From Bacillus sp. KH172YL63 (GTDB taxonomy: Bacteria > Bacillota > Bacilli > Bacillales > Bacillaceae_B), in assembly GCF_011398925.1 (NCBI RefSeq), contig NZ_AP022842.1:794001-858000 (forward strand): a DNA stretch of 64,000 nt, written 5' to 3'. Position 1 is the first letter of the stretch. Each line of letters starts with the position of its first letter. The notes beneath the pieces are model-generated. The model ran no database searches and was not told the DNA's origin. It worked only from the letters and a program-made list of their open reading frames with translations. Positions 1 to 64,000 of the stretch are shown in pieces. The position numbers and the translations under genes are program-made.

Positions 1-2
1 AG

Positions 3-1082
3 CAGAAGACGGAGCACGTGAAGCACGCACTTGTCGGACAGGGCTTTGATCAGGACCTTGTCCGGGATACGATGGGGATGGAAGAGCCTTGGCGTTACCG
101 CAATAAAATGGAATTCACTTTCTCACCTGAAGGGAATCTGGGTCTCCATGAGCAAGGGAACTTCCGTAAGATCATTTCCCTTGAAACTTGCTTGATCGCA
201 AGTGAACAGATGGTTGAAGCAGCGATGGAAGTCGCCGATTGGGTGAAGGATCATCAGTTATCCGGCTACAATAAGGACAAGCACGAAGGTCTGCTTCGTC
301 ATTTGATGGTGCGTCAATCGTTTGCGACCGGTGAATTGATGCTTGCGTTGTTTGCGACAGAAGCACCGGGTGCCCATAGTGAAGCCGTTGAGGATCTGAA
401 AAAGCGTGTGGAGGAGAAATTCCCTCATGTGAAGAGCCTGTTGTGGCTTGAAAACACGGCCTGGGCCGATCGTACGCAAGCGGAAGAAATTCACCTTCTT
501 GCCGGCCGTGACTTTATCTATGACGAAATGGACGGCTACCGTTTCCGCCTTTGGTTTGATACGTTCTTCCAAACGAATCCGACGCAGGCGCAAAAGCTCG
601 TTGATTTGGCAGTGGAGATGGCAGAGCCGAAGAAAACAGAAAAAATGATCGACCTGTTCTGTGGAGTCGGGACATTTTCCCTTCCATTCGCAAGCAGGGT
701 GGGTGAACTTGCAGGGATTGAAATCGTAGAGAGTTCAATTGAATCGGCGAAAAGAAATGCCGATGATAACGGCATCAGCAACACGACATTCCTTGCGAAG
801 GATGCAAGAAAAGGGATCGACCAGATGCTTGAGAGCTTCGGTCACCCCCACTTATTAATGCTAGATCCGCCCCGCTCAGGTGCCGGCGGGAAGGTGATGA
901 GACGGATCGGACGCGCCCAGCCGGAACGCATTGTCTATGTATCATGCAACCCGGATACATTTGCGACGGATATCAAGGAACTCGAACCATTCGGCTATAC
1001 GCTTGATGCCGTTCAGCCTGTGGATCTGTTTCCACATACCGTGCACGTAGAATGCGTCGCCACCCTGACATTGAACAAATAA
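3..1082 (+). CDS. rlmD: 23S rRNA uracil-C5 methyltransferase (RlmCD/RumA type), 5' end missing
   Basis: SAM-dependent enzyme that methylates C5 of uridines in 23S rRNA in the cytoplasm. The reading frame is already open at base 3, upstream of the GTG at 18, and reads QKTEHVKHALVG, so the true start, the N-terminal TRAM domain and the iron-sulfur cysteines lie outside the window. Visible parts are the RNA-binding stretch WRYRNKMEFTF, the SAM-binding loop DLFCGVGTFSLPFA, the DPPRSG motif, and VYVSCNPDTFATD, whose Cys is the expected catalytic nucleophile. The C-terminus VHVECVATLTL is typical. In Bacillus one enzyme (RlmCD) modifies two positions; that it does so here is inference. Followed by a terminator, so it is the last gene of its transcript. 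Confidence 0.93.
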   Translation, partial: QKTEHVKHALVGQGFDQDLVRDTMGMEEPWRYRNKMEFTFSPEGNLGLHEQGNFRKIISLETCLIASEQMVEAAMEVADWVKDHQLSGYNKDKHEGLLRHLMVRQSFATGELMLALFATEAPGAHSEAVEDLKKRVEEKFPHVKSLLWLENTAWADRTQAEEIHLLAGRDFIYDEMDGYRFRLWFDTFFQTNPTQAQKLVDLAVEMAEPKKTEKMIDLFCGVGTFSLPFASRVGELAGIEIVESSIESAKRNADDNGISNTTFLAKDARKGIDQMLESFGHPHLLMLDPPRSGAGGKVMRRIGRAQPERIVYVSCNPDTFATDIKELEPFGYTLDAVQPVDLFPHTVHVECVATLTLNK

Positions 1083-1115
1083 TTGAACGAAAAGGACGTA
1101 TGAATGTCCATCAAA

Positions 1116-1149
1116 AAATACCTGACCCAAAGCGGTCGGGTATTTTTTT
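1116..1149 (+). terminator. Terminator after the rRNA methyltransferase
   Basis: Stem AAATACCTGACC pairing with GGTCGGGTATTT (one G-T pair) followed by seven T. A-runs on the 5' side could let it also stop minus-strand transcripts from the lipoprotein operon. Confidence 0.85.
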
Positions 1150-1162
1150 GTGGTTGGATAAA

Positions 1163-1200
1163 GTGAGGGACGGACCTCTGAATAGAGGTCCGTCCCTCAC
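1163..1200. repeat. Dispersed palindrome family, copy 1 (perfect)
   Basis: Seventeen-base perfect arms (GTGAGGGACGGACCTCT and its complement) around the 4-base loop gaat. This is the simplest copy of a family seen again at 50906, 54442, 56811, 61424, 62100 and 63531. It lies 3' of the minus-strand lipoprotein gene, where it could also act as a terminator-like hairpin (CTCAC followed by TTTATCC on that strand). Confidence 0.9.
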
Positions 1201-1206
1201 AGGGAT

Positions 1207-1803
1207 TTATTTGATAGCCCGTGATTTTTCGCCGAATGGTACGGCCAGGTTCCATTTGTAGTCTGTGCCATAGGCGTCGGTGGTTTTTACGATGGGGGCG
1301 TTGAGTATCATCCCGGAAACGGTGTTTTCTTTATATTTGAAATCGGTGTAGCCGAGGTTTAGAGCGATTTCTTCTCCCCAGATTCCGTAAATTTCCTGTA
1401 CTTTTGACTTTTGTATAGCGGGGTTGAAGATGACATCGAGCCTATAGTATCTGTCTGGGTCAGGGCGTTTGATGGTGATATTGAAATTTCCTTTCTCATC
1501 TGTGACGCCGGTACTTTCCGCCACATATTTCTCTCCAGTATCACCCTGCAGGTTAATCACTCTTCCATAATTATCAGCAAGGCTGTACTCAAGCAGTCCG
1601 GCAGACATGATCGCATCTTCCGGAAGGTTGCTTTTGCCTTCGATGATCAGTTCTTTTTCCTCTAGGAGGACCGTCCCCTCAATGTCGATCCTAATTCCGG
1701 CAGGAGGGGGCTTGAAGACTTCGAGTTCATCGGTCATCTGCACCCTGCATCCGGTGAGGAGAAGGATGCTGAACATGAAGGTGGATAATATCCGGTGTTT
1801 CAA
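1207..1803 (-). CDS. Lipoprotein of unknown function, last gene of permease operon
   Basis: The 198-aa product begins MKHRILSTFMFSILLLTGC, a lipoprotein signal with lipobox LTGC, so it is expected on the outer face of the membrane. I do not recognise the mature domain; it is rich in beta-type segments (ADNYGRVINLQGDTG, RYYRLDVIFNPAI) and may carry Ig-like or carboxypeptidase-regulatory-like folds. Start is TTG, with AAAGGAGG seven bases upstream. That TTG overlaps the TGA stop of the upstream permease (TTGA), so translation is probably coupled. It does not look like a classic oligopeptide-binding protein: it is far shorter than the usual ~540 aa. Confidence 0.75.
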   Translation of the reverse strand: MKHRILSTFMFSILLLTGCRVQMTDELEVFKPPPAGIRIDIEGTVLLEEKELIIEGKSNLPEDAIMSAGLLEYSLADNYGRVINLQGDTGEKYVAESTGVTDEKGNFNITIKRPDPDRYYRLDVIFNPAIQKSKVQEIYGIWGEEIALNLGYTDFKYKENTVSGMILNAPIVKTTDAYGTDYKWNLAVPFGEKSRAIK

Positions 1804-2825
1804 TGGAATTCCTCCTTTGACCTGTTTGTGAAAGAGAACGGATCCTTCAGGGAAACCTGCGCTGCAGGCTTGTCACGTACCGTCTTTGAGTTCTTGACGG
1901 GAAACTTGCCTTCGAGCAAGACTTCTTTCAGGAAACGGGTCACTTCATTTATGCAGAAGATCGTCACCGCGAAGAAAGCAAGCGGGGTCAGGACGAGCCA
2001 TGTATGAAGGAAGACCATCTGGATATTGATGCTCATCGTTGCAGCCCATTCATTCGTATAGGAGAAGTATTCCGGGATATGTTCCATGATTCCGAATTCT
2101 TCTATTCTAAGGCCCCCTAAACAAATGTGAAGGACACCGAGCTGGATGAGAAGATAGAGTGTTTGTGAAATTTGCTCCGAGAACATGACGACGGCGTGCC
2201 GGCTGAACTGTGGACGCAAATGCCTCTTGATGATATAAAATTTCGATGCGCCGATTTGCCTGGAAACGGAAACGAAATCGTTCTTCAAATACTCCCGCAT
2301 CTCCTCACCGATATACATCCCGAGTGACGGGATGACGATGATGGCGATCACGAGGACCTCGATGATCAGAAACTGAAACGAAAGCAGCGCCCCTGAAGCG
2401 AAGGCGATCTGCAAGGGAGTAAGAAGGACGAAAGCGATGATCGCGAGGGGAATGAAGTTAAAGGTATCTCCCATTCCCTTGATTACTTGTCTCGCCCAGG
2501 CGGGAAGGAATGCATAGACAATCCCGAATGCGAAGCCGCCGATCATGCGCAGCAGCGCAATGGCAACCGCAGACAGCAGGGTATATTTTGCGCCTGCAAG
2601 CAATAGATAGAAGAGATTCCGTCCCAGTTTGTCACTTCCGAGCGGTGCCATTTCACCGATTGAGTAGGGTGGATCGGCAATGATCCTTCCTGAATCATCT
2701 TTTAAATACGGCGGTCCGGGCTCAAGAAGGTCCGGGTTGACGGTGGGCAGAATGAAACTCACCGCAGTCAACGTCAGGAGAAACCCGAGCGGCAGCCATA
2801 ATCTGAATGAACGTAATATGCTCAA
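1800..2825 (-). CDS. ABC-type permease, OppC/DppC-like
   Basis: Integral membrane subunit of a peptide/nickel-type ABC importer, judged from the N-terminal APLGSDKLGRNLFYLLLAGAKYTLLSA stretch typical of DppC-like permeases, and the later loop RQIGASKFYIIKRHLRP, a divergent EAA loop. About six hydrophobic segments are visible. The frame is open to 2852, but the best start is the TTG at 2825: GAGGAGG lies seven bases upstream, and the TTG overlaps the TGA stop of the first permease. The C-terminal ~40 residues are hydrophilic. No ATPase or standard binding protein is encoded beside it, so either those partners are elsewhere or this divergent pair has another role. Confidence 0.8.
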   Translation of the reverse strand: MSILRSFRLWLPLGFLLTLTAVSFILPTVNPDLLEPGPPYLKDDSGRIIADPPYSIGEMAPLGSDKLGRNLFYLLLAGAKYTLLSAVAIALLRMIGGFAFGIVYAFLPAWARQVIKGMGDTFNFIPLAIIAFVLLTPLQIAFASGALLSFQFLIIEVLVIAIIVIPSLGMYIGEEMREYLKNDFVSVSRQIGASKFYIIKRHLRPQFSRHAVVMFSEQISQTLYLLIQLGVLHICLGGLRIEEFGIMEHIPEYFSYTNEWAATMSINIQMVFLHTWLVLTPLAFFAVTIFCINEVTRFLKEVLLEGKFPVKNSKTVRDKPAAQVSLKDPFSFTNRSKEEFH

Positions 2826-3733
2826 TGCGCAACCTCCTCTCCGGATAACCATTTCTTCAATATCATGGCCCCGAGTGTGAATACGGCAAAGAACGGTATG
2901 TAGATCATCATCATCCCGATGAGGAATGCACTTGGCGTCGTTTGGGACACATCAAGGAGCACGTTCATGAAACCGTTTATGTTAAAAAGGAATTCAATGA
3001 TCAACAGGTTTGAAAGCATGAGAAGGAAGATCGGCTTGATATGGTAATAAAAATGGATCCATACATTGCGGAATAAATGGACCCATATCGTATAGGCCTT
3101 TGAAAAACCTTTCGAATACGAATATTCCACATATGGCTTTTCTTCTTCTTCCCTCAGCTGGAATAAGAAATGTTTGGTCAGAAAGGCTATCGGCATGATG
3201 GCAAGGCAAATGATCGGTACCAGATAGATTTTTTCGTCCCCCAGTGTGTAAATATCAAATAACAGGATATTGGTTTGCTTGAAGAACCAGATGATGAACA
3301 GCTGGATGAAGACGATGATGAGAACGTCAGGGAGGGAATCCAGCGAGTCGAGCAATCGGAAACAGATTCGATATGCTTTTTTCGGCAGGAGCATAAATAA
3401 GTAGCTCAGCAGGGAAGACGCAACGGCTGCGAGCAGGAATGCGAGAAGCAAGAGCGAGAATGAGTAGCCGAACAGCTGGAAAAACAACGGGTAGATCGGA
3501 TAGCTCTTGTAGTCCCCGGGGTCACCGATCAATATGGTGATGGAACCGGGTTGAAGCAGTTCCCGTCCGACTTCCTGAAGTGTTCTCAGGTATCTTCCCA
3601 ACATGATGACCAATTCCGTATCATATGCAAGCAGGGACCCGGCCCCGCTGAAAAGGAATAATCCGATGCAAGTGAGCACAAATTGAATGGGAAGACCTAT
3701 AGTATTGAATTTAGTCAGTTGAAGCACCTCCAA
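2822..3733 (-). CDS. ABC-type permease, OppB/DppB-like, first gene of operon
   Basis: About 300 aa with an N-terminal membrane helix, a ~50-aa outside loop, then at least five membrane spans; YVEYSYSKGFSKAYTIWVHLFRN occupies the place of the EAA cytoplasmic loop. It is divergent from textbook OppB, so the substrate cannot be named. The longest frame begins with TTG at 3733, but GGAGG lies inside its first codons, so initiation may be at the CTG at 3718 or be essentially leaderless from a promoter only a few bases upstream. The stop overlaps the next start as TTGA. Confidence 0.75.
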   Translation of the reverse strand: MEVLQLTKFNTIGLPIQFVLTCIGLFLFSGAGSLLAYDTELVIMLGRYLRTLQEVGRELLQPGSITILIGDPGDYKSYPIYPLFFQLFGYSFSLLLLAFLLAAVASSLLSYLFMLLPKKAYRICFRLLDSLDSLPDVLIIVFIQLFIIWFFKQTNILLFDIYTLGDEKIYLVPIICLAIMPIAFLTKHFLFQLREEEEKPYVEYSYSKGFSKAYTIWVHLFRNVWIHFYYHIKPIFLLMLSNLLIIEFLFNINGFMNVLLDVSQTTPSAFLIGMMMIYIPFFAVFTLGAMILKKWLSGEEVAH

Positions 3734-3747
3734 CGTCTTTTACGACC

Positions 3748-3776
3748 ATTATATCTTTGTGTTACAAAAATTTCAA
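3748..3776 (-). promoter_or_regulatory. SigA-type promoter of the permease operon
   Basis: On the minus strand TTGAAA (3776-3771), a 17-base spacer and a perfect TATAAT (3753-3748). Transcription should start near 3741, leaving a leader under ten bases before the annotated TTG, which makes the start codon choice unusual. Confidence 0.8.
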
Positions 3777-3863
3777 AATAATTTTAATTTTTACATTAAT
3801 GTAATTGGGTGGAATTTAAGCTGGAAAAGTCAGTTTTCAAAAGGGAGCTTCCAGCTGCCTTAA

Positions 3864-3892
3864 AGGACATCGTTAAGTAAGAGCGTTATAAT
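3864..3892 (+). promoter_or_regulatory. Probable selO promoter
   Basis: Perfect -10 TATAAT at 3887-3892 with a poor -35 (AGGACA) 17 bases upstream. It sits about 75 bases before the selO start. Confidence 0.5.
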
Positions 3893-3968
3893 GGATTCAC
3901 AACAGAAATATCTCAAAAAATCATAGAACGCTTATGATTTTCTAATCCATATAAAGGGGATGACCAAA

Positions 3969-5414
3969 ATGAAAAATGAAATGGGCTGGAATCTGGAAAA
4001 CAGTTATGCGAGGCTTCCGGGAGCACTGTACACGAGACAGGATCCGACGCCGGTCGATTTGCCGGAAATCGTTGTTTTGAATGAACAGGTGGCCCAGGCA
4101 TTGGGGCTCGACAAAGAGAAATTGGAAGCAGACGTTTTAGCTGGCAATAAGATCCCGGCAGATGCAGAACCGATTGCCCAGGCATATGCTGGCCATCAGT
4201 TCGGTCATTTCAACATGCTCGGGGACGGCCGTGCGGTGCTGATCGGTGAACAGGTCACCCCGGCTGGCGAACGGTTTGACATTCAATTGAAAGGGGGAGG
4301 AAGCACTCCCTATTCAAGGGGTGGCGACGGACGTGCCGGCCTTGGACCGATGCTCAGGGAACATATCATCAGTGAAGGGATGCACGGGCTTGGCATACCG
4401 ACTACGCGGAGTCTCGCTGTAGTGACAACGGGGGAGCCGGTCTACAGGGAAACGGTCCAGCAGGGGGCGATCCTGACACGGGTGGCAAAGAGCCATATCC
4501 GGGTAGGGACATTTCAATTTGCCTCACGGTTTGGTAGCATCGAGGATCTCCGCGCCCTGGCCGATTATGCGGTGGAGTGTCATGATCCGGAGGCTGTGGA
4601 TGCCGGTAATCGATATCTTGCCCTCCTGCAGGGTGTAATCGAGCGACAGGCGGCCCTTATTGCCAAATGGCAGCTTGCCGGTTTCATTCATGGGGTCATG
4701 AACACAGATAACATGACGATCAGGGGGGAAACGATCGACTACGGTCCTTGTGCTTTCATGGATGTGTATGATCCGAAGACAGTGTTCAGTTCCATTGATA
4801 CTGAGGGCAGATATGCTTACAGAAACCAGCCTCCGATTGCAGGATGGAACCTGGCCCGGTTTGCAGAAAGCCTGCTTCCGATCCTTCATGATGAGCAGGA
4901 AGAATCCCTGAAGCTTGCCCAGGAAGCGGTACTTGAGTTTCCGAAACTGTATGAAGGGCACTGGCTTAACGGGATGAGATCGAAGCTCGGGCTGTTTTCT
5001 GAGGAGGAAGGGGACCGGGCCCTTGTTGAAGAGTTGCTGAACCTGATGGAAAAGACTCAGTCAGATTATACGAATACGTTCCGGAACCTGACGCTCGGCA
5101 GGGAGGATTCCGAACTCTTTACCACACCTGAATTTGCTTCATGGAAAGAACGTTGGAGTGAGAGGAAGAAGAGACAGGAACAATCAGAGGAAGATGTCCT
5201 CCTTCTGATGAAAAGAAGCAATCCTTCCGTCATTCCACGGAACCACAGGGTGGAAGAAGCGCTGAAGGCTTCAGTGGAAAAGGGAGATGACAGTGTGATG
5301 AAGCGGCTTCTGGATGTTTTGAAGAATCCATATGCCTATTCAGAAGAGCAAGAAGAATTCTGCAAACTGCCCGAACCGACAGACATCCCTTACCGGACGT
5401 ATTGTGGAACGTGA
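3969..5414 (+). CDS. selO: Protein adenylyltransferase SelO (YdiU family)
   Basis: Pseudokinase-fold enzyme that transfers AMP from ATP to hydroxyl side chains of proteins; in E. coli it affects redox and metabolic enzymes. The family signature is clear: [48 protein letters not shown], then [25 protein letters not shown] (the metal and catalytic region) and a final TYCGT that keeps the conserved C-terminal cysteine (selenocysteine in some eukaryotic homologues). The 481-aa length fits. The ATG at 3960 is too close to the AAAGGGG site, so the ATG at 3969, nine bases from it, is preferred. A monocistronic unit with its own promoter and terminator. Confidence 0.95.
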
Positions 5415-5419
5415 CAGAC

Positions 5420-5454
5420 AAAGCTCAGGGGTTAACGGCCCCCGAGCTTTTTTT
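5420..5454 (+). terminator. selO terminator
   Basis: AAAGCTCAGGGG paired with CCCCCGAGCTTT, followed by a seven-T run. Confidence 0.9.
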
Positions 5455-5523
5455 GATGGAGGAAAAACCGGTTGTCCCCGAGAACTTTACATATATGCTG
5501 CGAAATCGAAAGGGGCTTTTCAC

Positions 5524-6096
5524 GTGAACCATGCACTGCTGGTCATTGATGTTCAACAGGAACTAGTCGAAGGAAACGAAACCGAATCACCAGTCTTTCA
5601 AAAAGAAAGATTGATCGAAACAATCAACAATGTGATCGGCAAGGCAGAGGAAGAAGGAGCGGTCATTGTCTTCATCAGGGATAAAGATGTCGGGGGAGGA
5701 AGCGGTGAAGGCTTCCAGATTCATCGGGATTTGAAGCTTTCAGATGATGCAGTCATATTTGATAAGCTCGCCACCAACTCCTTTTACGGGACGCCGCTGC
5801 TATCTTTTTTAAAAGGACAGGACGTGGGCCATGTGGTGGTAGCCGGGTGTCAGACCGAATATTGCATCGATACGGCCGTCAGGTATGCAACCGTAAGCGG
5901 GTTTGACGTCACCCTTGTGGCAGACGGCCATTCGACGAAGGATTCAGCAGCTTTAAAGGCGGAGCAAATCATCACCCATCATAATGTGGCTCTGAGGGGG
6001 CATTACAATGTCGAGCATTTTGCCGATGTGCGGCCTTCCGGTGAAGCGTTATTTTCACCCCGCCATGATGAATACCGCAGAGAATATGGGATGTGA
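5524..6096 (+). CDS. Isochorismatase-family cysteine hydrolase
   Basis: Cysteine hydrolase of the isochorismatase/nicotinamidase superfamily, 190 aa. Catalytic elements: Asp9 in ALLVIDVQQ, a Lys in the FDKLATNSF region, and Cys109 in [18 protein letters not shown]. The HSTKDS segment and the final DVRPSG resemble uncharacterised YecD/YcaC-like members. The substrate cannot be read from sequence; amidohydrolase action on a small amide is the family norm. Start is the GTG at 5524 with AAAGGGG upstream; the open frame runs back to 5332 through the selO end and its terminator, so the longer form is unlikely. It sits alone between two terminators, directly before thiM. Confidence 0.85.
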
Positions 6097-6101
6097 TTGA
6101 T

Positions 6102-6143
6102 GTCCATTTGATCAGGTTATACACTGATCAAATGGACTTTTTT
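6102..6143 (+). terminator. Terminator after the isochorismatase-like gene
   Basis: Perfect 13-bp stem GTCCATTTGATCA / TGATCAAATGGAC with a 10-base loop and six T. Confidence 0.92.
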
Positions 6144-6168
6144 GGCCGGCTTCGGGGACACACGGAAT

Positions 6169-6203
6169 TCCCGGGATATGCTATAGTATTACCATATCCG
6201 GGA
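6169..6203 (+). promoter_or_regulatory. Hairpin in the thiM leader; no TPP riboswitch
   Basis: TCCCGGGATATG can pair with CATATCCGGGA (one bulged G) around CTATAGTATTAC, which also carries a possible -10 (TATAGT). The 90 bases between the previous terminator and thiM are too short for a TPP aptamer and lack its conserved CTGAGA and ACCTGA segments, so this thiamine operon appears not to be riboswitch-controlled from here. Confidence 0.4.
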
Positions 6204-6236
6204 GAAATCCCATTTCGGCAAGGAGGAAAAAGGATC

Positions 6237-7025
6237 ATGTATGAATTGGTACAGGAAGTCCGTGAGAAGAATCCATTAATACATAATATAACGAATGTGG
6301 TGGTCACGAATTTCACCGCGAACGGGTTGTTGGCACTCGGTGCGTCCCCGGTCATGGCTTATGCGAAGGAAGAGGTAGGGGATATGGCGCAGCTCGCAGG
6401 TGCACTTGTCCTGAACATCGGGACGTTGTCGACAGACGTCATTGAAAGTATGATCATCGCCGGGAAAGCGGCAAATGAAAAAGGGATCCCCGTCGTATTG
6501 GATCCTGTCGGAGCAGGGGCAACGGCGTACCGCACCGAGAAGGCAAGGGAAATCTTGAGAGAAGTAAATGTCACGATTTTAAGGGGAAATGCAGCGGAAG
6601 TCGCCAATGTCGCCGGAGAACAGTGGGCGATCAAAGGTGTCGATGCAGGATCTGCCGGAGGGGATATCGCCGGGCTGGCACGGAAAGTGGCGGATCAATT
6701 TGATTGTACCGTTGTCATAACCGGAAAGACGGATATCATTTCGAATCGTGAAACGACCTATGCGGTGGGGAATGGTCACCCGATCTTGACGAAGGTGACA
6801 GGTACAGGCTGTTTATTATCATCAGTCATCGGTGCGTTTGCAGCCATCGAGGCAGATCCTGTGAAGGCAGCGGTCACTGCGGTGGCAGCATACGGGATCG
6901 CTGCTGAAAAAGCCGCGGCACTCACGGCTGAAAAGGGACCGGGAAGCTTCCAAATTGCGTTGCTCGATGAGCTTTCCTCCATCGGGGAACAAGACGGGGA
7001 ACTTGCAAAAATAGAGAAATTGTAA
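6237..7025 (+). CDS. thiM: Hydroxyethylthiazole kinase ThiM
   Basis: Phosphorylates 4-methyl-5-(2-hydroxyethyl)thiazole in thiamine salvage. The 262-aa product has the conserved N-terminus [22 protein letters not shown], the GASPVMA loop, ILRGNAAEV, and the ribokinase-like [14 protein letters not shown] nucleotide-binding and catalytic motif (the Cys of TGTGC is the family mark). ATG at 6237 has AAGGAGG about twelve bases upstream; the frame runs back to 6093 but only through the preceding terminator. First gene of thiM-thiD-thiE, which would rebuild thiamine phosphate from salvaged thiazole and pyrimidine. Confidence 0.96.
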
Positions 7026-7037
7026 AGGGAAAGGAAG

Positions 7038-7856
7038 ATGAATATGACGGTATACAAGGCATTGACGATAGCAGGTTCAGACAGCGGCGGCGGAGCTGGC
7101 ATACAGGCAGATTTAAAGACGTTCCAGGAACTCGGCTCATACGGAATGTCGGTGATTTCAGCCGTCACTGCCCAAAACACAACTGGCGTTCATGGTGTCT
7201 ATCCTGTTCCGGTGGAAGGGATCATCCAACAGCTGGATGCAATCGGCGAGGATTTACGGCCTGATGGGTTGAAAACAGGGATGCTCCATTCCGGGGAAGT
7301 CATCGAGGCGGTGAGCGAACGGATCGAGCATTATGGATGGAACAATCTCGTGGTGGATCCGGTCATGATTGCAAAAGGCGGGGCCAAACTTCTCCAAGAT
7401 GAGGCAATCCGTGCATTGAAGGAAAAATTGATTCCGCTCTCTACGGTCATCACCCCGAATCTGCCTGAAGCGGAAGTGATCACCGGTTTGACTATCCGAT
7501 CACTGGAGGACAGGAAAGGCGCTGCGAAGATGCTTGTTGAAATGGGCGCACGATCAGTCGTCATCAAGGGAGGTCATGCTGAGGATGAGCAGGTCGTCGA
7601 TCTGTTCTATGACGGGAAAGCCTTTGAAGAAATGATCTCTCCAAGGATCGATACACCCCATACCCATGGAACCGGATGCACTTTCTCTGCTGCAGTGGCA
7701 GCTCAATTGTCGAAAGGCATGGACCTGTTCGACGCTGTCAAAACCGGTAAAGCGTTCATCCGGGCGGCAATCGAAAATCCACTTGGAATCGGGAGTGGTC
7801 ACGGACCGACGAACCATTGGGCTTATAACCGGATTGAAACAGGTGAGAAGAAATGA
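7038..7856 (+). CDS. thiD: Bifunctional HMP kinase / HMP-phosphate kinase ThiD
   Basis: Ribokinase-superfamily enzyme that phosphorylates hydroxymethylpyrimidine and its monophosphate, giving the pyrimidine half of thiamine. Diagnostic segments are [21 protein letters not shown] at the N-terminus, [25 protein letters not shown], and the C-terminal [16 protein letters not shown] anion-hole motif. The 272-aa length is normal. AGGAAG precedes ATG 7038, twelve bases after thiM. The stop overlaps the thiE start by four bases (ATGA). Confidence 0.96.
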
Positions 7857-8512
7857 GGGGCAGACGGCAATCAATAGAAGATGCGCTCACCCTGTACTTC
7901 ATCATGGGAAGTACCAACTGCACAAAAGATCCTGTTGAAGTATTGCGGGAGGCGATTGAAGGTGGCATCACCCTCTTTCAATTCAGGGAAAAAGGAAGCG
8001 GTGCACTTGAAGGGAAAGAAAAACTGGAACTTGCCGTAAAACTCCAGGAAGAATGCCGCAGCGCAGGCATCCCTTTCATCGTTAATGACGATGTGGACCT
8101 CGCTGCAGCGATTGATGCTGACGGGGTGCATATCGGACAGGAAGACGAGAGGGCAAGTGAGGTGAGGGAGAAGATCGGTCCAGATAAATGGCTCGGTGTC
8201 TCCACCCATACCCTTGAGGAAGCGGAGCAAGCCATTGCCGATGGAGCGGATTACCTCGGACTCGGGCCGATCTATCCTACAATCTCAAAGGATGATGCAG
8301 AGAAAGTCCACGGCTTGGATATCATCAAGCGCTTTCGGACGAAAGGGATCGAAACTCCGATTGTGGGAATCGGCGGGATCGATTCAAGCAATGGGCGGGC
8401 AGTCATCGATGCCGGGGCAAATGGCATCTCCCTCATTTCGGCGATCGCCGGTGCAGATAACATCCGGGTCGCTGCGGAGGAATTGAAGCAAGCGGTAGGT
8501 GATGAAATATAG
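7853..8512 (+). CDS. thiE: Thiamine-phosphate synthase ThiE
   Basis: Joins HMP pyrophosphate with thiazole phosphate to make thiamine monophosphate. The 219-aa TIM-barrel product shows LYFIMGSTNC, LFQFREKGSG (pyrophosphate/pyrimidine site), FIVNDDVDLAAAIDADGVHIGQED, the YLGLGPIYPTISKDDA loop and VGIGGI near the end. Its ATG overlaps the thiD stop, so translation is coupled. The set lacks thiazole and pyrimidine biosynthetic genes, consistent with a salvage operon. A strong terminator follows. Confidence 0.96.
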   Translation: MRGRRQSIEDALTLYFIMGSTNCTKDPVEVLREAIEGGITLFQFREKGSGALEGKEKLELAVKLQEECRSAGIPFIVNDDVDLAAAIDADGVHIGQEDERASEVREKIGPDKWLGVSTHTLEEAEQAIADGADYLGLGPIYPTISKDDAEKVHGLDIIKRFRTKGIETPIVGIGGIDSSNGRAVIDAGANGISLISAIAGADNIRVAAEELKQAVGDEI

Positions 8513-8530
8513 TCAAATGTTTTCAAAGAA

Positions 8531-8578
8531 AAATCCGAACGAGTGATTGAATAATAATCTAACTCGCTCGGATTTTTT
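8531..8578 (+). terminator. Terminator of the thiMDE operon
   Basis: AAATCCGAACGAGT paired with ACTCGCTCGGATTT around a 17-base loop, then a T run. Confidence 0.88.
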
Positions 8579-8676
8579 GTGCTAAAGCTTCATTCTTGTA
8601 TTTAGCGGTATACCGAAGCACATATATTTTTTTAGTCGTTTATGTATTCAATTTCGGTGGCTCAGAAATGTATGTC

Positions 8677-9252
8677 TCAGTCTCTCTTCTTTGAATTCAT
8701 GTAGTAGACCAGATGGTCAGTCCACTCTTCATTTTCATATATGAAACCTTTACGAACACATTCGAACGCCATTCCAACACTCTCAGCCAGATTGATAGAA
8801 GCTGTATTATCTAAATTGATGTGAGCTTCTATTCGATGGAATGTTAATTGATTAAAAGCAATGTGAAGTGCCGCGTTTACTGCCTCTTTTCCGTAACCTT
8901 TTCTCCAATACTGATTATGAATGGTGTAGCCTATTCTTCCCCATTGGAAGCCATCTCTGGCTAAAGTAGAGAAATCTACCATTCCTAAGTGTGTACCATC
9001 TTCTTTTCTAAACACTCCAAATACGTGAGCAACATCTGTCAAAGCTAAATCTTGATGTTTATCTACCAAATGCTCAAACCATTCTAAAGTACATTCACTC
9101 ATATCAATTTTTCCTTTGTCGTATCTGTGTTGAGATATATCACGATTTTCGAACTCATGAAGCCAGTTTTTATAATCTTGTTTTTTCAAGGGTCTTATTT
9201 CCAGTCTTTCTGTTTCTAGAACGATATCATTTTTTTCTTCTGTTATTAGCAA
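8677..9252 (-). CDS. GNAT N-acetyltransferase, RimJ/RimL-like
   Basis: Predicted acetyl-CoA-dependent N-acetyltransferase, 191 aa. It has the RimJ-type opening LETERLEIRPLKKQDYKNWL, the acetyl-CoA binding IGYTIHNQYWRKGYGKEAV (motif A, R/Q-x-x-G-x-G/A) and HRIEAHINLDNTASINLAESVGMAFE. TTG start with GAGGAG eight bases upstream. The gene is visibly more AT-rich than its neighbours, with codons such as TTA, AGA and AAT preferred, and it stands alone, which suggests recent acquisition. The target (ribosomal protein, antibiotic or other amine) cannot be named. Confidence 0.85.
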   Translation of the reverse strand: MLITEEKNDIVLETERLEIRPLKKQDYKNWLHEFENRDISQHRYDKGKIDMSECTLEWFEHLVDKHQDLALTDVAHVFGVFRKEDGTHLGMVDFSTLARDGFQWGRIGYTIHNQYWRKGYGKEAVNAALHIAFNQLTFHRIEAHINLDNTASINLAESVGMAFECVRKGFIYENEEWTDHLVYYMNSKKRD

Positions 9253-9477
9253 TGAAACATCTCCTCTGTGTAAATTTTTCCAATTTAATTATATTCAATA
9301 TAAATTATCTTTCTCCTTTATAAATGAAGACAATTCTCTTATGACTTTCATGAAGCAAGTATCTTCGAAGGGTAAATTGACTCTGTGGTGTCATTATTTT
9401 TGGTGTCAAACCGATAAGGCAATAAGTCGGGACGCGGTTCCCCTAACAAGCACCAGCATGTCAGGGACAGGCCTTAT
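9253..9477. other. AT-rich intergenic stretch, no gene seen
   Basis: No supported reading frame. The second half holds loosely repeated pieces (GATAAGGCAATAAGTC and a reverse-oriented GACAGGCCTTATTTG) that might be a decayed inverted repeat; I could not assign it to either repeat family of this window. Confidence 0.4.
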
Positions 9478-9535
9478 TTGACATGAGAAAAAATACCAGT
9501 TAAAATATGAATGGATTCATAAATGAACGCATTCA
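9478..9535 (+). promoter_or_regulatory. Promoter and TetR operator of the exporter operon
   Basis: TTGACA (9478-9483), 17-base spacer, TAAAAT (9501-9506). Immediately downstream at 9508-9535 is an imperfect dyad: TGAATGGATTCAT, two A, ATGAACGCATTCA (11 of 13 positions pair). Its size and place fit autorepression by the TetR-family gene that follows. Confidence 0.75.
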
Positions 9536-9555
9536 CTTTTAGGAGGCATTTCACG

Positions 9556-10179
9556 ATGGCAGGATTGCGAGAAGATAAAAAACGGCAAACACAGCAGAAT
9601 ATCATGGAAGCAGCGAAGCATATCTTTTCCGAAAAGGGATACGGGCAGGCTTCGATGGTGGAAATTGCACAGGAAGCCGGGGTAGGGACCGGGACCATTT
9701 ATAATTATTTTCCTTCGAAGGGAGCACTGTTGCTCCGGATTTTTACAGAAGAAGCAGAAGAAATGAAAGGTGCCCTCGGCGACCCGAATGAAGTGGAGGG
9801 TGATTTACTGGAAAGCGTGATTGGAGCCATGCACGAGTTTGCGGAGTTTTTCGAGCACTATCCGAAAGCGTTCTGGCGGGAGCTTATCCATGTAATGACG
9901 GAGGAAGCGGAAGAAAGCATCCGCCTGCGCCAGGGATTATTCGGGATCGATGAAGAGATGATGAAGTGGATCATGCATTTGATCGGGAGTCATTCAGAAT
10001 CATTTATCGTCGAAGTCAATCCGGAAGAAGCAGCGTTTGCGATTTATAGTGCAGCCATTTCCGACACCATGCTCTACATGTATAACGAAGCGATGGGTCA
10101 GGATGAGTATAAGGAGCAGCTGTCGAGGCATATCCGATTTTTATTCAACGGAAAAATGAAACCGGGAAAGAAGGAATAG
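9556..10179 (+). CDS. TetR-family transcriptional regulator
   Basis: 207-aa TetR regulator. The N-terminal helix-turn-helix is clear: RQTQQNIMEAAKHIFSEKGYGQASMVEIAQEAGVGTGTIYNYFPSKGALL. The C-terminal ~150 residues form the ligand and dimer domain, with no recognised ligand class. ATG at 9556 is preceded by AGGAGG eleven bases upstream; the slightly longer frame from 9523 includes that site and is unlikely. It is two bases from the ATPase gene, so it probably represses its own operon through the dyad at 9508-9535 and responds to a substrate of the exporter. Confidence 0.92.
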   Translation: MAGLREDKKRQTQQNIMEAAKHIFSEKGYGQASMVEIAQEAGVGTGTIYNYFPSKGALLLRIFTEEAEEMKGALGDPNEVEGDLLESVIGAMHEFAEFFEHYPKAFWRELIHVMTEEAEESIRLRQGLFGIDEEMMKWIMHLIGSHSESFIVEVNPEEAAFAIYSAAISDTMLYMYNEAMGQDEYKEQLSRHIRFLFNGKMKPGKKE

Positions 10180-10181
10180 GG

Positions 10182-10883
10182 ATGAGCATACTGAGCTTAA
10201 CTGACGTTCAAAAGTCATATCAGAGCGGTGAAACGACTTTTCAGGCTCTGACAGACATTCATGTCACGGTCGAAGAAGGTGAAATTGTCGTCATCCTCGG
10301 GCCTTCTGGATCAGGGAAATCCACTTTATTAAATGCCATCGGCGGAATCGATGGGATTGATGCAGGCAGTATCAAGGTTGATGGGAAGGATATTACGCTC
10401 CTCAATGATCGGCATCTTGTCGATTATAGACGGGACGACGTCGGATTCGTTTTTCAAATGTATAATTTGATCCCAAATTTAACAGTCTATGAAAATATCG
10501 AACTGACGGCGAATATCAGCCCGAAATCATTGCCTATTAAAGAAGTGATAGCAGCCGTAGGACTTGCCGGAATGGAGGATCGTTTTCCCCGTGAATTAAG
10601 CGGAGGTCAGCAGCAGCGCGTATCCATCGCACGTGCTGTAGTGAAGGCGCCAAAGCTATTGCTGTGTGATGAACCGACCGGTGCACTGGATTCGAACACT
10701 TCAAGAGAGATTCTTCAGTTAATTGAAAAGGTGAATAAGGAATTCAACACGACGGTTCTCATCATCACCCATAACCAGGCGATCCAAAGCATGGCCAACC
10801 GGGTCATCACGCTGAAGGATGGCAGAATTGAATCGGATGTACTCAATGAACATCAAACCTCTGCTGAAGGGGTTGAGTGGTGA
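10182..10883 (+). CDS. ABC transporter ATP-binding protein, MacB/LolD type
   Basis: Cytoplasmic ATPase of 233 aa with Walker [11 protein letters not shown]-loop [20 protein letters not shown], signature [14 protein letters not shown], Walker [14 protein letters not shown] and the H-loop IITHN. FQ-x-YNLIP-LTVYEN is characteristic of the MacB/LolD/FtsE-like subfamily that works with FtsX-fold permeases, which do mechanotransmission or lipophilic substrate efflux rather than import. It overlaps the next gene by one base (TGATG). Confidence 0.93.
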
Positions 10884-13096
10884 TGCCCCTTCGAAAAAAG
10901 CTCTTTCGGACCATTTTTGAGAAAAAGGCACAGTTTTTCTCTGCGTGGCTGCTGATCGTGATCAGCTCGGTTGTGTTTTATTCGTTCACAGCAGCCGGTG
11001 GCAACCTGATCGATAACCTGGAAATGTTCTTCAAGGAGAATAAGGTGGAGGATGCCCAATTCATGACCCGTCAACCGCTGGAGAGCATCTCTGAGATTGA
11101 AAAACGGAGCGGGGCAGAGCTGGAGGAAAGGTATGCGGCAGATCTATCTTACAAGGATGCGACACTCAGAGTGCTGGATGAAACAGAGGAAATCAATCTT
11201 CCTTCGATCGTCGAAGGTGAGGCTCTTTCAGGTGAAGATGATCTCTTGATGGATAAAGGGTTCGCAGCAGCACATGACATCAAGCTGGGAGACGAAATCG
11301 ACCTCGGCGGGAAGACGTTCCGGGTTTCAGGATTCATGGCCATCCCTGATTACATCTATCCTCTTAAAGAGGATAGTGGGTTGCTGAAGAACCCTGATGC
11401 ATTCGGCGTTGCGGTCGCCAAACAATCCCTGTTGAAAAAGTGGGAAGAGCATCAGGTCTACTACAGCGTCCGTCTCAAGAACACATCCAGAGATAAGCTG
11501 AAGGAAGAAATCAATCAAACCAATCACATCATCAAATGGATAGACAAGGAAGACAATAATCGGATTTCTTTCATCCGGGGAGACATTGCCGGGGTGAAGA
11601 AAATGGGGCAATTCCTACCAATCGGGATTCTGATCATCAGCATGGTGATCATTCTCATCCTTCTGTGGCGTTTGATGAAAAAAGAATATGTGCAGATCGG
11701 GACGTTATATGCCCTCGGCTACAGAAAAAGAGAGATCATCGGTCATTATCTCTCCTATGCGGGAGTGCTTGCCGTTTCGGGCAGTGTCGTCGGGACGATC
11801 CTTGGCTGGGTATGTCTGCATCCACTGTTATCGACATTTGCCACCTATTATAATCTCCCGGTTTTAGAAGTGAAGCCCCATCTCGTATTTCTTCTAACGA
11901 GCCTGCTACTGCCGCTGATTCTCTTCATGCCGTTGACCTACTATCTCGTTCACCGGGTCTTGAAGATTTCCCCGGTAAGCTTAATGAAGGGCGGGGAGCG
12001 AAAGGTGAAAGTCGGCAGACTGGAACGTATATTCAAACTGAAGCGCATGGCTTTTCAGCGGAAGTTTGTGATCCGTGAAATCATCAGGAACCTTCCGAGG
12101 GTACTCTTTCTGACCATCGGAGTGATGTTTGCCTCTGTACTGTTGTTGTTCGGTTTCGCCACGAAGAATTCAATGGAATACCTGGTGACCGATAACTTCC
12201 AGGAAGTCTATCACTATGAGTATAGCTATCTCTTCAATGCACCCCAGACCTCCCTGCCTGAGTCAGGCGAAATCGGGTCTGTCGCTCCCTTTGTCTCGAG
12301 GGGAGAGAAGCTCTCTATCACCGGACTGCAGCCGGATAATACGGCAATTGAGTTAAAGGACAGGGACGGGAATGATCTCAGCTTTGATTCTGTCATCGTC
12401 AACCGCTCCCTTTCTGATAAAATGGGCATCGAGGAAGGCGATTCCCTTGACGTGACCAATGAGCTGACCGATACTTCCTTTACGTTAACCGTCGATCATA
12501 TCGCTGATTCGTATCTTGAGAACATGATCTACATGCCGCTGGATGAATTCAACAACTTAAACGATTTTCCGGACGGGAGCTACACGGAGATATATTCGGA
12601 TAAAGAACTTTCGATTCCAGATGAAAAACTGTTGTCGGTCACGGAAACAGCTGAAACAATGGACGGCTTCAAGGAAATGATCAAACCATTGAATTATAGT
12701 GTGGCTGCGATTGCTTTTGTCGCTGCGGTGATTGCCGTCATCATCATGTATATCTTGATTTCACTATTGATTGAAGAAAACTCATTCAAAATCTCGCTCA
12801 TGAAAGTCATCGGTTATCGAGAAAAATCGATTCTGTCTATGATGATCGGCTACAATCGCTGGTTTGTCCTCCTCGGATTTGTGACCGGCATCCCGCTGAC
12901 CCTCGTGTCGATGAGGGGATTCATGGATGCGATCACTGAAGACATGAATGTGACGATCCCTGTGAAAGTTGATTGGCTGAGTGTCGTCATCAGCGTAGTG
13001 ATCATCATTGCATCGTACTACATGTCTCTCTGGTTGAATCACCGGAAACTGAAGGGGATTTCCATGAGGGAAGCGATCAATCGGAGTACAGAATAA
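10883..13096 (+). CDS. FtsX-like ABC permease
   Basis: Membrane partner of the preceding ATPase, 737 aa. One N-terminal membrane helix (FSAWLLIVISSVVFYSFTAA), a ~210-aa extracytoplasmic domain of MacB_PCD type, a block of three helices (about 245-370), a second helix and extracytoplasmic domain (about 405-610), then a final FtsX helix block ending MREAINRSTE. The duplicated layout resembles Bacillus bacitracin-type or YvrN/MacB permeases. ATG 10883 is chosen over the in-frame GTG at 10877 because AAGGGG is better spaced and the TGATG overlap is typical. Role: probable export of, or defence against, a hydrophobic or peptide compound sensed by the TetR protein. Confidence 0.9.
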   Translation: MPLRKKLFRTIFEKKAQFFSAWLLIVISSVVFYSFTAAGGNLIDNLEMFFKENKVEDAQFMTRQPLESISEIEKRSGAELEERYAADLSYKDATLRVLDETEEINLPSIVEGEALSGEDDLLMDKGFAAAHDIKLGDEIDLGGKTFRVSGFMAIPDYIYPLKEDSGLLKNPDAFGVAVAKQSLLKKWEEHQVYYSVRLKNTSRDKLKEEINQTNHIIKWIDKEDNNRISFIRGDIAGVKKMGQFLPIGILIISMVIILILLWRLMKKEYVQIGTLYALGYRKREIIGHYLSYAGVLAVSGSVVGTILGWVCLHPLLSTFATYYNLPVLEVKPHLVFLLTSLLLPLILFMPLTYYLVHRVLKISPVSLMKGGERKVKVGRLERIFKLKRMAFQRKFVIREIIRNLPRVLFLTIGVMFASVLLLFGFATKNSMEYLVTDNFQEVYHYEYSYLFNAPQTSLPESGEIGSVAPFVSRGEKLSITGLQPDNTAIELKDRDGNDLSFDSVIVNRSLSDKMGIEEGDSLDVTNELTDTSFTLTVDHIADSYLENMIYMPLDEFNNLNDFPDGSYTEIYSDKELSIPDEKLLSVTETAETMDGFKEMIKPLNYSVAAIAFVAAVIAVIIMYILISLLIEENSFKISLMKVIGYREKSILSMMIGYNRWFVLLGFVTGIPLTLVSMRGFMDAITEDMNVTIPVKVDWLSVVISVVIIIASYYMSLWLNHRKLKGISMREAINRSTE

Positions 13097-13127
13097 TCCA
13101 TCTGAACATGAGTAATTCTCGCAAAAT

Positions 13128-13180
13128 AAAATCCGGACGCCATTCGAGGTTTTTGATTCTCGAATGGGCCCGGATTTTTT
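13128..13180. terminator. Bidirectional terminator between exporter operon and nei
   Basis: AAATCCGG and CCATTCGAGG pair with CTCGAATGG and CCGGATTT, flanked by A-rich and T-rich runs. It serves the plus-strand permease gene and the minus-strand nei gene. Confidence 0.85.
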
Positions 13181-13186
13181 ATGTCT

Positions 13187-14008
13187 TCAGATTTTCTGGC
13201 AGTGTGGACAGTAATACAGCCGCCTTGAAGCGGCAACCGTCTTCTCGATTTCAGTTCCACAAACAAAGCAGGCTGCACCTTCACGGTTAAAGACCCAGTG
13301 CCGATAGCGTGAACGCTTCACTCCCTGGTCTTTCAGCTTCTGCACAAGGGAGGGATCATTGGTGATGCCGCCTGTCTCATAAGATCGCCTCACGAGGTCG
13401 ATGATGCCCTGTGCCGCTTTCAGGTGTTGATCCTCCGTACAATCCGCCGGTCGAAGGGAAGGATGGATGCCTGCAACATACAGGATTTCAGATCTGAGAT
13501 AATTTCCGATTCCGGCCACGAAACCCTGGTCCAATAATAATATGGCCCATTTCCGGTTGCGGAATCGTTTATCCTGTATCCTCTCCAACAAATCGTCCAC
13601 CGTGACGTCTTCGCTTAGAAGATCCGGTCCGACTTTTGCTATGAAGGGGTGTTCCGGCACTTCTTCGTTTCGGAGGACTTCGATATCTGATGCACTGTAG
13701 AGGAGAGCAGACTTCTTCTCATTATGAAGCGCCAATCGGAGCTGCCGGTTGGTTTTGGGATAATTGTAGGTGTTCCGGATCATCCATTTACCATAAAGCT
13801 GATTGTGAGAATAGATGGTATATCCATTGTCAAAGCGAATGAGCATGGCCTTTCCTTTCGTATCGACCCTGCTTACAACCGACCCCTTAAACAGATCTTC
13901 ATAGTCTTCTAAATGGGGAAGGGCAAAATAAGCATCCTCCACCGTTCTATTTTTGAGGGCGCATTCCACAGCATCTGCGGCACGCCTGATTTCCGGACCT
14001 TCTGGCAT
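13187..14008 (-). CDS. nei: Endonuclease VIII (Nei) DNA glycosylase
   Basis: Base-excision repair glycosylase/AP lyase for oxidised pyrimidines. It starts MPEGPEIRRAAD with the catalytic Pro2 and Glu3, and tracks E. coli Nei closely (YSHNQLYGKW, LLYSASDIEVL, PFIAKVGPDLL, FRNRKWAILLLDQGFVAGIGNYLRSEIL). The C-terminal zinc finger is CFVCG then YYCPHCQ. Length 273 aa. Start ATG 14008 has AAGGAG eight bases upstream; the frame extends to 14095 but the Met-Pro start is obligatory for this enzyme. It is Nei-like rather than the usual MutM (Fpg) of bacilli. Confidence 0.93.
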   Translation of the reverse strand: MPEGPEIRRAADAVECALKNRTVEDAYFALPHLEDYEDLFKGSVVSRVDTKGKAMLIRFDNGYTIYSHNQLYGKWMIRNTYNYPKTNRQLRLALHNEKKSALLYSASDIEVLRNEEVPEHPFIAKVGPDLLSEDVTVDDLLERIQDKRFRNRKWAILLLDQGFVAGIGNYLRSEILYVAGIHPSLRPADCTEDQHLKAAQGIIDLVRRSYETGGITNDPSLVQKLKDQGVKRSRYRHWVFNREGAACFVCGTEIEKTVAASRRLYYCPHCQKI

Positions 14009-14082
14009 GATGCATACTCCTTTTTTAGTATAGATGTTCCCCTTCTTTCCATCATGTAATCGTTCAAACTGCATACAGGAAA

Positions 14083-14118
14083 GTAAAAAGCCCAAGCGCG
14101 GGTGGCACTTGGACTTTT
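14083..14118 (-). terminator. Terminator of the glycoamylase-family gene
   Basis: On the minus strand AAAGTCCAAG pairs with CTTGGGCTTTTT, ending in a T run. Confidence 0.75.
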
Positions 14119-14131
14119 CTATACTCAGCGA

Positions 14132-15484
14132 TTATTGTATGGAGAAAACTTCCTTGCTCAGCAGCGCCTCCGGAGATTTACCGATTTGATCTTGATGGAA
14201 GTAATCCCGGATCACGCCATCTTTCAAGTAATTCACGATTGAGACCATTGTCATGCCTTGATCTAAAGCGAGGTAGGCTTGTGTGACTTCACCGGTTTGC
14301 ACATTGACCGAATCTTTGAATCCGTATTTGCCATACATATCGAAACGTTTCAAGGCACGGATGTTTTTAAGTGCTTCCATCGGTGCGTATTCCAGTGCCA
14401 GGAATGTAGCATGAGGAGTGACCGTGCCATCTGATTTATAACCGTCCATTCCAAGAGGGGTGGCTGCAAATTCTGAATAGTTATCAGGTGTGGCAGCAGG
14501 TGACATTCCCCATGCCGCATATCCTTGATCTTTGGCGTATTGAATCTGGATGTCTACATGACGGGAGTTATTCAGACCAAGGGCCTGTTTCCCAAGTTCC
14601 TTCTCTTTAAGGACAAGCTGCGGCATCAGTGCTTCAAACATGCTTCCTCCCCAGCTTGGTACATATTTCGTTCCCTTATAGCTGTAATGTCCTTCAAACA
14701 CATCTACACCGTCATATGTTTCCGTATATCCTTCCGGCACTTGAGCCTGCCAGTCCCAGCTTTCAGGCATCGTCCGGAACATTTTCCACCAATGCTCTTC
14801 CGGTACATCCCCTTTTCCAATCGCGATGTAGCTCGCTACCCGTGGTTCTGTGTAAAATGCACCATAATGATGGGCCGTATAACTTTGGGTGGCTACATCA
14901 TATCCGCCCCTCATTTGTCCTACTTCAGGGGTATACAAAGTGGAGTAGTCCATCGATTCCACTATCGAATGGGTTTTCTGGTAGAGTTCAGGATAAGCTT
15001 GTCCAACAACAATCAAACCGGCGGAAAGCCATCCGTTATCAACCGTTGAAATGAATTGGCCCCAATCTTTCATAAGGGAGGCGTCCTTTGTATAATACCA
15101 ATTGTAAAAAAGCCCGTTCCATTTCTCCATGCCGGCTAATGATTTTAAGGTCTTTTCAATATTGGACACAGCTTCTTTCCTTGAAATCAAACCGACTTCT
15201 TCTGCTGAAATTGTACTCATCATATACATGGAAATGTTCGTAGGTGAAGTGAATTCCTGCGCGCTGAGTTCTCCGTTTTCCATTCTGACCGCATCAAAGG
15301 TGAGGCCCGTTTCAGAATCGGTGAAATCTTCAAAGTAGCGATACGTCTTCTTTGAAATCGCTTTCAATTGTTTCGATAAAACAAACTCCTTCCAATGATT
15401 CCGGTGTTCACCTGAAGCCTGTGCAGGAAGGGTGATACTGAGGGTGACAAATAATACTAAAAGCATGGTGATGATTTTTTTCAT
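14132..15484 (-). CDS. Secreted glycoamylase-family (PF10091, GH144-like) glucanase
   Basis: 450-aa exported protein: signal peptide MKKIITMLLVLFVTLSITLPAQA with probable cleavage after AQA, then an (alpha/alpha)6-barrel type domain. Segments such as FTDSETGLTFDAV, TSPTNISMYMMSTI, SWGGSMFEALMPQLV, YAAWGMSPAATPDNYSEFAATPLG and TPHATFLALEYAP belong to the Pfam 'Glycoamylase' family, which holds the GH144 endo-beta-1,2-glucanases and the C-terminal domain of cyclic beta-1,2-glucan synthases. The name glucoamylase is historical. ATG 15484 is chosen over the long upstream frame because it starts the signal peptide. A GAAACGTTTC operator lies 25 bases upstream, the same as at the GH3/GH94 locus, so beta-1,2-glucan cleavage is the best inference. 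Confidence 0.82.
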   Translation of the reverse strand: MKKIITMLLVLFVTLSITLPAQASGEHRNHWKEFVLSKQLKAISKKTYRYFEDFTDSETGLTFDAVRMENGELSAQEFTSPTNISMYMMSTISAEEVGLISRKEAVSNIEKTLKSLAGMEKWNGLFYNWYYTKDASLMKDWGQFISTVDNGWLSAGLIVVGQAYPELYQKTHSIVESMDYSTLYTPEVGQMRGGYDVATQSYTAHHYGAFYTEPRVASYIAIGKGDVPEEHWWKMFRTMPESWDWQAQVPEGYTETYDGVDVFEGHYSYKGTKYVPSWGGSMFEALMPQLVLKEKELGKQALGLNNSRHVDIQIQYAKDQGYAAWGMSPAATPDNYSEFAATPLGMDGYKSDGTVTPHATFLALEYAPMEALKNIRALKRFDMYGKYGFKDSVNVQTGEVTQAYLALDQGMTMVSIVNYLKDGVIRDYFHQDQIGKSPEALLSKEVFSIQ

Positions 15485-15508
15485 CGTCTTCTCATCCTCT
15501 CGATTTAG

Positions 15509-15531
15509 TGAAACGTTTCGATTAAAGTATA
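15509..15531 (-). promoter_or_regulatory. LacI-type operator and -10 before the glycoamylase-family gene
   Basis: Perfect palindrome GAAACGTTTC at 15510-15519 in the context TGAAACGTTTCGA. It lies just downstream of a minus-strand -10 TATACT (15531-15526); no good -35 is seen. The extended site matches those at 41474 and 41686. Confidence 0.78.
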
Positions 15532-15687
15532 CAAGAGGGAGGAGGATACGTATATCACACGATAGTAACAATTTTCTGAAAAATGAAAGAGGTAAAGAGG
15601 AAGAGTTGTCTGAGTCTATATAACTAGTTGCAGAAGCAAATGAAAGAATCGGGTTTAATAGAAAGCAGCAAAAAATATTAATGATGA

Positions 15688-15727
15688 AAAAAAAGCCGAA
15701 TGATGATTCGTCGTCATTCGGCTTTTT
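15688..15727 (-). terminator. Terminator of the Gfo/Idh/MocA gene
   Basis: AAAAGCCGAATGA paired with TCATTCGGCTTTT; the minus-strand T run is the plus-strand A run at 15687-15694. Confidence 0.85.
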
Positions 15728-15768
15728 GGCATGCAAGAAGAATGTTGTTGTGGAAAATGGTTAGCCGC

Positions 15769-16668
15769 TTATTCTATCATCCCTACAATCCTTTCACATA
15801 TCTCATGAGTGATCAATGAGTCGTCAATGGAGGGGTCAGGTGTTTTTCCGGTCTCAACACAGTCGATGAAATGATCAATCATGTCATAGAAGCCCCGTTT
15901 ATACAGTGTCGGCTCCCAGTCACCAAATGTGGAAATACTTGTTTCTTTATTGTGGTGATGAGTCGTTTCTACAAGGCTTTTCACGACATACTTATGATGA
16001 TGGGCCGAGTATTCGATCGTTTCTTCTGTCACACCGCCGTCCCGGTTCATGATGCCGACAGCCGTGCAGTCCGCACCGATCAGCTGAATGACGAGGTGAT
16101 GGAGCAGGTCTCCTTTTTTCAGGTATTGAACCTGGACATCTTTGACTGCTGTACCCATCAGGAAGCGAAGGGTATCGACGACATGAATGAAATCCTCCAC
16201 GACGAAACGTCTGGGGTGATCAGGTTCATGAAACCGATTTTTCTGCATCAGCAGGAAGTCCGGTTTCCCATGTTCCTTCAGTTCCCTCACTTTCGGGATG
16301 AAGCGGCGGTTAAATCCGACCATGGCCACTTTTCCTTTTTCTTTTGCAAGTTGAACGATCCGTTCGGTTTGCTCGAAATGGAGAGAAATGGGCTTGTCTA
16401 TGTATACGTGTATTCCGTTTTCAAGTAGCTCTTCAGCAATCTCAAAATGGGCTTCTGTGGCTGTGCTCACGAATGCTGCATCAATATTTGATTTAATCAA
16501 TTCTTCTATAGTGCGAACGCTTTCTTTGATGCGGTATTTGCTGGCGAGCTGTTGCAGCGTCTCACCATTTCTTGTACAAAGTACCAGTTCAATGCCCTCT
16601 TTTTCCGACAGAACAGGCAGATAGGCTTTCTTGGCGATATCTCCTAATCCAATAAGTCCAATTTTCAT
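15769..16668 (-). CDS. Gfo/Idh/MocA-family oxidoreductase
   Basis: NAD(P)-dependent sugar or polyol dehydrogenase family, 299 aa. The N-terminal Rossmann motif is MKIGLIGLGDIAKKAYLPVL, followed by FVSTATEAHFEIAEELLENG and the conserved YIDKPISLHFEQTERI, where the Lys is the usual catalytic residue. The C-terminal alpha/beta domain contains VEDFIHVVDTLRFLMG. It is close to MviM-like members and no substrate can be assigned. Start ATG 16668 follows GAGGTG. It is downstream of its own promoter and lies next to, but is probably not co-transcribed with, the glycoamylase-family gene because of the terminator at 15688. Confidence 0.88.
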   Translation of the reverse strand: MKIGLIGLGDIAKKAYLPVLSEKEGIELVLCTRNGETLQQLASKYRIKESVRTIEELIKSNIDAAFVSTATEAHFEIAEELLENGIHVYIDKPISLHFEQTERIVQLAKEKGKVAMVGFNRRFIPKVRELKEHGKPDFLLMQKNRFHEPDHPRRFVVEDFIHVVDTLRFLMGTAVKDVQVQYLKKGDLLHHLVIQLIGADCTAVGIMNRDGGVTEETIEYSAHHHKYVVKSLVETTHHHNKETSISTFGDWEPTLYKRGFYDMIDHFIDCVETGKTPDPSIDDSLITHEICERIVGMIE

Positions 16669-16696
16669 GATTGTTTCACCTCATGGTTTTTCTTTC

Positions 16697-16724
16697 ATTA
16701 TAGGACGCCGCCGTCAAATATCAA
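16697..16724 (-). promoter_or_regulatory. Promoter of the Gfo/Idh/MocA gene
   Basis: On the minus strand TTGATA (16724-16719), 16-base spacer, TATAAT (16702-16697), about 30 bases before the start codon. Confidence 0.7.
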
Positions 16725-16807
16725 CTAAAAGGCTCATTAAACTCAAACGCCCATAGTGTAAACACGAACGATATTAAGTTTATTGTGTATTAAAATTCGT
16801 GTTTTTG

Positions 16808-16836
16808 TTGATATTCATCAAGTGGTCTGGTATAGT
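16808..16836 (+). promoter_or_regulatory. Promoter of the riboswitch-controlled nucleosidase gene
   Basis: TTGATA (16808-16813), exactly 17 bases, TATAGT (16831-16836). Transcription should begin near 16843, about 20 bases before the purine aptamer. Confidence 0.8.
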
Positions 16837-16863
16837 GACAGCGTATCATAAATACATAGCGTT

Positions 16864-16934
16864 ACTCGTATATCCTCGGTAATATGGTCTGAGCGTCTCT
16901 ACCTGGTTCCCACTTTAAGAACCAGACTACGGGT
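16864..16934 (+). ncRNA. Guanine-type purine riboswitch aptamer
   Basis: P1 arms ACTCGTA / TACGGGT close a three-way junction with the purine-aptamer core: TATCCTCGGTAATATGG, GTCTCTACC, then a P3 hairpin (TGGTTC / GAACCA) and GACTACGGGT. The junction 3' segment reads GACTA, so the specificity base is C (as in xpt guanine riboswitches) rather than U (adenine type). It binds guanine or hypoxanthine and should switch off the downstream gene when ligand is high. The next gene is a predicted extracytoplasmic nucleosidase. Confidence 0.92.
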
Positions 16935-16985
16935 CTAAGTGTTCGGTTTTTTTGCCGTACTGACAAATCGTTACTTTGCCCATCA

Positions 16986-17029
16986 GGTCTGGACCGTAGA
17001 TTTCTTCTATGCATCCAGGCTTTTCTTTT
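16986..17029 (+). terminator. Riboswitch expression platform (intrinsic terminator)
   Basis: GTCTGGACCGTAGA can fold against TCTATGCATCCAGGC, followed by TTTTCTTTT. It is about 50 bases 3' of the aptamer; which bases form the antiterminator could not be worked out by eye. Confidence 0.65.
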
Positions 17030-17075
17030 GACCAAAATTGAGGAATCCATTCATCTGAGAAAGGGAGAGATTCGT

Positions 17076-17936
17076 ATGAAAAAGAAACTTGTATCACTCG
17101 CAGCAGTGTCGCTGCTCGTTACCATCATGTTTACAGGCTGCAGTACGAACAAACAAACGGAGGCGAAAGAAGAACAGCGGAGACCGATCATCATTCAGGG
17201 GCCGATGCCGATAGAAGCTGAAACGTTTGCGGGGAAATTAGAAGGTGTTAAAGAAGAAAAAACAGGAAACTTTGTATTTTATAAAGGAGAACTTGATGAT
17301 TATCCTGTAATCGTTGCAAAGACAGGAAAGGGAATGGAGAATACAGCAGCGGCAACAGCCGTTATCATTGAGAAATATGATCCGGTTGCCATTATTAATC
17401 AAGGAACTTCAGGTGGACATGACCCTGCGTTACATGTGTTTGATATCGTCATTGGGGAGAGAACGGTCAACCTCGGGTCACTGAAAACAGGAAATCTTGC
17501 GGATGACGAGGGAATCGATCCTGAAGCCTGGAAGCCGATGGATCTGATGGCTTCTGAAGGAAGTGCCGGTGAAGATCCGAATGCAGAAAACATCCGATTC
17601 TATGAGGGGGGTGAAGGGTTGCTTGCTGCCGCCAAAGCTGTTAAGTACACATACAAGGAAGGAAAGGTAGTTGAAGGTACGATCGGTTCTGCTGACGTCT
17701 GGAATAACGAGGTAGACCGCATCCAATGGTTCCACAAGAAATATGGTACTTCAGTCGAAGAAATGGAAGGTGCGGCGGCTGCACAAATTGCCGATGCTTA
17801 TAATGTACCGTTTCTTGGTATCCGGATCTTGTCCAATAATAAGACGAATGACGGGAAATACAATCCACATACAGCTGCCGCGAATCAAGGATATGTATAT
17901 GAAGTCGTGAAAGAATATATTGCTGAAATGAAATAA
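17076..17936 (+). CDS. Lipoprotein purine nucleosidase/phosphorylase (PNP_UDP_1, MTAN-like)
   Basis: 286-aa lipoprotein: signal MKKKLVSLAAVSLLVTIMFTGC with lipobox FTGC, so it acts outside the membrane. The mature part is a nucleoside phosphorylase-I fold resembling MTA/SAH nucleosidase: IIIQGPMPIEAE at the start, VAKTGKGMENTAAATAVIIEKYDP, AIINQGTSGG, and the substrate-binding EEMEGAAAAQIADAYNVPFLGIRILSNN. The MTAN catalytic Asp has an equivalent in the C-terminal segment only loosely, and an extra SADVW loop is present. Start ATG 17076 follows AAAGGGAGAG. Control by a guanine riboswitch implies that the product helps obtain purine bases from external nucleosides. Confidence 0.85.
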   Translation: MKKKLVSLAAVSLLVTIMFTGCSTNKQTEAKEEQRRPIIIQGPMPIEAETFAGKLEGVKEEKTGNFVFYKGELDDYPVIVAKTGKGMENTAAATAVIIEKYDPVAIINQGTSGGHDPALHVFDIVIGERTVNLGSLKTGNLADDEGIDPEAWKPMDLMASEGSAGEDPNAENIRFYEGGEGLLAAAKAVKYTYKEGKVVEGTIGSADVWNNEVDRIQWFHKKYGTSVEEMEGAAAAQIADAYNVPFLGIRILSNNKTNDGKYNPHTAAANQGYVYEVVKEYIAEMK

Positions 17937-17947
17937 GTCCTTCTATT

Positions 17948-17990
17948 ATTGCCTGCTCCCGATGTGCCCGGGGGGCAGGCAATTTCTCTT
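17948..17990 (+). terminator. Terminator of the nucleosidase gene
   Basis: ATTGCCTGCTCCC pairs with GGGGGCAGGCAAT; the T tract is short (TTTCTCTT). Confidence 0.75.
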
Positions 17991-18059
17991 GTCCGGGTTT
18001 TATGTATTCTGATAAAGGGAAGAACGTACTACTACTACACATAATAGGAGGAGTACAGA

Positions 18060-18845
18060 ATGGCTAAAACAATCTTCATCACTGGGGCAGGAAGCGGCCT
18101 TGCAAGAGGCGCATCAATCGGGCTTGCCCAAAAGGGACACCGGGTGATCGCGACGACAGAACTCACCTCCCAAAAGACGGATCTGATGAGAGAAGCAGAA
18201 GACCGTGGATTGGATATGGAAGTGTTCAAACTCGATATTACAAACGAAAGGGACCTGGAGCAGATTACAAAGTATGACTTTGATATATTCGTTGCGAATG
18301 CGGCGATCAATGAAGGAGGTCCCCTGGCAGAAGTGCCGATGGACCGGTTCCGTGCTTTATTTGAAGTGAATGTATTTGCTACACTTCGGACCGCACAATT
18401 CGCAGCACAGCATTTTGTGAAGAAAGGGAACGGAAAGATCGTGTTCATGAGCTCGATGGCCGGGATTTCTGCGACCCCGTATGTCGGACCGTACACGGCG
18501 ACGAAGCATGCAGTGGAAGGGATCGCCCAGACGATGAAATCAGAACTGGAACCATTTGGCGTGAAAGTCGCTACGATCAATCCAGGAGCATTTGAGACAG
18601 GCTTTAATAAGCGCAGCGGAGAAGAAATATGGAAATGGTTCGACGACGAAAAGAATTTCACACGTAAAGAAGATATTCTGGAGCAGCAGGAAGGTTTGAA
18701 AGATCAGTTTGATCCGGAAGATATGATTCAGAAAATGATCGAAATCATCCCTGCCGATCATCATAAATTCCGTACAGTATATCCGGAAGAAACAGAGAAG
18801 CAGTTGAAAGAAACGCAGAAAGAACGTTGGGAAATGGAAATTTAA
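18060..18845 (+). CDS. Short-chain dehydrogenase/reductase
   Basis: Classical SDR of 261 aa. The cofactor loop is TGAGSGLARG, NAAINEGG replaces the NNAG motif, Ser131/Ser132 lie in VFMSSMAG, and the catalytic Tyr145 and Lys149 are in YTATK. The C-terminal tail from about 200 (WKWFDDEKNFTRKEDILEQQEG) is longer and more charged than in basic SDRs. AGGAGG stands about nine bases before ATG 18060. It is isolated between two terminators; the substrate is unknown. Confidence 0.9.
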   Translation: MAKTIFITGAGSGLARGASIGLAQKGHRVIATTELTSQKTDLMREAEDRGLDMEVFKLDITNERDLEQITKYDFDIFVANAAINEGGPLAEVPMDRFRALFEVNVFATLRTAQFAAQHFVKKGNGKIVFMSSMAGISATPYVGPYTATKHAVEGIAQTMKSELEPFGVKVATINPGAFETGFNKRSGEEIWKWFDDEKNFTRKEDILEQQEGLKDQFDPEDMIQKMIEIIPADHHKFRTVYPEETEKQLKETQKERWEMEI

Positions 18846-18847
18846 AT

Positions 18848-18897
18848 AAAAAAGGATGATCCCCGGCAGCAAGCTGGAGCCGGGGATCATCCTTTTT
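18848..18897 (+). terminator. SDR terminator
   Basis: AAAAGGATGATCCCCGG paired with CCGGGGATCATCCTTTTT, a very strong 16-bp stem. Confidence 0.93.
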
Positions 18898-18961
18898 CTA
18901 TGTTATACTGGGGAATGGCAATATTACTTATTCACACAACACGGAGTTGATCATAATAGAA

Positions 18962-19885
18962 ATGAAAAACTATTTATATACGTATTCATGGGAACCAAAT
19001 GAAGAATCACTATGTGCTTTGGAAAGGCGGATGCTGTTCGGGGAGAGCTCTCAATCTTCCATTCTCGAAAGCCCGGTGGACATCGACCCAAGCAGGAGCC
19101 CTTTTATCCGGGAAAGGCTTGAGATTGTATGCGAGGGAAGCACCTTTGAAGAACTGCTGGAACATATTCATGAATTAGAGTCAGTCGATGGATTCAAAGT
19201 CGTCTTTGTTCAAAATCCGGATGAGGAACGGGTCGGTTTCAAAAAGCTGCGGAAGATTGAAAAGGAAGTGGGCCTTCACCTGAAAGGGGAAGCAGAGCTT
19301 GTCGATCCCGCCATCTGGTATGGTGTTGCCGTGACGGAAGACCGCTGGGTGTTCGGCTATTATGTGAAAAATGAAGCGGTCTGGCTGCATCATGTGAAAA
19401 AGCCCCACAGTTATTCAACTGCTCTCGGCACACGTGTGGCACGGGCGGTGGTCAATATCGCGGCACCTGAAACGGAAGGGATCAAGATGATTGATCCGTG
19501 CTGCGGAATCGGGACGGTCCTCGTTGAAGCCCTGTCCATGGGCATTGATATCGTCGGCAGTGACCGGAACCCACTGATCCTCGACGGAGTGAAGGAAAAT
19601 ATCGCTCATTTCGGGCTGGAAGGGGAAGTGTCTTTAAAGGATATCAATGACGTGACAGGCAGCTATGATGTTGCCGTCATCGATCTTCCATATAATCTGT
19701 GTTCCGTCATCACCGACGAAGAACAACTGCAGATGCTGCGCAGTGCAAGGGGATTTGCGAAGAAAGTTGTGATTGTGACATTAGAGGACGTCGATGCAAA
19801 TGTACTGAAAGCAGGCTTTGATATTATCGACCGCTGTGAAGTGAGCAAGGGACGATTTGTGCGTCAGGTGCTGGTGTGTGAGTAG
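18962..19885 (+). CDS. TRM11-like RNA methyltransferase (UPF0020 family)
   Basis: Predicted SAM-dependent RNA N-methyltransferase, about 307 aa, with an N-terminal THUMP-related region and a C-terminal Rossmann methylase. Motif I is IDPCCGIGTVLVEALSMG, followed by GSDRNPLILDGVKENIAH; the catalytic NPPY-type motif is present as IDLPYN. SYSTALGTRVARAVVNIA before motif I is typical of TRM11/TrmG10 relatives that modify tRNA guanosine. The open frame starts with TTG at 18947 directly after GGAG, which is too close; ATG 18962 is taken, although the spacing is then long. A -10-like TATACT lies at 18904. Confidence 0.82.
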   Translation: MKNYLYTYSWEPNEESLCALERRMLFGESSQSSILESPVDIDPSRSPFIRERLEIVCEGSTFEELLEHIHELESVDGFKVVFVQNPDEERVGFKKLRKIEKEVGLHLKGEAELVDPAIWYGVAVTEDRWVFGYYVKNEAVWLHHVKKPHSYSTALGTRVARAVVNIAAPETEGIKMIDPCCGIGTVLVEALSMGIDIVGSDRNPLILDGVKENIAHFGLEGEVSLKDINDVTGSYDVAVIDLPYNLCSVITDEEQLQMLRSARGFAKKVVIVTLEDVDANVLKAGFDIIDRCEVSKGRFVRQVLVCE

Positions 19886-19907
19886 CGGTCAGGTCATATA
19901 GTGTTTC

Positions 19908-19966
19908 AAAATCCGGATGAACATTCGACTTTCTTTTTAGAAAATCGGATGTGTTCGGATTTTTTA
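19908..19966 (+). terminator. Terminator after the TRM11-like gene
   Basis: A long imperfect hairpin, AAAATCCGGATG...TTTCT against AGAAAATCGGATG...CGGATTTT, with a TTTTTT tail. Confidence 0.7.
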
Positions 19967-20157
19967 TTTTGTTGAGAGCAGGACGAATGTGCGAAGCTGA
20001 ATCAAGGATCTGTATGAACGTTTTATTTCACGTCAAAAAAAGAATAAATTTCTATTTCTTTAAAATAATAAGAGCAATCCTTGGCCTGGTGAAAAAAGAG
20101 AAAAGCAAGCGTTCTCAAGGGTTCTGACCTTGAAAAACAGATGCCAATAAATCCCTT

Positions 20158-20223
20158 ATGACATTTGTCATGTCCTGCACATGACACCTACTACTAACAA
20201 TGGGAATTTCATTACCCTATAAT
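20158..20223 (+). promoter_or_regulatory. des: des promoter region with likely DesR-type operator
   Basis: A perfect dyad ATGACA-TT-TGTCAT at 20158-20171 is followed by a half site CATGACA at 20180-20186. The -10 is TATAAT at 20218-20223, but the -35 position (TAACAA) is poor, as expected for an activator-dependent promoter. The arrangement fits a DesR-like activator binding upstream. The ~190 bases between the previous terminator and the dyad are AT-rich and show no gene. Confidence 0.65.
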
Positions 20224-20256
20224 GAATTCAACGCTCTTAATGAAGGGAATTATGAC

Positions 20257-21288
20257 ATGACAAATATAAAAACGTTGAAAAAAGAAGTGGCACCTTATGA
20301 AAAATCGACAATGAAAGAAAGTATTTGGCAGCTCATCAATACGCTTGGGCCATTTTTTCTTCTATGGTTCCTTGCTTATCAGAGCCTTTCGGTTTCGTAC
20401 TGGCTTGCGCTCATTCCAATCGTGATCGCGGCAGGATTTCTGACGAGGATCTTTATCATCTTTCATGACTGCACCCATTATTCTTTCTTTAAAAGCCGCC
20501 GAGCGAACCGGACAGTCGGAACGGCAATGGGTGTGCTGACGCTGTTCCCGTTTGATCAATGGGGACATGACCATGCGGTTCATCACGCAACAAGTGGTAA
20601 CCTGGATAAACGTGGAACAGGTGATATTTGGACATTGACCGTTGAAGAGTATATAGCGGCACCTATCAGAACTCGTTTAGCGTATCGCTTTTATCGCAAT
20701 CCGTTCGTTATGTTTATATTAGGACCGATCTATGTATTCCTTCTTAAGAATCGATTCAATCGAAAGAATGCACGAAAGAAAGAAAAAATGAACACCTATT
20801 TAGTAAATGTGATCATCGTGACGCTTATCGCACTTCTATGTGTGGCTCTTGGATGGCAGGAATTCCTTCTTGTACAGGGATCAATCTTCATGATTTCCGG
20901 CTCCATCGGTATTTGGTTATTCTATGTGCAACATACGTTTGAAGACTCGTATTTCGAAGAAGACAAAGAATGGCAATATGTACTGGCAGCTGTGGAAGGA
21001 AGCTCGTTCTACAAGCTTCCGAAGATCATGCAGTTCCTGACTGGTAATATAGGCTACCACCATGTTCACCATTTAAGTCCGAGAGTGCCGAACTATAAAC
21101 TTGAAGAAGCACATAAAAATACTGAGCCTCTGCAAAACGTGCCGACCATCTCACTGGCAACAAGCTTGAAATCACTACGCTTTAAACTTTGGGATGAAGA
21201 TAACAAAACGTTTGTAAGCTTTAGAGGCATCAATTCTACAGCCAAATCAAAGGCAGCGATTAGGGCTGAAGCCAAACCTGAACTATAA
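20257..21288 (+). CDS. des: Membrane-lipid fatty acid desaturase (Des)
   Basis: Acyl-lipid desaturase that introduces a double bond into membrane phospholipid acyl chains, in B. subtilis at position delta-5 after cold shock. The 343-aa membrane protein has the three histidine boxes HDCTH, HAVHH and HHVHH and four main hydrophobic segments. ATG 20257 has GAAGGG upstream; the frame runs back to 20200, before the likely transcription start. In B. subtilis des is followed by desK and desR; here a hairpin and then a shortened DesR homologue follow, with no DesK. Confidence 0.95.
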   Translation: MTNIKTLKKEVAPYEKSTMKESIWQLINTLGPFFLLWFLAYQSLSVSYWLALIPIVIAAGFLTRIFIIFHDCTHYSFFKSRRANRTVGTAMGVLTLFPFDQWGHDHAVHHATSGNLDKRGTGDIWTLTVEEYIAAPIRTRLAYRFYRNPFVMFILGPIYVFLLKNRFNRKNARKKEKMNTYLVNVIIVTLIALLCVALGWQEFLLVQGSIFMISGSIGIWLFYVQHTFEDSYFEEDKEWQYVLAAVEGSSFYKLPKIMQFLTGNIGYHHVHHLSPRVPNYKLEEAHKNTEPLQNVPTISLATSLKSLRFKLWDEDNKTFVSFRGINSTAKSKAAIRAEAKPEL

Positions 21289-21296
21289 ATCAACCC

Positions 21297-21331
21297 GGCT
21301 CCCCTTATGGACGTATCATATAAGGGGAGTC
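21297..21331 (+). terminator. Intercistronic hairpin between des and the DesR homologue
   Basis: GGCTCCCCTTAT pairs with ATAAGGGGAGTC, followed by a weak TTTA. Probably attenuates read-through into the downstream gene. Confidence 0.6.
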
Positions 21332-21366
21332 TTTACTTCATATCCAAAGAAAAGGTGAGAAACATA

Positions 21367-21834
21367 ATGATCCGCATTGTAATAGCTGAAGACAAAGAAT
21401 CATTATTAGAGACAATCGGCTCCTTACTCAACCTCGAAGAAGACATAGAAGTAGTCGGAGTCGCCCAAAACAGGCAGCACGCCCTTCAGCTCATACAGCA
21501 CCTCAAGCCGGATATTTTCATCCTCGATATCAACGACCTCTTGAGGGACGGACCTCTACAAGGCGCAGATTGTCACTTACTTGTGTTCACGACATTCGAC
21601 AGGGAGGGATATTTGGAACAGGTGCAGCAGGCTGGGGCAAGTGGATACCTGTTAAAGGATAGTCCAAGCGAGGAACTGACGAAATCCATTCGCAGGATGA
21701 TGGAGGGGCAACAGGTTTATTCCCCTGATCTGGTTGAGAAGAACCCTGTGTCGTTCGAGATCCCCCACGACCAGGGAACGAAGAAAAATTATTTATCGAT
21801 GATGATGGATAAGATGAAACATAGAGCAGTGTAA
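21367..21834 (+). CDS. DesR homologue with rebuilt receiver loop and no HTH domain
   Basis: 155-aa relative of the NarL-type response regulator DesR (199 aa in B. subtilis). It matches DesR from MIRIVIAED and GSLLNLE to Asp54 (IFILDIN) and again from FTTFDREGY through GYLLKDSPSEEL to YSPDLVE. Between these the MPG loop and helix are replaced by DLLRDGPLQGADCH, five residues shorter, encoded across a single arm of the dispersed palindrome. After Pro127 the LuxR-type HTH is missing except for its last helix (NYLSMMMDKM). The frame is intact with AAAGGTGAG before ATG 21367, so it may still be expressed as a stand-alone receiver, or be a decaying gene. No DesK is present. Confidence 0.8.
   Translation: MIRIVIAEDKESLLETIGSLLNLEEDIEVVGVAQNRQHALQLIQHLKPDIFILDINDLLRDGPLQGADCHLLVFTTFDREGYLEQVQQAGASGYLLKDSPSEELTKSIRRMMEGQQVYSPDLVEKNPVSFEIPHDQGTKKNYLSMMMDKMKHRAV
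21542..21557 (+). repeat. Single arm of the dispersed palindrome inside the DesR homologue
   Basis: TGAGGGACGGACCTCT matches 16 of 16 bases of an arm of the copy at 1163-1200, but no opposite arm follows. It encodes RDGPL in the rebuilt receiver loop. Confidence 0.85.
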
Positions 21835-21845
21835 GGGATAAGTGA

Positions 21846-21879
21846 AGTCTGATCCGATAGGAGAGATCAGACTTTTTTT
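21846..21879 (+). terminator. Terminator of the des locus
   Basis: AGTCTGATC / GATCAGACT stem with a seven-T run. Confidence 0.9.
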
Positions 21880-21911
21880 GTTTTGAGAAGATGCAGGGAT
21901 CATATAAACAG

Positions 21912-21944
21912 AAAGGCGGGACCCTTCATGAGGGCCCCGCCTTT
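21912..21944 (-). terminator. rluF terminator
   Basis: Stem AAAGGCGGGxCCCT / AGGGxCCCGCCTTT just after the stop of the minus-strand gene. Confidence 0.8.
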
Positions 21945-21947
21945 CGC

Positions 21948-22655
21948 TTACCATTCTTTCGGTTCGTAATTCAGATCCTGGAATAATCTATTCTTTTCTT
22001 TCTTGGAAAGATCGCGCCATTGTCCGACAGGAAGATTTCCAAGTTGGATATTCATGATGCGTGTGCGCTGCAGGCGATATACTTCGTAGCCGAGCACTTC
22101 ACACATGCGGCGGATCTGACGGTTCAATCCTTGTGTCAACGTGATTTGAAACACATATTTAGACACCTGTTCCACTTTACACGGAAGTGTCTTCGTACCA
22201 AGGATCTTCACGCCTTCTGACATCTGCTTTAAGAAATCCTCAGAGATCGGGCGGTCGACGGTCACGACATATTCTTTCTCATGCTGATTCTCGGCGCGGA
22301 GGATCTCATTGACAATATCCCCGTCGTTCGTAAGCAGGATCAAGCCGTCCGATTCTTTATCCAATCGTCCGATGTTGAAAATCCTGAGCGGATGATTGAC
22401 GAGATCGATAATATTCCCTTTCACGCCTTTTTCCGTTGTACTCGTAATTCCAACCGGTTTATTCAATGCGATGTACACATTGTTGCGGGCAACCCTTACA
22501 GGCGCTCCACTTACAAGGACGTCATCTCCCGGGTTCACCTGGTCGCCGATTTTGGCAATCTTCCCGTTGATCGTAACCCGGCCTTCTGTGATCAGTTTAT
22601 CTGCACCACGTCTCGATGCTTTTCCAGCTTCGCTAATATATTTATTGATTCTCAT
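21948..22655 (-). CDS. rluF: 23S rRNA pseudouridine synthase RluF-like
   Basis: Isomerises uridine to pseudouridine in 23S rRNA (U2604 in E. coli RluF). The 235-aa protein has an N-terminal S4 RNA-binding domain ([22 protein letters not shown]...[16 protein letters not shown]) and the RsuA/RluB/E/F catalytic motif [20 protein letters not shown] containing the nucleophilic Asp. [20 protein letters not shown] is the RluF-type ending; the final [11 protein letters not shown] also fits. AAGG lies before ATG 22655. Monocistronic with its own terminator. Confidence 0.92.
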
Positions 22656-22767
22656 TTGAACACAACCTTAATCTCTTAATGACTATACTTAGAATATCGG
22701 ACTGGCTCATGATTTTCAAGGGAATGCTGATAGCAAACCTACAATGAGAAAAAGTTGAAATCCCCCC

Positions 22768-22799
22768 TTTACTTTAACGCAGCGGCAACGTGTAAAGTA
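22768..22799 (+). promoter_or_regulatory. MerR-type promoter/operator
   Basis: -35 TTTACT (22768-22773), a 19-base spacer and -10 TAAAGT (22793-22798). The over-long spacer carries a dyad, TACTTTAACG (22770-22779) with CGTGTAAAGTA (22789-22799), the standard architecture for MerR-family activation by DNA distortion. Confidence 0.82.
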
Positions 22800-22821
22800 T
22801 GAGTTACCAGGAGGTGAAATC

Positions 22822-23583
22822 ATGGAATACACCGTAAAGAAATTAGGTGAAATCGCAGGCGTGAGCACGCGGACACTGAGATACTATGATGAAATAGAAC
22901 TGTTGAAGCCGGCACGGGTCAATTCATCAGGTTACCGGCTTTACGGAAAGAAAGAGGTAGACCGTCTGCAGCAGATCCTCTTTTACAAAGAAATGGGCGT
23001 TGGGCTTGATGACATCAAGGCCATTCTCGATGACCCCGCATTTGATGCAGATAAAGCTTTACAGGAGCATAGGCAAACATTACTCGACAGGCGGGCCCAG
23101 CTTGATCTATTGATTGAAAATGTCGATAAAACCATCCGGGCAAAGGGAGGAGAAATCAGTATGAGCGACAAAGAAAAATTTGAGGGGTTCAAACAGAACA
23201 TGATCGATGAAAACGAGCGGAAATACGGAAAAGAAGCCAGGGAGAAATATGGTGACAAGGCGGTTGACGAATCAAACGCCAAAGTCATGAATATGTCTCA
23301 GGAAGACTATGAAAAGGTCAAGAAGCTCGAAGCGGAAATCAAACGGACGCTTGAAGAAGCTTTCCAAACCGGGGACCCGGGAAGTGAAAGTGCACAAAAA
23401 GCAGCAGCTCTCCATAAAGAATGGATCACATTCTACTGGGGACATTATAGCAAAGAAGCACATGCCGGGCTTGCCCAGATGTATGTGGACGATGAGCGGT
23501 TCAAATCATATTATGACCGGGAGCAGGACGGGATGGCGGCCTTTCTGAGGGATGCGATTCACATTTATACAGGTCCCCAATAA
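22822..23583 (+). CDS. MerR-family regulator with TipAS drug-binding domain (TipA/Mta-like)
   Basis: 253 aa, the same size as Streptomyces TipAL. Residues 1-70 form the MerR winged helix (YTVKKLGEIAGVSTRTLRYYDEIELLKPARVNSSGYRLYG), a coiled coil runs to about 110 (ALQEHRQTLLDRRAQLDLLIENVDKTI), and the TipAS antibiotic-recognition domain follows (KYGKEAREKYGDKAV...HKEWITFYWGHYSKEAHAGLAQMYVDDERF). It likely activates its own promoter on binding a thiopeptide-like or other hydrophobic drug. An internal GGGAGGAG and ATG at 23161 could yield the ligand-binding domain alone. AGGAGG precedes ATG 22822. Confidence 0.93.
   Translation: MEYTVKKLGEIAGVSTRTLRYYDEIELLKPARVNSSGYRLYGKKEVDRLQQILFYKEMGVGLDDIKAILDDPAFDADKALQEHRQTLLDRRAQLDLLIENVDKTIRAKGGEISMSDKEKFEGFKQNMIDENERKYGKEAREKYGDKAVDESNAKVMNMSQEDYEKVKKLEAEIKRTLEEAFQTGDPGSESAQKAAALHKEWITFYWGHYSKEAHAGLAQMYVDDERFKSYYDREQDGMAAFLRDAIHIYTGPQ
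23145..23163 (+). promoter_or_regulatory. Internal ribosome binding site and start within the TipA-like gene
   Basis: GGGAGGAG at 23145-23152 stands eight bases before an in-frame ATG at 23161, codon 114. The predicted 140-aa product, MSDKEKFEGFKQ onward, is the TipAS domain alone, the same two-product design as Streptomyces tipA. Confidence 0.65.
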
Positions 23584-23668
23584 TTAGTCATTCTCTCCCA
23601 CTCCTAAAAATGTTAAGATAATAGGATGCAATTGAAAGATCGAGTCAAAACATAAATGGAGTGGAAGT

Positions 23669-23818
23669 ATGAGTAAACCGAAGAAGAAAAGCGGCGTTGG
23701 CCAAGGAACAGGGAAAAAAGGCTGGAACCGCTGGAAGGCAGGCGCCAACAAAAAGAAAAGCAACAAGCCCTACACAAGCAAAGGCGTAAAGCACGGAAGC
23801 AAGCAGGAAGATAATTAA
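23669..23818 (+). CDS. Small basic protein, DUF3934-like (49 aa)
   Basis: Short open frame MSKPKKKSGVGQGTGKKGW followed by NRWKAGANKKKSNKPYTSKG and VKHGSKQEDN. It is extremely basic, with 17 Lys or Arg among 49 residues, and resembles the DUF3934 family of small Bacillus proteins (from memory). GGAGTGG lies upstream of the ATG and a terminator directly follows, so it is a real transcription unit. The charge suggests nucleic-acid or ribosome association, which is inference. Confidence 0.8.
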   Translation: MSKPKKKSGVGQGTGKKGWNRWKAGANKKKSNKPYTSKGVKHGSKQEDN

Positions 23819-23823
23819 ACATC

Positions 23824-23862
23824 GGAGTCCGTTTCCCGTTTGGGGGACGGACTTCTTTATTC
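23824..23862 (+). terminator. Terminator of the 49-aa gene
   Basis: AGTCCGTTTCCC pairs with GGGGGACGGACT, followed by TCTTTATT. The GGACGGACT arm resembles the dispersed palindrome, so this may be a decayed copy used as a terminator. Confidence 0.7.
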
Positions 23863-23974
23863 TGGCCACCCATTACGCTTGTTCGGTCAGTAGAAAAGAA
23901 AGCTTCTCAATTTTTCACACTGAGGATTGATAGTAATATATCGTGGATACGCTCCCACTGAGAAGGAAACAAAC

Positions 23975-24078
23975 ATGCAAGAAGAACAGTATAATGGTTT
24001 TGGTTTCGATATCAAAAGTTTCTGCTGACACTGAGCGAGGTTAATGGAGCTTAGGACGCAAATGTTGTAACAGCGTAA
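23975..24078 (+). pseudogene. Decayed cold-shock protein gene
   Basis: The region from about 23879 resembles the intact csp locus at 24481-24798: shared TTGTTCGGTC, GATAGTAATA, ATCGTGGA, GGAAACA-ACATGCAAGAAG and, at the 3' end, GACACTGAGC and CAGCGTAAAAGCTTTA. Between them about 100 bases of the coding region, including both RNP motifs, are deleted and frames are broken (ATGCAAGAAGAACAG then stops). It is therefore a tandem-duplicate csp pseudogene that keeps part of the leader. Confidence 0.82.
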
Positions 24079-24114
24079 AAGCTTTAATAGAGGAGATTAT
24101 CTCTTGCGGCTTAT

Positions 24115-24146
24115 AAAAAAAATGGTGCCGTGAGCGTGGCACCATT
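24115..24146 (-). terminator. Terminator of the 94-aa gene
   Basis: On the minus strand AATGGTGCC, an 8-base loop, GGCACCATT, then eight T. It directly follows the stop of the minus-strand gene. Confidence 0.88.
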
Positions 24147-24429
24147 ACTTTCTTGCATACTTTATAATTCCATGAAGGTAAACGGAAGATTCCTTTTGGG
24201 TACATTCCCTGATTTTAATCTTTCCATCGTCTACTAATTCTTGTGCCATCGTTTCGATCTCTACTCCTTCTTCTTTTGATGCCTTCGGAATATCGATTGA
24301 AAAGAGATTCCCCCGGTTTGCCAGATTCAGACTTTTTAATAATCCCATCTTATTCATTGGGTCAACCCCTTTGCTTCTTACTTTCGACAAAACATGGTCC
24401 ATAACCTTTTTTTGAGGATTAATAATCAA
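24145..24429 (-). CDS. Hypothetical protein, up to 94 aa
   Basis: Not recognised. The product contains VLSKVRSKGVDPMNKMGLLKSLNLANRGNLFSI and EGVEIETMAQELVDDGKIKIRE; the helix-rich pattern ending in a beta-like KIKIRECTQKESSVYLHG would fit a small winged-helix fold, which is only an impression. Support for reality: a terminator fits its stop exactly, and it lies on the opposite strand between the decayed and intact cold-shock genes. Start uncertain: TTG 24429 has no clear ribosome site, while ATG 24402 has AAAGG only two bases away. Confidence 0.6.
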   Translation of the reverse strand: MIINPQKKVMDHVLSKVRSKGVDPMNKMGLLKSLNLANRGNLFSIDIPKASKEEGVEIETMAQELVDDGKIKIRECTQKESSVYLHGIIKYARK

Positions 24430-24597
24430 TTGACGAATTAGATTTGCTTTTTCTCGTCATTTCTGTTATTCTAAAAAAGAATTATTTTTGTTCGGTCTGT
24501 AAGGAAAGAATAAGTTTTCAACTTTTCACCTTTGATATCTAATTGAGCAACGATAGTAATAAATCGTGGACACGGGTCCACACAGGAGGAAACACAC

Positions 24598-24798
24598 ATG
24601 CAAGAAGGTACAGTAAAATGGTTTAACGCAGAAAAAGGATTCGGATTCATCGAAATCGAAGGTGGAGACGATGTATTCGTACATTTCTCAGCTATCCAAG
24701 GCGAAGGATTCAAATCTTTAGACGAAGGTCAAAAAGTTACATTTGACACTGAGCAAGGTCAACGTGGACTTCAAGCGACTAACGTAGTTAAAGCGTAA
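24598..24798 (+). CDS. Cold-shock protein, CspA/CspB family
   Basis: 66-aa single-stranded nucleic-acid chaperone. It has the OB fold with RNP1 KGFGFIE and RNP2 VFVHF, plus the typical N-terminus [16 protein letters not shown] and C-terminus [16 protein letters not shown] precedes the ATG. The ~110-base leader (24481-24597) is conserved in the decayed copy upstream at 23879, suggesting that it carries a functional element such as a cold-responsive leader. Bacilli usually carry several paralogues, so no specific csp symbol is given. Confidence 0.96.
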
Positions 24799-24810
24799 TA
24801 GCTTTATAAA

Positions 24811-24842
24811 AGGAAGGGCTCTCTTTGAGGGTCCTTTTTTTG
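24811..24842 (+). terminator. csp terminator
   Basis: AAGGAAGGGCTCTC and GAGGGTCCTT form the stem, followed by seven T. Confidence 0.8.
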
Positions 24843-24881
24843 TTGTCGGGGGCTGGGCGAGGCGCCTAAGCTTTTGGATAT

Positions 24882-24912
24882 AAAAAAAGGACCGACTTTA
24901 TACGTCGGCCCC
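24882..24912 (-). terminator. Minus-strand terminator with no assigned gene
   Basis: On the minus strand GGCCGAC, loop, GTCGGTCC, then seven T. No minus-strand gene lies upstream of it before dbpA on the other strand. It may end a short antisense or small RNA starting in the ~115 bases before dbpA, or be the 3' end of something lost. Confidence 0.55.
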
Positions 24913-25058
24913 GGAGATAATATGTTACAAAATTAAATGGTTAATTAAAGAATACCACATTCTGAGAGAAATGACGTCATTATTTTTGAAAAAGAATGTG
25001 TTGATGGTATGTTTATAGAGAACTTTCTTTGAAAATGAAAATAAATGAGGGTAACGAT

Positions 25059-26501
25059 ATGAATGAGACATTTAAGGATTATCCATTAAGCAAGGACATT
25101 GTGAGGGCACTTTCAGGACTTGGCTATGATACGCCGACAGAAGTGCAGTCAAAGGTGATTCCACTTGCACTTGAGAAGAACGATCTTGTGGTCCGTTCAC
25201 AGACGGGAAGCGGGAAGACGGCATCTTTCGGCATCCCGATCTGTGAGCTTGTGTCATGGGAGGAGAATAAACCCCAGGCACTTGTACTGACACCCACACG
25301 TGAGCTTGCGGTACAGGTGAAAGAAGACATCACGAACATCGGAAGATTCAAGCGGATCAAAGCAGCCGCCGTGTACGGGAAATCTCCGTTCCATCGCCAA
25401 AAGCTTGAGCTGAAGCAGAAGAATCATGTTGTGGTTGGGACGCCTGGACGAGTTCTGGACCACATCGAAAAAGGGACATTCCCTCTTGATAAGGTTGAGT
25501 ATCTGATCATTGACGAAGCAGATGAGATGCTGAATATGGGCTTTATCGATCAGGTAGAGTCAATCATCGAGGAACTACCGACAGACCGGGTGACATTGAC
25601 ATTCTCTGCGACCCTGCCTGAAGATGTGGAAGCACTTTGTCACAAATATATGAAGGCACCTGTCCATATTGAAATCAAAGCGAAAGGTATCACAACCGAG
25701 AAAATCGACCACTCGCTGATACAAGCGAGAGAGGAAGATAAGCTTGCTTTGTTGAAGGACGTAACGACGGTTGAGAACCCTGACAGCTGCATCATTTTTT
25801 GCAGAACGAAGGAAAATGTAGACACCTTATGCGAAGAGCTGGACCGTTCCGGATATCCTGTGGATAAGATTCATGGCGGCATGATTCAGGAAGCACGCTT
25901 TGAAGTGATGGACGACTTCAAGCGGGGAGACTTCCGCTACCTGGTGGCAACCGATGTGGCAGCACGGGGCATCGATATTGAAAACATCACACACGTCATC
26001 AACTACGATATCCCGATGGAAAAGGAAAGCTATGTCCACCGGACCGGAAGAACCGGTCGTGCCGGACAGGCAGGGAAAGCCATCACTTTCTGCACACCAT
26101 ACGAAGAAAAATTCCTTGCAGAAATCGAAGCGTATATCGGATTTGAAATACCGATGATTGAAGCACCGTCTGCAGAAGCAGTATCCGATGCGAAAGCTGA
26201 CTTTGAGAGGAAATTGGACGAAGAACCTGATTTCAAAGCAGATAAAAGTGAAAACCTGAACCGGGACATCATGAAGCTCTACTTCAATGGTGGAAAGAAA
26301 AAGAAAATCCGCGCCGTCGATTTCGTCGGGACCATCGCGAAAATAGACGGAGTGACAGCAGAAGACATCGGCATCATCACGATCGAGCAAAACCTTTCAT
26401 ACGTAGAAATCCTCAACAGCAAAGGACCCATCGTCCTCGAGGAGATGAAACACACCACCGTGAAGGGGAAATTGTTGAAAGTTCATGAAGCGAGGAAATA
26501 A
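25059..26501 (+). CDS. dbpA: DEAD-box RNA helicase DbpA (YxiN)
   Basis: ATP-dependent RNA helicase that acts on 23S rRNA hairpin 92 during large-subunit assembly. The 480-aa protein has the Q-motif region ([26 protein letters not shown]), motif I GSGKT, PTRELA, TPGR, DEAD, SAT, the ARGIDIE helicase C motif and [10 protein letters not shown]. The C-terminal domain (about 405-480, [20 protein letters not shown] and [13 protein letters not shown]) is the DbpA RNA-binding domain that gives rRNA specificity. ATG 25059 follows GAGGG. Lies downstream of csp, a common partner in cold adaptation. Confidence 0.95.
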
Positions 26502-26513
26502 TGTTTTTGGGAA

Positions 26514-26546
26514 ATGCCTTCTCTTTTTAGGGAAGGTGTTTTTTTA
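26514..26546 (+). terminator. dbpA terminator (part of a duplicated block)
   Basis: GCCTTCTCT / GGGAAGGTG stem, then seven T. The same sequence GGAAATGCCTTCTCT...GGGAAGGTG recurs after the permease gene at 36686, at the head of a ~345-bp block shared by the two intergenic regions. Confidence 0.8.
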
Positions 26547-26736
26547 TTGGGGTTGGTGTTGTGGGTGAGAGTGACGGCTTTGCTGGTGGGGGATGTTTGA
26601 AATGGTGTGGAGAGATTGTTTTGAGGGAGGTTTTGGCAGTGGAAAGGTGGAATTTAGTGGGATGTTGATGAATTTTGTAAGGAGTGATGAGAATGAAGTG
26701 ATCTGTATGGTGGCTATAATGGCGTGAGGTTCAATT

Positions 26737-26850
26737 AACGACGAAATCCAGCATATAACGGCGAAATTTTCATTTTAACGGCGAAAAATCCGATATAACG
26801 GCGATTTCCTGATTTTATCGAGCGAAATCACTAATTTAACGGCGAAACGC
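26737..26850. repeat. AACGGCGAAA array, copy 1 (six units, 20-bp period)
   Basis: Units begin at 26737, 26757, 26777, 26797, 26817 and 26838; each opens AACGGCGAAA or a close variant (AACGACGAAA, ATCGAGCGAAA). The linkers alternate between CATAT/GATAT and ATTTT forms. The array lies in the 476-bp gap between dbpA and the convergent peptidase gene. The rest of the gap (26547-26736) is GT-rich and has no supported gene, but resembles 36723-36916 in places (CAGTGGAAAGGTGGAATT). Confidence 0.88.
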
Positions 26851-26931
26851 AAATTTCTCACACCCCTGCCCTTACAAAAGGGTCGCATGAATCAAACAGC
26901 CCCCAGCAAAGAACTACCTAAACACACGCAG

Positions 26932-26960
26932 AAGACCCTGAACTTATCCAGTTCAGGGCC
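26932..26960 (-). terminator. Hairpin after the peptidase gene
   Basis: On the minus strand CCCTGAACT, GGAT, AAGTTCAGGG; only a weak T-rich tail (TCTTCTG). Likely 3' end of the peptidase transcript. Confidence 0.6.
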
Positions 26961-26977
26961 ATTCAAATTACCTGTCA

Positions 26978-28216
26978 TCAATTCGTATGCAGTATCCCTT
27001 TATTCCCCAACACGCCTTCGACAGCGGCCCTGAAGTCTTCAACCGCTTTCTTTCTCCATTTCGCTTCTGATGGGTAGAACATTTCTTTATATCGCTCATG
27101 GACGATTTGTTCAGAGATGTTTCTGCTAGAGCCATTCCAGTACACTTGATTTTCATCAATTGTATTGTGGAGGGACTGGATTCCCGCGAGAGTGCCGTCC
27201 CCGAGTGTCCCGAATTCAAAAGTCGTCGAGTAGGCTTGTTTTTCCGGGGCAACCTTTTTAGCAAGCTGATGGAAGTATTCTGTATTATCTCCTTTGGTGA
27301 CATAGAAGCCTTCCGACTCTGGTGTGAAGACGAGCGGATATTGAAACGCTTTTTCAGCTTCTTTTTCCGTCATCGTTTCATTGCTTGAACTGAAGATGCT
27401 CATTTGATATTTCGGACCATAACCGGTATGGAGGTCGATATGGACAATGTTTTCATAGTCGCTCTTGAGCCAGTCTTCGTATAAGCCTTTTAAGATGATG
27501 GTACTCGGTTCATCCTGGGCGCCTCCATAGTAAACCCCTTCAGGATGAGAGTATTGACCGGTTAATAACGCCTGTTCAATTTTGTCCGTTCCTGAGCTTA
27601 AAGCGGTATAGCCCACACTTGAGTAGAATCCGATCTCTTCAAGTGTCATGTTCCCGTATTTTTCATCCCTTTGAAAGAAGTCTGCCAGGTCAATATAGTC
27701 TTTGTTGGAAGCAAGGTTGAATTCGTCCCAGTCTTCAATGAAGTTACGGTTCAGGTCGACATTTTCTTCGTTATATCTCCTTTCGTTTTTCATTCCCCAT
27801 GGGTTTACAGAGTGGACGAAAATGACTCCTGTTGTATCAGGATCAATGCTTTGAACATATTCGTTTTTAAAAACGTCCAGCATGGCGGAACCAACATAGC
27901 CCTCTATCCCGTGAACGCCGGTTGTGAAGATAAGTAAATTCTCTTTTTCTTGATTGGCTTCACTAGTCAGGACGTCGATGGCGAGCCCTGTGTCCCCAAC
28001 TGGGTATTCGTTCGAACGGGTATCTTTCCAAATTTTCCTGAGCTCTTCTTCATATGTGGAAAAACGGTTCTTTGATTCTTCGTAACTTCCAATATAATAG
28101 CCCGTTTCATCCTCTTTGTCCGGCTTTGCGAGTTGTAAGAGAGAATAAGGGATCACCCATTCAATCAATACGCCTATGATTCCCGCAATCATTAAAAAAC
28201 GAAGCGGTTTTTTCAC
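26978..28216 (-). CDS. Membrane-anchored M14-type peptidase, DUF2817
   Basis: 412 aa with an N-terminal signal anchor (FLMIAGIIGVLIEWVIPYSLL), so the catalytic part faces outside. The zinc-carboxypeptidase pattern of DUF2817 is visible: TTGVHGIEGYVGSAM (H-x-x-E zinc ligands), VHSVNPWGMKNERRYNEENVDLNRNF (Asn-Arg substrate clamp) and VHIDLHTGYGP (third zinc His). A conserved FEFGTLG near the end may hold the catalytic Glu. GTG start with GAGGGGG upstream. Probably trims cell-wall or extracellular peptides; substrate unknown. Convergent with dbpA. Confidence 0.85.
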   Translation of the reverse strand: MKKPLRFLMIAGIIGVLIEWVIPYSLLQLAKPDKEDETGYYIGSYEESKNRFSTYEEELRKIWKDTRSNEYPVGDTGLAIDVLTSEANQEKENLLIFTTGVHGIEGYVGSAMLDVFKNEYVQSIDPDTTGVIFVHSVNPWGMKNERRYNEENVDLNRNFIEDWDEFNLASNKDYIDLADFFQRDEKYGNMTLEEIGFYSSVGYTALSSGTDKIEQALLTGQYSHPEGVYYGGAQDEPSTIILKGLYEDWLKSDYENIVHIDLHTGYGPKYQMSIFSSSNETMTEKEAEKAFQYPLVFTPESEGFYVTKGDNTEYFHQLAKKVAPEKQAYSTTFEFGTLGDGTLAGIQSLHNTIDENQVYWNGSSRNISEQIVHERYKEMFYPSEAKWRKKAVEDFRAAVEGVLGNKGILHTN

Positions 28217-28354
28217 AATTCATTCCCCCTCTAAAATTCTGGTCTCTAGTATTATCGTAATACATCGAAAGTTATAAAGTTTATGTCGATAATTGTCTTG
28301 CGATGTATTAGAATAATATATACCAAAATTATCTATTATTGGAGGTCTTTTGTA

Positions 28355-29863
28355 GTGGAATCTTCTTTGCAGTTGCAAAATGAACAGAATGTGAACCGAA
28401 TTTTGTACAAGTTATTCACAATTGCAGCCTTGTTAATGCTCGCCAACAATATTTTGCAAATTGCATTATATGGTGTTCCGGATTTAACCGTCATCTTTTT
28501 CTTATATAACAGTTTATTCTTATTCTTTCTGTTACCTGTCCTATACTACAAATGGTCAGAAGCGAAAGATAAATTTAAATCAATGTCGACGTTCTCACTG
28601 CTTATCTTTGCGTTTATTCTTCATACTGATTCTTGGGTGAACGTTCCCTTTGTCTGGCTGATTCCCCTCGGGATCGGGGCTCTATATGCAGATTACAAAC
28701 TGATCAAGCTGACATTCTTCTGGACGATTCCATTATTGGTGCTTGCCCAGTTCATGCACTTATGGTTTGCCGAGCCGATGGTCATCGAATCGAGCCTGTA
28801 TCGTTCAATCATGACTTCTGTATACTATGGACTGCAATTCACGTTCATCGGGGTCATCTTTATGAACAGCACGAAGCGTTCGAATGATATGCTGAAGCAA
28901 AGTGAAATGCTGACAAAGGAAGTGAAGGCGATCCTTTCGAGTGTGGAAAATGCATCGAGCCAACTGCGGGATAATGTGTCAGATCTGAACCTCAATATCT
29001 CCGGCTCAACATCTGCCGTCCAACAAGTGGATGCATCCGTTCAGCAGATCAATCATGATAGTCATCTGTTTAGGGAAACCATCCATGAAACGGATCACAA
29101 TGTCCAAAATATGATTCAAAAGCTGGATGAAACAGCTCAAGAGGCAAGTATCGTCGAAACTTATACGTCAAAGGTGATCAGTGTAGCTGACACGAGCAAG
29201 AAAGCCTTATCCCAGTCAATCAAACAAATCGAACGGGTAAAGGACTCTTCATCCAAAAGCAAAGAAACCGTCCAGACCCTGGATCAAAAAATCAATGAAA
29301 TCAGCATGGTCTTAGCTTCCATCTATCAAATCGCCGAACAAACGAACCTGCTTGCACTCAACGCTGCAATTGAAGCGGCAAGGGCAGGGGAGCAAGGAAA
29401 AGGCTTTGCCGTTGTAGCAGGCGAAGTCCGGAAGCTCGCCGAAGAATCGAGCCGTTCTTCTTCCCTTATACAGGACCTATTAAAAGACGTGATGGATTCT
29501 AAAAACGAAGTGTTACGCACATTAGAGAATACCGATCACGTCATTGACGACAACGTATCGGCCATCGAGGAAACGACCGGTCATTTTGACGAACTGACCA
29601 GCTTGCAAGATGGAATGAAAACGAAACTGTTCGGCATTATTTCTTCCATCGAGTCTTTATCCACAGACAGCAAGAGATTGACAGAATCAATGTCCACACT
29701 GAAATACAAACATATGACCAACGATCAAAACATTTCTGAAATCGCCTCAGCCATCGAGCAGGTATCAGCGACATTCCAGGAAATCGGAGCCACAGTGGAA
29801 AACGTCCACCAGAGGGCAGAGCACTTAAATGAGCTGAAAGTGACAAGTGAAAAATCTTTTTGA
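28355..29863 (+). CDS. Methyl-accepting chemotaxis-like protein with six-TM sensor
   Basis: 502-aa transducer. About 150 N-terminal residues form roughly six hydrophobic helices ([19 protein letters not shown] to [13 protein letters not shown]) with no large outside domain, so it senses membrane-embedded or intracellular signals. The cytoplasmic coiled coil carries the conserved signalling hairpin [40 protein letters not shown], which docks CheA/CheW. No HAMP domain is evident. GTG 28355 has TTGGAGG nine bases upstream; the frame runs back to 28283. Confidence 0.9.
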
Positions 29864-29867
29864 TGAG

Positions 29868-29902
29868 AAAAACAGCGGATCGATGTGGATTCGCTGTTTT
29901 TT
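29868..29902 (+). terminator. Terminator of the chemoreceptor gene
   Basis: AAAAACAGCGGATC / GGATTCGCTGTTTTTT hairpin. Confidence 0.85.
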
Positions 29903-29987
29903 CGTGGATTTTCACACGAGGATTGGGCTGGGAATAGCGCATGGGGATCGACTGTTTAAAGAGAGTAATGGAGGTGGAAGTTCATTT

Positions 29988-30060
29988 ATCGGCGAAACGC
30001 AGCATATAACGGCGAAATCCTGATTTTATCCAGCGAAATCACAGATTTAACGGCGAAACG
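29988..30060. repeat. AACGGCGAAA array, copy 2 (four units)
   Basis: Units at 29988, 30008, 30028 and 30049 with the same 20/20/21 spacing and linker order as units 1 and 4-6 of the other copies, so two units are missing. The rest of the gap between the chemoreceptor and lacI genes (29903-29987 and 30061-30161) has no gene. Confidence 0.87.
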
Positions 30061-30161
30061 CAAATTTCATAAACCCCGTCTCGCGAACAAAAGAAAGGGC
30101 CTCTTATCTAAGCAACTCGCCCCTTCCGCAATCCTACAATTAAAGTTTTCTGAATATAATG

Positions 30162-30219
30162 TTGTAATCGTTTTCAACTTGTTGTATCATTCTTTTTAAG
30201 GAAATCCGAAACGTTTTGG
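30162..30219 (+). promoter_or_regulatory. lacI promoter with CcpA cre box and autoregulatory operator
   Basis: TTGTAA (30162-30167), 17 bases, TATCAT (30185-30190). TGTAATCGTTTTCA at 30164-30177 fits the CcpA cre consensus and overlaps the -35 and spacer. CCGAAACGTTTTGG at 30206-30219 lies between the promoter and the start codon and matches the two operators before the next gene. Confidence 0.78.
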
Positions 30220-30231
30220 GAGATGTGCAAG

Positions 30232-31248
30232 TTGACAACGATTAAAGATATTGCAAGAGTTGCCGGTGTATCCGTTACGACGGTGTCAAGGGCATTGAAT
30301 GGTTATTCTGATGTAAATGAAGACACAAGGAAGAAGATCAGCCAGGTGGCAAAAGACTTGAATTATAGTCCGAATTCGATTGCCCGGAGCCTGGTGATGA
30401 AGAGGTCCAAAACGATTGGTCTGCTGGTTTCCGGATTCACGAAGGAAAGTGTGAAGGATAATTTCATCGTAGAGGTGATGGCGGGGATTAATGATTTCCT
30501 TTCCGGTTCTGATTATGACCTCGTGTTGTTCAACACAAATTCATCCAAGCAGCGGGAAAAGACGTACACTCAGCTTTGTAAAGAGCGCAGGGTGGATGGG
30601 GTGATCATTCAAGGGATCAGAACGGATGATCCTTATTTACAAGAGGTGGTTGAAAGCGATATCCCATGTGTGTTGATTGATATTCCTCTAGAATCTGAGA
30701 ATGTCAGTCATGTGACGACGGATAATGCAATGGGGGCAGAAAGGGCGGTCGAGCATTTAATCCGGAATGGTCATACCAAGATTGGCATGATCAATGGTCA
30801 TGAATATGCCTTTGTCAGCCAGCAGCGTCTGGAAGGGTTTAAAAAAGCGTTAAGGGAAGCACAGTTGGTGATAAATCCTGACTACATTGTGAATGGAGAG
30901 TTCACAGAAGAAAGCGGCAAAGATGAAGCACGGGCTTTGCTCTCTGCCCATCCAGAGATTACGGCCTTATTTTGTGCGAGTGATCTTATGGCGATTGGTG
31001 CGATGAGTGCAGCCAAAGAGATGAATTTACACATTCCAGATCAGCTGTCGGTCATCGGTTATGATGATATCTTGCTGGCTTCCTATGTAAGCCCGGCACT
31101 CACCACGATTCAGCAAAATAAGTTTGCGCTCGGCTTTGAAGGAGCGAGATTATTACTGGACTTATTATCAAACGCTCCTAAATCCCACAGGATGATATTG
31201 GAAACGCAGTTGATTGAAAGAGAAAGCACGAAACATATAGAGAAATAA
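30232..31248 (+). CDS. LacI-family regulator of the debranching-enzyme/ABC locus
   Basis: 338-aa repressor: N-terminal LacI HTH (TTIKDIARVAGVSVTTVSRALNGYSDVNEDTRKKI) with hinge YSPNSIARSL, then a periplasmic-binding-protein-like sugar domain ending in TTIQQNKFALGFEGARLLLDLL. TTG 30232 is preferred, with GGGAG nine bases upstream; an ATG at 30223 overlaps that site. Three CCGAAACGTTTTGG sites (30206, 31297 and the inverted 31328) suggest autoregulation and control of the genes to 36.7 kb. Confidence 0.9.
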   Translation: MTTIKDIARVAGVSVTTVSRALNGYSDVNEDTRKKISQVAKDLNYSPNSIARSLVMKRSKTIGLLVSGFTKESVKDNFIVEVMAGINDFLSGSDYDLVLFNTNSSKQREKTYTQLCKERRVDGVIIQGIRTDDPYLQEVVESDIPCVLIDIPLESENVSHVTTDNAMGAERAVEHLIRNGHTKIGMINGHEYAFVSQQRLEGFKKALREAQLVINPDYIVNGEFTEESGKDEARALLSAHPEITALFCASDLMAIGAMSAAKEMNLHIPDQLSVIGYDDILLASYVSPALTTIQQNKFALGFEGARLLLDLLSNAPKSHRMILETQLIERESTKHIEK

Positions 31249-31290
31249 AGGTTGGTGGATTGACAAATGTTAGCCAACTTTTATTTTTAA
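31247..31290 (+). promoter_or_regulatory. Overlapping lacI terminator and promoter for the downstream operon
   Basis: AAAGGTTGG pairs with CCAACTTTT followed by ATTTTT, a terminator. Within the loop lies TTGACA (31260-31265), with a TATTTT 16 bases further, a plausible promoter for the next gene. Confidence 0.55.
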
Positions 31291-31296
31291 AAGAAT

Positions 31297-31341
31297 CCGA
31301 AACGTTTTGGAATTTTTTGACAGTTTTCCAAAACGTTTCGG
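31297..31341 (+). promoter_or_regulatory. Pair of inverted LacI operators
   Basis: CCGAAACGTTTTGG (31297-31310) and its exact reverse complement CCAAAACGTTTCGG (31328-31341), with centres 31 bases apart, about three helical turns, which would allow side-by-side binding on one face. Confidence 0.82.
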
Positions 31342-31367
31342 AAAAAGAATGGCAGGAGGATCAGCGG

Positions 31368-33476
31368 ATGAACTACAGGGTGATTAAAGAAAATAACTTA
31401 TTTCTTCTTACTGATGAACAGGGGGATATTTTATCAGAACACAGCTACGGACTTGGATTATATAAGAATGATACGAGGTACCTGAGTAAATTGAATGTCC
31501 GCATCAACCAGGATAAGCCTATTCTTTTGCACTCGGATGGGTCAGAGAACTATATGTCTACGATTCTATCAACAAATCCTCATCAGGAAGAGGATGGTGA
31601 ACTCATTCTTTGGCGGGAGTCTGTGGAAATTGAGCGTAAGCGTTTTATATATGATGATGTCCTATATGAAACGATGACAGCGAAGAACTACTATCCAAAA
31701 CCAGTTCGCTTTGATCTGAACATTATAGTCGATGCAGACTTTAACGATATGTTCATCGTCCGCGGTTTCCAAACAGGGAAGGTTGGAAAGAGGACTGGTC
31801 AGAAAGTGAAAGGGAGGTCGCTGACATTCCTTTATGAAGGAGCTGACGGGATTGACCGGTCGACACACATCCAGTGGGATACCGATGAAAAGACGGTAAA
31901 TGAAAACGGAGAGATTACCTTCCAGGTCGAGCTGCAACATGGGGAAGAAAAGAGTATCACGTTGATGATTATGCCGATTGAAAATGGAGCGGGCAGGGAT
32001 GATATTTTACCTGTCGATGAGGCTCTGCAGAAATTGAAAGCTTCCTATAAAGAATGGTCGACTGGTTTAACCAAGGTTGAAACAGATTATCAACCGCTTC
32101 AACGGCTGGTGGATAGAGGGTTATCGGATCTCAGGGTATTGTTGACTGATATGGGATACGGCAAATTCCCGGTAGCCGGCTTGCCGTGGTTCGGTGTCCC
32201 GTTTGGAAGGGATAGTCTGATCGCTGCACTGCAAATGATTGCCTTCCAGCCTGAAGTTGCAAAAGGAACACTGTTCACCATGGCCAGTCAGCAGGGGACG
32301 AAGGTAGATCCCTGGAGGGACGAACAGCCAGGCAAGATCATGCACGAAATCAGGTACGGGGAATTGGCGAATACAAATCAAATCCCGTTTACACCTTACT
32401 ATGGAACCATAGATGCCACTCCATTATTCCTTGTCCTTTTAACTGAATATGTGAAATGGACGGGTGACTTGGATACATTCCATAAATTAGAAGATCATGT
32501 GGATAGAGCGCTCCAGTGGATTGATCAATACGGCGACCGTGATGGGGATTTATTCGTAGAGTATCATCAGGAATCGTCTAAGGGAATTGCCAATCAGGGA
32601 TGGAAGGATTCTGGGGATTCCATCGTGCATCGTAACGGTGATTACGCAGACACTCCGATCGCTCTCGTGGAAGTACAAGGCTATGTCTATCAAGCGAAAA
32701 TGGACCTTGCTTCCCTCTATGGTGCAATTGGAGACAGAGAAAAGTCTTCAAGATTAGAGGGTGAGGCAAAAAGGCTCCAAGAACGATTTGAGCAGGAGTT
32801 TTGGATGGAGGATTGCGAATTCTATGCGATTGCACTAGATCAGAAGAAAGAAAAAGTCGGCACGATCACATCGAATCCCGGGCATGTATTATATTCAGGC
32901 ATGATGTCTGATGAACGGGCGAAGAAAGTGAGTCAGACACTGACGGATGATCGCATGTTTTCGGGGTATGGCATCCGTACAATGGGGAAAGGCGAGGCAG
33001 GCTATAATCCGATGAGTTATCACGACGGGAGTATCTGGCCCCATGATAATAGCATGACACTTCTCGGTTTAAGCAAATTAGGATTTACCAGGGAAGCGGG
33101 GAAAGTGATGAGCGGTCTGATCGATGCTTCCCGTCACTTCGAATATGACCGCCTGCCCGAATTGTTCTGCGGGTATGATGCTGCGATTGGGAAAGTCGTC
33201 AAGTATCCGGTCGCATGTTCTCCTCAAGCCTGGGCAGCCGGTACCCCGCTTGTGTTTATTCAATCACTACTCGGGCTTTTCCCTGACAGCCTGGCAAAAG
33301 AAATTCACTTGAATCCGACCTTGCTGGATGAAATGGACACCCTGACTGTCCATAACATCACGATCGGTGAAGGGGTGCTGTCACTGTCGTTGACCCGGCA
33401 TGGGGAAAAAGTGGAGACGAACATTCTGGAGAACTCCACTGGTTATCGCATTGTAAAAGAAAAAGAAACGGTGTAG
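31368..33476 (+). CDS. Amylo-alpha-1,6-glucosidase / glycogen-debranching-type glycosidase
   Basis: 702-aa cytoplasmic glycosidase (no signal peptide). The N-terminal beta domain (NNLFLLTDEQGDILSEHSYGLGLYKNDTRYLSKL) is the GDE_N-like module; the C-terminal (alpha/alpha)6 barrel has VAGLPWFGVPFGRDSLIAALQM, YYGTIDATPLFLVLLTEYVKWTGD, DGDLFVEYHQESSKGIANQGWKDSGDS and YHDGSIWPHDNSM, the pattern of amylo-1,6-glucosidases. ATG 31368 has AGGAGG upstream; the open frame from 31260 covers the operators. With the ABC transporter that follows, it probably hydrolyses an imported alpha-glucoside or related oligosaccharide; the exact substrate is unknown. Confidence 0.85.
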   Translation: MNYRVIKENNLFLLTDEQGDILSEHSYGLGLYKNDTRYLSKLNVRINQDKPILLHSDGSENYMSTILSTNPHQEEDGELILWRESVEIERKRFIYDDVLYETMTAKNYYPKPVRFDLNIIVDADFNDMFIVRGFQTGKVGKRTGQKVKGRSLTFLYEGADGIDRSTHIQWDTDEKTVNENGEITFQVELQHGEEKSITLMIMPIENGAGRDDILPVDEALQKLKASYKEWSTGLTKVETDYQPLQRLVDRGLSDLRVLLTDMGYGKFPVAGLPWFGVPFGRDSLIAALQMIAFQPEVAKGTLFTMASQQGTKVDPWRDEQPGKIMHEIRYGELANTNQIPFTPYYGTIDATPLFLVLLTEYVKWTGDLDTFHKLEDHVDRALQWIDQYGDRDGDLFVEYHQESSKGIANQGWKDSGDSIVHRNGDYADTPIALVEVQGYVYQAKMDLASLYGAIGDREKSSRLEGEAKRLQERFEQEFWMEDCEFYAIALDQKKEKVGTITSNPGHVLYSGMMSDERAKKVSQTLTDDRMFSGYGIRTMGKGEAGYNPMSYHDGSIWPHDNSMTLLGLSKLGFTREAGKVMSGLIDASRHFEYDRLPELFCGYDAAIGKVVKYPVACSPQAWAAGTPLVFIQSLLGLFPDSLAKEIHLNPTLLDEMDTLTVHNITIGEGVLSLSLTRHGEKVETNILENSTGYRIVKEKETV

Positions 33477-33525
33477 TCACATTTGGAAAACTTATTTCCA
33501 ATGTAAATAAATCTAAAGGGGTTGT

Positions 33526-34785
33526 ATGAAGATGGCGAAAAAGAAGTGGATGGCGAGTTTGGGCATTACGACGATGCTGGTGGGGACCGTTTTGGCAGGA
33601 TGCGGTGGATCAGATGAAAAGGCGAGTTCAGGAGATGGCGGCAATGACGAAAAAGTGGAGGTCACGCTTGCCGGATGGGGTGGAAACCCTTCTGAGCAAA
33701 AATTGCTAAAACAGACGCTTGCTGACTTTGAAGAGAAGCATCCAAATATCCATGTCAAGCATGAAGTCATTTCAGAGCAGTATATGGATGTTTTGAAAAC
33801 GAGGCTCATCGGCGGCGAAGGTCCTGACGTTTTTTATCTGGATGCACTGGAAGCACCTGCCCTGATAGATACTGGTGTAGTAGAACCACTGGATGATTAT
33901 GTGGCAGAAGACTTTGATGTTGACGACTTCGAGAAACCGATGCTTGAAGCCTTTCAGGTTGATGGAAAGACATATGGCTTCCCTAAAGATTACTCAACCC
34001 TGGCTTTATTCTACAATAAAAAAATGTTTGAAGAAGCAGGCGTAGAGGTCCCTGCCACATGGGATGAGCTACGCGAAGTGTCTAAAGCGTTGACGAAAGA
34101 CGGGGTGTATGGATTTGGTGTCGCTCCGGAGCTTGCCCGTCTTTACCACATCGCACAAGCTGCCGGCGGAGAAGTCGTGAAAGATGATCAGGCAAACTTT
34201 GCTTCAGATAAAGTCGTTGAGGCCCTTCAGCCGATTGTCGATCAGCACAACAAAGATAAAACCTCTGCACAGGCATCAGAAGTGGGTGCGAACTGGGGAG
34301 GCGAAATGTTTGGGCAAGGGAAAGCTGCCATGGTCATTGAAGGAAACTGGGCGATTCCATTCTTGAAGGACACATTCCCGGAAATCGAATACGGCACGGC
34401 TGAATTGCCTACCGTTAATGGGAAGAAAGGGACAATGGCTTATACAGTTGGATATGTGATGAATGCTGCTTCTGAGAAGAAAGAAGCGTCATGGGAGCTG
34501 ATTTCTTATCTGACAGGGAAAGAAGGGATGGAAACATGGACATCTAAAGGCTTTGCCCTGCCAACCCGCAAATCGGTTGCTGAAAAGTTAGGATACGATC
34601 AGGATGAACTGCGCGGTGCACTTGTCGCCGGTGCACCATATGCAACGGTGTGGTCAGAAGGGAAAAATCTTCCGATCATCATGAACAATTTCAATAACCA
34701 ATTCATAGCGGCATTCCTCGGTGACCGACCGTTGGATGAAGCATTGAAAGAAGCACAGGAGCAAGCGAATAGCGAAGTGCAATAA
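33526..34785 (+). CDS. Sugar ABC transporter substrate-binding lipoprotein
   Basis: 419-aa extracellular solute-binding protein, MalE/family 1. Lipobox LAGC after MKMAKKKWMASLGITTMLVGTV. The mature part shows the cluster-B layout: VTLAGWGGNPSEQKLLKQTLADFEEKHPNI, GPDVFYLDALEAPALIDTG, YGFPKDYSTLALFYNKKMFEEAG and a conserved Trp-rich C-lobe (GTMAYTVGYVMNAASEKKEASWELISYL). Either ATG 33526 or 33532 fits AAAGGGG. A TTGGAAA/TTTCCAA dyad lies just upstream (33484-33501). Expected to deliver the oligosaccharide to the two permeases below. Confidence 0.92.
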   Translation: MKMAKKKWMASLGITTMLVGTVLAGCGGSDEKASSGDGGNDEKVEVTLAGWGGNPSEQKLLKQTLADFEEKHPNIHVKHEVISEQYMDVLKTRLIGGEGPDVFYLDALEAPALIDTGVVEPLDDYVAEDFDVDDFEKPMLEAFQVDGKTYGFPKDYSTLALFYNKKMFEEAGVEVPATWDELREVSKALTKDGVYGFGVAPELARLYHIAQAAGGEVVKDDQANFASDKVVEALQPIVDQHNKDKTSAQASEVGANWGGEMFGQGKAAMVIEGNWAIPFLKDTFPEIEYGTAELPTVNGKKGTMAYTVGYVMNAASEKKEASWELISYLTGKEGMETWTSKGFALPTRKSVAEKLGYDQDELRGALVAGAPYATVWSEGKNLPIIMNNFNNQFIAAFLGDRPLDEALKEAQEQANSEVQ

Positions 34786-34792
34786 TGTAGTC

Positions 34793-34835
34793 AACTTTGT
34801 ACCTGACACGAGAAAAGGTGTCAGGTACAAAGTTA
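34793..34835. repeat. Second palindrome family: CTTTGTACCTGACAC element
   Basis: AACTTTGTACCTGACAC and its complement, GTGTCAGGTACAAAGTT, form perfect 17-base arms around an 8-base loop. No T run follows, so it is not a simple terminator. Elements of this GTGTCAGGTAC type recur in many Bacillus genomes (from memory); only one copy is seen here. Confidence 0.75.
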
Positions 34836-34842
34836 CCATTGG

Positions 34843-34896
34843 CTGTATTCTTTCTTTTGAGGTCCCGGCACGTGGACCTCGGCAGAAAGAATACAG
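34843..34896 (+). promoter_or_regulatory. Long intercistronic hairpin between binding-protein and permease genes
   Basis: CTGTATTCTTTCT pairs with AGAAAGAATACAG (13 bp), and inside it GAGGTCC with GGACCTC (7 bp). No T tract. Such a structure would protect the upstream mRNA and lower permease expression relative to the binding protein. Confidence 0.75.
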
Positions 34897-34933
34897 AGAA
34901 TCGCTCAGGATTTCAGACAGTTAGAAGGTAGGG

Positions 34934-35839
34934 ATGAGGATGAACAAACAATCTTCCAGAAAGAGATTACAAGATGCAGGACAAGGTTACTTATTTATGT
35001 CTCCCACACTGCTGGTGTTAGCGGTGTTCATTATTGGACCGATTCTTTATGCAATCTTTTTATCCTTTCATAAAGTACAGCTATTGGGTGAGATGAACTT
35101 TGACTTTGTAGCGTTCGAGAACTTTGCCCGGATCATGGAAGACAACCGGGCCATCATTGCGTTGAAGAACACTGCCAAATATGTGCTGATTGTTGTGCCG
35201 GCGCAGACCTTTCTTGCACTCATACTCGCAGCCACATTGAATGCCGGTTTAAAAGGTGAGAAGTTCTTCAGGATCGTTTACTTCTTGCCTACTCTGACCT
35301 CTTCAGCAGTTTTGACGCTCATATTTATGTGGATGTATAACAAAGAAGGGTTGATCAATAACCTGTTAGATATGGTGGGACTCCCCACATATAATTTCCT
35401 CGGTGATCCCGATATTGCCCTTAATGCAATCATGCTGATGAACATCTGGGCGACGGCACCGTTCTTCATGGTCATATATCTTGCAGCCCTGCAGGATATT
35501 CCCGATTCTTTATACGAAGCAGCTGAACTGGACGGGGCAAACACAATCCAGAAATTCTTCTATGTGACCGTACCGTTTCTCCGTCCGGTGACCTCCTTTG
35601 TAGTGATTATGGGCGTCATCGGTACGTTTCAGCTGTTCGACCAATCCTATATTTTCTCCGGTGGATCAGGCGGACCGAATAACTCAACCTTGACAGTTGT
35701 CCTATTAATCTATCAGTATGCCTTCAAATCATTGGGAAGCATGGGGTATGCAGCAGCCCTGGCATTTGCCCTGGCCTTGATCATTCTAGTGGCCACACTG
35801 ATCCAAAGGAAATTTTCTAAAGAAGAATCACTCTACTAA
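34934..35839 (+). CDS. Sugar ABC permease, MalF/UgpA type
   Basis: About 300 aa with six membrane helices (GYLFMSPTLLVLAVFIIGPILYAIFL onward) and the EAA loop YEAAELDGANTIQKFFYVTVPFLRP that contacts the ATPase. The start may be ATG 34934 or 34940, both near AAGGTAGGG. Pairs with the next permease. No ATPase gene is nearby, so a shared MsmX-type ATPase elsewhere is expected, as in B. subtilis. Confidence 0.92.
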   Translation: MRMNKQSSRKRLQDAGQGYLFMSPTLLVLAVFIIGPILYAIFLSFHKVQLLGEMNFDFVAFENFARIMEDNRAIIALKNTAKYVLIVVPAQTFLALILAATLNAGLKGEKFFRIVYFLPTLTSSAVLTLIFMWMYNKEGLINNLLDMVGLPTYNFLGDPDIALNAIMLMNIWATAPFFMVIYLAALQDIPDSLYEAAELDGANTIQKFFYVTVPFLRPVTSFVVIMGVIGTFQLFDQSYIFSGGSGGPNNSTLTVVLLIYQYAFKSLGSMGYAAALAFALALIILVATLIQRKFSKEESLY

Positions 35840-35852
35840 GGAGGGTGGAAGC

Positions 35853-36683
35853 ATGAAATCTAAGAAAAAGACGTTCGGTAAACGTCTCCTGTATATTGTC
35901 CTGATCGGGTATGCCATTACGACGCTTATCCCTTTCTTATGGGCACTGTCATCTTCTTTCAAAACATTAGAAGAAATCATCAGCGGAACGATGAATTTCA
36001 TTCCGAAGCAGTTCACTCTCGATAACTACAAACAAATCTTCATCGAACAGGAATTGTTCCCAAGATGGCTGTTCAATAGTCTATTTATCGCTGTGATTGG
36101 AACGGCCTTGAATATCATCTTCAATTCCATGGCCGGGTACGCACTGGCACGATTAAGTTTCCCTGGCAAAAAAGCGCTGTTTGTCATCATCCTTGCTGTT
36201 CTGATGATTCCTGCACAAGTGACGATGATCCCGAACTATTTAATTCTGAAAGAAATCGGCTGGCTGAACTCCTACCAAGGAATGATCGTGCCGGCAATGA
36301 TCAATGCCACGTTTATCTTCATGATGCGCCAGTTCTTCATCAACTTCCCGAAAGAACTTGAAGAAGCTGCGCAAATCGACGGCCTCAACCGTTTTGGTAT
36401 CTTTTTCAAAGTCGTGCTGCCATTGGCGAAACCCGCACTTGCAGCCCAGGCAATCTTTGTTTTCATGGGTTTCTGGAACAACTTCATGACCCCGCTCATC
36501 GTCATGACCGATACTGAAATGTACACGCTGCCCCTCGGATTGAACACATTCAAGGGCCAATATGTAAGCTACTGGAATTACATCATGGCTGCTTCTATGG
36601 TATTTACGTTGCCGGTACTGCTTTTATACGCCTTCTTCAATCGGTATTTTATCAAAGGGATATCGTTTACGGGTGGAAAATAG
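35853..36683 (+). CDS. Sugar ABC permease, MalG/UgpE type
   Basis: 276 aa with six helices. The EAA loop is LEEAAQIDGLNRFGIFFKVVLPLAKP, and the C-terminus RYFIKGISFTGGK is the usual MalG-type ending. AAGGAGGG precedes ATG 35853, 13 bases after the first permease. Last gene of the 30-36.7 kb sugar locus. Confidence 0.93.
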   Translation: MKSKKKTFGKRLLYIVLIGYAITTLIPFLWALSSSFKTLEEIISGTMNFIPKQFTLDNYKQIFIEQELFPRWLFNSLFIAVIGTALNIIFNSMAGYALARLSFPGKKALFVIILAVLMIPAQVTMIPNYLILKEIGWLNSYQGMIVPAMINATFIFMMRQFFINFPKELEEAAQIDGLNRFGIFFKVVLPLAKPALAAQAIFVFMGFWNNFMTPLIVMTDTEMYTLPLGLNTFKGQYVSYWNYIMAASMVFTLPVLLLYAFFNRYFIKGISFTGGK

Positions 36684-36685
36684 AA

Positions 36686-36722
36686 TGGAAATGCCTTCTC
36701 TATGTGGGAAGGTGTTTTTTTA
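36686..36722 (+). terminator. Terminator of the first sugar locus
   Basis: GCCTTCTC / GGGAAGGTG stem with seven T; near-identical to the dbpA terminator at 26514. Confidence 0.8.
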
Positions 36723-36916
36723 TGGGGATGCCGTACGGGAGGGACGGCTTTGTTTTTCGGCATGATTTTATACCGGGTGAAGCCTTTGTTTTACGGAGTT
36801 TTTGACAGTGAAAAGGTGTAATTGAGTGGGAATATGGTGACTTAACGAGTAAATAGATGATCCGGGAACGATTGAAGAGGATTCGGAGGGAGCTATGACT
36901 GGCGGAAGATGCGTTT

Positions 36917-37028
36917 AACGGCGAAATCCAGCATATATCGGCGAAATTTTTATTTTAACGGCGAAAAATCCGATATAACGGCGAAATCCTGATTTTATCG
37001 AGCGAAATCACCAATTTAACGGCGAAAC
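36917..37028. repeat. AACGGCGAAA array, copy 3 (six units)
   Basis: Units at 36917, 36937, 36957, 36977, 36997 and 37018: spacing 20, 20, 20, 20, 21, identical to copy 1, including the AGCGAAATCA variant fifth unit. It occupies the 500-bp gap between the permease and the convergent LacI gene. The remaining parts (36723-36916 and 37029-37141) hold no supported gene; the first resembles the dbpA-side block. Confidence 0.88.
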
Positions 37029-37141
37029 TCCAAAATCACATGTCTCGCAACACTGAACTCACAAAGATAGGCCCATCTCAAAGCACGATCACCTAACAAT
37101 CATCCCATCCCAAATCCCCGCAACAAGCCCCCCCCATAAAC

Positions 37142-37177
37142 AAAAAAAAGCAAACCTGCCTCCACAGGTTTGCTTTC
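37142..37177 (-). terminator. Terminator of the beta-glucan LacI gene
   Basis: AAAGCAAACCTG / CAGGTTTGCTTT with an eight-base T run on the minus strand. Confidence 0.92.
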
Positions 37178-37183
37178 ATATGT

Positions 37184-38176
37184 CTATTTATCATCCTTAA
37201 CCGACTGCCTTACAACGAGCTCTGTCGTCAATTTATAGGATGGGTCGACTTCTTCCTTCGCGAGCTTTTGGAAGATGAGGTGGACGGCGAGTGCACCTGC
37301 TTCGTATTTTGGCTGTCTCATGGTGGTGAGGGGAGGGGAGACGTATTCGGCCAGCTGGATATCATCGAAGCCGATGATGGAGATATCATCGGGAACCTGG
37401 ATGTTTTTTTCCGAAAGGGCCTGCAAGCCGCCAATGGCCATTTCGTCGTTTGCATAGAAGATCGCATGTGGGATGTCCTGCTGGGCGATGAGCATTTTGG
37501 TCGCCTTGTAGCCGCCTTCCCGTGTGAATCCCCCTGACGTTTTCCATTTGGAGCGGTAGGGGATATCGTAGGTTTCCAGTGCTTTTTTGTATCCTTGGAA
37601 GCGGAGTTCGTTGTCATGGGAATTATAAGGTCCGCTGATATATGCGATATCCCGGTGCCCGTTTTGAATCAGGTGTTCGGTTGCCATGAATGCACCTTCG
37701 ACATTGTCGACCTCGACTTGCAAGACGTGTTCATGTTGCAGGTCACGGTCCAATACGACGATCGGGAAGCCTTCCCGGACGGATTCCAGGATGGTTTCAT
37801 CTGAAATATTGTGGGCGAGGATGATGACACCGTCCACCCGCTTTTCTTTTAAGAACTTGATGGCGGTCGACTGAGGCCCGCCGATCGAGCTGCAGGCAAT
37901 GAGGTCGTAGCCGTTGGTGGCGGTCACATCCTGGACGCCCTTGATCAGTTCTGAATAATAGGGACCTGACAGGTCGCTCAGTATCAAGGCGATGGTATTG
38001 GTGCTCGTCCGCTTCAAATCGGAGGCAAGTCCGTTTTTCTGGTAGTTCAATTGTTTCGCTGCATCCAATACTTTCTTTCGCGTTTTTTCACTTACTTTGG
38101 TGCTGTTATTTAAAGCGTAGGAGGCCGTGGAAACGGCGACACCGGACAGCTTTGCTACATCTTTGATTGTTGCCAT
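37184..38176 (-). CDS. LacI-family regulator of the beta-1,2-glucooligosaccharide locus
   Basis: 330-aa LacI repressor with HTH ATIKDVAKLSGVAVSTASYALNNSTKVSEKTRKKV and hinge YQKNGLASDLKR; the effector domain ends in PPLTTMRQPKYEAGALAVHLIFQKL. It is the last gene of the minus-strand operon after the binding protein and permeases, so its level should follow induction. Its probable targets are the GAAACGTTTC palindromes at 41474, 41686 and 15510. Assignment of this protein rather than the LacI at 30232 to those sites is by position and by the different operator of the other locus. Confidence 0.9.
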   Translation of the reverse strand: MATIKDVAKLSGVAVSTASYALNNSTKVSEKTRKKVLDAAKQLNYQKNGLASDLKRTSTNTIALILSDLSGPYYSELIKGVQDVTATNGYDLIACSSIGGPQSTAIKFLKEKRVDGVIILAHNISDETILESVREGFPIVVLDRDLQHEHVLQVEVDNVEGAFMATEHLIQNGHRDIAYISGPYNSHDNELRFQGYKKALETYDIPYRSKWKTSGGFTREGGYKATKMLIAQQDIPHAIFYANDEMAIGGLQALSEKNIQVPDDISIIGFDDIQLAEYVSPPLTTMRQPKYEAGALAVHLIFQKLAKEEVDPSYKLTTELVVRQSVKDDK

Positions 38177-38261
38177 TTTGTCACATCCTAATATATTCGT
38201 ACGCAGTTCTCATTATTTTCATTATACCTTCAAGCTGCCGTCAATCATACTGTGGCGGTCG

Positions 38262-39092
38262 TTATTTGATGCCAGACATCGTAAAGCCTTCAACAATGTA
38301 CTTTTGGAAGAAGGAGAAGATGATGATGATCGGCACGACCATGAAGGCGGCGCCGGCCATCTGCAGGCCGAAGTTATTTCCATACTGTCCCTGAAGGAGG
38401 GATAGTCCCACCGAGAGGGTATAAAGGCTTTCGTCGTTGGCGATGATCAATGGCCACAAGAAACTGTTCCACGCACCGATGAAGGTCAGGATCCCTTGTA
38501 CGGCAAAGATCGGCTTTGCGATCGGGACAATTAATTTGAAGAAGATATAGAACTCCCCGGCCCCGTCCAGGCGCGCTGCTTCGAGGAGGTCAGTCGGAAT
38601 CGTCGTCATGAATTGCCGGAACAGGAAAATACTGAAGGCCGCAGCCAGTCCAGGCAGAATGATCCCGGCCATCGTATTCGTCAATCCCATTTCGTTCAAA
38701 ATCAAATAGACGGGAATCATCGTGACCTGGGCAGGGATCATCATCGTCGCAAGAACGATATAGAAGATTCTTTCCTTCCCTTTGAAATGGAATTTGGCAA
38801 AGCCGTATCCTGCCATGGCGTTAAAGAATAATCCAAGGAATGAGAACAGGACGATGATAATCGTATTCCGCAGATAGACACCGAAGTTCATGCTTTCAAA
38901 CAGGTTGACATAGTTTTCGAGAGTAGGGTTCTCTGGCAATATGCTAGGCGGTATTTGCAGTACTTCACTTTCAGGTTTGAATGAGCTGGAGATCATCCAG
39001 ATGAATGGAATCGAAACAATGACGCCTCCGATGATCATGAAGAGAATAACCGCTGATTTTTCGATCCGCCGTTTCATTATATTTGCTTTCAT
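38262..39092 (-). CDS. Sugar ABC permease (MalG type) of the beta-glucan locus
   Basis: 276 aa with six membrane helices; EAA loop LLEAARLDGAGEFYIFFKLIVPIAKP and ending KYIVEGFTMSGIK. Second permease of the operon, 33 bases after the first. Corresponds in position to the permease genes next to the 1,2-beta-oligoglucan phosphorylase locus of Listeria innocua. Confidence 0.92.
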   Translation of the reverse strand: MKANIMKRRIEKSAVILFMIIGGVIVSIPFIWMISSSFKPESEVLQIPPSILPENPTLENYVNLFESMNFGVYLRNTIIIVLFSFLGLFFNAMAGYGFAKFHFKGKERIFYIVLATMMIPAQVTMIPVYLILNEMGLTNTMAGIILPGLAAAFSIFLFRQFMTTIPTDLLEAARLDGAGEFYIFFKLIVPIAKPIFAVQGILTFIGAWNSFLWPLIIANDESLYTLSVGLSLLQGQYGNNFGLQMAGAAFMVVPIIIIFSFFQKYIVEGFTMSGIK

Positions 39093-39125
39093 AGTTTCAG
39101 CCCCGATACTAAGAGATTTTCAGAC

Positions 39126-40025
39126 TTAATATTCTGTATCAGATTTTCTGATTTTGAATTGAGCTAGTGTGATGAAGATGATAAAGATAAACAAGATAAA
39201 GGAACCAGCCGCGGCATATCCGAATTCACTGAATTGGAAGCCTTTTTGATAGATGAAGAGGGCCATGGAGATCGTTCCGTCCAGTGGTCCGCCGTTCGTC
39301 ATGACAAAGGGCTCTTCGAAGAATTGCAGCCAGCCGATCAAGGTCGTGACGGTCACGAAGAAGGTCGCGTACCTGAGAAGGGGGATCGTCACGTTGAATA
39401 AGACTTGCAATCTATTGGCCCCGTCCATTTCAGCGGCTTCATAATATGACTTCGGGATTCCCTGTAAGGCAGCGAGAAAGATGATCATATTAATTCCGAT
39501 ACCCTTCCATACAGCTAAAACAATCAACGATAACTTGGCAATCGTTGGCTCTCCTAACCAAGGAATTTTCTCCACATCAAGGAGTGACAGGATGTAGTTG
39601 AATAAACCGTATTCTGTGTTATACAGGAAGCCCCATACAACAGCGACTGCAATGATGTTTGTAATGGATGGCATGTAGTAGACGCTTCTGAATACCTTGA
39701 AGAGGGAACTTGTCCCGTAATTCAGCAATAATGCAATCCCCAGTGAGAAGACGATGACAAGCGGGACGCCGATCACTACGTAAAACAGGGTATTCAGGAT
39801 CGACTTATGAAACAGCTCATCCGTAATCAGTTTTGAATAGTTCTCCAGGCCGATAAAGCTGATATTCGACCAATCGGCAAGACCTTTTAAATCCAGATCT
39901 GTAAAGCTGATAAAGAATGCCACAATAATAGGGATGATACTGAAGACTGCTAAAATGATGACCGCAGGCGCTATAAACACATATGGATGTGTATTGTTTG
40001 TGATTCTTTTGAATCCATTGCTCAT
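39126..40025 (-). CDS. Sugar ABC permease (MalF type) of the beta-glucan locus
   Basis: 299 aa from ATG 40025, which has GAGGTGGG upstream; the frame continues to 40121 but that part overlaps the terminator-like hairpin. Helices begin at YVFIAPAVIILAVFSIIPIIVAFFI; the EAA loop is YYEAAEMDGANRLQVLFNVTIPLLR. Forms the channel with the MalG-type partner and needs an external ATPase. Confidence 0.92.
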   Translation of the reverse strand: MSNGFKRITNNTHPYVFIAPAVIILAVFSIIPIIVAFFISFTDLDLKGLADWSNISFIGLENYSKLITDELFHKSILNTLFYVVIGVPLVIVFSLGIALLLNYGTSSLFKVFRSVYYMPSITNIIAVAVVWGFLYNTEYGLFNYILSLLDVEKIPWLGEPTIAKLSLIVLAVWKGIGINMIIFLAALQGIPKSYYEAAEMDGANRLQVLFNVTIPLLRYATFFVTVTTLIGWLQFFEEPFVMTNGGPLDGTISMALFIYQKGFQFSEFGYAAAGSFILFIFIIFITLAQFKIRKSDTEY

Positions 40026-40064
40026 AATATCCCACCTCACGAAAACCTCGACTTGCTCAGATTC

Positions 40065-40100
40065 TAAAAAAATGGAGCTCAGGCTTTCACCGAACTCCAT
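40065..40100 (-). terminator. Internal terminator between binding-protein and permease genes
   Basis: On the minus strand ATGGAGTTCGG, 6-base loop, CCTGAGCTCCAT, then six or seven T. It would let the binding protein be made in excess over the permeases by partial termination. Confidence 0.75.
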
Positions 40101-40158
40101 CTCCCTTTCTGTGACTTCCACTGAGAAGCGATTGTTTCACAAATTTAGTTATTGAACG

Positions 40159-41394
40159 TTAATCTTCCACGATTTCTTCTGCTTTTTTATTGAATGCTTT
40201 CAATTCTTTGTCCAAGTCAGCGCCGCCAACCGTCACCTTTTCGATGGTTGAGAGGAATTCCTGTGCAATCTTTTCGAATTCAGTGATTTGTGGTGAAGCG
40301 CTTGTTGATTTCAGCTGCTCACCAAACACGGATAACAGTGGATCATCTTTTAATTTCGGTTCTTCCCATGCTTCTTTCCTTGAAGGAAGTGTATTCGACA
40401 TGTCCAGCCATTCCATTTGTGTGTCCACTTCATTGACGAATGAAATGAATTTCAACGACTCATCCACATTCTCGGAATTATGGAAGATTGAGAAGTTAGC
40501 CCCACCCATGCTGGATGTATTCTTTTCTTTCTTAGGCATGACGGCCGCTGACCATTTATCTTTCAGGTCAGGTGCCTGGTCATTGATGATATTGATCATC
40601 CATGGACCGCTGAAGAACATTGGCTTCACGCCGTCTTTAAAGGCCTGGATGATATCCATCCCTTCAGTGGTCGGGCTGAGTCCTTCTTTAAAGAAGCTTG
40701 TGTAATATTCCATCGCCTCTTTGAATTCAGGGCTGTCAAAGTTCATTTGATCTTTTCCTTCAAACTCATAACCATTTTGCCATGCGAAAATGAATGGAGT
40801 GATTTGGTCGTTCCGGTCGATATCAAGACCGTACACGTCATCGCCTCTGTCATTTAATTTCGTCGCAGCGTCCTTTAATTCCTCCCACGTAGCGGGTGCC
40901 TGATCGTAGCCGACTTCTTTCAGTAAGTCAGTACGGTAGTATAATACCCGGGTATCGATGTACCATGGGATTCCGACGATTTGATCGTCATACGTCATAG
41001 AGTCGGCCGAACCTGCAAAGTAGTTATCAGGTTTGAAATCCGGATAATCCTCCAGGTAAGGGGTCAAATCAAGCAATGCCCCTGCATCAGCGAATTCAGG
41101 TACCCATGTGGTGCCAAGCTGCAGGACATCAGGGCCGTTTTTCGAAGCGACAGCGGTCAAGAGTTTGTCATGAGCCGTATCCCAAGGAATGGCCTGTACC
41201 TTTACTTTAATATCTTCGTTTTCCTTTTCGAATTGATCAGCGAGCTTACTCAGTTTCTTTCCTTCTTCACCCATTGCCCATACAGTGATCGTTTTCTTTC
41301 CGTCTTCAGATTCACCATTTCCGCCGCATCCGGCAAGTACAGCCGACAGGGCAAGGAGGCAGGTCATGAAGACAGCCCATGTTTTCTTTTTCAT
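40159..41394 (-). CDS. Substrate-binding lipoprotein, probably for beta-1,2-glucooligosaccharides
   Basis: 411-aa extracellular solute-binding protein family 1. Signal and lipobox MKKKTWAVFMTCLLALSAVLAGC. The mature part includes ITVWAMGEEGKKLSKLADQFEKENEDIKV, GPDVLQLGTTWVPEFADAGALLDLTPYL and SMGGANFSIFHNSENVDESLKFI. By gene order it corresponds to the L. innocua sophorooligosaccharide-binding protein next to SOGP; the ligand is inferred from context. It has a good divergent promoter with a LacI operator just downstream of the -10. Confidence 0.88.
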   Translation of the reverse strand: MKKKTWAVFMTCLLALSAVLAGCGGNGESEDGKKTITVWAMGEEGKKLSKLADQFEKENEDIKVKVQAIPWDTAHDKLLTAVASKNGPDVLQLGTTWVPEFADAGALLDLTPYLEDYPDFKPDNYFAGSADSMTYDDQIVGIPWYIDTRVLYYRTDLLKEVGYDQAPATWEELKDAATKLNDRGDDVYGLDIDRNDQITPFIFAWQNGYEFEGKDQMNFDSPEFKEAMEYYTSFFKEGLSPTTEGMDIIQAFKDGVKPMFFSGPWMINIINDQAPDLKDKWSAAVMPKKEKNTSSMGGANFSIFHNSENVDESLKFISFVNEVDTQMEWLDMSNTLPSRKEAWEEPKLKDDPLLSVFGEQLKSTSASPQITEFEKIAQEFLSTIEKVTVGGADLDKELKAFNKKAEEIVED

Positions 41395-41473
41395 TCCGTC
41401 ATCTCCATTTCTATTAGATTATGACACTATTAAAAAATTGAATCAGGGTGGAAATTTCTTGCTTGGTGTTATT

Positions 41474-41521
41474 GAAACGTTTCGATGACTATATTATAAT
41501 CAAAGGTGAATCCGCTTTCAA
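41474..41521 (-). promoter_or_regulatory. Promoter and operator of the beta-glucan transporter operon
   Basis: Minus strand: TTGAAA (41521-41516), 17 bases, TATAAT (41498-41493), then the palindrome GAAACGTTTC (41474-41483) near the transcription start, an ideal place for repression. Context TTGAAACGTTTCGA. Confidence 0.88.
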
Positions 41522-41638
41522 TACTTTTTCTGAAAAATACTAAAAATTAAGATGAAGCACCAAAATAACCCAAGTCAACATTTTTATAACCGTTTATATA
41601 TAAGGTTTTTTGAGGAATATATAGATTTGGATATCCAG

Positions 41639-41695
41639 TTGACCATTCCCGTTTTTACCTTTATACTTTTCATCAATTGTTTGTCGAAACGTTTC
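41639..41695 (+). promoter_or_regulatory. Promoter and operator of the GH3-GH94 operon
   Basis: TTGACC (41639-41644), 17 bases, TATACT (41662-41667), then GAAACGTTTC at 41686-41695 in the context TCGAAACGTTTCAA. Between the two divergent promoters (41522-41638) the DNA is AT-rich with no gene. Confidence 0.88.
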
Positions 41696-41730
41696 AAATG
41701 AATAGCGAAACCCAAATTGGAGGTTCTAAA

Positions 41731-43896
41731 ATGAATAACAGCAAACTGACTCGGCTGCTAGATCAAATGACGCTTGATGAAAAGGTCGCCCAGCTTACCC
41801 AACTGGCTACTCCGTTCTTTAAAGGGGCCGGTGATCAAGGGGAAATCACAGGTCCGATGGAGGACATGGGAATTGATGAGGATGCAGTACGGAATTGTGG
41901 ATCTGTATTGGGCGCATCAGGTGCCAGGGAAGTCAAAAATATTCAACGGGCCCATTTGGAAGATAACCGGCTCGGGATCCCTTTGTTGGTCATGTCGGAT
42001 ATCGTGCATGGTTTCAAGACGATATTCCCTGTGCCGCTTGCAATCGGTTGCTCGTGGGATTTGGAGTTGGCAGAGAAGAGTGCGGAAATTGCAGCTAGAG
42101 AGGCTGCCGTGTCAGGGGTACATGTGACGTTTGCCCCGATGGTTGACCTCGTCCGGGATCCCCGCTGGGGCAGGGTGATGGAATCGACAGGGGAAGACCC
42201 GTTTTTGAATAGTCAATTTGCAAGGGCGTTCGTAAGAGGATTTCAAGGGAATGATCTCACCGGTGATCATATGCGGGTGGCAGCGTGTGTAAAACACTTC
42301 GCCGCATATGGAGCAGCTGAAGGGGGACGGGACTATAACACAGTCGATATGTCTGAGCGGGAACTTAGGGAAACCTACTTGCCTGCCTATCAAGCGGCGT
42401 TGGATGAAGGCTGTGAAATGGTGATGACGGCATTTAATACAGTGTTCGGAATTCCGGCCACCGGGAATGAAAAGCTGATGCGTTCGATTCTCCGGGAAGA
42501 AATGGGGTTTGACGGCATTCTGATTTCCGATTGGGGGGCGGTCAAAGAAATGATCCCCCATGGTGTGGCAGAGGATGAGAAGGAAGCTGCCCTGAAAGCG
42601 ATCAAGGCAGGAGTCGATATTGAAATGATGACCGCTGCGTATGTGAAATATTTAAAAACGCTTGTGGAAGAAAAGCAGGTAGATATATCGGTCATTGATG
42701 AGGCTGTCATGCGTATTCTGACGCTGAAAGAAAAACTCGGATTGTTCGAAAACCCTTATCGGGGTGGTGATGAACAGCTTGAAAAAGAGTTGATCATGAG
42801 CCCTGAACATCGAGCGTCTGCCCGGAAGCTTGCGGAAAAGTCCACCGTTCTGTTGAAAAACGACAATGTGCTCCCATTGAGACCCGATCAGAAAGTGTCA
42901 CTCATAGGGCCGTTTGCTCAAAATCCTGATATATTGGGGCCTTGGTCATGGCTTGGATCGAAAGAAGAGGCAGTGACATTGTGGGACGGGATGAAAGGAA
43001 AAGCTGCCTGTGACTTCCTGAACTCAGCAAAGGGGGCTGACATTGAATCGGTTTCAGAAGAGCAGTTGCAGGAAGCGGAAAGAGCAGCGATGGAAGCAGA
43101 CGTCATCGTCCTTGCCCTCGGTGAGGATTCTGACATGAGCGGAGAGGCAGGATGCAGGGCAAATATTCAACTCCCTGATGCCCAATTGAAACTTGTAGAA
43201 AGAATGAAATCATTGAATAAACCGATGGTCGCTGTTCTGTTTAATGGAAGGCCGCTTGATCTTCACGGGGTGATCGACAAGGCTGATGCGGTCCTCGAGG
43301 CCTGGTATCCGGGAACCGAAGGCGGTGCGGCAATCGCTGAACTCCTATACGGGGATGCAAATCCTTCCGGAAGGCTGACGATGTCGTTTCCTTATAGTGT
43401 CGGGCAAGTTCCTGTTTACTATAATCATTTCAATACAGGCAGGCCAAAGGGGGCACCGGATGCCCAAGTCCGTTATGTATCCCAATACCTGGACATCCCC
43501 AATGATCCGCTCCTGCCTTTCGGTTTCGGATTGAGCTATACCTCTTTTCAGTATCGTGATTTGGCTGTTTCAGGAGATGAACTGACACTGGACGAACCGC
43601 TGTCAGTCTCAGTAAACGTTACGAACAGCGGAGATTTAGAGGGAGAGGAAGTCGTCCAGCTGTATATCCGGGATGTGAGCGGTGAGGTCATCCGCCCGAT
43701 CAAGGAGCTGAAAGATTTCCGGAAAATCTCCCTGAAGCCCGGAGAGACGAAGAAGGTCACCTTCACCGTTTCAGAAGAACAGCTCCGGTATCATCATTCA
43801 GATTTGCGGTATGAAAGCGATCCGGGATTGTTCACGTTTTTTGTGGGACCGAACTCTCATGAAGGAATGAGTCATCCATTTACATTGGTAAAATAG
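41731..43896 (+). CDS. GH3 beta-glucosidase of the beta-1,2-glucan locus
   Basis: 721-aa intracellular beta-glucosidase (no signal peptide), close in length to the L. innocua beta-1,2-glucooligosaccharide beta-glucosidase beside SOGP. The N-terminal barrel has MSDIVHGFKTIFPVPLAIGCSWD, DPRWGRVMESTGEDP, KHFAAYGAAEGGRDYN and ILISDWGAV with the nucleophile Asp267. The alpha/beta sandwich domain with ALGEDSDMSGEA supplies the acid/base Glu, and a C-terminal FnIII-like domain (LEGEEVVQLYIRDVSG...GETKKVTFTV) is present. TTGGAGG lies before ATG 41731; the longer frame overlaps the operator. Confidence 0.92.
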   Translation: MNNSKLTRLLDQMTLDEKVAQLTQLATPFFKGAGDQGEITGPMEDMGIDEDAVRNCGSVLGASGAREVKNIQRAHLEDNRLGIPLLVMSDIVHGFKTIFPVPLAIGCSWDLELAEKSAEIAAREAAVSGVHVTFAPMVDLVRDPRWGRVMESTGEDPFLNSQFARAFVRGFQGNDLTGDHMRVAACVKHFAAYGAAEGGRDYNTVDMSERELRETYLPAYQAALDEGCEMVMTAFNTVFGIPATGNEKLMRSILREEMGFDGILISDWGAVKEMIPHGVAEDEKEAALKAIKAGVDIEMMTAAYVKYLKTLVEEKQVDISVIDEAVMRILTLKEKLGLFENPYRGGDEQLEKELIMSPEHRASARKLAEKSTVLLKNDNVLPLRPDQKVSLIGPFAQNPDILGPWSWLGSKEEAVTLWDGMKGKAACDFLNSAKGADIESVSEEQLQEAERAAMEADVIVLALGEDSDMSGEAGCRANIQLPDAQLKLVERMKSLNKPMVAVLFNGRPLDLHGVIDKADAVLEAWYPGTEGGAAIAELLYGDANPSGRLTMSFPYSVGQVPVYYNHFNTGRPKGAPDAQVRYVSQYLDIPNDPLLPFGFGLSYTSFQYRDLAVSGDELTLDEPLSVSVNVTNSGDLEGEEVVQLYIRDVSGEVIRPIKELKDFRKISLKPGETKKVTFTVSEEQLRYHHSDLRYESDPGLFTFFVGPNSHEGMSHPFTLVK

Positions 43897-43915
43897 AAGA
43901 AACGAGGGGAACAGA

Positions 43916-46900
43916 ATGAATGCTACACATCAGCTTGTATCGGGAGATCTTCAATTCACCTTTTTAAATAGTGGTGATATTTTTCAAATCAGCCATTCAT
44001 CCACGATGGTCAATCAATTATTGACCAATCCGATCGATGGTTCCTTAAATAATCTATATCTACGTATCTATCAGCCTGATGGATACGAATTTATTCCTTT
44101 AACCGGGGTAGGCTCACCTGGGGAAGTCCGATTTTCCCGGTCTCAGGTGAAATGGTCCGGGAGCTGGAAACAGCTTCAGTATCATGTCACCTTTACATTA
44201 TCACAAACCGGTATTTGGTTTTGGGATGTATCTGTAGAGGGAGATGATGCAGAGATCGATGTGATTTACGGCCAGGATTTAGGTCTGGCAGATGCAGGTG
44301 CAGTCCGTTCCAATGAAGCTTACATGTCCCAATATATCGACCACAAAGTATTTGCGGATGATGAGAGGGGATATGTTGTGTGCTCCCGTCAAAATCAGCC
44401 CCAGTCCAGTGGATTCCCTTATGTCCAGCAAGGATCAATCGGAAAGGCGGCAGGCTACTCAACGGACGGATTCCAATTTTTCGGGCTGTCATACAAGGAG
44501 ACGAATCAGCCTGAAATCCTGTCGAAACCTACGCTAGCAAATGAGGTTTATCAATATGAATTTGCTTATACGGCACTTCAGTCCAGGAAGGTCAAATTAG
44601 CAGGGAAAGAACGGTTTGTCTTTTATGGATTATTTAAGGAAAACCATCCTGAAGCGGTCACCACGCTTGAATTCCAGGAAGAAGTAGAGAGGGAATGGGA
44701 GGAAGTGCAGGAAATGAATGAATCTGTCACTGATGTTCCCGGAGGCAAGGTGAGGCGGTCCCTGGAATTGGGAGATCCCCTCTTTACACAAGAAGTGACC
44801 AAAGAAGAAATCGAGGAATTGTTTCCTCATCGCCATACGGAGGAGTGGGAGGATGGACGGCTGCTGTCTTTCTTCACTGACACCCATGAGCATGTGGTGT
44901 TGAAAGCAAAAGAATTGATTGTTGAACGCCCTCATGGACATATCCTGATGTCAGGGGGGAATCATGAGCGTACGGAGGGCACGATCACATCCACATCTTT
45001 CATGTATGGGGTTTTTAATTCTCAGCTGGTGATAGGAAATACTTCATTTAACAAGATGCTGACAAATACAAGGAATCATCTCAATATCATGAAAACATCC
45101 GGCCAGCGCATCTATGTTGAAATGGAGGGGGAATATCGTCTGCTGACCATGCCTTCCCTGTTTGAACTGGGCTTTAATTATGCCCGCTGGTACTACAAGA
45201 CCGGTGACGAGACGCTCATCGTCACCAATTATACGACCGTTGATTCACCTGAAGTCCGCCTGAATGTCAGGTCCAGGACCGGGAAGGAGTACCGCTACCT
45301 CGTTTCAAATCAGATCGGGATGAACAACAATGAATATGAAGTACCTTATCAGCTTGATAGAGAAGGAGAAATCCTCACTATCACTGCAGAACCCCAATCA
45401 GACAGCGGTACGACTTACCCAGATCTTTGCTATCATATCAAGGTCGATGGCTCATCTATGACAGTAGAGGATGAGGGGAGACTGGCGGAGAATGTCGAGT
45501 CTGGCAGTGCATCGCTTTGTGTCATGTCCCTATCAGAGACATCTGATTGGACGATGACGATCCAAGGCAACCTTTGTGGAGGGAAGGCATCGTTCGAAAC
45601 ACGTGATGTGAATAAGGAAATTGAGCGGTACCGTAAGTATTATCATGAGGTGATGAATCGATTCCACCTTTCACAACACGGAGAGGAGACGGCTGGATTG
45701 GCGAAAGTCAATGCTCTTGCCTGGTGGTACACCCATAATATGCTTGTTCATTATTCAGTGCCCCACGGGTTGGAACAATACGGCGGGGCTGCCTGGGGGA
45801 CGAGGGACGTATGTCAGGGACCGACGGAATATTTCCTTTCGACCCATAACTACAAAGCGGTGAAGGATATTATCAAAACGGTCTATTCCCATCAGTATGA
45901 AGACGAGGGCAACTGGCCACAGTGGTTCATGTTTGACCGCTATTATCAGATCCAGCAGGATGACAGTCACGGGGATATCATCGTATGGCCGTTGAAAGTC
46001 GTCGGTGATTATATTGCGGCGACCGGTGATGACAGTATCCTTCATGAAGAGATCCCCTATACGATCAGGGGCAGCTTTGACTTTTCTGAGGAAGGGGCAA
46101 CACTCCTCGATCATATTCATAAACAAATCGGCTATATGAAAGGTCATTTCCTTCATGATACATTCCTTTCCTCATACGGGGACGGTGACTGGGATGATAC
46201 GCTGCAGCCGGCAAATGCCCAGCTTAAACAGTTCATGGCAAGCAGTTGGACCGTCGCCCTGACTTATCAGGTTTTGAATCAACTGGCAGAGGTGCTGGAA
46301 GGGAAGCTTGATGAAGAAGCGGCCGGATTGAAAGAACTTGCTGCAGGGATACAGAATGACTATCATCGCTATATATTGCAGGATGAAGTGATTCCCGGCT
46401 TTGTCTACATGGAAAATCCCGATCATCCGGAATGGATGCTGCACCCGGCCGATACGAAAACAGGCATAGATTACCGCCTTCTGCCGATGAACCGGAGCAT
46501 CATTTCTGAATTGTTCACTCCTGAACAGGCAGCATCACATTATCAATTAATCAAGGAGCATCTCTATTGTCCTGACGGGGTCCGATTGATGAACCGGCCT
46601 GCAAACTATGACGGCGGGGTCAGTACACATTTTAAGCGGGCAGAACAAGCAGCCAACTTCGGACGGGAAATCGGCCTCCAATATGTGCATGCCCACATCC
46701 GTTTTGTAGAGGCGATGGCGAAACTCGGGTACAAGGAAGAAGTGTGGAAGGGGCTTGAAATCATCAATCCTGTCGGGCTGAAAGATGTCGTTCCTCATGC
46801 TGAAAGAAGACAAAGCAACACGTATTTCAGCTCTTCGGACGGAAAGTTTAACACGAGATATGAAGCACAAGAACGTTTTCATGAACTACGGGAAGGAACG

Positions 46901-47248
46901 GTGCCGGTTAAGGGCGGCTGGAGAATTTACTCGAGCGGACCAGGTATCTATATGAATCAATTGATCTCCAACTGTCTTGGCATCAGGCAAGAAGCAGAGG
47001 GTCTGATCATTGATCCGGTATTGCCGGATACATTAGACGGGCTGACCTTTCACTTTAGCTGCATGAACCACCCGGTTGTTTTCACTTACCACTTGGGACA
47101 GGGGAATTCCCGCATCTTAGTGAATGGTGAACAGGTGGAGACGGAAAACGTTTCGAACCGATACCGCAGTGCCGGGGTGAGGATCAACCGGAAGGACCTT
47201 GATCAACTCCTCCATGAAGAAGAAAATAAGATTGAGATATATGTATAA
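43916..47248 (+). CDS. GH94 phosphorylase, 1,2-beta-oligoglucan phosphorylase (SOGP) type
   Basis: 1,110 aa, much longer than cellobiose phosphorylase (~810 aa) and similar to L. innocua SOGP. It has N-terminal beta-sandwich domains (GDIFQISHSSTMVNQLLTNP, IDVIYGQDLGLADAGAVRSN) and a (alpha/alpha)6 barrel with HYSVPHGLEQYGGAAWGTRDVCQGPTEYF, GDWDDTLQP (general-acid Asp region, 756-761), GREIGLQYVHAHIRFVEAM and a phosphate-site region HAERRQSNTYFSSSDGKFNTRYEAQERF. Expected reaction: phosphorolysis of beta-1,2-glucooligosaccharides to glucose 1-phosphate. GAGGGG precedes the ATG, 19 bases after the GH3 gene. A partial operator-like AAAACGTTTCGAA lies inside its 3' end (47148-47160). Confidence 0.9.
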   Translation: MNATHQLVSGDLQFTFLNSGDIFQISHSSTMVNQLLTNPIDGSLNNLYLRIYQPDGYEFIPLTGVGSPGEVRFSRSQVKWSGSWKQLQYHVTFTLSQTGIWFWDVSVEGDDAEIDVIYGQDLGLADAGAVRSNEAYMSQYIDHKVFADDERGYVVCSRQNQPQSSGFPYVQQGSIGKAAGYSTDGFQFFGLSYKETNQPEILSKPTLANEVYQYEFAYTALQSRKVKLAGKERFVFYGLFKENHPEAVTTLEFQEEVEREWEEVQEMNESVTDVPGGKVRRSLELGDPLFTQEVTKEEIEELFPHRHTEEWEDGRLLSFFTDTHEHVVLKAKELIVERPHGHILMSGGNHERTEGTITSTSFMYGVFNSQLVIGNTSFNKMLTNTRNHLNIMKTSGQRIYVEMEGEYRLLTMPSLFELGFNYARWYYKTGDETLIVTNYTTVDSPEVRLNVRSRTGKEYRYLVSNQIGMNNNEYEVPYQLDREGEILTITAEPQSDSGTTYPDLCYHIKVDGSSMTVEDEGRLAENVESGSASLCVMSLSETSDWTMTIQGNLCGGKASFETRDVNKEIERYRKYYHEVMNRFHLSQHGEETAGLAKVNALAWWYTHNMLVHYSVPHGLEQYGGAAWGTRDVCQGPTEYFLSTHNYKAVKDIIKTVYSHQYEDEGNWPQWFMFDRYYQIQQDDSHGDIIVWPLKVVGDYIAATGDDSILHEEIPYTIRGSFDFSEEGATLLDHIHKQIGYMKGHFLHDTFLSSYGDGDWDDTLQPANAQLKQFMASSWTVALTYQVLNQLAEVLEGKLDEEAAGLKELAAGIQNDYHRYILQDEVIPGFVYMENPDHPEWMLHPADTKTGIDYRLLPMNRSIISELFTPEQAASHYQLIKEHLYCPDGVRLMNRPANYDGGVSTHFKRAEQAANFGREIGLQYVHAHIRFVEAMAKLGYKEEVWKGLEIINPVGLKDVVPHAERRQSNTYFSSSDGKFNTRYEAQERFHELREGTVPVKGGWRIYSSGPGIYMNQLISNCLGIRQEAEGLIIDPVLPDTLDGLTFHFSCMNHPVVFTYHLGQGNSRILVNGEQVETENVSNRYRSAGVRINRKDLDQLLHEEENKIEIYV

Positions 47249-47251
47249 GAA

Positions 47252-47290
47252 AAAGGAGCAAGCGTTGCGGCGCTTGCTCCTTCCTGCTTT
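47252..47290 (+). terminator. Terminator of the GH3-GH94 operon
   Basis: AAGGAGCAAGC / GCTTGCTCCTT stem with a T-rich tail; near-symmetric, so it could also serve the minus-strand gene that ends at 47307. Confidence 0.85.
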
Positions 47291-47306
47291 TATTTAACCA
47301 TTCACC

Positions 47307-47729
47307 TCAAAATGTCTTCTCCCTGTTCCCCTGGATCCTCTGGTAGGCATGCTTAATTACAAGAATGACACCGGCCAACCCGATGTAAATGAAGAAAAAG
47401 ACGATATATCCCCATAAACCGATGATGGCATCAATGAATTCCATCTGTCCCCGGTTTGTGATGGCCTGCTGAATTTCGATGGCAAAGACGAGGACAAACA
47501 TAAATGTCAACGTATAGAAGAAAGCCAGTGCTGTGATGCCGAACCGAAGCTTCGACAGAATCTTAGAGATTACATAAACAAAGAAGAATACAGAAATCCC
47601 GATGCCGCCCATAATCCAAAAATGAAGATCTTTGTCCGTAAGTGTAAATCCAAGGTCAGCTGCCAGTACGATGAGCATGTCGTGAAGGTTATTGATGATG
47701 TCTACAATAAAGGTAATGCCTTCTTTCAT
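47307..47729 (-). CDS. Hypothetical four-TM membrane protein
   Basis: 140 aa with four hydrophobic segments: IVDIINNLHDMLIVLAADLGF (weaker), FWIMGGIGISVFFFVYVISKIL, GITALAFFYTLTFMFVLVFAIE and AIIGLWGYIVFFFIYIGLAGVILVI. A charged segment (EIQQAITNRGQMEFID) lies between the last two. Not assigned to a family. ATG 47729 with a poor ribosome site (GTGATG). Monocistronic, divergent from the sigma-factor operon. Confidence 0.7.
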   Translation of the reverse strand: MKEGITFIVDIINNLHDMLIVLAADLGFTLTDKDLHFWIMGGIGISVFFFVYVISKILSKLRFGITALAFFYTLTFMFVLVFAIEIQQAITNRGQMEFIDAIIGLWGYIVFFFIYIGLAGVILVIKHAYQRIQGNREKTF

Positions 47730-47908
47730 TTTAAATCACATCACTTTTTATGGAATTAATATGTTAAGAGTATAACAGGAATGGAGGGTGAAAGGGCGGA
47801 GTGTCTTTTTAACTGTGAAACTCTTTTAAAGTTTTTTATGAAAAAGTGTAGTGATTCTATTATTCCATTCGTCTATTACTATGAGTCAGGCAGAAAGGAG
47901 GGGAGAGG

Positions 47909-48442
47909 TTGGTGGATCAGCTAGTTGAAAAAGCAAGGAATGGCAGTGAGCATGCATTCAGGATGTTAATCGAAAAACATAAGCAGTATGTGTTCACCTG
48001 TGTGTATGGGGTTTTGAGAAATCAGAAGGATGCTGAAGATGCGTCGCAGGAAGTATGGATGAAGATCTACTCCTCTCTTCCCCGCTATGAGAATCAAGGC
48101 TTCAAGACATGGGTAACAAGGATTGCAGTGAATCATGCGATAGATTGCAAGCGAAAGGTTGGGAGAAAGAGAGCCGAGCTTACAGAAGAGCTTCCCGAGA
48201 AGGAAATGAGGGATTCTGTCGAAGTCAGGCTGCTAAAAAAAGAACAAAAGGAGCTTGTGCAGAAGCATCTTGAGGATGTACCTGATTCGTATAGAAGGGT
48301 GATCGAAGGGTTCTACATAGAAGACAAAACGTATCAGCAGCTGGCAAAAGAAGAGCATGTCCAGGTGAAGACGATTGAAATGAAATTGTACCGTGCCAGG
48401 CGTTGGATCAGGAAGCATTGGAAGGAGGAGGATTTCATTTGA
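47909..48442 (+). CDS. ECF RNA polymerase sigma factor
   Basis: About 177 aa. Region 2 is HAFRMLIEKHKQYVFTCVYGVLRNQKDAEDASQEVWMKIYSSLPRYENQGFKTWVTRIAVNHAIDCKRK and region 4 is HLEDVPDSYRRVIEGFYIEDKTYQQLAKEEHVQVKTIEMKLYRARRWIRKHW. Start TTG 47909 or GTG 47912 after AGGAGGGGAGAGG. It overlaps the anti-sigma gene (TGATG), the typical ECF pair arrangement. A GAAAC followed by a T-rich stretch at 47816 may be part of an autoregulated ECF promoter, but no clean -10 could be fixed. No known Bacillus sigma name can be given with certainty. Confidence 0.92.
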   Translation: MVDQLVEKARNGSEHAFRMLIEKHKQYVFTCVYGVLRNQKDAEDASQEVWMKIYSSLPRYENQGFKTWVTRIAVNHAIDCKRKVGRKRAELTEELPEKEMRDSVEVRLLKKEQKELVQKHLEDVPDSYRRVIEGFYIEDKTYQQLAKEEHVQVKTIEMKLYRARRWIRKHWKEEDFI

Positions 48443-48888
48443 TGCATGTAGCGTTGGAAGAATGGAAGCGATATGCGAGAGACGAGCTGGATGAGGACAA
48501 ACGGGATATGTATGAAGAACATTTGTATGCTTGTGATCAATGCATGGGTCTTTACATGGAAGCAATGGAAGATGTCGAGGATGATCTTCCTTCCATTGAA
48601 GGTCCGTCCCTCTATACAGATGAGGTAATGGAGAGGATTCCGTTTGAAAGGGCGGCTGTTGGGAAGCAGTCCCGGAGGCATTGGTATGAAGAGAAGATGT
48701 TCCATTATGTGATGGCTGTCGCGATGACGCTGATTTTAATGGCGACCGGTATTTTTGGGGAGCTTGTAAAGGTCACGGCACAGTTTGAACACAATCCGAA
48801 AGCGACATCGTTTACACAGTCGATTATGGATAAAACCTCGTCACTATTGGATGAGATCGAAGACATTGAAGAACAGGAGGCAAAATGA
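48442..48888 (+). CDS. Membrane anti-sigma factor with zinc-binding motif
   Basis: 148 aa. The N-terminal anti-sigma domain has the ZAS pattern EEHLYACDQC (His27, Cys31, Cys34), then a linker, one membrane helix (YVMAVAMTLILMATGIFGELV) and a short outside tail with SSLLDEIEDIEEQEAK. ATG 48442 overlaps the sigma stop and has GGAGGAGG upstream. It should hold the sigma factor inactive until an envelope signal. The linker SIEGPSLYTDEVM is encoded across a single arm of the dispersed palindrome. Confidence 0.88.
   Translation: MHVALEEWKRYARDELDEDKRDMYEEHLYACDQCMGLYMEAMEDVEDDLPSIEGPSLYTDEVMERIPFERAAVGKQSRRHWYEEKMFHYVMAVAMTLILMATGIFGELVKVTAQFEHNPKATSFTQSIMDKTSSLLDEIEDIEEQEAK
48600..48613 (-). repeat. 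Single arm of the dispersed palindrome inside the anti-sigma gene
   Basis: AGGTCCGTCCCTCT matches 14 bases of an arm of the 1163-1200 element in reverse orientation. It encodes GPSLY in the linker between the zinc motif and the membrane helix. Confidence 0.75.
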
Positions 48889-48889
48889 A

Positions 48890-49969
48890 ATGGCGAGTGA
48901 AAAAAATCCGATTATTGCATTTTTATTGGCGTTCATACCCGGGGGCGGGTTGATGTACCTCGGGAAAGTATTGAGGGGGATCATCCTCTTTATGGTCATC
49001 CTCGGTACGATCCCGGCAGCCTTCATCATTTCAGACTTTATGATGAGTCCATGGCCTGCGATTCTATTGATAGGCATGGCATTCCTTGCTTATCTGGTCA
49101 GCATCGTATACACAGCCCTGCTTGCATCAAGAGGACTGAAGGATAGGGAAAAACCGGTTACACAGGATGACACTTTGAGCAGGGAAAGATTTTATTCGAT
49201 CATCCTCTCTATGATTCCCGGGCTGGGTCATTTCCAGCTTGGATTGATGAACCGGGGCGTTACATTCCTGGCAACATTCCTTGGGGTGGCGGCGATGATT
49301 CTGTTCGTCACTGCAATGACAGGAAGAGGGGAATTCATGGTTTTCCTGATCGTCCTCCCGGTGATATGGGTATATAACTTTTTCGACACCATGCAGCTGC
49401 TGAATAAAAAGCAGGCAGGCGAGGTGCTGACGGATCGGTCCGTATTGGAAGACCTTGAAGCACAGCATGAGGGAGGAAGGAAAAGTAAGGCATTCGCCAC
49501 TTTCTTATCGATGTTCCCAGGGGCTGGCCATTTATATCTGGGCTTTCAACGGAGGGGCATCCAGCTGATGGCTGCGTTTTTATTCTCCATATATATATTG
49601 GATGTCCTCAGGTTGGGGATCTTTCTTTTCCTGGTTCCAATCATCTGGTTTTACAGTTTCTTCGATGGCCTGCAACGGGCATCGAAACATGGGAAAGAGC
49701 CTCAGGAAGATACGCCGATCGTCTCATACCTGATCAATCAGCAGAAATGGGTAGGGATCGGACTGATGGTGTTAGGTGTGTATTATTTGGCAGTGAATAT
49801 CCTGCTGCCCCTCTCATACCCGTTGTTGGACGTATACGGCATCGATCCTTATCATGTTATGAACAGTTATATTCAGCCGGGCATCGTCTGTCTTCTCCTG
49901 ATCGGCGGAGGAATCAAATTAATTGCAGGAAGTAAAAGAGCCAATTCTGAAAGGGAGGTGTCTGAATGA
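48890..49969 (+). CDS. Multi-TM protein with three TM2-like internal repeats
   Basis: 359 aa. Three homologous segments recur: AFLLAFIPGGGLMYLGKVLRGIILF, SIILSMIPGLGHFQLGLMNRGVTFL and TFLSMFPGAGHLYLGFQRRGIQLM, each followed by one or two hydrophobic helices, spaced roughly 100 residues apart. The F-x-PG-x-G-x-x-x-LG-x-x-x-RG signature resembles TM2-domain proteins, so I read it as a triplicated TM2-like unit. A final helix pair (YYLAVNILLPLSYPLL, GIVCLLLIGGGIKLIAG) follows. ATG 48890 with AGGAGG nine bases upstream. Third gene of the sigma operon and so a likely part of the envelope response; function unknown. Confidence 0.78.
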   Translation: MASEKNPIIAFLLAFIPGGGLMYLGKVLRGIILFMVILGTIPAAFIISDFMMSPWPAILLIGMAFLAYLVSIVYTALLASRGLKDREKPVTQDDTLSRERFYSIILSMIPGLGHFQLGLMNRGVTFLATFLGVAAMILFVTAMTGRGEFMVFLIVLPVIWVYNFFDTMQLLNKKQAGEVLTDRSVLEDLEAQHEGGRKSKAFATFLSMFPGAGHLYLGFQRRGIQLMAAFLFSIYILDVLRLGIFLFLVPIIWFYSFFDGLQRASKHGKEPQEDTPIVSYLINQQKWVGIGLMVLGVYYLAVNILLPLSYPLLDVYGIDPYHVMNSYIQPGIVCLLLIGGGIKLIAGSKRANSEREVSE

Positions 49970-50904
49970 GGACGTGGAGAGTCGGATCGATATCAATGGG
50001 GACCCTGCTCCTATTCCTGGGAGTGCTATTGCTGCTTTCCCAACTGGCTGGGTGGGATTCATCCCATGTGCTGGCAGGATGGTGGCCGGTGCTCCTGATC
50101 GTGTTGGGTGCGGAAATACTGGTGTATCTGTTTCAATCGAAGGAGGAAAAGCCTCTATTAAAATATGATTTCCTGAGCATTCTTTTTGTAGGATTCATCG
50201 GGATGATTGGAATCGGATTCACAGTCCTGCAGGCGACCGGACTGATGGATCAGGTGCACAGATTGTATGAATCTGAAGTGAAAACCGGGAATCTCCCTGT
50301 TTATGAACACAAAGTGGGGGATGACATCAAGCGGATTGTCGTGCGTGCAGAACATCAACCTCTGACAGTCGAAACGAATACAGGTAAAGAATTGAGCGTA
50401 TTCGGGACGTACCGTTCCGATCAAAGCGGAAAAGGTTCACTGCTGTCCGGCCCGGAAGATTATCTCATGGCGAAGGAAAAAGGGGACACGCTTTATATCA
50501 CGTTAAAAAGTCTCCCAGAAACCAATGGGTGGATACAGGCAAGAAATGAAATGGAACCGACTCTTATTGTACCGGCTTCCGTGTCCCTTGAAATTTCCGG
50601 TGACTACAACGAAATCACCCTGAAACCGAGAACTCTTTCAAGCTCATGGGCGGTATCGAGTGTATCAATCGTCAACCTGCTCCTCTCCTCAACAGAAAAT
50701 GCAAACATCTCTGCAGAAAATGTAGGTAGCATTCACGGGGAAGACGAGAATTGGCAGCCTGCACAAACCGCTGAAGCCGAAGCAGGCGAAGGCGACTACA
50801 GTGATGGCAGTGGATACCACAGCGGTACCCTCACACTCGGGAATGGCCAACACCCCATCACCATCACCAACGCAGATCAGCTGAACGTATCCATTAAAGA
50901 CTGA
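49966..50904 (+). CDS. Membrane protein with LiaI/LiaF-like N-terminus and beta-rich C-terminal domain
   Basis: 312 aa. The N-terminus has two short membrane hairpins (SMGTLLLFLGVLLLLSQLAGW and WWPVLLIVLGAEILVYLF), then a third helix (FLSILFVGFIGMIGIGFTVL), like DUF5668/LiaF-type envelope-stress proteins. The outside part is beta-rich (DIKRIVVRAEHQPLTVETNTGKELSVFG; ATVPASVSL-type repeats), resembling the DUF4097/adhesin-like domains of such systems, though this match is loose. ATGA overlap with the preceding gene. Last gene of the ECF operon, immediately followed by a composite palindrome. Likely senses or protects the envelope; inference only. Confidence 0.7.
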   Translation: MRTWRVGSISMGTLLLFLGVLLLLSQLAGWDSSHVLAGWWPVLLIVLGAEILVYLFQSKEEKPLLKYDFLSILFVGFIGMIGIGFTVLQATGLMDQVHRLYESEVKTGNLPVYEHKVGDDIKRIVVRAEHQPLTVETNTGKELSVFGTYRSDQSGKGSLLSGPEDYLMAKEKGDTLYITLKSLPETNGWIQARNEMEPTLIVPASVSLEISGDYNEITLKPRTLSSSWAVSSVSIVNLLLSSTENANISAENVGSIHGEDENWQPAQTAEAEAGEGDYSDGSGYHSGTLTLGNGQHPITITNADQLNVSIKD

Positions 50905-50905
50905 C

Positions 50906-51052
50906 GTGAGGGACGGACCTCCACACAGCAATCATTTCCGGAAGGTGGGCGGGGGGAAATCCCTTTAGAATAAGGATTCTGATAAGGGGACGGACCTCAA
51001 GCACGGTCCCATTTCCTTCAAAATGACCCTATTTCAGAGGTCCGTCCCTCAT
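50906..51052. repeat. Dispersed palindrome, composite copy 2
   Basis: Outer arms GTGAGGGACGGACCTCC (50906-50922) and GAGGTCCGTCCCTCAT (51037-51052), with a third arm GGGGACGGACCTC at 50986 inside. It begins one base after the preceding stop codon. Part of the interior (TAGAATAAGG) also occurs in the copy at 54442. Confidence 0.85.
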
Positions 51053-51135
51053 CCAAATGGGCTAAACCATATCTTCCCATGGGGCTTCTTTTGTGTTAGA
51101 ATGGGGATAATTTATATGAAATGGAGGTTTTCCTG

Positions 51136-51177
51136 TTGATTTTAATCAGACTTCGCATCCGCAATTTGAACGCATAA
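51136..51177 (+). CDS. Leader peptide upstream of hflX (MILIRLRIRNLNA)
   Basis: A 13-codon frame: TTG ATT TTA ATC AGA CTT CGC ATC CGC AAT TTG AAC GCA TAA, with GGAGG eight bases before the TTG. The RLRIR stretch contains two overlapping Arg-x-Arg motifs; (R/K)-x-(R/K) is the known macrolide-dependent arrest motif of Erm-type leader peptides such as ErmDL (MRLR). A 7-codon frame from ATG 51116 overlaps it as TTGA. It lies about 300 bases before hflX, upstream of an intrinsic terminator. That it is translated is inference. Confidence 0.6.
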   Translation: MILIRLRIRNLNA

Positions 51178-51195
51178 TTGAATATGTTCAAAGGC

Positions 51196-51440
51196 TCTGC
51201 CTGTGCGCAGGGTAAATGGGATCGGTCTGACTATTTCTATGGAAAGCTTCATTTGACGTGGAAGGGGGAAGGGATGCTGATTGGCTCTCTTCCTTGTCTT
51301 TATAGAGATAGAATTGAATAGTTGACGGGTGATCGTGATGGGTGCATTCACAGGATGCGCCAGAAGAGATGCGGGCTTCTTCATGCCACCTTGATGATTC
51401 AATACCATTTACAAAACACAGGCAGATGTCTGTGTTTTTT
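51196..51440 (+). promoter_or_regulatory. hflX leader: attenuator with candidate antiterminator pairing
   Basis: The terminator AAAACACAG, 8-base loop, CTGTGTTTT plus T run occupies 51413-51440. CACAGGCAGA at 51417-51426, which includes part of its 5' arm, is exactly complementary to TCTGCCTGTG at 51196-51205, just downstream of the leader peptide. TCTGCCTGTG can instead fold locally with GCGCAGGG. Ribosome stalling on the leader peptide could therefore free it to break the terminator. A second small frame (MLIGSLPCLYRDRIE, 51274-51321, with AAGGGGGAAGGG before its ATG) and a weaker one starting at 51339 lie between. Confidence 0.6.
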
Positions 51441-51477
51441 TCTGCGCTAATAAATGAAATGAATGGGAAGTGACGAA

Positions 51478-52740
51478 ATGATGGAAGAACGTTTAAAAGC
51501 GATAGCAATAGGCGTCAATACAAAAGATAAAAATAATGACTTCGACTACTCCATGCTTGAATTAAGGGGACTTGCCGAAGCGAGACATATGGATGTGGTC
51601 GGTGAACTGACTCAGAATCTGCCAAGACCGAATCACGTTCATTATATCGGGAAAGGGAAGATTGAAGAACTGGAGCCACTGGTGGAAGAATGGGAGGCGG
51701 ATGTACTTATCTCGAATGATGAACTCTCACCTTCGCAGATCCGGGTGCTGGAAGAAAAGCTTGATATCCGGGTCATGGACCGGACGATGCTGATCCTGGA
51801 TATTTTCGCTGAGCGCGCAAATACGAGGGAGGCCAAACTGCAGGTCGAGGTCGCCCAGCTTCAATATATGCTGCCGCGCCTGATCGGCCGCCGGGAATCA
51901 CTTGGACGCCAGGGAGGCGGATCGGGACTTTCCAACCGTGGAGCCGGTGAAACGAAGCTTGAACTTGACCGCCGCCGGATCGAGGATAAGATCTCTGCGC
52001 TCAATAAAGAACTGGATTCACTCGTCGACCTCAGAACGACTCAGCGCAAACAGCGCCAGAAGAGTGAAATCCCGGTTGTATCCCTTGTCGGTTATACGAA
52101 TGCTGGGAAATCGACGACGATGAATGCATTCGTGGAAACATTCCATCCGAATGAGAATAAGCAGGTATTCGAAAAGGATATGTTGTTTGCCACGTTGGAG
52201 ACATCGGTGAGAAACATTACTCTGCCGGACAAAAAGGCATTCCTGCTCACAGATACAGTCGGGTTTGTGAATAAGCTTCCCCATCAGCTCGTGAAGGCGT
52301 TCAGGTCTACCCTTGAAGAGGTGGTCGAAGCAGACCTCATCATCCATGTGGTCGACTATTCTGATCCCCATTATGAGAAACTGATGGAAGTGACAGAGCG
52401 TACCCTTTCAGACATCGGTGGCGGCGATATCCCTGTTATTTACGCTTTCAATAAAGCTGAGCTTGTAGACGAAAATGTCCCTCGTGTCGAGAAGGACCGC
52501 ATCTATTTCTCAGCTAAAAATAGAATCGGCATCGATGAACTGCTGACTGCTGTGAAAAGTCATATTTTTAAAGATTACAAACGCTGTGAAATGCTCATTC
52601 CCTTTGACAAAGGACACTTGATTTCATATTTCAATGAGAATGCCAACGTGCTGGACACCCAGTATGAAGAGAACGGTACAAAGCTGACCCTTGAATGCAA
52701 GCTGGTTGATGCTGAGAGGTATCGGGAGTTTATCGTTTAA
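51478..52740 (+). CDS. hflX: Ribosome-splitting GTPase HflX
   Basis: GTPase that binds the 50S subunit, splits stalled 70S ribosomes and in Listeria (HflXr) gives macrolide/lincosamide resistance. The ~420-aa product has the HflX N-terminal domain (LAEARHMDVVGELTQNLPRPNHVHYIGKGKIEEL), the GGSGLSNRGAGETKLELDRRRIEDKI linker signature, and G motifs GYTNAGKST, DTVGFVNKLPH and NKAE. ATG 51478 (MMEERLK) is better spaced from GGAAGTG than ATG 51463. Placed behind a long leader with an attenuator, so expression is probably controlled by translation status. Followed by its own terminator. Confidence 0.95.
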   Translation: MMEERLKAIAIGVNTKDKNNDFDYSMLELRGLAEARHMDVVGELTQNLPRPNHVHYIGKGKIEELEPLVEEWEADVLISNDELSPSQIRVLEEKLDIRVMDRTMLILDIFAERANTREAKLQVEVAQLQYMLPRLIGRRESLGRQGGGSGLSNRGAGETKLELDRRRIEDKISALNKELDSLVDLRTTQRKQRQKSEIPVVSLVGYTNAGKSTTMNAFVETFHPNENKQVFEKDMLFATLETSVRNITLPDKKAFLLTDTVGFVNKLPHQLVKAFRSTLEEVVEADLIIHVVDYSDPHYEKLMEVTERTLSDIGGGDIPVIYAFNKAELVDENVPRVEKDRIYFSAKNRIGIDELLTAVKSHIFKDYKRCEMLIPFDKGHLISYFNENANVLDTQYEENGTKLTLECKLVDAERYREFIV

Positions 52741-52753
52741 TACAATGAATGGA

Positions 52754-52797
52754 ATAACCCATCCCTGCAAGAATGAGGGATGGGTTATTTCGTTATG
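52754..52797 (+). terminator. hflX terminator
   Basis: AATAACCCATCCCT paired with AGGGATGGGTTATT. Confidence 0.9.
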
Positions 52798-52856
52798 TAA
52801 TTGAAAATACTGTCGTTGGAATTAGCATGGGCGGCATAGTCAGGACGAAATCAGTT

Positions 52857-52890
52857 TATAAAAACCCCAGCGTGAACTTCACACCGGGGA
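52857..52890 (-). terminator. Terminator of the symporter gene
   Basis: On the minus strand CCCCGGTGTGAA / TTCACGCTGGGG followed by TTTTT. Confidence 0.88.
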
Positions 52891-52894
52891 CCTG

Positions 52895-54316
52895 TTAACT
52901 TGCTTTTCTATGCGATTTGACTTCCATCATAGGCAGATATTCGTTAAAGTAATGGTTCGTTTCAGAAACGATCACTTTATAAAGCAACAATAAGGCGATC
53001 AGGTTCGGGATCATCATCAATGCGTTGGACATATCGGCAAACGCCCAGACAAGTTCGAGGTTTGCAACGGCTCCTAGTCCGGTCGCAAGAATGTAAATGA
53101 CCCTGTATGAGTTGGCGAATCGATAATCGGTTAAATACTCGAAACATTTTTCTCCATACATATACCATCCGACGATTGTTGAAAATCCGAAGAAGATGAC
53201 CGAGAATGAGACGATATATTCACCGACGACACCAAGGGCATGTCCGAAAGCTGCGCTTGTCAGGGCACCCCCATCAAGGCTCGGGGCATGCTCGACACCT
53301 GAAATCGCTCCGCCCGTCGGATCCCAGAAGCCTGTCATCAATAGGACAAGCCCCGTCATCGTACACACGACGATCGTGACGATGAACGTACCTGTCATCG
53401 CAACCAGCGCCTGCTTGACCGGGTGATCCGTCTTGGCGTTTCCGGCGATCAGTGCTGCTGTACCAAGGCCTGCTTCATTTGAGAAGATCCCGCGAGATAC
53501 ACCGCTCCGGACCGCTTCAGATATAATGATACCCGTGAACCCGCCGGCAGCTGCGACAGGGTTGAAGGCGTAATAAAAGATCATTTCAAACGCAGGGATG
53601 ATCATATCGTAATTGAGTACGATGATGATCAATGAGCCTCCTACATACAGAAATGCCATGATCGGCACGAAGAAAGACGCGACCGTAGAAATACGCTGAA
53701 TCCCTCCGAAAATGATGAGTCCTGTCAGGACGGCGAGGGCAATCCCGGTGACCAGGTTGTCAATGTGAAAGCTTGTGGTCATGACATCTGCAATCGTGTT
53801 CGATTGGACGCTGTTTCCGATGCCGAGCGCGGCAAATGCCCCGAAGGAAGCGAACGCCACGGCCAGCCACTTCCATTTGCTGCCCAGTCCTTTTTCGACA
53901 TAATACATCGGGCCTCCGGAATATTCCCCGTTTTTATTCTTTACACGGTACTTCATGGCAAGAAGGGCTTCGGCATATTTCGTCGCCATTCCAAGCAGCC
54001 CCACGATCCACATCCAGAAGATCGCCCCGGGTCCCCCGATCGTCAGGGCCGTTGCGACGCCGGCGATATTCCCGTTCCCGATGGTGGCAGAAAGCGCCGT
54101 CATCAATGTCTTGAAGTTACTGATGTCCCCTTCGGATTCCGATGAAGACTTCGCAGTAGCATCCTCTTTTGTAAATGCCAGTTTAAAAGCATACATCAAC
54201 TTTCTGAACTGAAGCCCCTTCAGCATGAAGGTTAAAAAAAGGCCCGTCCCGAATAACAGTACTAAACTTGGTGTTCCCCATAAGAATGAATTAATCTTGT
54301 CTAGCACATCTAACAT
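52895..54316 (-). CDS. Sodium:alanine symporter (AGCS family)
   Basis: 473-aa amino-acid carrier that imports alanine or glycine with sodium. AGCS marks are present: LMTALSATIGNGNIAGVATALTIGGPGAIFWMW, KYAEALLAMKYR, GGPMYYVEKGLG, RSGVSRGIFSNEAGLGTAALIAG and FSTIVGWYMYGEKCFEYL. About eleven membrane segments. ATG 54316 follows GAGGAGG; the frame extends to 54367 through the ribosome site. Single-gene unit; the C-terminal tail ends in a charged cytoplasmic segment. Confidence 0.95.
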   Translation of the reverse strand: MLDVLDKINSFLWGTPSLVLLFGTGLFLTFMLKGLQFRKLMYAFKLAFTKEDATAKSSSESEGDISNFKTLMTALSATIGNGNIAGVATALTIGGPGAIFWMWIVGLLGMATKYAEALLAMKYRVKNKNGEYSGGPMYYVEKGLGSKWKWLAVAFASFGAFAALGIGNSVQSNTIADVMTTSFHIDNLVTGIALAVLTGLIIFGGIQRISTVASFFVPIMAFLYVGGSLIIIVLNYDMIIPAFEMIFYYAFNPVAAAGGFTGIIISEAVRSGVSRGIFSNEAGLGTAALIAGNAKTDHPVKQALVAMTGTFIVTIVVCTMTGLVLLMTGFWDPTGGAISGVEHAPSLDGGALTSAAFGHALGVVGEYIVSFSVIFFGFSTIVGWYMYGEKCFEYLTDYRFANSYRVIYILATGLGAVANLELVWAFADMSNALMMIPNLIALLLLYKVIVSETNHYFNEYLPMMEVKSHRKAS

Positions 54317-54441
54317 AAAATCCTCCTCGTCATCTCTAGTTGTAAACGTTTTCTTGAGTGATTCCATCTACTATTTATATAGTATTCCGAACAATCTGTC
54401 CATAAAAAATACCTTCATTTCCAGAGATTGAGCCTTTTTCA

Positions 54442-54583
54442 GTAGGGACGGACCTCTCACTTTGAGTGTGGCAGCCTTGTAGAATAAGGGTTTTGGAGAG
54501 GAAAGAGGGCTAAAAATGGGGACGGACCCCCTAAATCAGCTCCTGGCCGCAGGCCAGCGCTGATTTTGGAGGTCCGTCCCTAC
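54442..54583. repeat. Dispersed palindrome, composite copy 3
   Basis: GTAGGGACGGACCTCT (54442-54457) and GGAGGTCCGTCCCTAC (54568-54583) frame an internal GGGGACGGACCCCC arm (54518) and a TGGCCGCAGGCCA hairpin. It ends three bases before the stop codon of the next minus-strand gene. Confidence 0.85.
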
Positions 54584-54585
54584 AA

Positions 54586-55689
54586 TTATAGAAGTGTGAT
54601 GAGCAATATGACGAGAAGCGGTCCGAATAGGATGAGGTATCCGAGCGGACGGGCGAAGTTCAGGGTCCAGCCGACTCCGAAGCGCTTTTCGACGAAGATG
54701 GAAGGGTCTTCGGGATTGTAGTAGATGAGCCCGCCTTTCCAGTAGCGGTCGTCGTCTGCATTGATCACTTCACCGTTTTCTTCTTGTATGACTTCTACAT
54801 CGAAATCTGAATCCTTCTTTCCAACTTTTACAGCCATCAAAACGGTGCCGATCAGGACAAGGGCTGTGAAGGCGAGCGGCACGGTCAACATCAGCAGATC
54901 ACTTACGCTATTTTCATAAAGTGTCGTGAACTGCAGGAAGGTGAACAGCATGGACATCAGGATGGAAATGAAGAGCAGTAGCCAGCTTGTGTATTTACGA
55001 AGCCGAAGCTGACGGATCCGTGAGGCCTTTACATTCCCTGCGCTCAGCTTGATCCCTGAATTCCTTGTCAATTCATTGATGCCGAGGAACATTCCGCTCA
55101 TGAAGAGCAGCACAATCGGCAGAGTCAGAGCAGACAGATATGTTTTCGTTGTGAACGCATCAGGCTTTCCGTCTGGTCCCCAATGGGTAGGGAACTTATC
55201 AGGAAATCCATTATAGTTAACGAGCGTAAATACAATCAGCCCGATGGCGATGACCATCGGAATCGTAAGTACGAACCAAGGCAGCATCTCATCTTTCGTC
55301 CGTAGGTTCAATTCTGATACATTCACCTGCCGGCGGTCTTTGAACCATTGCTGCTGCTGTTTGTAGGCAGTCACTTTCATGTGAAAGTAGAAATAGAGCG
55401 CCAGCGATATAAAGAGAATCACAAAGGGCAGGAATAAACCTGCGAAGATCAAGTGATTTTCGGTCATATCCACAGTGGATGACCAGATAAAAAAGATTGC
55501 GAGAACGAGTAGTGACAATATACATGTTAAGATAGCATAGATTTTTTTGTATTGTAAAAGCTGTTTGTTCCTTACTTCATCGACCGGTATGGTGACGCCG
55601 AACACGACCGTCCGTTTTACGATGAAAGGAACGGCGATCTGGATTGCCATGAGGAAACCGACCGTGATGAATAAGAGCAACATTTCCAT
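54586..55689 (-). CDS. DUF1648/DUF5808 membrane protein
   Basis: 367 aa with about eight membrane helices. The DUF1648 signature is YNGFPDKFPTHWGPDGKPDAF (P-x-H-W-x-x-x-G-x-P/D), and the C-terminal DUF5808 is DDRYWKGGLIYYNPEDPSIFVEKRFGVGWTLNFARP, which usually binds nothing known but is widespread in bacilli. ATG 55689 starts exactly where the GntR regulator ends, so the two are co-transcribed with the regulator first. It resembles SdpI/YhdP-type proteins, some of which give immunity to or process envelope signals; here that is only a guess. Confidence 0.85.
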   Translation of the reverse strand: MEMLLLFITVGFLMAIQIAVPFIVKRTVVFGVTIPVDEVRNKQLLQYKKIYAILTCILSLLVLAIFFIWSSTVDMTENHLIFAGLFLPFVILFISLALYFYFHMKVTAYKQQQQWFKDRRQVNVSELNLRTKDEMLPWFVLTIPMVIAIGLIVFTLVNYNGFPDKFPTHWGPDGKPDAFTTKTYLSALTLPIVLLFMSGMFLGINELTRNSGIKLSAGNVKASRIRQLRLRKYTSWLLLFISILMSMLFTFLQFTTLYENSVSDLLMLTVPLAFTALVLIGTVLMAVKVGKKDSDFDVEVIQEENGEVINADDDRYWKGGLIYYNPEDPSIFVEKRFGVGWTLNFARPLGYLILFGPLLVILLITLL

Positions 55690-56076
55690 TTATTTCTCCC
55701 CCTTAACTTTCAAAATGATGGACGTTACGAATTCTTGAATGTCCTGTTCGCTCATGCCGATCACCAGTGATTCAACCAAGAGCGGCCGCAGTTCTTCTGA
55801 CAATTGATCAAGGCGGGAAGGAGCGATTTCTCCTTCGGCAGGAGGACAGATGACAGCCCCTGATTTCGGGACGATCCGGATTACGCCTTTATCTTCCAAT
55901 TCGTGATAGCTTTTGTTGACGGTGTGCATGTTCACCCCAAGGTCTCCTGCCAGGCTCCGAACCGATGGCAGAATGTCTCCTGGAGACAGCTCTCCCCTTA
56001 CAATTCCTTCCATGATGCCGTTTTTCACCTGTGCATAGATGGGTATATCCGACTGAGGTTCTATTTGGATAAACAA
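55690..56076 (-). CDS. GntR-family regulator, YtrA type
   Basis: 128-aa short GntR protein: FIQIEPQSDIPIYAQVKNGIMEGIVRGELSPGDILPSVRSLAGDLGVNMHTVNKSYHELEDKGVIRIVPKSGAVI is the winged helix, and the small C-terminal helical region is typical of the YtrA subfamily that controls ABC or membrane-protein operons. TTG 56076 has GGGGGTG upstream; the frame to 56250 runs through the operator and is rejected. Probably represses its own operon through the dyad at 56092-56141. Confidence 0.9.
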   Translation of the reverse strand: MFIQIEPQSDIPIYAQVKNGIMEGIVRGELSPGDILPSVRSLAGDLGVNMHTVNKSYHELEDKGVIRIVPKSGAVICPPAEGEIAPSRLDQLSEELRPLLVESLVIGMSEQDIQEFVTSIILKVKGEK

Positions 56077-56091
56077 GATTTCACCCCCTAC

Positions 56092-56141
56092 TTTGTTATA
56101 TGTTAAGTATAACAGAATTGTTCTATAAAACATATAACAAA
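56092..56141 (-). promoter_or_regulatory. Candidate GntR operator
   Basis: Perfect 11-base arms TTTGTTATATG (56092-56102) and CATATAACAAA (56131-56141), with a -10-like TATACT on the minus strand between them and a smaller dyad (GTTATA / TATAAC). Confidence 0.7.
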
Positions 56142-56289
56142 ATGTTTCTTTTTTCAAATGACCCAGAAGTGACAAACAGCGTGATAGTATAGAAAGAACG
56201 GAAGCATACGTGAAGAAAGAATGTGAAGGTGACACAAACATCAGCTTCACGATACATAGATAAATAGAATCCTAGTTGAGGTGAAAGAG

Positions 56290-56796
56290 ATGGTTGAAAA
56301 CTTGAAGATTGAAGAAATAACGGATATCGGGCCACATGTGAACGAACTTTCCGAATTGCTGTGCAAAGTGGTGGAGGACGGTGCATCGATTGGTTTCCTG
56401 TCACCAATAGCCCGTACGACGGCCACAGACTATTGGGTGAATGCGTTGGAATCTCACGTCATACTCTTCATCGCAAAGGTCGGTGATCACATCGCAGGTA
56501 CCGTCCAGCTACACCTCTGTACCAAACAAAACGGAACCCACAGAGCCGAAATCGCCAAAATGATGACCCATCCTCACTTCCGCCAAAAAGGAATTGCTCG
56601 CCGCCTCATGCAAGCAGCAGAAAGCAGAGCAAAAGGTGAGGGACGGACCTTGCTCATCCTCGATACGGTGGAAGGGGCGCCATCAAACCATCTCTACACG
56701 TCACTCGGCTATATAAAGGGAGGGCGCATCCCGGATTACGCTGCATCCCCACAGGGGGAACTGGAAGCAACGATTCTATATTATAAGCGGTTTTGA
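56290..56796 (+). CDS. GNAT N-acetyltransferase
   Basis: 168-aa acetyltransferase with motif A HPHFRQKGIARRLMQAAESRAKGEGRTLLILDTVEGAPSNHLYTSLGYIKGGRIPDYA, typical of the 'GNAT with DTVEG' group close to aminoglycoside or small-molecule acetyltransferases of bacilli. ATG 56290 after GAGGTGAAAG; a GTG nine bases upstream is possible. The EGRTLL segment is encoded by GAGGGACGGACCTTGCTC, which matches the dispersed palindrome arm. Substrate unknown. Confidence 0.88.
   Translation: MVENLKIEEITDIGPHVNELSELLCKVVEDGASIGFLSPIARTTATDYWVNALESHVILFIAKVGDHIAGTVQLHLCTKQNGTHRAEIAKMMTHPHFRQKGIARRLMQAAESRAKGEGRTLLILDTVEGAPSNHLYTSLGYIKGGRIPDYAASPQGELEATILYYKRF
56636..56650 (+). repeat. Single arm of the dispersed palindrome inside the GNAT gene
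   Basis: GTGAGGGACGGACCT matches 15 bases of an arm of the 1163-1200 element. It encodes GEGRT, in a segment (GRTLLxLDT) that is itself conserved in this GNAT group. Confidence 0.75.
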
Positions 56797-56810
56797 GGGT
56801 GAGGGCTGGA

Positions 56811-56873
56811 GAGGGACGGACCTCGAAAATATCCAAATTCAAGAAAAAATACAGGTTTAGAGGTCCGTCCCCC
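56811..56873. repeat. Dispersed palindrome, copy 4
   Basis: GAGGGACGGACCTC (56811-56824) and GAGGTCCGTCCCCC (56860-56873) around a 35-base AT-rich loop, just after the GNAT stop codon. Confidence 0.88.
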
Positions 56874-56964
56874 AAGGGAATTAAATGATAGGAAAATAGA
56901 ATCAGAAACCCTATATAGGTTTGGTACGTATGGATAGGCAGGTTATTTTTTGGAGGAGGAAGAG

Positions 56965-58656
56965 ATGGAGAAGAGAAGAAGTGTGTTGTTGGTGAGTTTG
57001 TTGTCGGGGTTTTTGTTTCTGACGGGGTGCAGTGATTCGAGTGCCGGCGGCGGGGAATCACAGGCTGAGAAGAAAGAAGATCCTTATGAAAAAGAAGTGA
57101 AGAAAAAGAACGAGGAAATCGGGGAGCTTGAGCCTCTGCTTCTCACTTCCTACAGTGAAGAAATCGGTGTTTCCTTAGATGAACCTGTTTATAAAGAGTT
57201 CGCCGCGAACGGGCAAGTGACGGTCGACGGGGAAATCGAACAATATACCGAGCTGAAGTCAGATTATGCCTGGATCAAGGTCAGGGCAGAAGAGGAAGGT
57301 CCAGCAGGCAGGCAGCTGGAATATTACACACCGATTGAAGACGGAAAGTTCAAGCAGGATATCCATTTCTTCAATGGTGAAGGTGAGTACAATGTGTCTG
57401 TGCAACTGCCGGATAAGGACCGTGAAAATTATTACTACGACACGGCAGCCTTCACCGTTCATAATGTGAATCCTGAAGGGAAGCGGGATGTGACCCTCAC
57501 CCCGTTCGGACATGATGCAGGACTGCGCTTTCAGTCCGATGCAAGTTTTGTCCAAGGGGATGAAGTCTTTTCCTTAAGGGGAGAGGCAGATAACCTGAAG
57601 GATGAGGACACTCTCATGATCAGATTAAGAAAGGATTCGGATGTTTATACCCATGTGATTCCTGTCGCAGGCGGACAGTTCAGCTACGATGTTCCGCTGT
57701 TTTATGGAAAAGGAGTCCATGAGCTTGAGGTCCTTGTCCCCGATGAAAAGCGGGAGGGTTATTATCAGACTGCAAGCACACTCCTTATCGACAATCAATC
57801 GGACCGTCAAATGAGCCCGATCGATTACGGGGAAACCTATCGCGAACGGGGTGTGACGCTCGAATCCCCGAGGTTTGGCGGTGAAAAGGCAGACGGAACC
57901 TATTCAATCAAAGGGAGCATCGATCCACAAGCGCAGTTCGGTCCGGAAACCACCCATATTTACATTACGACGAAAAAAGGTGACGATGAAGCGCTAGATG
58001 TGATCCCTGTCGAAGATTTCACCTTTGACGATTCCTTTTATCTCCGCTTTGGTCCAGGTACATACGAGGTGACTCTGAGCGTACCTGAAATCAAGGAAGA
58101 GAACAGTGACTATTTCAGATATTTCGGCTTTGCGAAGTTTGAAGTGGAATCAACCGGCGAAGACAAACGGGATCTGCTGCCATCCCGCGGGGTACAGTCG
58201 GATGCACCTGAAATAAAGGAAAAGGCAAACGAAGTCACGCAGGGAATGGAGACTGACCGGGATCAAGCGAAAGCGATCTACGACTATGTGGCGAAAAACG
58301 TCTCCTATGATGTAGAAAAGTATGAAAACGATGATTTCAACTGGGATGACAGTGCGATGAAAACACTGGAGACAAAAACAGGTGTGTGTCAGGATTACGC
58401 ATACCTTGCGATTGCCATGCTCCGGGCAAGTGACATTGAATCGAGGTTCGTCGAAGGCCGTGCAGGCGGAATCTTCCCTGGGAGACACGCGTGGGTGGAA
58501 GCGAATCTCGACGGGGAATGGGTCACCCTTGATCCGACCTGGGGATCGGGATATTTAAAGGACGGGAAATTCGTACCGGCCTTTAATGAGGATTATTTTG
58601 ATCCAAGTATGAATGAATTTAAGAAGACACATACCCGTACGGGCGTGTCATACTAA
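56965..58656 (+). CDS. Lipoprotein with transglutaminase-like protease domain
   Basis: 563 aa. Lipobox LTGC in MEKRRSVLLVSLLSGFLFLTGCSD anchors it outside. Three beta-sandwich-like repeats follow (about 65-180, 180-285 and 290-400; each shows an FxGGxGxYxVxVxxP-type pattern such as FNGEGEYNVSVQLP, YGKGVHELEVLVP and FGPGTYEVTLSVP). A C-terminal transglutaminase core has Cys475 (TGVCQDYAYLAIAMLR), His508 (GRHAWVE) and Asp523 (LDPTWG), the full catalytic triad. Probably a cell-surface cysteine protease or cross-linking enzyme. GGAGGAGG precedes ATG 56965. Confidence 0.9.
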   Translation: MEKRRSVLLVSLLSGFLFLTGCSDSSAGGGESQAEKKEDPYEKEVKKKNEEIGELEPLLLTSYSEEIGVSLDEPVYKEFAANGQVTVDGEIEQYTELKSDYAWIKVRAEEEGPAGRQLEYYTPIEDGKFKQDIHFFNGEGEYNVSVQLPDKDRENYYYDTAAFTVHNVNPEGKRDVTLTPFGHDAGLRFQSDASFVQGDEVFSLRGEADNLKDEDTLMIRLRKDSDVYTHVIPVAGGQFSYDVPLFYGKGVHELEVLVPDEKREGYYQTASTLLIDNQSDRQMSPIDYGETYRERGVTLESPRFGGEKADGTYSIKGSIDPQAQFGPETTHIYITTKKGDDEALDVIPVEDFTFDDSFYLRFGPGTYEVTLSVPEIKEENSDYFRYFGFAKFEVESTGEDKRDLLPSRGVQSDAPEIKEKANEVTQGMETDRDQAKAIYDYVAKNVSYDVEKYENDDFNWDDSAMKTLETKTGVCQDYAYLAIAMLRASDIESRFVEGRAGGIFPGRHAWVEANLDGEWVTLDPTWGSGYLKDGKFVPAFNEDYFDPSMNEFKKTHTRTGVSY

Positions 58657-58659
58657 AGG

Positions 58660-58702
58660 AAAAAGGTGTCAACTCCTGTAAAAGGGGATGCCGCCTTTTT
58701 TA
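58660..58702 (+). terminator. Terminator after the transglutaminase lipoprotein
   Basis: AAAAAGGTGTC... pairs loosely with ...GCCGCCTTTTTT around AACTCCTGTAAAAGGGG; T run present. Confidence 0.6.
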
Positions 58703-58796
58703 CTATGTGAAAAAACATCATGACATTGTCGTCGATAGTCAGAAATAGTACACTTATAATATGAAAAATGACATAGAGATCATAGGAGAAGATGGA

Positions 58797-61007
58797 ATGG
58801 ATTTTATTCGGAATAAGAAAACCCTCATCCTACTTTTTATGACGATGATTGTACTAGAATTAGCCGAAATCGTGTGGAAGGCCACCAACCCCGATCATGA
58901 AGGCATTTCTTCTTTTCTTCATGTTGGATTAGTAGTCTGTATGCTTGCAATTCTGCTTCTATTATTTAAAGGGAACTCCCTTGCTTCAAGGGAGCTTACC
59001 CAAACGAATAGAAATTTAAATAACATTTTTGAAACGCTGGATGTGGCGATATGGTCCCACGATATGAAGGAAGATGTCCTGTTGATCACGCCTGGTATCG
59101 AAAATTTGTACGGATACTCGTTGAAGGAATTTTACCGTGATTCACTTCTTTGGAAAAAAGTCATCCATCCAGAAGACAGCGACGTGTTAAAGGAAAGGGA
59201 AGAAACGCTTGCATCCGGACAGTCATGTGTGAGTATTTATCGCATCATTAAACCTGACGGGCAGGTCCGCTGGATCCAGGACAGGGGGATTCCGACATTT
59301 GATGAAAGTGGAGAGATGGTGTCCTTTACAAGTGTACTGTTTGATATCACAGACCGAAGGGAAAGTGAAGACAAGTACCGGAGTTTAGTGGAAATGTCCC
59401 CCGATATCATCGCGGTGATCAGTAATGAAAAGTTTGATTACATCAACGAAGCCGGCAGCAAGTTGGTCGGTGCGGAAAGTCCGCAGGATATCATCAATGA
59501 AGATGTGGCCCTATTCACAAGGCCGGAGGATATTATCACAGTCAGGGAAAAGGCCTACGGCTCCATGACGGGCGAACGGTTTGAGCTGACAATCAAACGG
59601 CTGAACGGCGCAGAAATAGATGTGGAGGTATCAGCCATGCCCATCCTGTATGGGGGCCGGACTGCCATCCAATTGGTTGGACGTGATATTACGGATCGGA
59701 AAAAAGCAGAAAAGACGATCCACACCATGGCCTATTACGACACGTTGACCGGCCTGCCGAACCGGAATAAATTCAAGCAGTTCTTAAATGAATCGATCTC
59801 CATGTCCCCGGAACAATCCATTGCGATTTTATTCCTGGACTTAGACCGATTTAAGGTCATCAATGACACAAAAGGGCATTCTACCGGTGATATTATCCTG
59901 GAGCAGGTTGCTCTTCAGTTGAAAGCTGTAGTCCTTGATCATGGGACCGTCTTTAGGCAGGGCGGGGATGAATTTATCATACTTCTTTCAAATTTAAATG
60001 TAGCTGCTGTTGAAGAAATTGCCGGGGATATTCTTGAAAGCTTCATAAGTCCGATCACGATTGATGAACAGGAATTCTTCGTGACGCCAAGCATCGGGAT
60101 CAGCATGTACCCATTCGATGGGGAGGATCAGGAAAATTTGATCAAACATGCCGATACAGCGATGTACTTGGCGAAAGAACGTGGCAAGAACAATTACCAG
60201 TTTTATTTTCCTGAGCTTGAAACAAATTCGTCACGACATATGGAAGTGGAAAATGGTTTAAGGAAAGCGTTGGAATTCAACCAATTCACTCTTTATTATC
60301 AGCCTAAGGTGGACTTGGAGACTCATACTGTCCTGGGTGTGGAAGCGTTGATCCGCTGGGTACACCCTGCGTTGGGATTGATTCCGCCAACGGAATTCAT
60401 CCCCTTGGCAGAAGAGACGGGGCTGATCAATCCGATCGGTAAGTGGGTGCTCCGGGAAGCTTGTCAGCAAAGCAAGAGCTGGGAAGAGCAGGGACTCGGC
60501 GTCATTCCCGTTGCCGTGAATATATCCGTCAGACAGATTAAAGATGACGGATTCGTTGATATGGTGAAAGAAACGCTGGCTGAGATGGCATTCCAGCCAA
60601 GTCGTCTGGAACTTGAAATCACCGAAAGCATCATGCAGGATTTCGAAAGATCCACCGAAGTGCTCAACAGGCTGAAAGAGGTCGGGGTGACGATTTCAAT
60701 GGATGACTTTGGAACGGGCTATTCCTCTCTCAATAACTTAAGGCATTTGCCGATCGACAGCATCAAGATTGATAAATCCTTCGTTGATGATATCGCGAAA
60801 GCTTCCCCTCAAGTATCGATCGTCAAAGCGATCATAGACATGAGTCAGAACATGAACTTTACGACCATTGCAGAAGGAATCGAAACGGCTGAACAAGTGG
60901 CATTCCTGAGAGGAAACGGCTGTCAGGTGGGGCAAGGGTATCATTTCGGAAGGCCAATGCCTGCATCAGAGCTTCATTCGTACTTGCTTGACAGGAAAAA
61001 TCTATAA
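58797..61007 (+). CDS. PAS-PAS-GGDEF-EAL cyclic-di-GMP protein
   Basis: About 736 aa: two N-terminal membrane helices ([36 protein letters not shown]), a PAS domain ([15 protein letters not shown]...ITDRRE), a second PAS ([18 protein letters not shown]...[11 protein letters not shown]), GGDEF with intact catalytic GGDEF (389-393) and EAL with intact EALIRW (516-521) plus [10 protein letters not shown]. Both diguanylate cyclase and phosphodiesterase activities are possible. ATG 58797 with AGGAG is preferred, because a TATAAT at 58755-58760 directly abuts the upstream ATG 58761. Confidence 0.93.
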
Positions 61008-61077
61008 CCGTTCCCGCTGGTCCTGTATAATAAATGACGAAGTGTCACAACGAAATCACTATTGGAGGATCAACATC

Positions 61078-61416
61078 ATGTCACAATGGCCAAATTGTCC
61101 TAAATGCAACTCAGCATACACGTACGAAGACGGAAGCCTGTATGTTTGCCCAGAGTGTGCCCACGAATGGACCACAGAAGTGGAGCAATCGGACCAAACT
61201 GAAAAAATATTCAAAGACGCCAACGGAAATATTCTGACCGACGGCGACTCCGTCTCAGTCATCAAAGATTTGAAAGTAAAAGGAAGCTCATCGGTACTCA
61301 AAATGGGAACCAAAGTCAAAAACATCCGACTCGTCGAAGGCGACCACGACATCGACTGCAAAATCGACGGCTTCGGCCCCATGAAACTCAAAACCCAATT
61401 CGTTAAAAAGATATAG
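61078..61416 (+). CDS. yjdM: YjdM/PhnA-family zinc-ribbon protein
   Basis: 112 aa. N-terminal zinc ribbon [25 protein letters not shown] and C-terminal domain [65 protein letters not shown]. Once named phosphonoacetate hydrolase PhnA, but the E. coli protein does not have that activity established, so the role is unclear. TTGGAGG precedes ATG 61078; a palindrome copy follows eight bases after its stop. Confidence 0.93.
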
Positions 61417-61423
61417 TAAAGAT

Positions 61424-61486
61424 GAGGGACGGACCTTCAACAGGCTTTTCAGATGGAAAATGAGCCCTGTTGGAGGTCCGTCCCTC
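61424..61486. repeat. Dispersed palindrome, copy 5
   Basis: GAGGGACGGACCTTCAACAGG and AGCCCTGTTGGAGGTCCGTC...CCCTC arms. It shares the CAACAGGGCTTTTCAG extension with the copies at 62100 and 63531, so these three form a subfamily. Confidence 0.88.
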
Positions 61487-61519
61487 TTTTCCGATTTTAT
61501 TTCAAAGGAGGGTTTCGAT

Positions 61520-62068
61520 ATGAAAGATGTTTCAATGGAGCCAACTATACACGTTGGCGATCGAATCATTGAAAGGAAAGTCCAATATGACGGGAAAGTG
61601 GTAGAACATGATTGTCGTGTGTTGAAGGCAGATCATGGTGGCCTGGTCCTTTTTCATGAAATCGCTGTTCCATTTACGATGATGGCGAATGGGGAAAGCC
61701 TGACCATACCACAGGGAAGTTACACCATTGCACATTATTGGTTTGACCGACCGTATAATCTGTATATTTGGAGAGATCACAAAGGGGGATATTTAGGGTC
61801 CTACTTTAATATTGTAAGAAATACAACGTTGCATGCTGGAGTGATATCGTTTGAGGATTTGATTGTGGATGTGTTGGTAACCAGTGACGGAGAAGTTGCA
61901 GTGCTCGATCTGAATGAGTTGCCGGAACCGTTGCAACAATTTGAAAAAGGCGATGTTTACCGAGCTTTGCAGGAGTTGGTAGAATCACTTGACATACTGC
62001 TTCTTCAATTACGTAATGAGGCAGACGCGGATTTTGAACATGAAAAGCTGGTTCAGTGGTTGGCATAA
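61520..62068 (+). CDS. DUF402-family protein
   Basis: 182-aa protein with the DUF402 pattern (ADHGGLVLFHEIAVPFTM, TIAHYWFDRPYNLYIWRDHKGGYLGSYFNIVRNTTL, ISFEDLIVDVLVTSDGEVAVLDLNELPEP). Family members are related to nucleoside phosphatases (Ntdp); the conserved acidic residues after YFNIV fit metal binding, and the acid-rich ISFEDLIVDVLV is present. AAAGGAGGG precedes ATG 61520; the frame to 61460 crosses the repeat. Function unproven. Confidence 0.88.
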   Translation: MKDVSMEPTIHVGDRIIERKVQYDGKVVEHDCRVLKADHGGLVLFHEIAVPFTMMANGESLTIPQGSYTIAHYWFDRPYNLYIWRDHKGGYLGSYFNIVRNTTLHAGVISFEDLIVDVLVTSDGEVAVLDLNELPEPLQQFEKGDVYRALQELVESLDILLLQLRNEADADFEHEKLVQWLA

Positions 62069-62099
62069 TCATGTGGGAATGGTAAAGAGAGGGTAAAAA

Positions 62100-62162
62100 G
62101 AGGGACGGACCTCCGACAGGGCTTTTCAGGTTGAAAAAAGCACTGCTGGAGGTCCGTCCCTC
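62100..62162. repeat. Dispersed palindrome, copy 6
   Basis: GAGGGACGGACCTCC (62100-62114) and GGAGGTCCGTCCCTC (62148-62162), with an inner ACAGGGCT / AGCACTGCT stretch. It lies between the convergent DUF402 and DUF606 genes. Confidence 0.9.
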
Positions 62163-62168
62163 ATTACG

Positions 62169-62648
62169 TTAAGATGCTAAAGACTGGTCGGAATATTCAT
62201 CCCGGCTTTTTTTATTCCCAATATAGATGAAGCGAAGGGCGATCATCATAAGGATGATGGCTGCGATTCGTTTGAAGTCGAAGGGAACGTGAAGGCCTCC
62301 AAACCAGCCAAAGTGGTCAATCAGCATCCCCATGGACAGCTGTCCGATCACGGTTGAGACGTTGGCGGCGATGACCCCGATCTTTGGAACGGCGAGAATT
62401 GTCAGGAACAAATACCCCACTCCGAACCAGACGGCACTTAGCTGCCAGGTTGGGGCATCCAGTATCGCGAGGATATCTCCGTGACCAAAGAATAAGACAA
62501 TGATTGATAACATCAGGGCCCCGGTGCCGAAAGTCAAAAAGGTGCTTTCATAGGTCCCGGCTTTTTTGCTGAATGCACCGTTGATGGAGGACTGTGCACT
62601 CAAGGTGATACCCCCGATGACGGATGCAAGTAAAATCAAGATACTCAT
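62169..62648 (-). CDS. DMT-type membrane protein, DUF606/YdcZ (second of a pair)
   Basis: 159 aa with about five hydrophobic helices (ILILLASVIGGITLSAQSSINGAF, STFLTFGTGALMLSIIVLFF, VGYLFLTILAVPKIGVIAANVSTVIGQL). QSSINGAFSKKAG and IDHFGWFGG are DUF606 marks. ATG with AAGGAG. Small DMT pairs of this type are presumed to form a heterodimer with the next gene, 12 bases upstream. Confidence 0.88.
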   Translation of the reverse strand: MSILILLASVIGGITLSAQSSINGAFSKKAGTYESTFLTFGTGALMLSIIVLFFGHGDILAILDAPTWQLSAVWFGVGYLFLTILAVPKIGVIAANVSTVIGQLSMGMLIDHFGWFGGLHVPFDFKRIAAIILMMIALRFIYIGNKKSRDEYSDQSLAS

Positions 62649-62660
62649 GTTGTCAACTCC

Positions 62661-63089
62661 TTAATAGATTAGGACCAATGAAATGGCCATCAACACTGCG
62701 GCCGTGATTTTTTCTTTGTTCATTTTGACTTGGCGGCTTCCGAGCCATCCTTTATGCTCGATCACCATGCTCATCACCATCTGACCGACAATGACGCTGA
62801 TCATCGACAACCCGACACCTACGATCGGTACGCTGATGATGAGGATGGTAAGGTAGATGATTCCAAGGAACCCACCCGACAGCTGCCATTTAGGGGCCTT
62901 GAATGTATATGATAATGAACCTCTTCCAAGAAAAAGCAACACGATGGAAAGAATGATTGTCCCGACAAAAAAGTTGTAGAAACTGCTCTCCAATTTTCCA
63001 ATCGATTTGCCCAGTTCCCCGTATATCGCCCCTTCAATGCTCAAGGACGCACCTGCCAATAATGCTACAATGTAAACCCAAACTTTCAT
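62661..63089 (-). CDS. DMT-type membrane protein, DUF606/YdcZ (first of a pair)
   Basis: 142 aa: VYIVALLAGASLSIEGAIYGELGKS, YNFFVGTIILSIVLLFL, LGIIYLTILIISVPIVGVGLSMISVIVGQMVMSMVIEHKGWLG. Paralogous to the following gene (IYGELGK for INGAFSK; IEHKGWLG for IDHFGWFG), so the pair arose by tandem duplication. ATG 63089 follows AGGAGGG. Downstream of arsR and probably controlled by it. Confidence 0.88.
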   Translation of the reverse strand: MKVWVYIVALLAGASLSIEGAIYGELGKSIGKLESSFYNFFVGTIILSIVLLFLGRGSLSYTFKAPKWQLSGGFLGIIYLTILIISVPIVGVGLSMISVIVGQMVMSMVIEHKGWLGSRQVKMNKEKITAAVLMAISLVLIY

Positions 63090-63129
63090 TTGGTATCCCT
63101 CCTGTTTTATATATCTATAATTCGAAAAA

Positions 63130-63140
63130 CATCGATATGT
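63130..63140 (-). promoter_or_regulatory. Candidate ArsR half-operator before the DUF606 pair
   Basis: CATCGATATGT, identical to 11 bases of the arsR promoter site at 63499-63509, about 40 bases before the DUF606 start and close to AT-rich -10 candidates (TATAGA, TATAAA). Confidence 0.6.
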
Positions 63141-63144
63141 TATC

Positions 63145-63175
63145 TAAAAAAAAGAGAGCTTAAAGCTCCTTTTTC
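63145..63175 (-). terminator. arsR terminator overlapping its stop codon
   Basis: GGAGCT-TTA-AGCTCTC then eight T on the minus strand; the 5' arm includes the last codons (GAG CTT TAA). Confidence 0.8.
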
Positions 63176-63477
63176 ATAAACTCTGCGACTCGTTGGATGT
63201 TGGCTTCATGTCGTCGGTAATAGGTCCATTTTCCATGGCGCTCCGACTCCAATAACCCAGCCTTTTGCATCATCGATAAATAATGAGAAACCGTGGATTG
63301 TGACATATTCGCTTTTTCCTGAATGTCACCTACACACACGCCCCCTTTTTCATTTATGGTCCTTGAAAGATGTGCAGAAGATTTGTCGAAGTGGACATAA
63401 GGCTCCTTCAACCACAGTAACATTTCCAAACGCGTCTCGTTTGCCAGCACCTTAAAAACATCTACGTAGTTTTCCAT
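63160..63477 (-). CDS. ArsR-family transcriptional regulator
   Basis: 105-aa winged-helix repressor (VDVFKVLANETRLEMLLWLKEP, GVCVGDIQEKANMSQSTVSHYLSMMQKAGLLESERHGKWTYYRRHE). The ELCVCDL metal-binding box is replaced by GVCVGDI, with a single Cys, so it is probably not a classic arsenic sensor. ATG 63477. Its promoter carries the perfect palindrome ATCGATGATCATCGAT, and the 11-base CATCGATATGT is repeated before the DUF606 genes. Confidence 0.92.
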   Translation of the reverse strand: MENYVDVFKVLANETRLEMLLWLKEPYVHFDKSSAHLSRTINEKGGVCVGDIQEKANMSQSTVSHYLSMMQKAGLLESERHGKWTYYRRHEANIQRVAEFMKKEL

Positions 63478-63489
63478 GACTGTATACTA

Positions 63490-63509
63490 ATCGATGATCA
63501 TCGATATGT
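63490..63509 (-). promoter_or_regulatory. arsR operator
   Basis: Perfect 16-base palindrome ATCGATGATCATCGAT (63490-63505), extended to CATCGATATGT (63499-63509), directly upstream of the arsR start codon. Confidence 0.75.
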
Positions 63510-63530
63510 CAAACGGAAGGGGGTGAGGTT

Positions 63531-63598
63531 GATGAGGGACGGACCTCCAACAGGGGCAGAAATGCCACTTTTATACCCTTTTGGAGGTCCGTCCCCAT
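63531..63598. repeat. Dispersed palindrome, copy 7
   Basis: GATGAGGGACGGACCTCC (63531-63548) and GGAGGTCCGTCCCCAT (63583-63598), with AACAGGGG inside. Lies between the arsR promoter and the 3' end of the minus-strand HxlR gene. Confidence 0.88.
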
Positions 63599-63642
63599 AA
63601 AGACTCCCCCAAAAGGTTTCCCACAAATCCCTCAACAAACCG

Positions 63643-63975
63643 TCAAAAATCCCCATGCTCCATCCCCCATGAATGCATTTGTTTCAGGATCGGCATGAGG
63701 GTCGTTCCCAACGGTGTCATGGAGTATTCAACTTTTGGCGGGATGGTGTCGTATTGGGTGCGGAGGATGAAGCCGTCTTCTTCGAGCTCCTTTAACTGCT
63801 GGCTGAGCACTTTATGGGCAACGCCGGGCAATAATTTCCGCAATTCGTTGTAGCGAAGCGTTCCGTCGGTCCCGAGGTGCCAGAGGATGACGGTCTTCCA
63901 CTTGCCGCCGATTTTCTTCAGTGTATATTCAATGGAACATTTTAGTTTCCCGTTGTGGTCGGTCGGTGTATTCAA
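63643..63975 (-). CDS. HxlR-family transcriptional regulator
   Basis: 110-aa winged-helix regulator: CSIEYTLKKIGGKWKTVILWHLGTDGTLRYNELRKLLPGVAHKVLSQQLKELEEDGFILRTQYDTIPPKVEYSMTPLGTTLMPIL is the full HxlR signature, with Cys13 at the usual redox position. TTG start; AAGGACTGAGAGAC lies upstream at the very edge of the window, so promoter and target are outside. Such regulators commonly sense quinones or aldehydes through the cysteine; here inference only. Confidence 0.9.
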   Translation of the reverse strand: MNTPTDHNGKLKCSIEYTLKKIGGKWKTVILWHLGTDGTLRYNELRKLLPGVAHKVLSQQLKELEEDGFILRTQYDTIPPKVEYSMTPLGTTLMPILKQMHSWGMEHGDF

Positions 63976-64000
63976 GTCTCTCAGTCCTTTCTTACTTCCA

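Follow-up and report, generated by a model that had tools for sequence, protein, structure and literature searches.

An hflXr-type leader with a predicted transcription attenuator in Bacillus sp. KH172YL63, and the probable sharing of its RNA module among resistance genes of Bacilli

The region 51074-51477 of the window, i.e., of the whole analysed stretch of 64,000 nucleotides from Bacillus sp. KH172YL63 (contig NZ_AP022842.1, positions 794,001 to 858,000 of the forward strand), is very probably an hflXr-type transcription attenuator governed by ribosomes, and a copy of a homologous RNA module that in Bacilli also stands before resistance genes of other classes. Judged by sequence, the leader is not specific to hflX. 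It is considered probable that the leaders of hflXr, of erm(D/K) and of many mph, Mef-like, ABC-F, erm, RlmA(II)-type, LmrB-like and SDR genes represent one homologous module, distributed over unrelated resistance genes and operons in Bacilli and on plasmids (one of them in Acinetobacter), and not independent look-alikes; that a match to this module may point to resistance genes against ribosome drugs that have gone unrecognised, such as the SDRs; and that the variants lacking RxR (LmrB-like, SDR) may respond to other drugs. With this locus, described in its full anatomy, the mechanism demonstrated in Listeria is extended to an environmental genus, and the breadth of the module matters more than the hflXr locus alone: if true, a leader common to eight gene families would place resistance genes of different chemistry under a single inherited drug sensor, and such genes could then be searched for through their switch.

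The gene behind the leader is one of the two hflX copies in the 4.25-Mb, single-contig chromosome, the other one (G000:C1:1686414) being 45% identical to it. The closest solved chain to the window protein is 8a57_D (494.9 bits; the next chain 281.1), and 8a57 is what we take to be Listeria HflXr, while the other copy gives 289.1, 286.6 (8a57_D) and 272.1 bits against the main HflX chains. The window gene is assigned to the HflXr type, as nearer to Listeria HflXr than to other HflX and accompanied by a separate second copy in the genome, since 8a57_D is preferred by the window copy and the second copy scores alike across the main chains. The nearest named hflX loci, 79-95% identical, belong to Rossellomorea or to Bacillus strains of that group, and the genus is accordingly taken as Rossellomorea.

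The open reading frame upstream ends at 50904, and the gap of 573 bases (with the hflX start at 51478), put at about 570 bases and called not empty in the first-pass annotation, indeed holds a uORF and a terminator, together with the other features collected in Table 1. The same gap contains copies of GAGGTCCGTCCCTC, a REP-like dispersed palindrome, often in inverted pairs, with 16 sites in the window (at most one mismatch; 0.02 expected), including 50908-50921 and 51037-51050, and with 100 exact copies in the genome against 0 in the backwards-read control; it is also met just upstream of the leader in many relatives. No family of Rfam 15 matched the window leader, and in 18 further loci the Rfam search gave nothing at the leader position, with two matches elsewhere in these loci. 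Elsewhere in the window, a purine riboswitch (16846-16949) and a cspA thermoregulator (24470-24841) both exceeded the Rfam gathering scores.

Table 1. Features of the hflXr leader and gene, in window positions
Feature	Position	Strand	Basis
Promoter-like site TTCCCA, 17, TGn-TAGAAT (extended -10)	51074..51102	+	consensus scan, 9/12
Shine-Dalgarno GGAGG of the leader peptide	51123..51127	+	read from sequence
Putative leader peptide uORF, 13 codons, MILIRLRIRNLNA, TTG 51136-51138 to TAA 51175-51177	51136..51177	+	sequence; translation predicted only
RLR arrest codons AGA CTT CGC	51148..51156	+	sequence; first RxR kept in most relatives
Anti-antiterminator 5' arm CAGACTTCGCATCC, within the uORF	51147..51160	+	full-leader fold
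Hairpin TTTGAAC/GTTCAAA across the uORF stop codon	51165..51192	+	fold; sequence variable in relatives
Hairpin GCTCTGC/GCAGGGT, sequestering the antiterminator in the OFF state	51194..51213	+	fold; RNAalifold consensus
Antiterminator strand CTCTGCCTGTG (TCTGCCTGTG = 51196-51205)	51195..51205	+	exact complement of 51417-51426
Anti-antiterminator 3' arm GGGATCGGTCTGA, among the most conserved RNA parts	51218..51230	+	fold and alignment
Stem CTATTTCTAT/ATAGAGATAG around a terminator-like hairpin without a good U-tract here	51231..51311	+	fold, comparison
Intrinsic terminator, 11-bp stem 51413-51423 with 51428-51438, U-tract 51435-51441	51413..51441	+	-13.4 kcal/mol
hflXr, start ATG 51478 or 51481	51478..52740	+	TIGR03156 435.7 bits, cut-off 216.75

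Transcription would start near 51109; the promoter-like matches of the consensus scan are at chance level (2 found vs 1.9 expected), and a stretch resembling 51074-51102 is visible in most of the Rossellomorea loci compared. The 13-codon frame with its own GGAGG was read as first annotated, and a Shine-Dalgarno sequence stands in front of the uORF in most relatives. There is an in-frame ATG at 51121, overlapping the Shine-Dalgarno sequence of the uORF; the 13-codon reading is supported by R. marisflavi (L020), in which ATG replaces the TTG of the window. Both overlapping Arg-x-Arg motifs pointed out at first pass are present in the peptide (RLR as R5-L6-R7, followed by R7-I8-R9), but the second is incidental, only the first being general in relatives (RLRFQ, RLRFP, KFRF), with RQR in the nearest named relative (L003). 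The intrinsic terminator before hflX was also found, although a simple terminator scan missed it, and the exact complementarity of TCTGCCTGTG to CACAGGCAGA in it holds over all 10 bases; of 2000 leaders shuffled by dinucleotides, 7 contain an exact complement of at least 10 nt to the terminator 5' arm. The anti-antiterminator is a third arm, missing from the first-pass annotation: in the fold, the uORF segments CAGAC (51147-51151) and GCATCC (51155-51160) pair with 51218-51230.

The behaviour of these arms was computed by partition-function folding, with the 5' edge moved along the leader to mimic a ribosome hiding the RNA. In the full leader, the terminator has a probability of 1.00, and so has the AGAC:GTCT pair, which drops to 0 from the 5' edge at 51152 on. 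The antiterminator reaches a probability of 0.56 with the edge at 51152 and 0.89, 0.90, 0.81, 0.93, 0.82 and 0.91 with the edges from 51158 to 51188, and at 51194, where it begins to be lost, its probability is 0.10 and that of the terminator is back to 0.90. In the computation, the terminator and the antiterminator are thus mutually exclusive and switched by the ribosome position on the uORF. According to the toeprint rule in the accessible part of PMC6851288, the edge of a ribosome that has Leu6 in its P site would fall at about 51166. The antiterminator is also favoured in the folding when the RNA up to the uORF stop codon is removed, and the specificity for an RLR stall therefore rests on kinetics and not on the fold.

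For the hflXr leader, the parts, their conservation and the computed two-state folding are established, and the translation-sensing attenuator proposed at first pass gains support from sequence, comparison, computed folding and the Listeria precedent. Without drug, ribosomes would translate and then leave the 13-codon uORF, the RNA of which would pair with the anti-antiterminator 3' arm, the antiterminator would be kept in its local hairpin, the terminator would form and hflXr would be off. With a macrolide-type drug, a ribosome stalled at RLR would cover the anti-antiterminator 5' arm, the antiterminator would pair with the terminator 5' arm, and the RNA polymerase would read into hflXr, whose product would split the stalled ribosomes. 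The steps of uORF translation, drug stalling, termination and induction at hflXr are taken over from the Listeria and Erm precedents and would apply here by analogy.

The conservation of the leader was followed with a regular expression, by which the RNA core was found before 50 of the 80 named hflX loci and in the window, and with a covariance model, R1, built from 32 hflX leaders. R1 is mostly a sequence profile, with 6 pairs, and a match to it therefore means homology, not function. It matches 67 of the 80 named hflX loci (36 of them outside the training set) and gives no match at the paralogue locus L002. Among the 36 genomes of the genus (Rossellomorea) there are 37 R1 matches, 30 upstream of hflXr and 7 elsewhere (17 of the 37 were placed by coordinates only); judged by coordinates, each of the 30 carrier genomes has a match immediately before hflXr, and none was found in the six genomes with only the other hflX copy. 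The motif [RK]x[RK] is present in the uORF with the top Shine-Dalgarno score in 90 of 95 hflX-type rows (five are without it), where named and unnamed copies of one locus are counted separately. The first-pass annotation had held its reading to fall if the peptide or the complementary segments were unconserved in related species; these counts speak for their conservation.

As to covariation of the two 10-base segments, which it had proposed to look for, none was shown: the antiterminator/terminator pairing beyond the fixed anchor is 0.562 vs 0.570 for re-dealt partners, 1318 of 2000 re-dealings being as good (26 distinct combinations, 48 of 67 rows usable), and only single cases appear compensatory (GCC/GGC, CCC/GGG, ACC/GGT). 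From the 32 leaders, RNAalifold recovered 6 pairs at the antiterminator-sequestering hairpin, one of them with a double change, and nothing else; the uORF pairing, the register of which shifts, is absent from this consensus.

The strings CTCTG and GTCTG downstream of the uORF are invariant in the 32 leaders and the peptide is variable, an aptamer-like picture that would fit a ligand-binding riboswitch or a protein-controlled terminator with an incidental uORF. Such control is very unlikely, as the Shine-Dalgarno sequence, start, stop and [RK]x[RK] of the uORF are kept in most loci, the conserved arm pairs with the uORF itself, and in Listeria, according to the accessible part of PMC6310831, the induction is abolished by ErmC expression and needs the start codon; the riboswitch reading was rejected on this Listeria precedent. 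It is hardly probable at all that the window leader is a remnant of a former attenuator, with hflXr now constitutive or silent, since the window leader has kept all its parts, with exact pairing; decay seems to occur in the genus, namely at L023, where RLR has become RLE, the antiterminator has diverged and the terminator U-tract is lost, which is apparently a joint decay and also counts in favour of the attenuator reading.

Beyond hflX, the seven extra matches in the genus precede Mef-like MFS genes, and the one that was scanned (L144) is below the Mef cut-offs. R1 matches were found in 106 of 299 genomes of an order-level sample (E 0.001) and in 100 of 398 genomes of a class-level sample (1e-4), the two samples sharing genomes; 123 of the 128 order-level matches and 75 of the 93 out-of-order class-level matches were examined. 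When classed by the first downstream ORF of at least 180 aa within 1 kb, 126 of the 132 genus and order loci (L112-L243) precede hflX or one of seven other families, namely mph 31, hflX 28, Mef-like 25, ABC-F 23, RlmA(II)-type 7, erm 6, LmrB-like 4 and SDR 2, and the misses are two other genes (L161, L192) and four loci without a usable ORF (L121, L141, L193, L237). The classes were named from NCBIfam scans of 20 representatives, in which the models for ABC-F ribosomal protection, Erm23S_rRNA_broad, DHA2 efflux and the PRK08263 SDR model were over the cut-offs, and those for Mph, Mef, LmrB and the G745/G748 methyltransferase gave strong matches below the strict cut-offs. In 73 of the 75 out-of-order loci, classified by blastp to the order-level proteins at 1e-20, one of these families is the first classified gene, 16-464 nt 3' of the motif (hflX 20, erm 18, mph 12, Mef-like 9, ABC-F 6, rlmA 5, LmrB-like 3). 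R1 leaders are also located at L297, where the gene that follows encodes an MFS transporter belonging to neither the Mef nor the LmrB group, and at L279, before a 123-aa ORF matching none of the eight classes.

Nine of 17 plasmid records were examined, and all nine leaders match R1; they stand before an RNA methyltransferase and Msr (Priestia), ErmD (B. licheniformis), Mef(F)-Msr(G) (Lysinibacillus), Mph (Planococcus, Exiguobacterium, Priestia) and SDRs (Latilactobacillus, and Acinetobacter near IS26). Leaders 94-97% identical over 116 nt precede different classes, as in L173 (mph) and L179 (ABC-F) or in L155 (Mef) and L246 (Erm). Part of the class spread is operon shuffling, the arrangements ABC-F-mph, rlmA-ABC-F, Mef-ABC-F and erm-hflX being present; at L024 (552-2000; Metabacillus arenae), the R1 match is 1.3 kb upstream and stands before the erm gene directly preceding hflXr, i.e., in the erm-hflX arrangement. 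The tree of 181 leaders requires 35 gene-class changes, with the least possible number of 7 and a shuffled mean of 95.8, but its resolution is poor, 106 of 178 inner branches being open on 122 columns; its starred branches alone force at least four class changes for mph, three for ABC-F and two each for erm, Mef and SDR.

The motif [RK]x[RK] is kept in 31 of 34 mph, 26 of 26 Mef, 22 of 23 ABC-F, 9 of 9 rlmA and 7 of 8 erm leaders, and in only 1 of 4 LmrB-like and 0 of 4 SDR leaders, which suggests that the latter two, where it is mostly missing, may respond to other inducers. Three mph leaders (L234, L243, L233) keep the RNA match with a peptide devoid of RxR. The SDR loci (L236, L241, L248, L250) are on plasmids in two of four cases, one of these in Acinetobacter near IS26, and the LmrB-like loci (L195, L206, L235, L240) lie behind R1-type leaders whose uORFs are mostly without RxR. 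The SDR and LmrB-like genes behind R1-type leaders are candidates for unrecognised resistance genes.

The computed switch was assessed in distinct leaders with [RK]x[RK], which leaves out the SDR class and three of the four LmrB leaders, by an in silico stall at RxR, a fall of the terminator probability from at least 0.6 to at most 0.3 being taken as a switch and leaders with a scrambled antiterminator stretch as controls. The stall switches the terminator in 47 of 78 hflX leaders (scrambled 7/146; the other 31 fail the criterion), 5 of 7 erm (0/14), 7 of 8 rlmA (3/16), 7 of 22 ABC-F (1/44) and 0 of 1 LmrB (0/2), and the computed switching is weak in Mef (8/26; scrambled 6/52) and mph (7/31; 4/62). 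In these computations, the hflX, erm and rlmA leaders would behave alike, and the ABC-F leaders in part.

The pairing itself was also compared between the classes. Exact antiterminator matches of at least 7 nt are found in 29 of 80 hflX leaders (2.1 expected), 3 of 8 erm (0.3 expected), 2 of 31 mph, 1 of 23 ABC-F, 0 of 26 Mef, 0 of 8 rlmA and 1 of 2 LmrB, the SDR ones being not locatable. With G-U pairs allowed, the duplex energy does not exceed the 5th percentile of shuffles in hflX 62/91, erm 6/8, rlmA 8/9, ABC-F 10/23, mph 11/31, Mef 4/26 and LmrB 1/3. Antiterminators borrowed from other classes pair equally well or better in mph (-12.0 vs own -9.4), ABC-F (-13.1 vs -12.2), rlmA and Mef, and the pairing is therefore class-specific only for hflX and erm.

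The many family leaders without a computed switch, and the reports of translation attenuation or stabilisation alongside transcription attenuation for the tlrB and mef(E) leaders, in the accessible parts of their sources, would agree with a main control by translation attenuation or by mRNA stabilisation through the stalled ribosome, and not by transcription termination. Since the window terminator has a strong stem and a U-tract, and the hflX start region takes no part in the predicted switch, this is most unlikely for the window, and transcription attenuation remains the preferred reading there.

Among the known systems, the attenuator of Listeria monocytogenes rli80-hflXr (lmo0762), shown by mutation and RNA-seq in the accessible part of Duval 2018 (PMC6310831), resembles the window in the arrangement of parts, i.e., a short RLR uORF, a terminator, an antiterminator and an anti-antiterminator before the second, HflXr-type hflX copy; however, the Listeria uORF has 14 aa and an ATG, against 13 and a TTG in the window. 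The accessible part of PMC8632094 describes uORFC-6-1, with 51 representatives, primarily before hflX and mainly in Bacillales, which likewise combines a conserved uORF with Arg-Leu-Arg and a structured RNA upstream of hflX and is likely the R1 leader, as compared by description and not by alignment; unlike uORFC-6-1 as published there, the R1 matches reach many other resistance genes. As for erm(D)/erm(K), the leader before ErmD on the B. licheniformis plasmid pBL141-1 matches R1 (86.2 bits, uORF MTHSMRLRFPTLNQ), but the gene in Bacillus licheniformis is a methyltransferase, and the leader peptide differs outside RLR; ermK is under transcription attenuation, as stated in the accessible part of PMC4335068. 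The mef(E)/mel and tlrB (yxjB) leaders, as far as their sources are accessible, share with the window an RLR or RYR macrolide-arrest peptide and a terminator, a likeness at the level of these two parts, and the tlrB peptide, MIIQFIRYR, is unlike that of the window.

In the accessible part of PMC4335068 (2015), the Mef(E)L and Erm(K)L peptides are printed and the mef(E) and erm(K) 5' regions are given as without homology beyond the peptide, and in that of PMC11264731 (2024), the uORFs and palindromes of erm genes are postulated to be possibly independent in evolution. A shared RNA module is not described in the accessible parts of PMC6851288, PMC10314930, PMC9226507, PMC11109978 and PMC8116656, and no report of a shared leader module was found in the open-licence literature searched, which leaves out most subscription papers. 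The mechanism has been published for Listeria, and uORFC-6-1 in front of hflX for Bacillales; the breadth of the module is the unexpected part.
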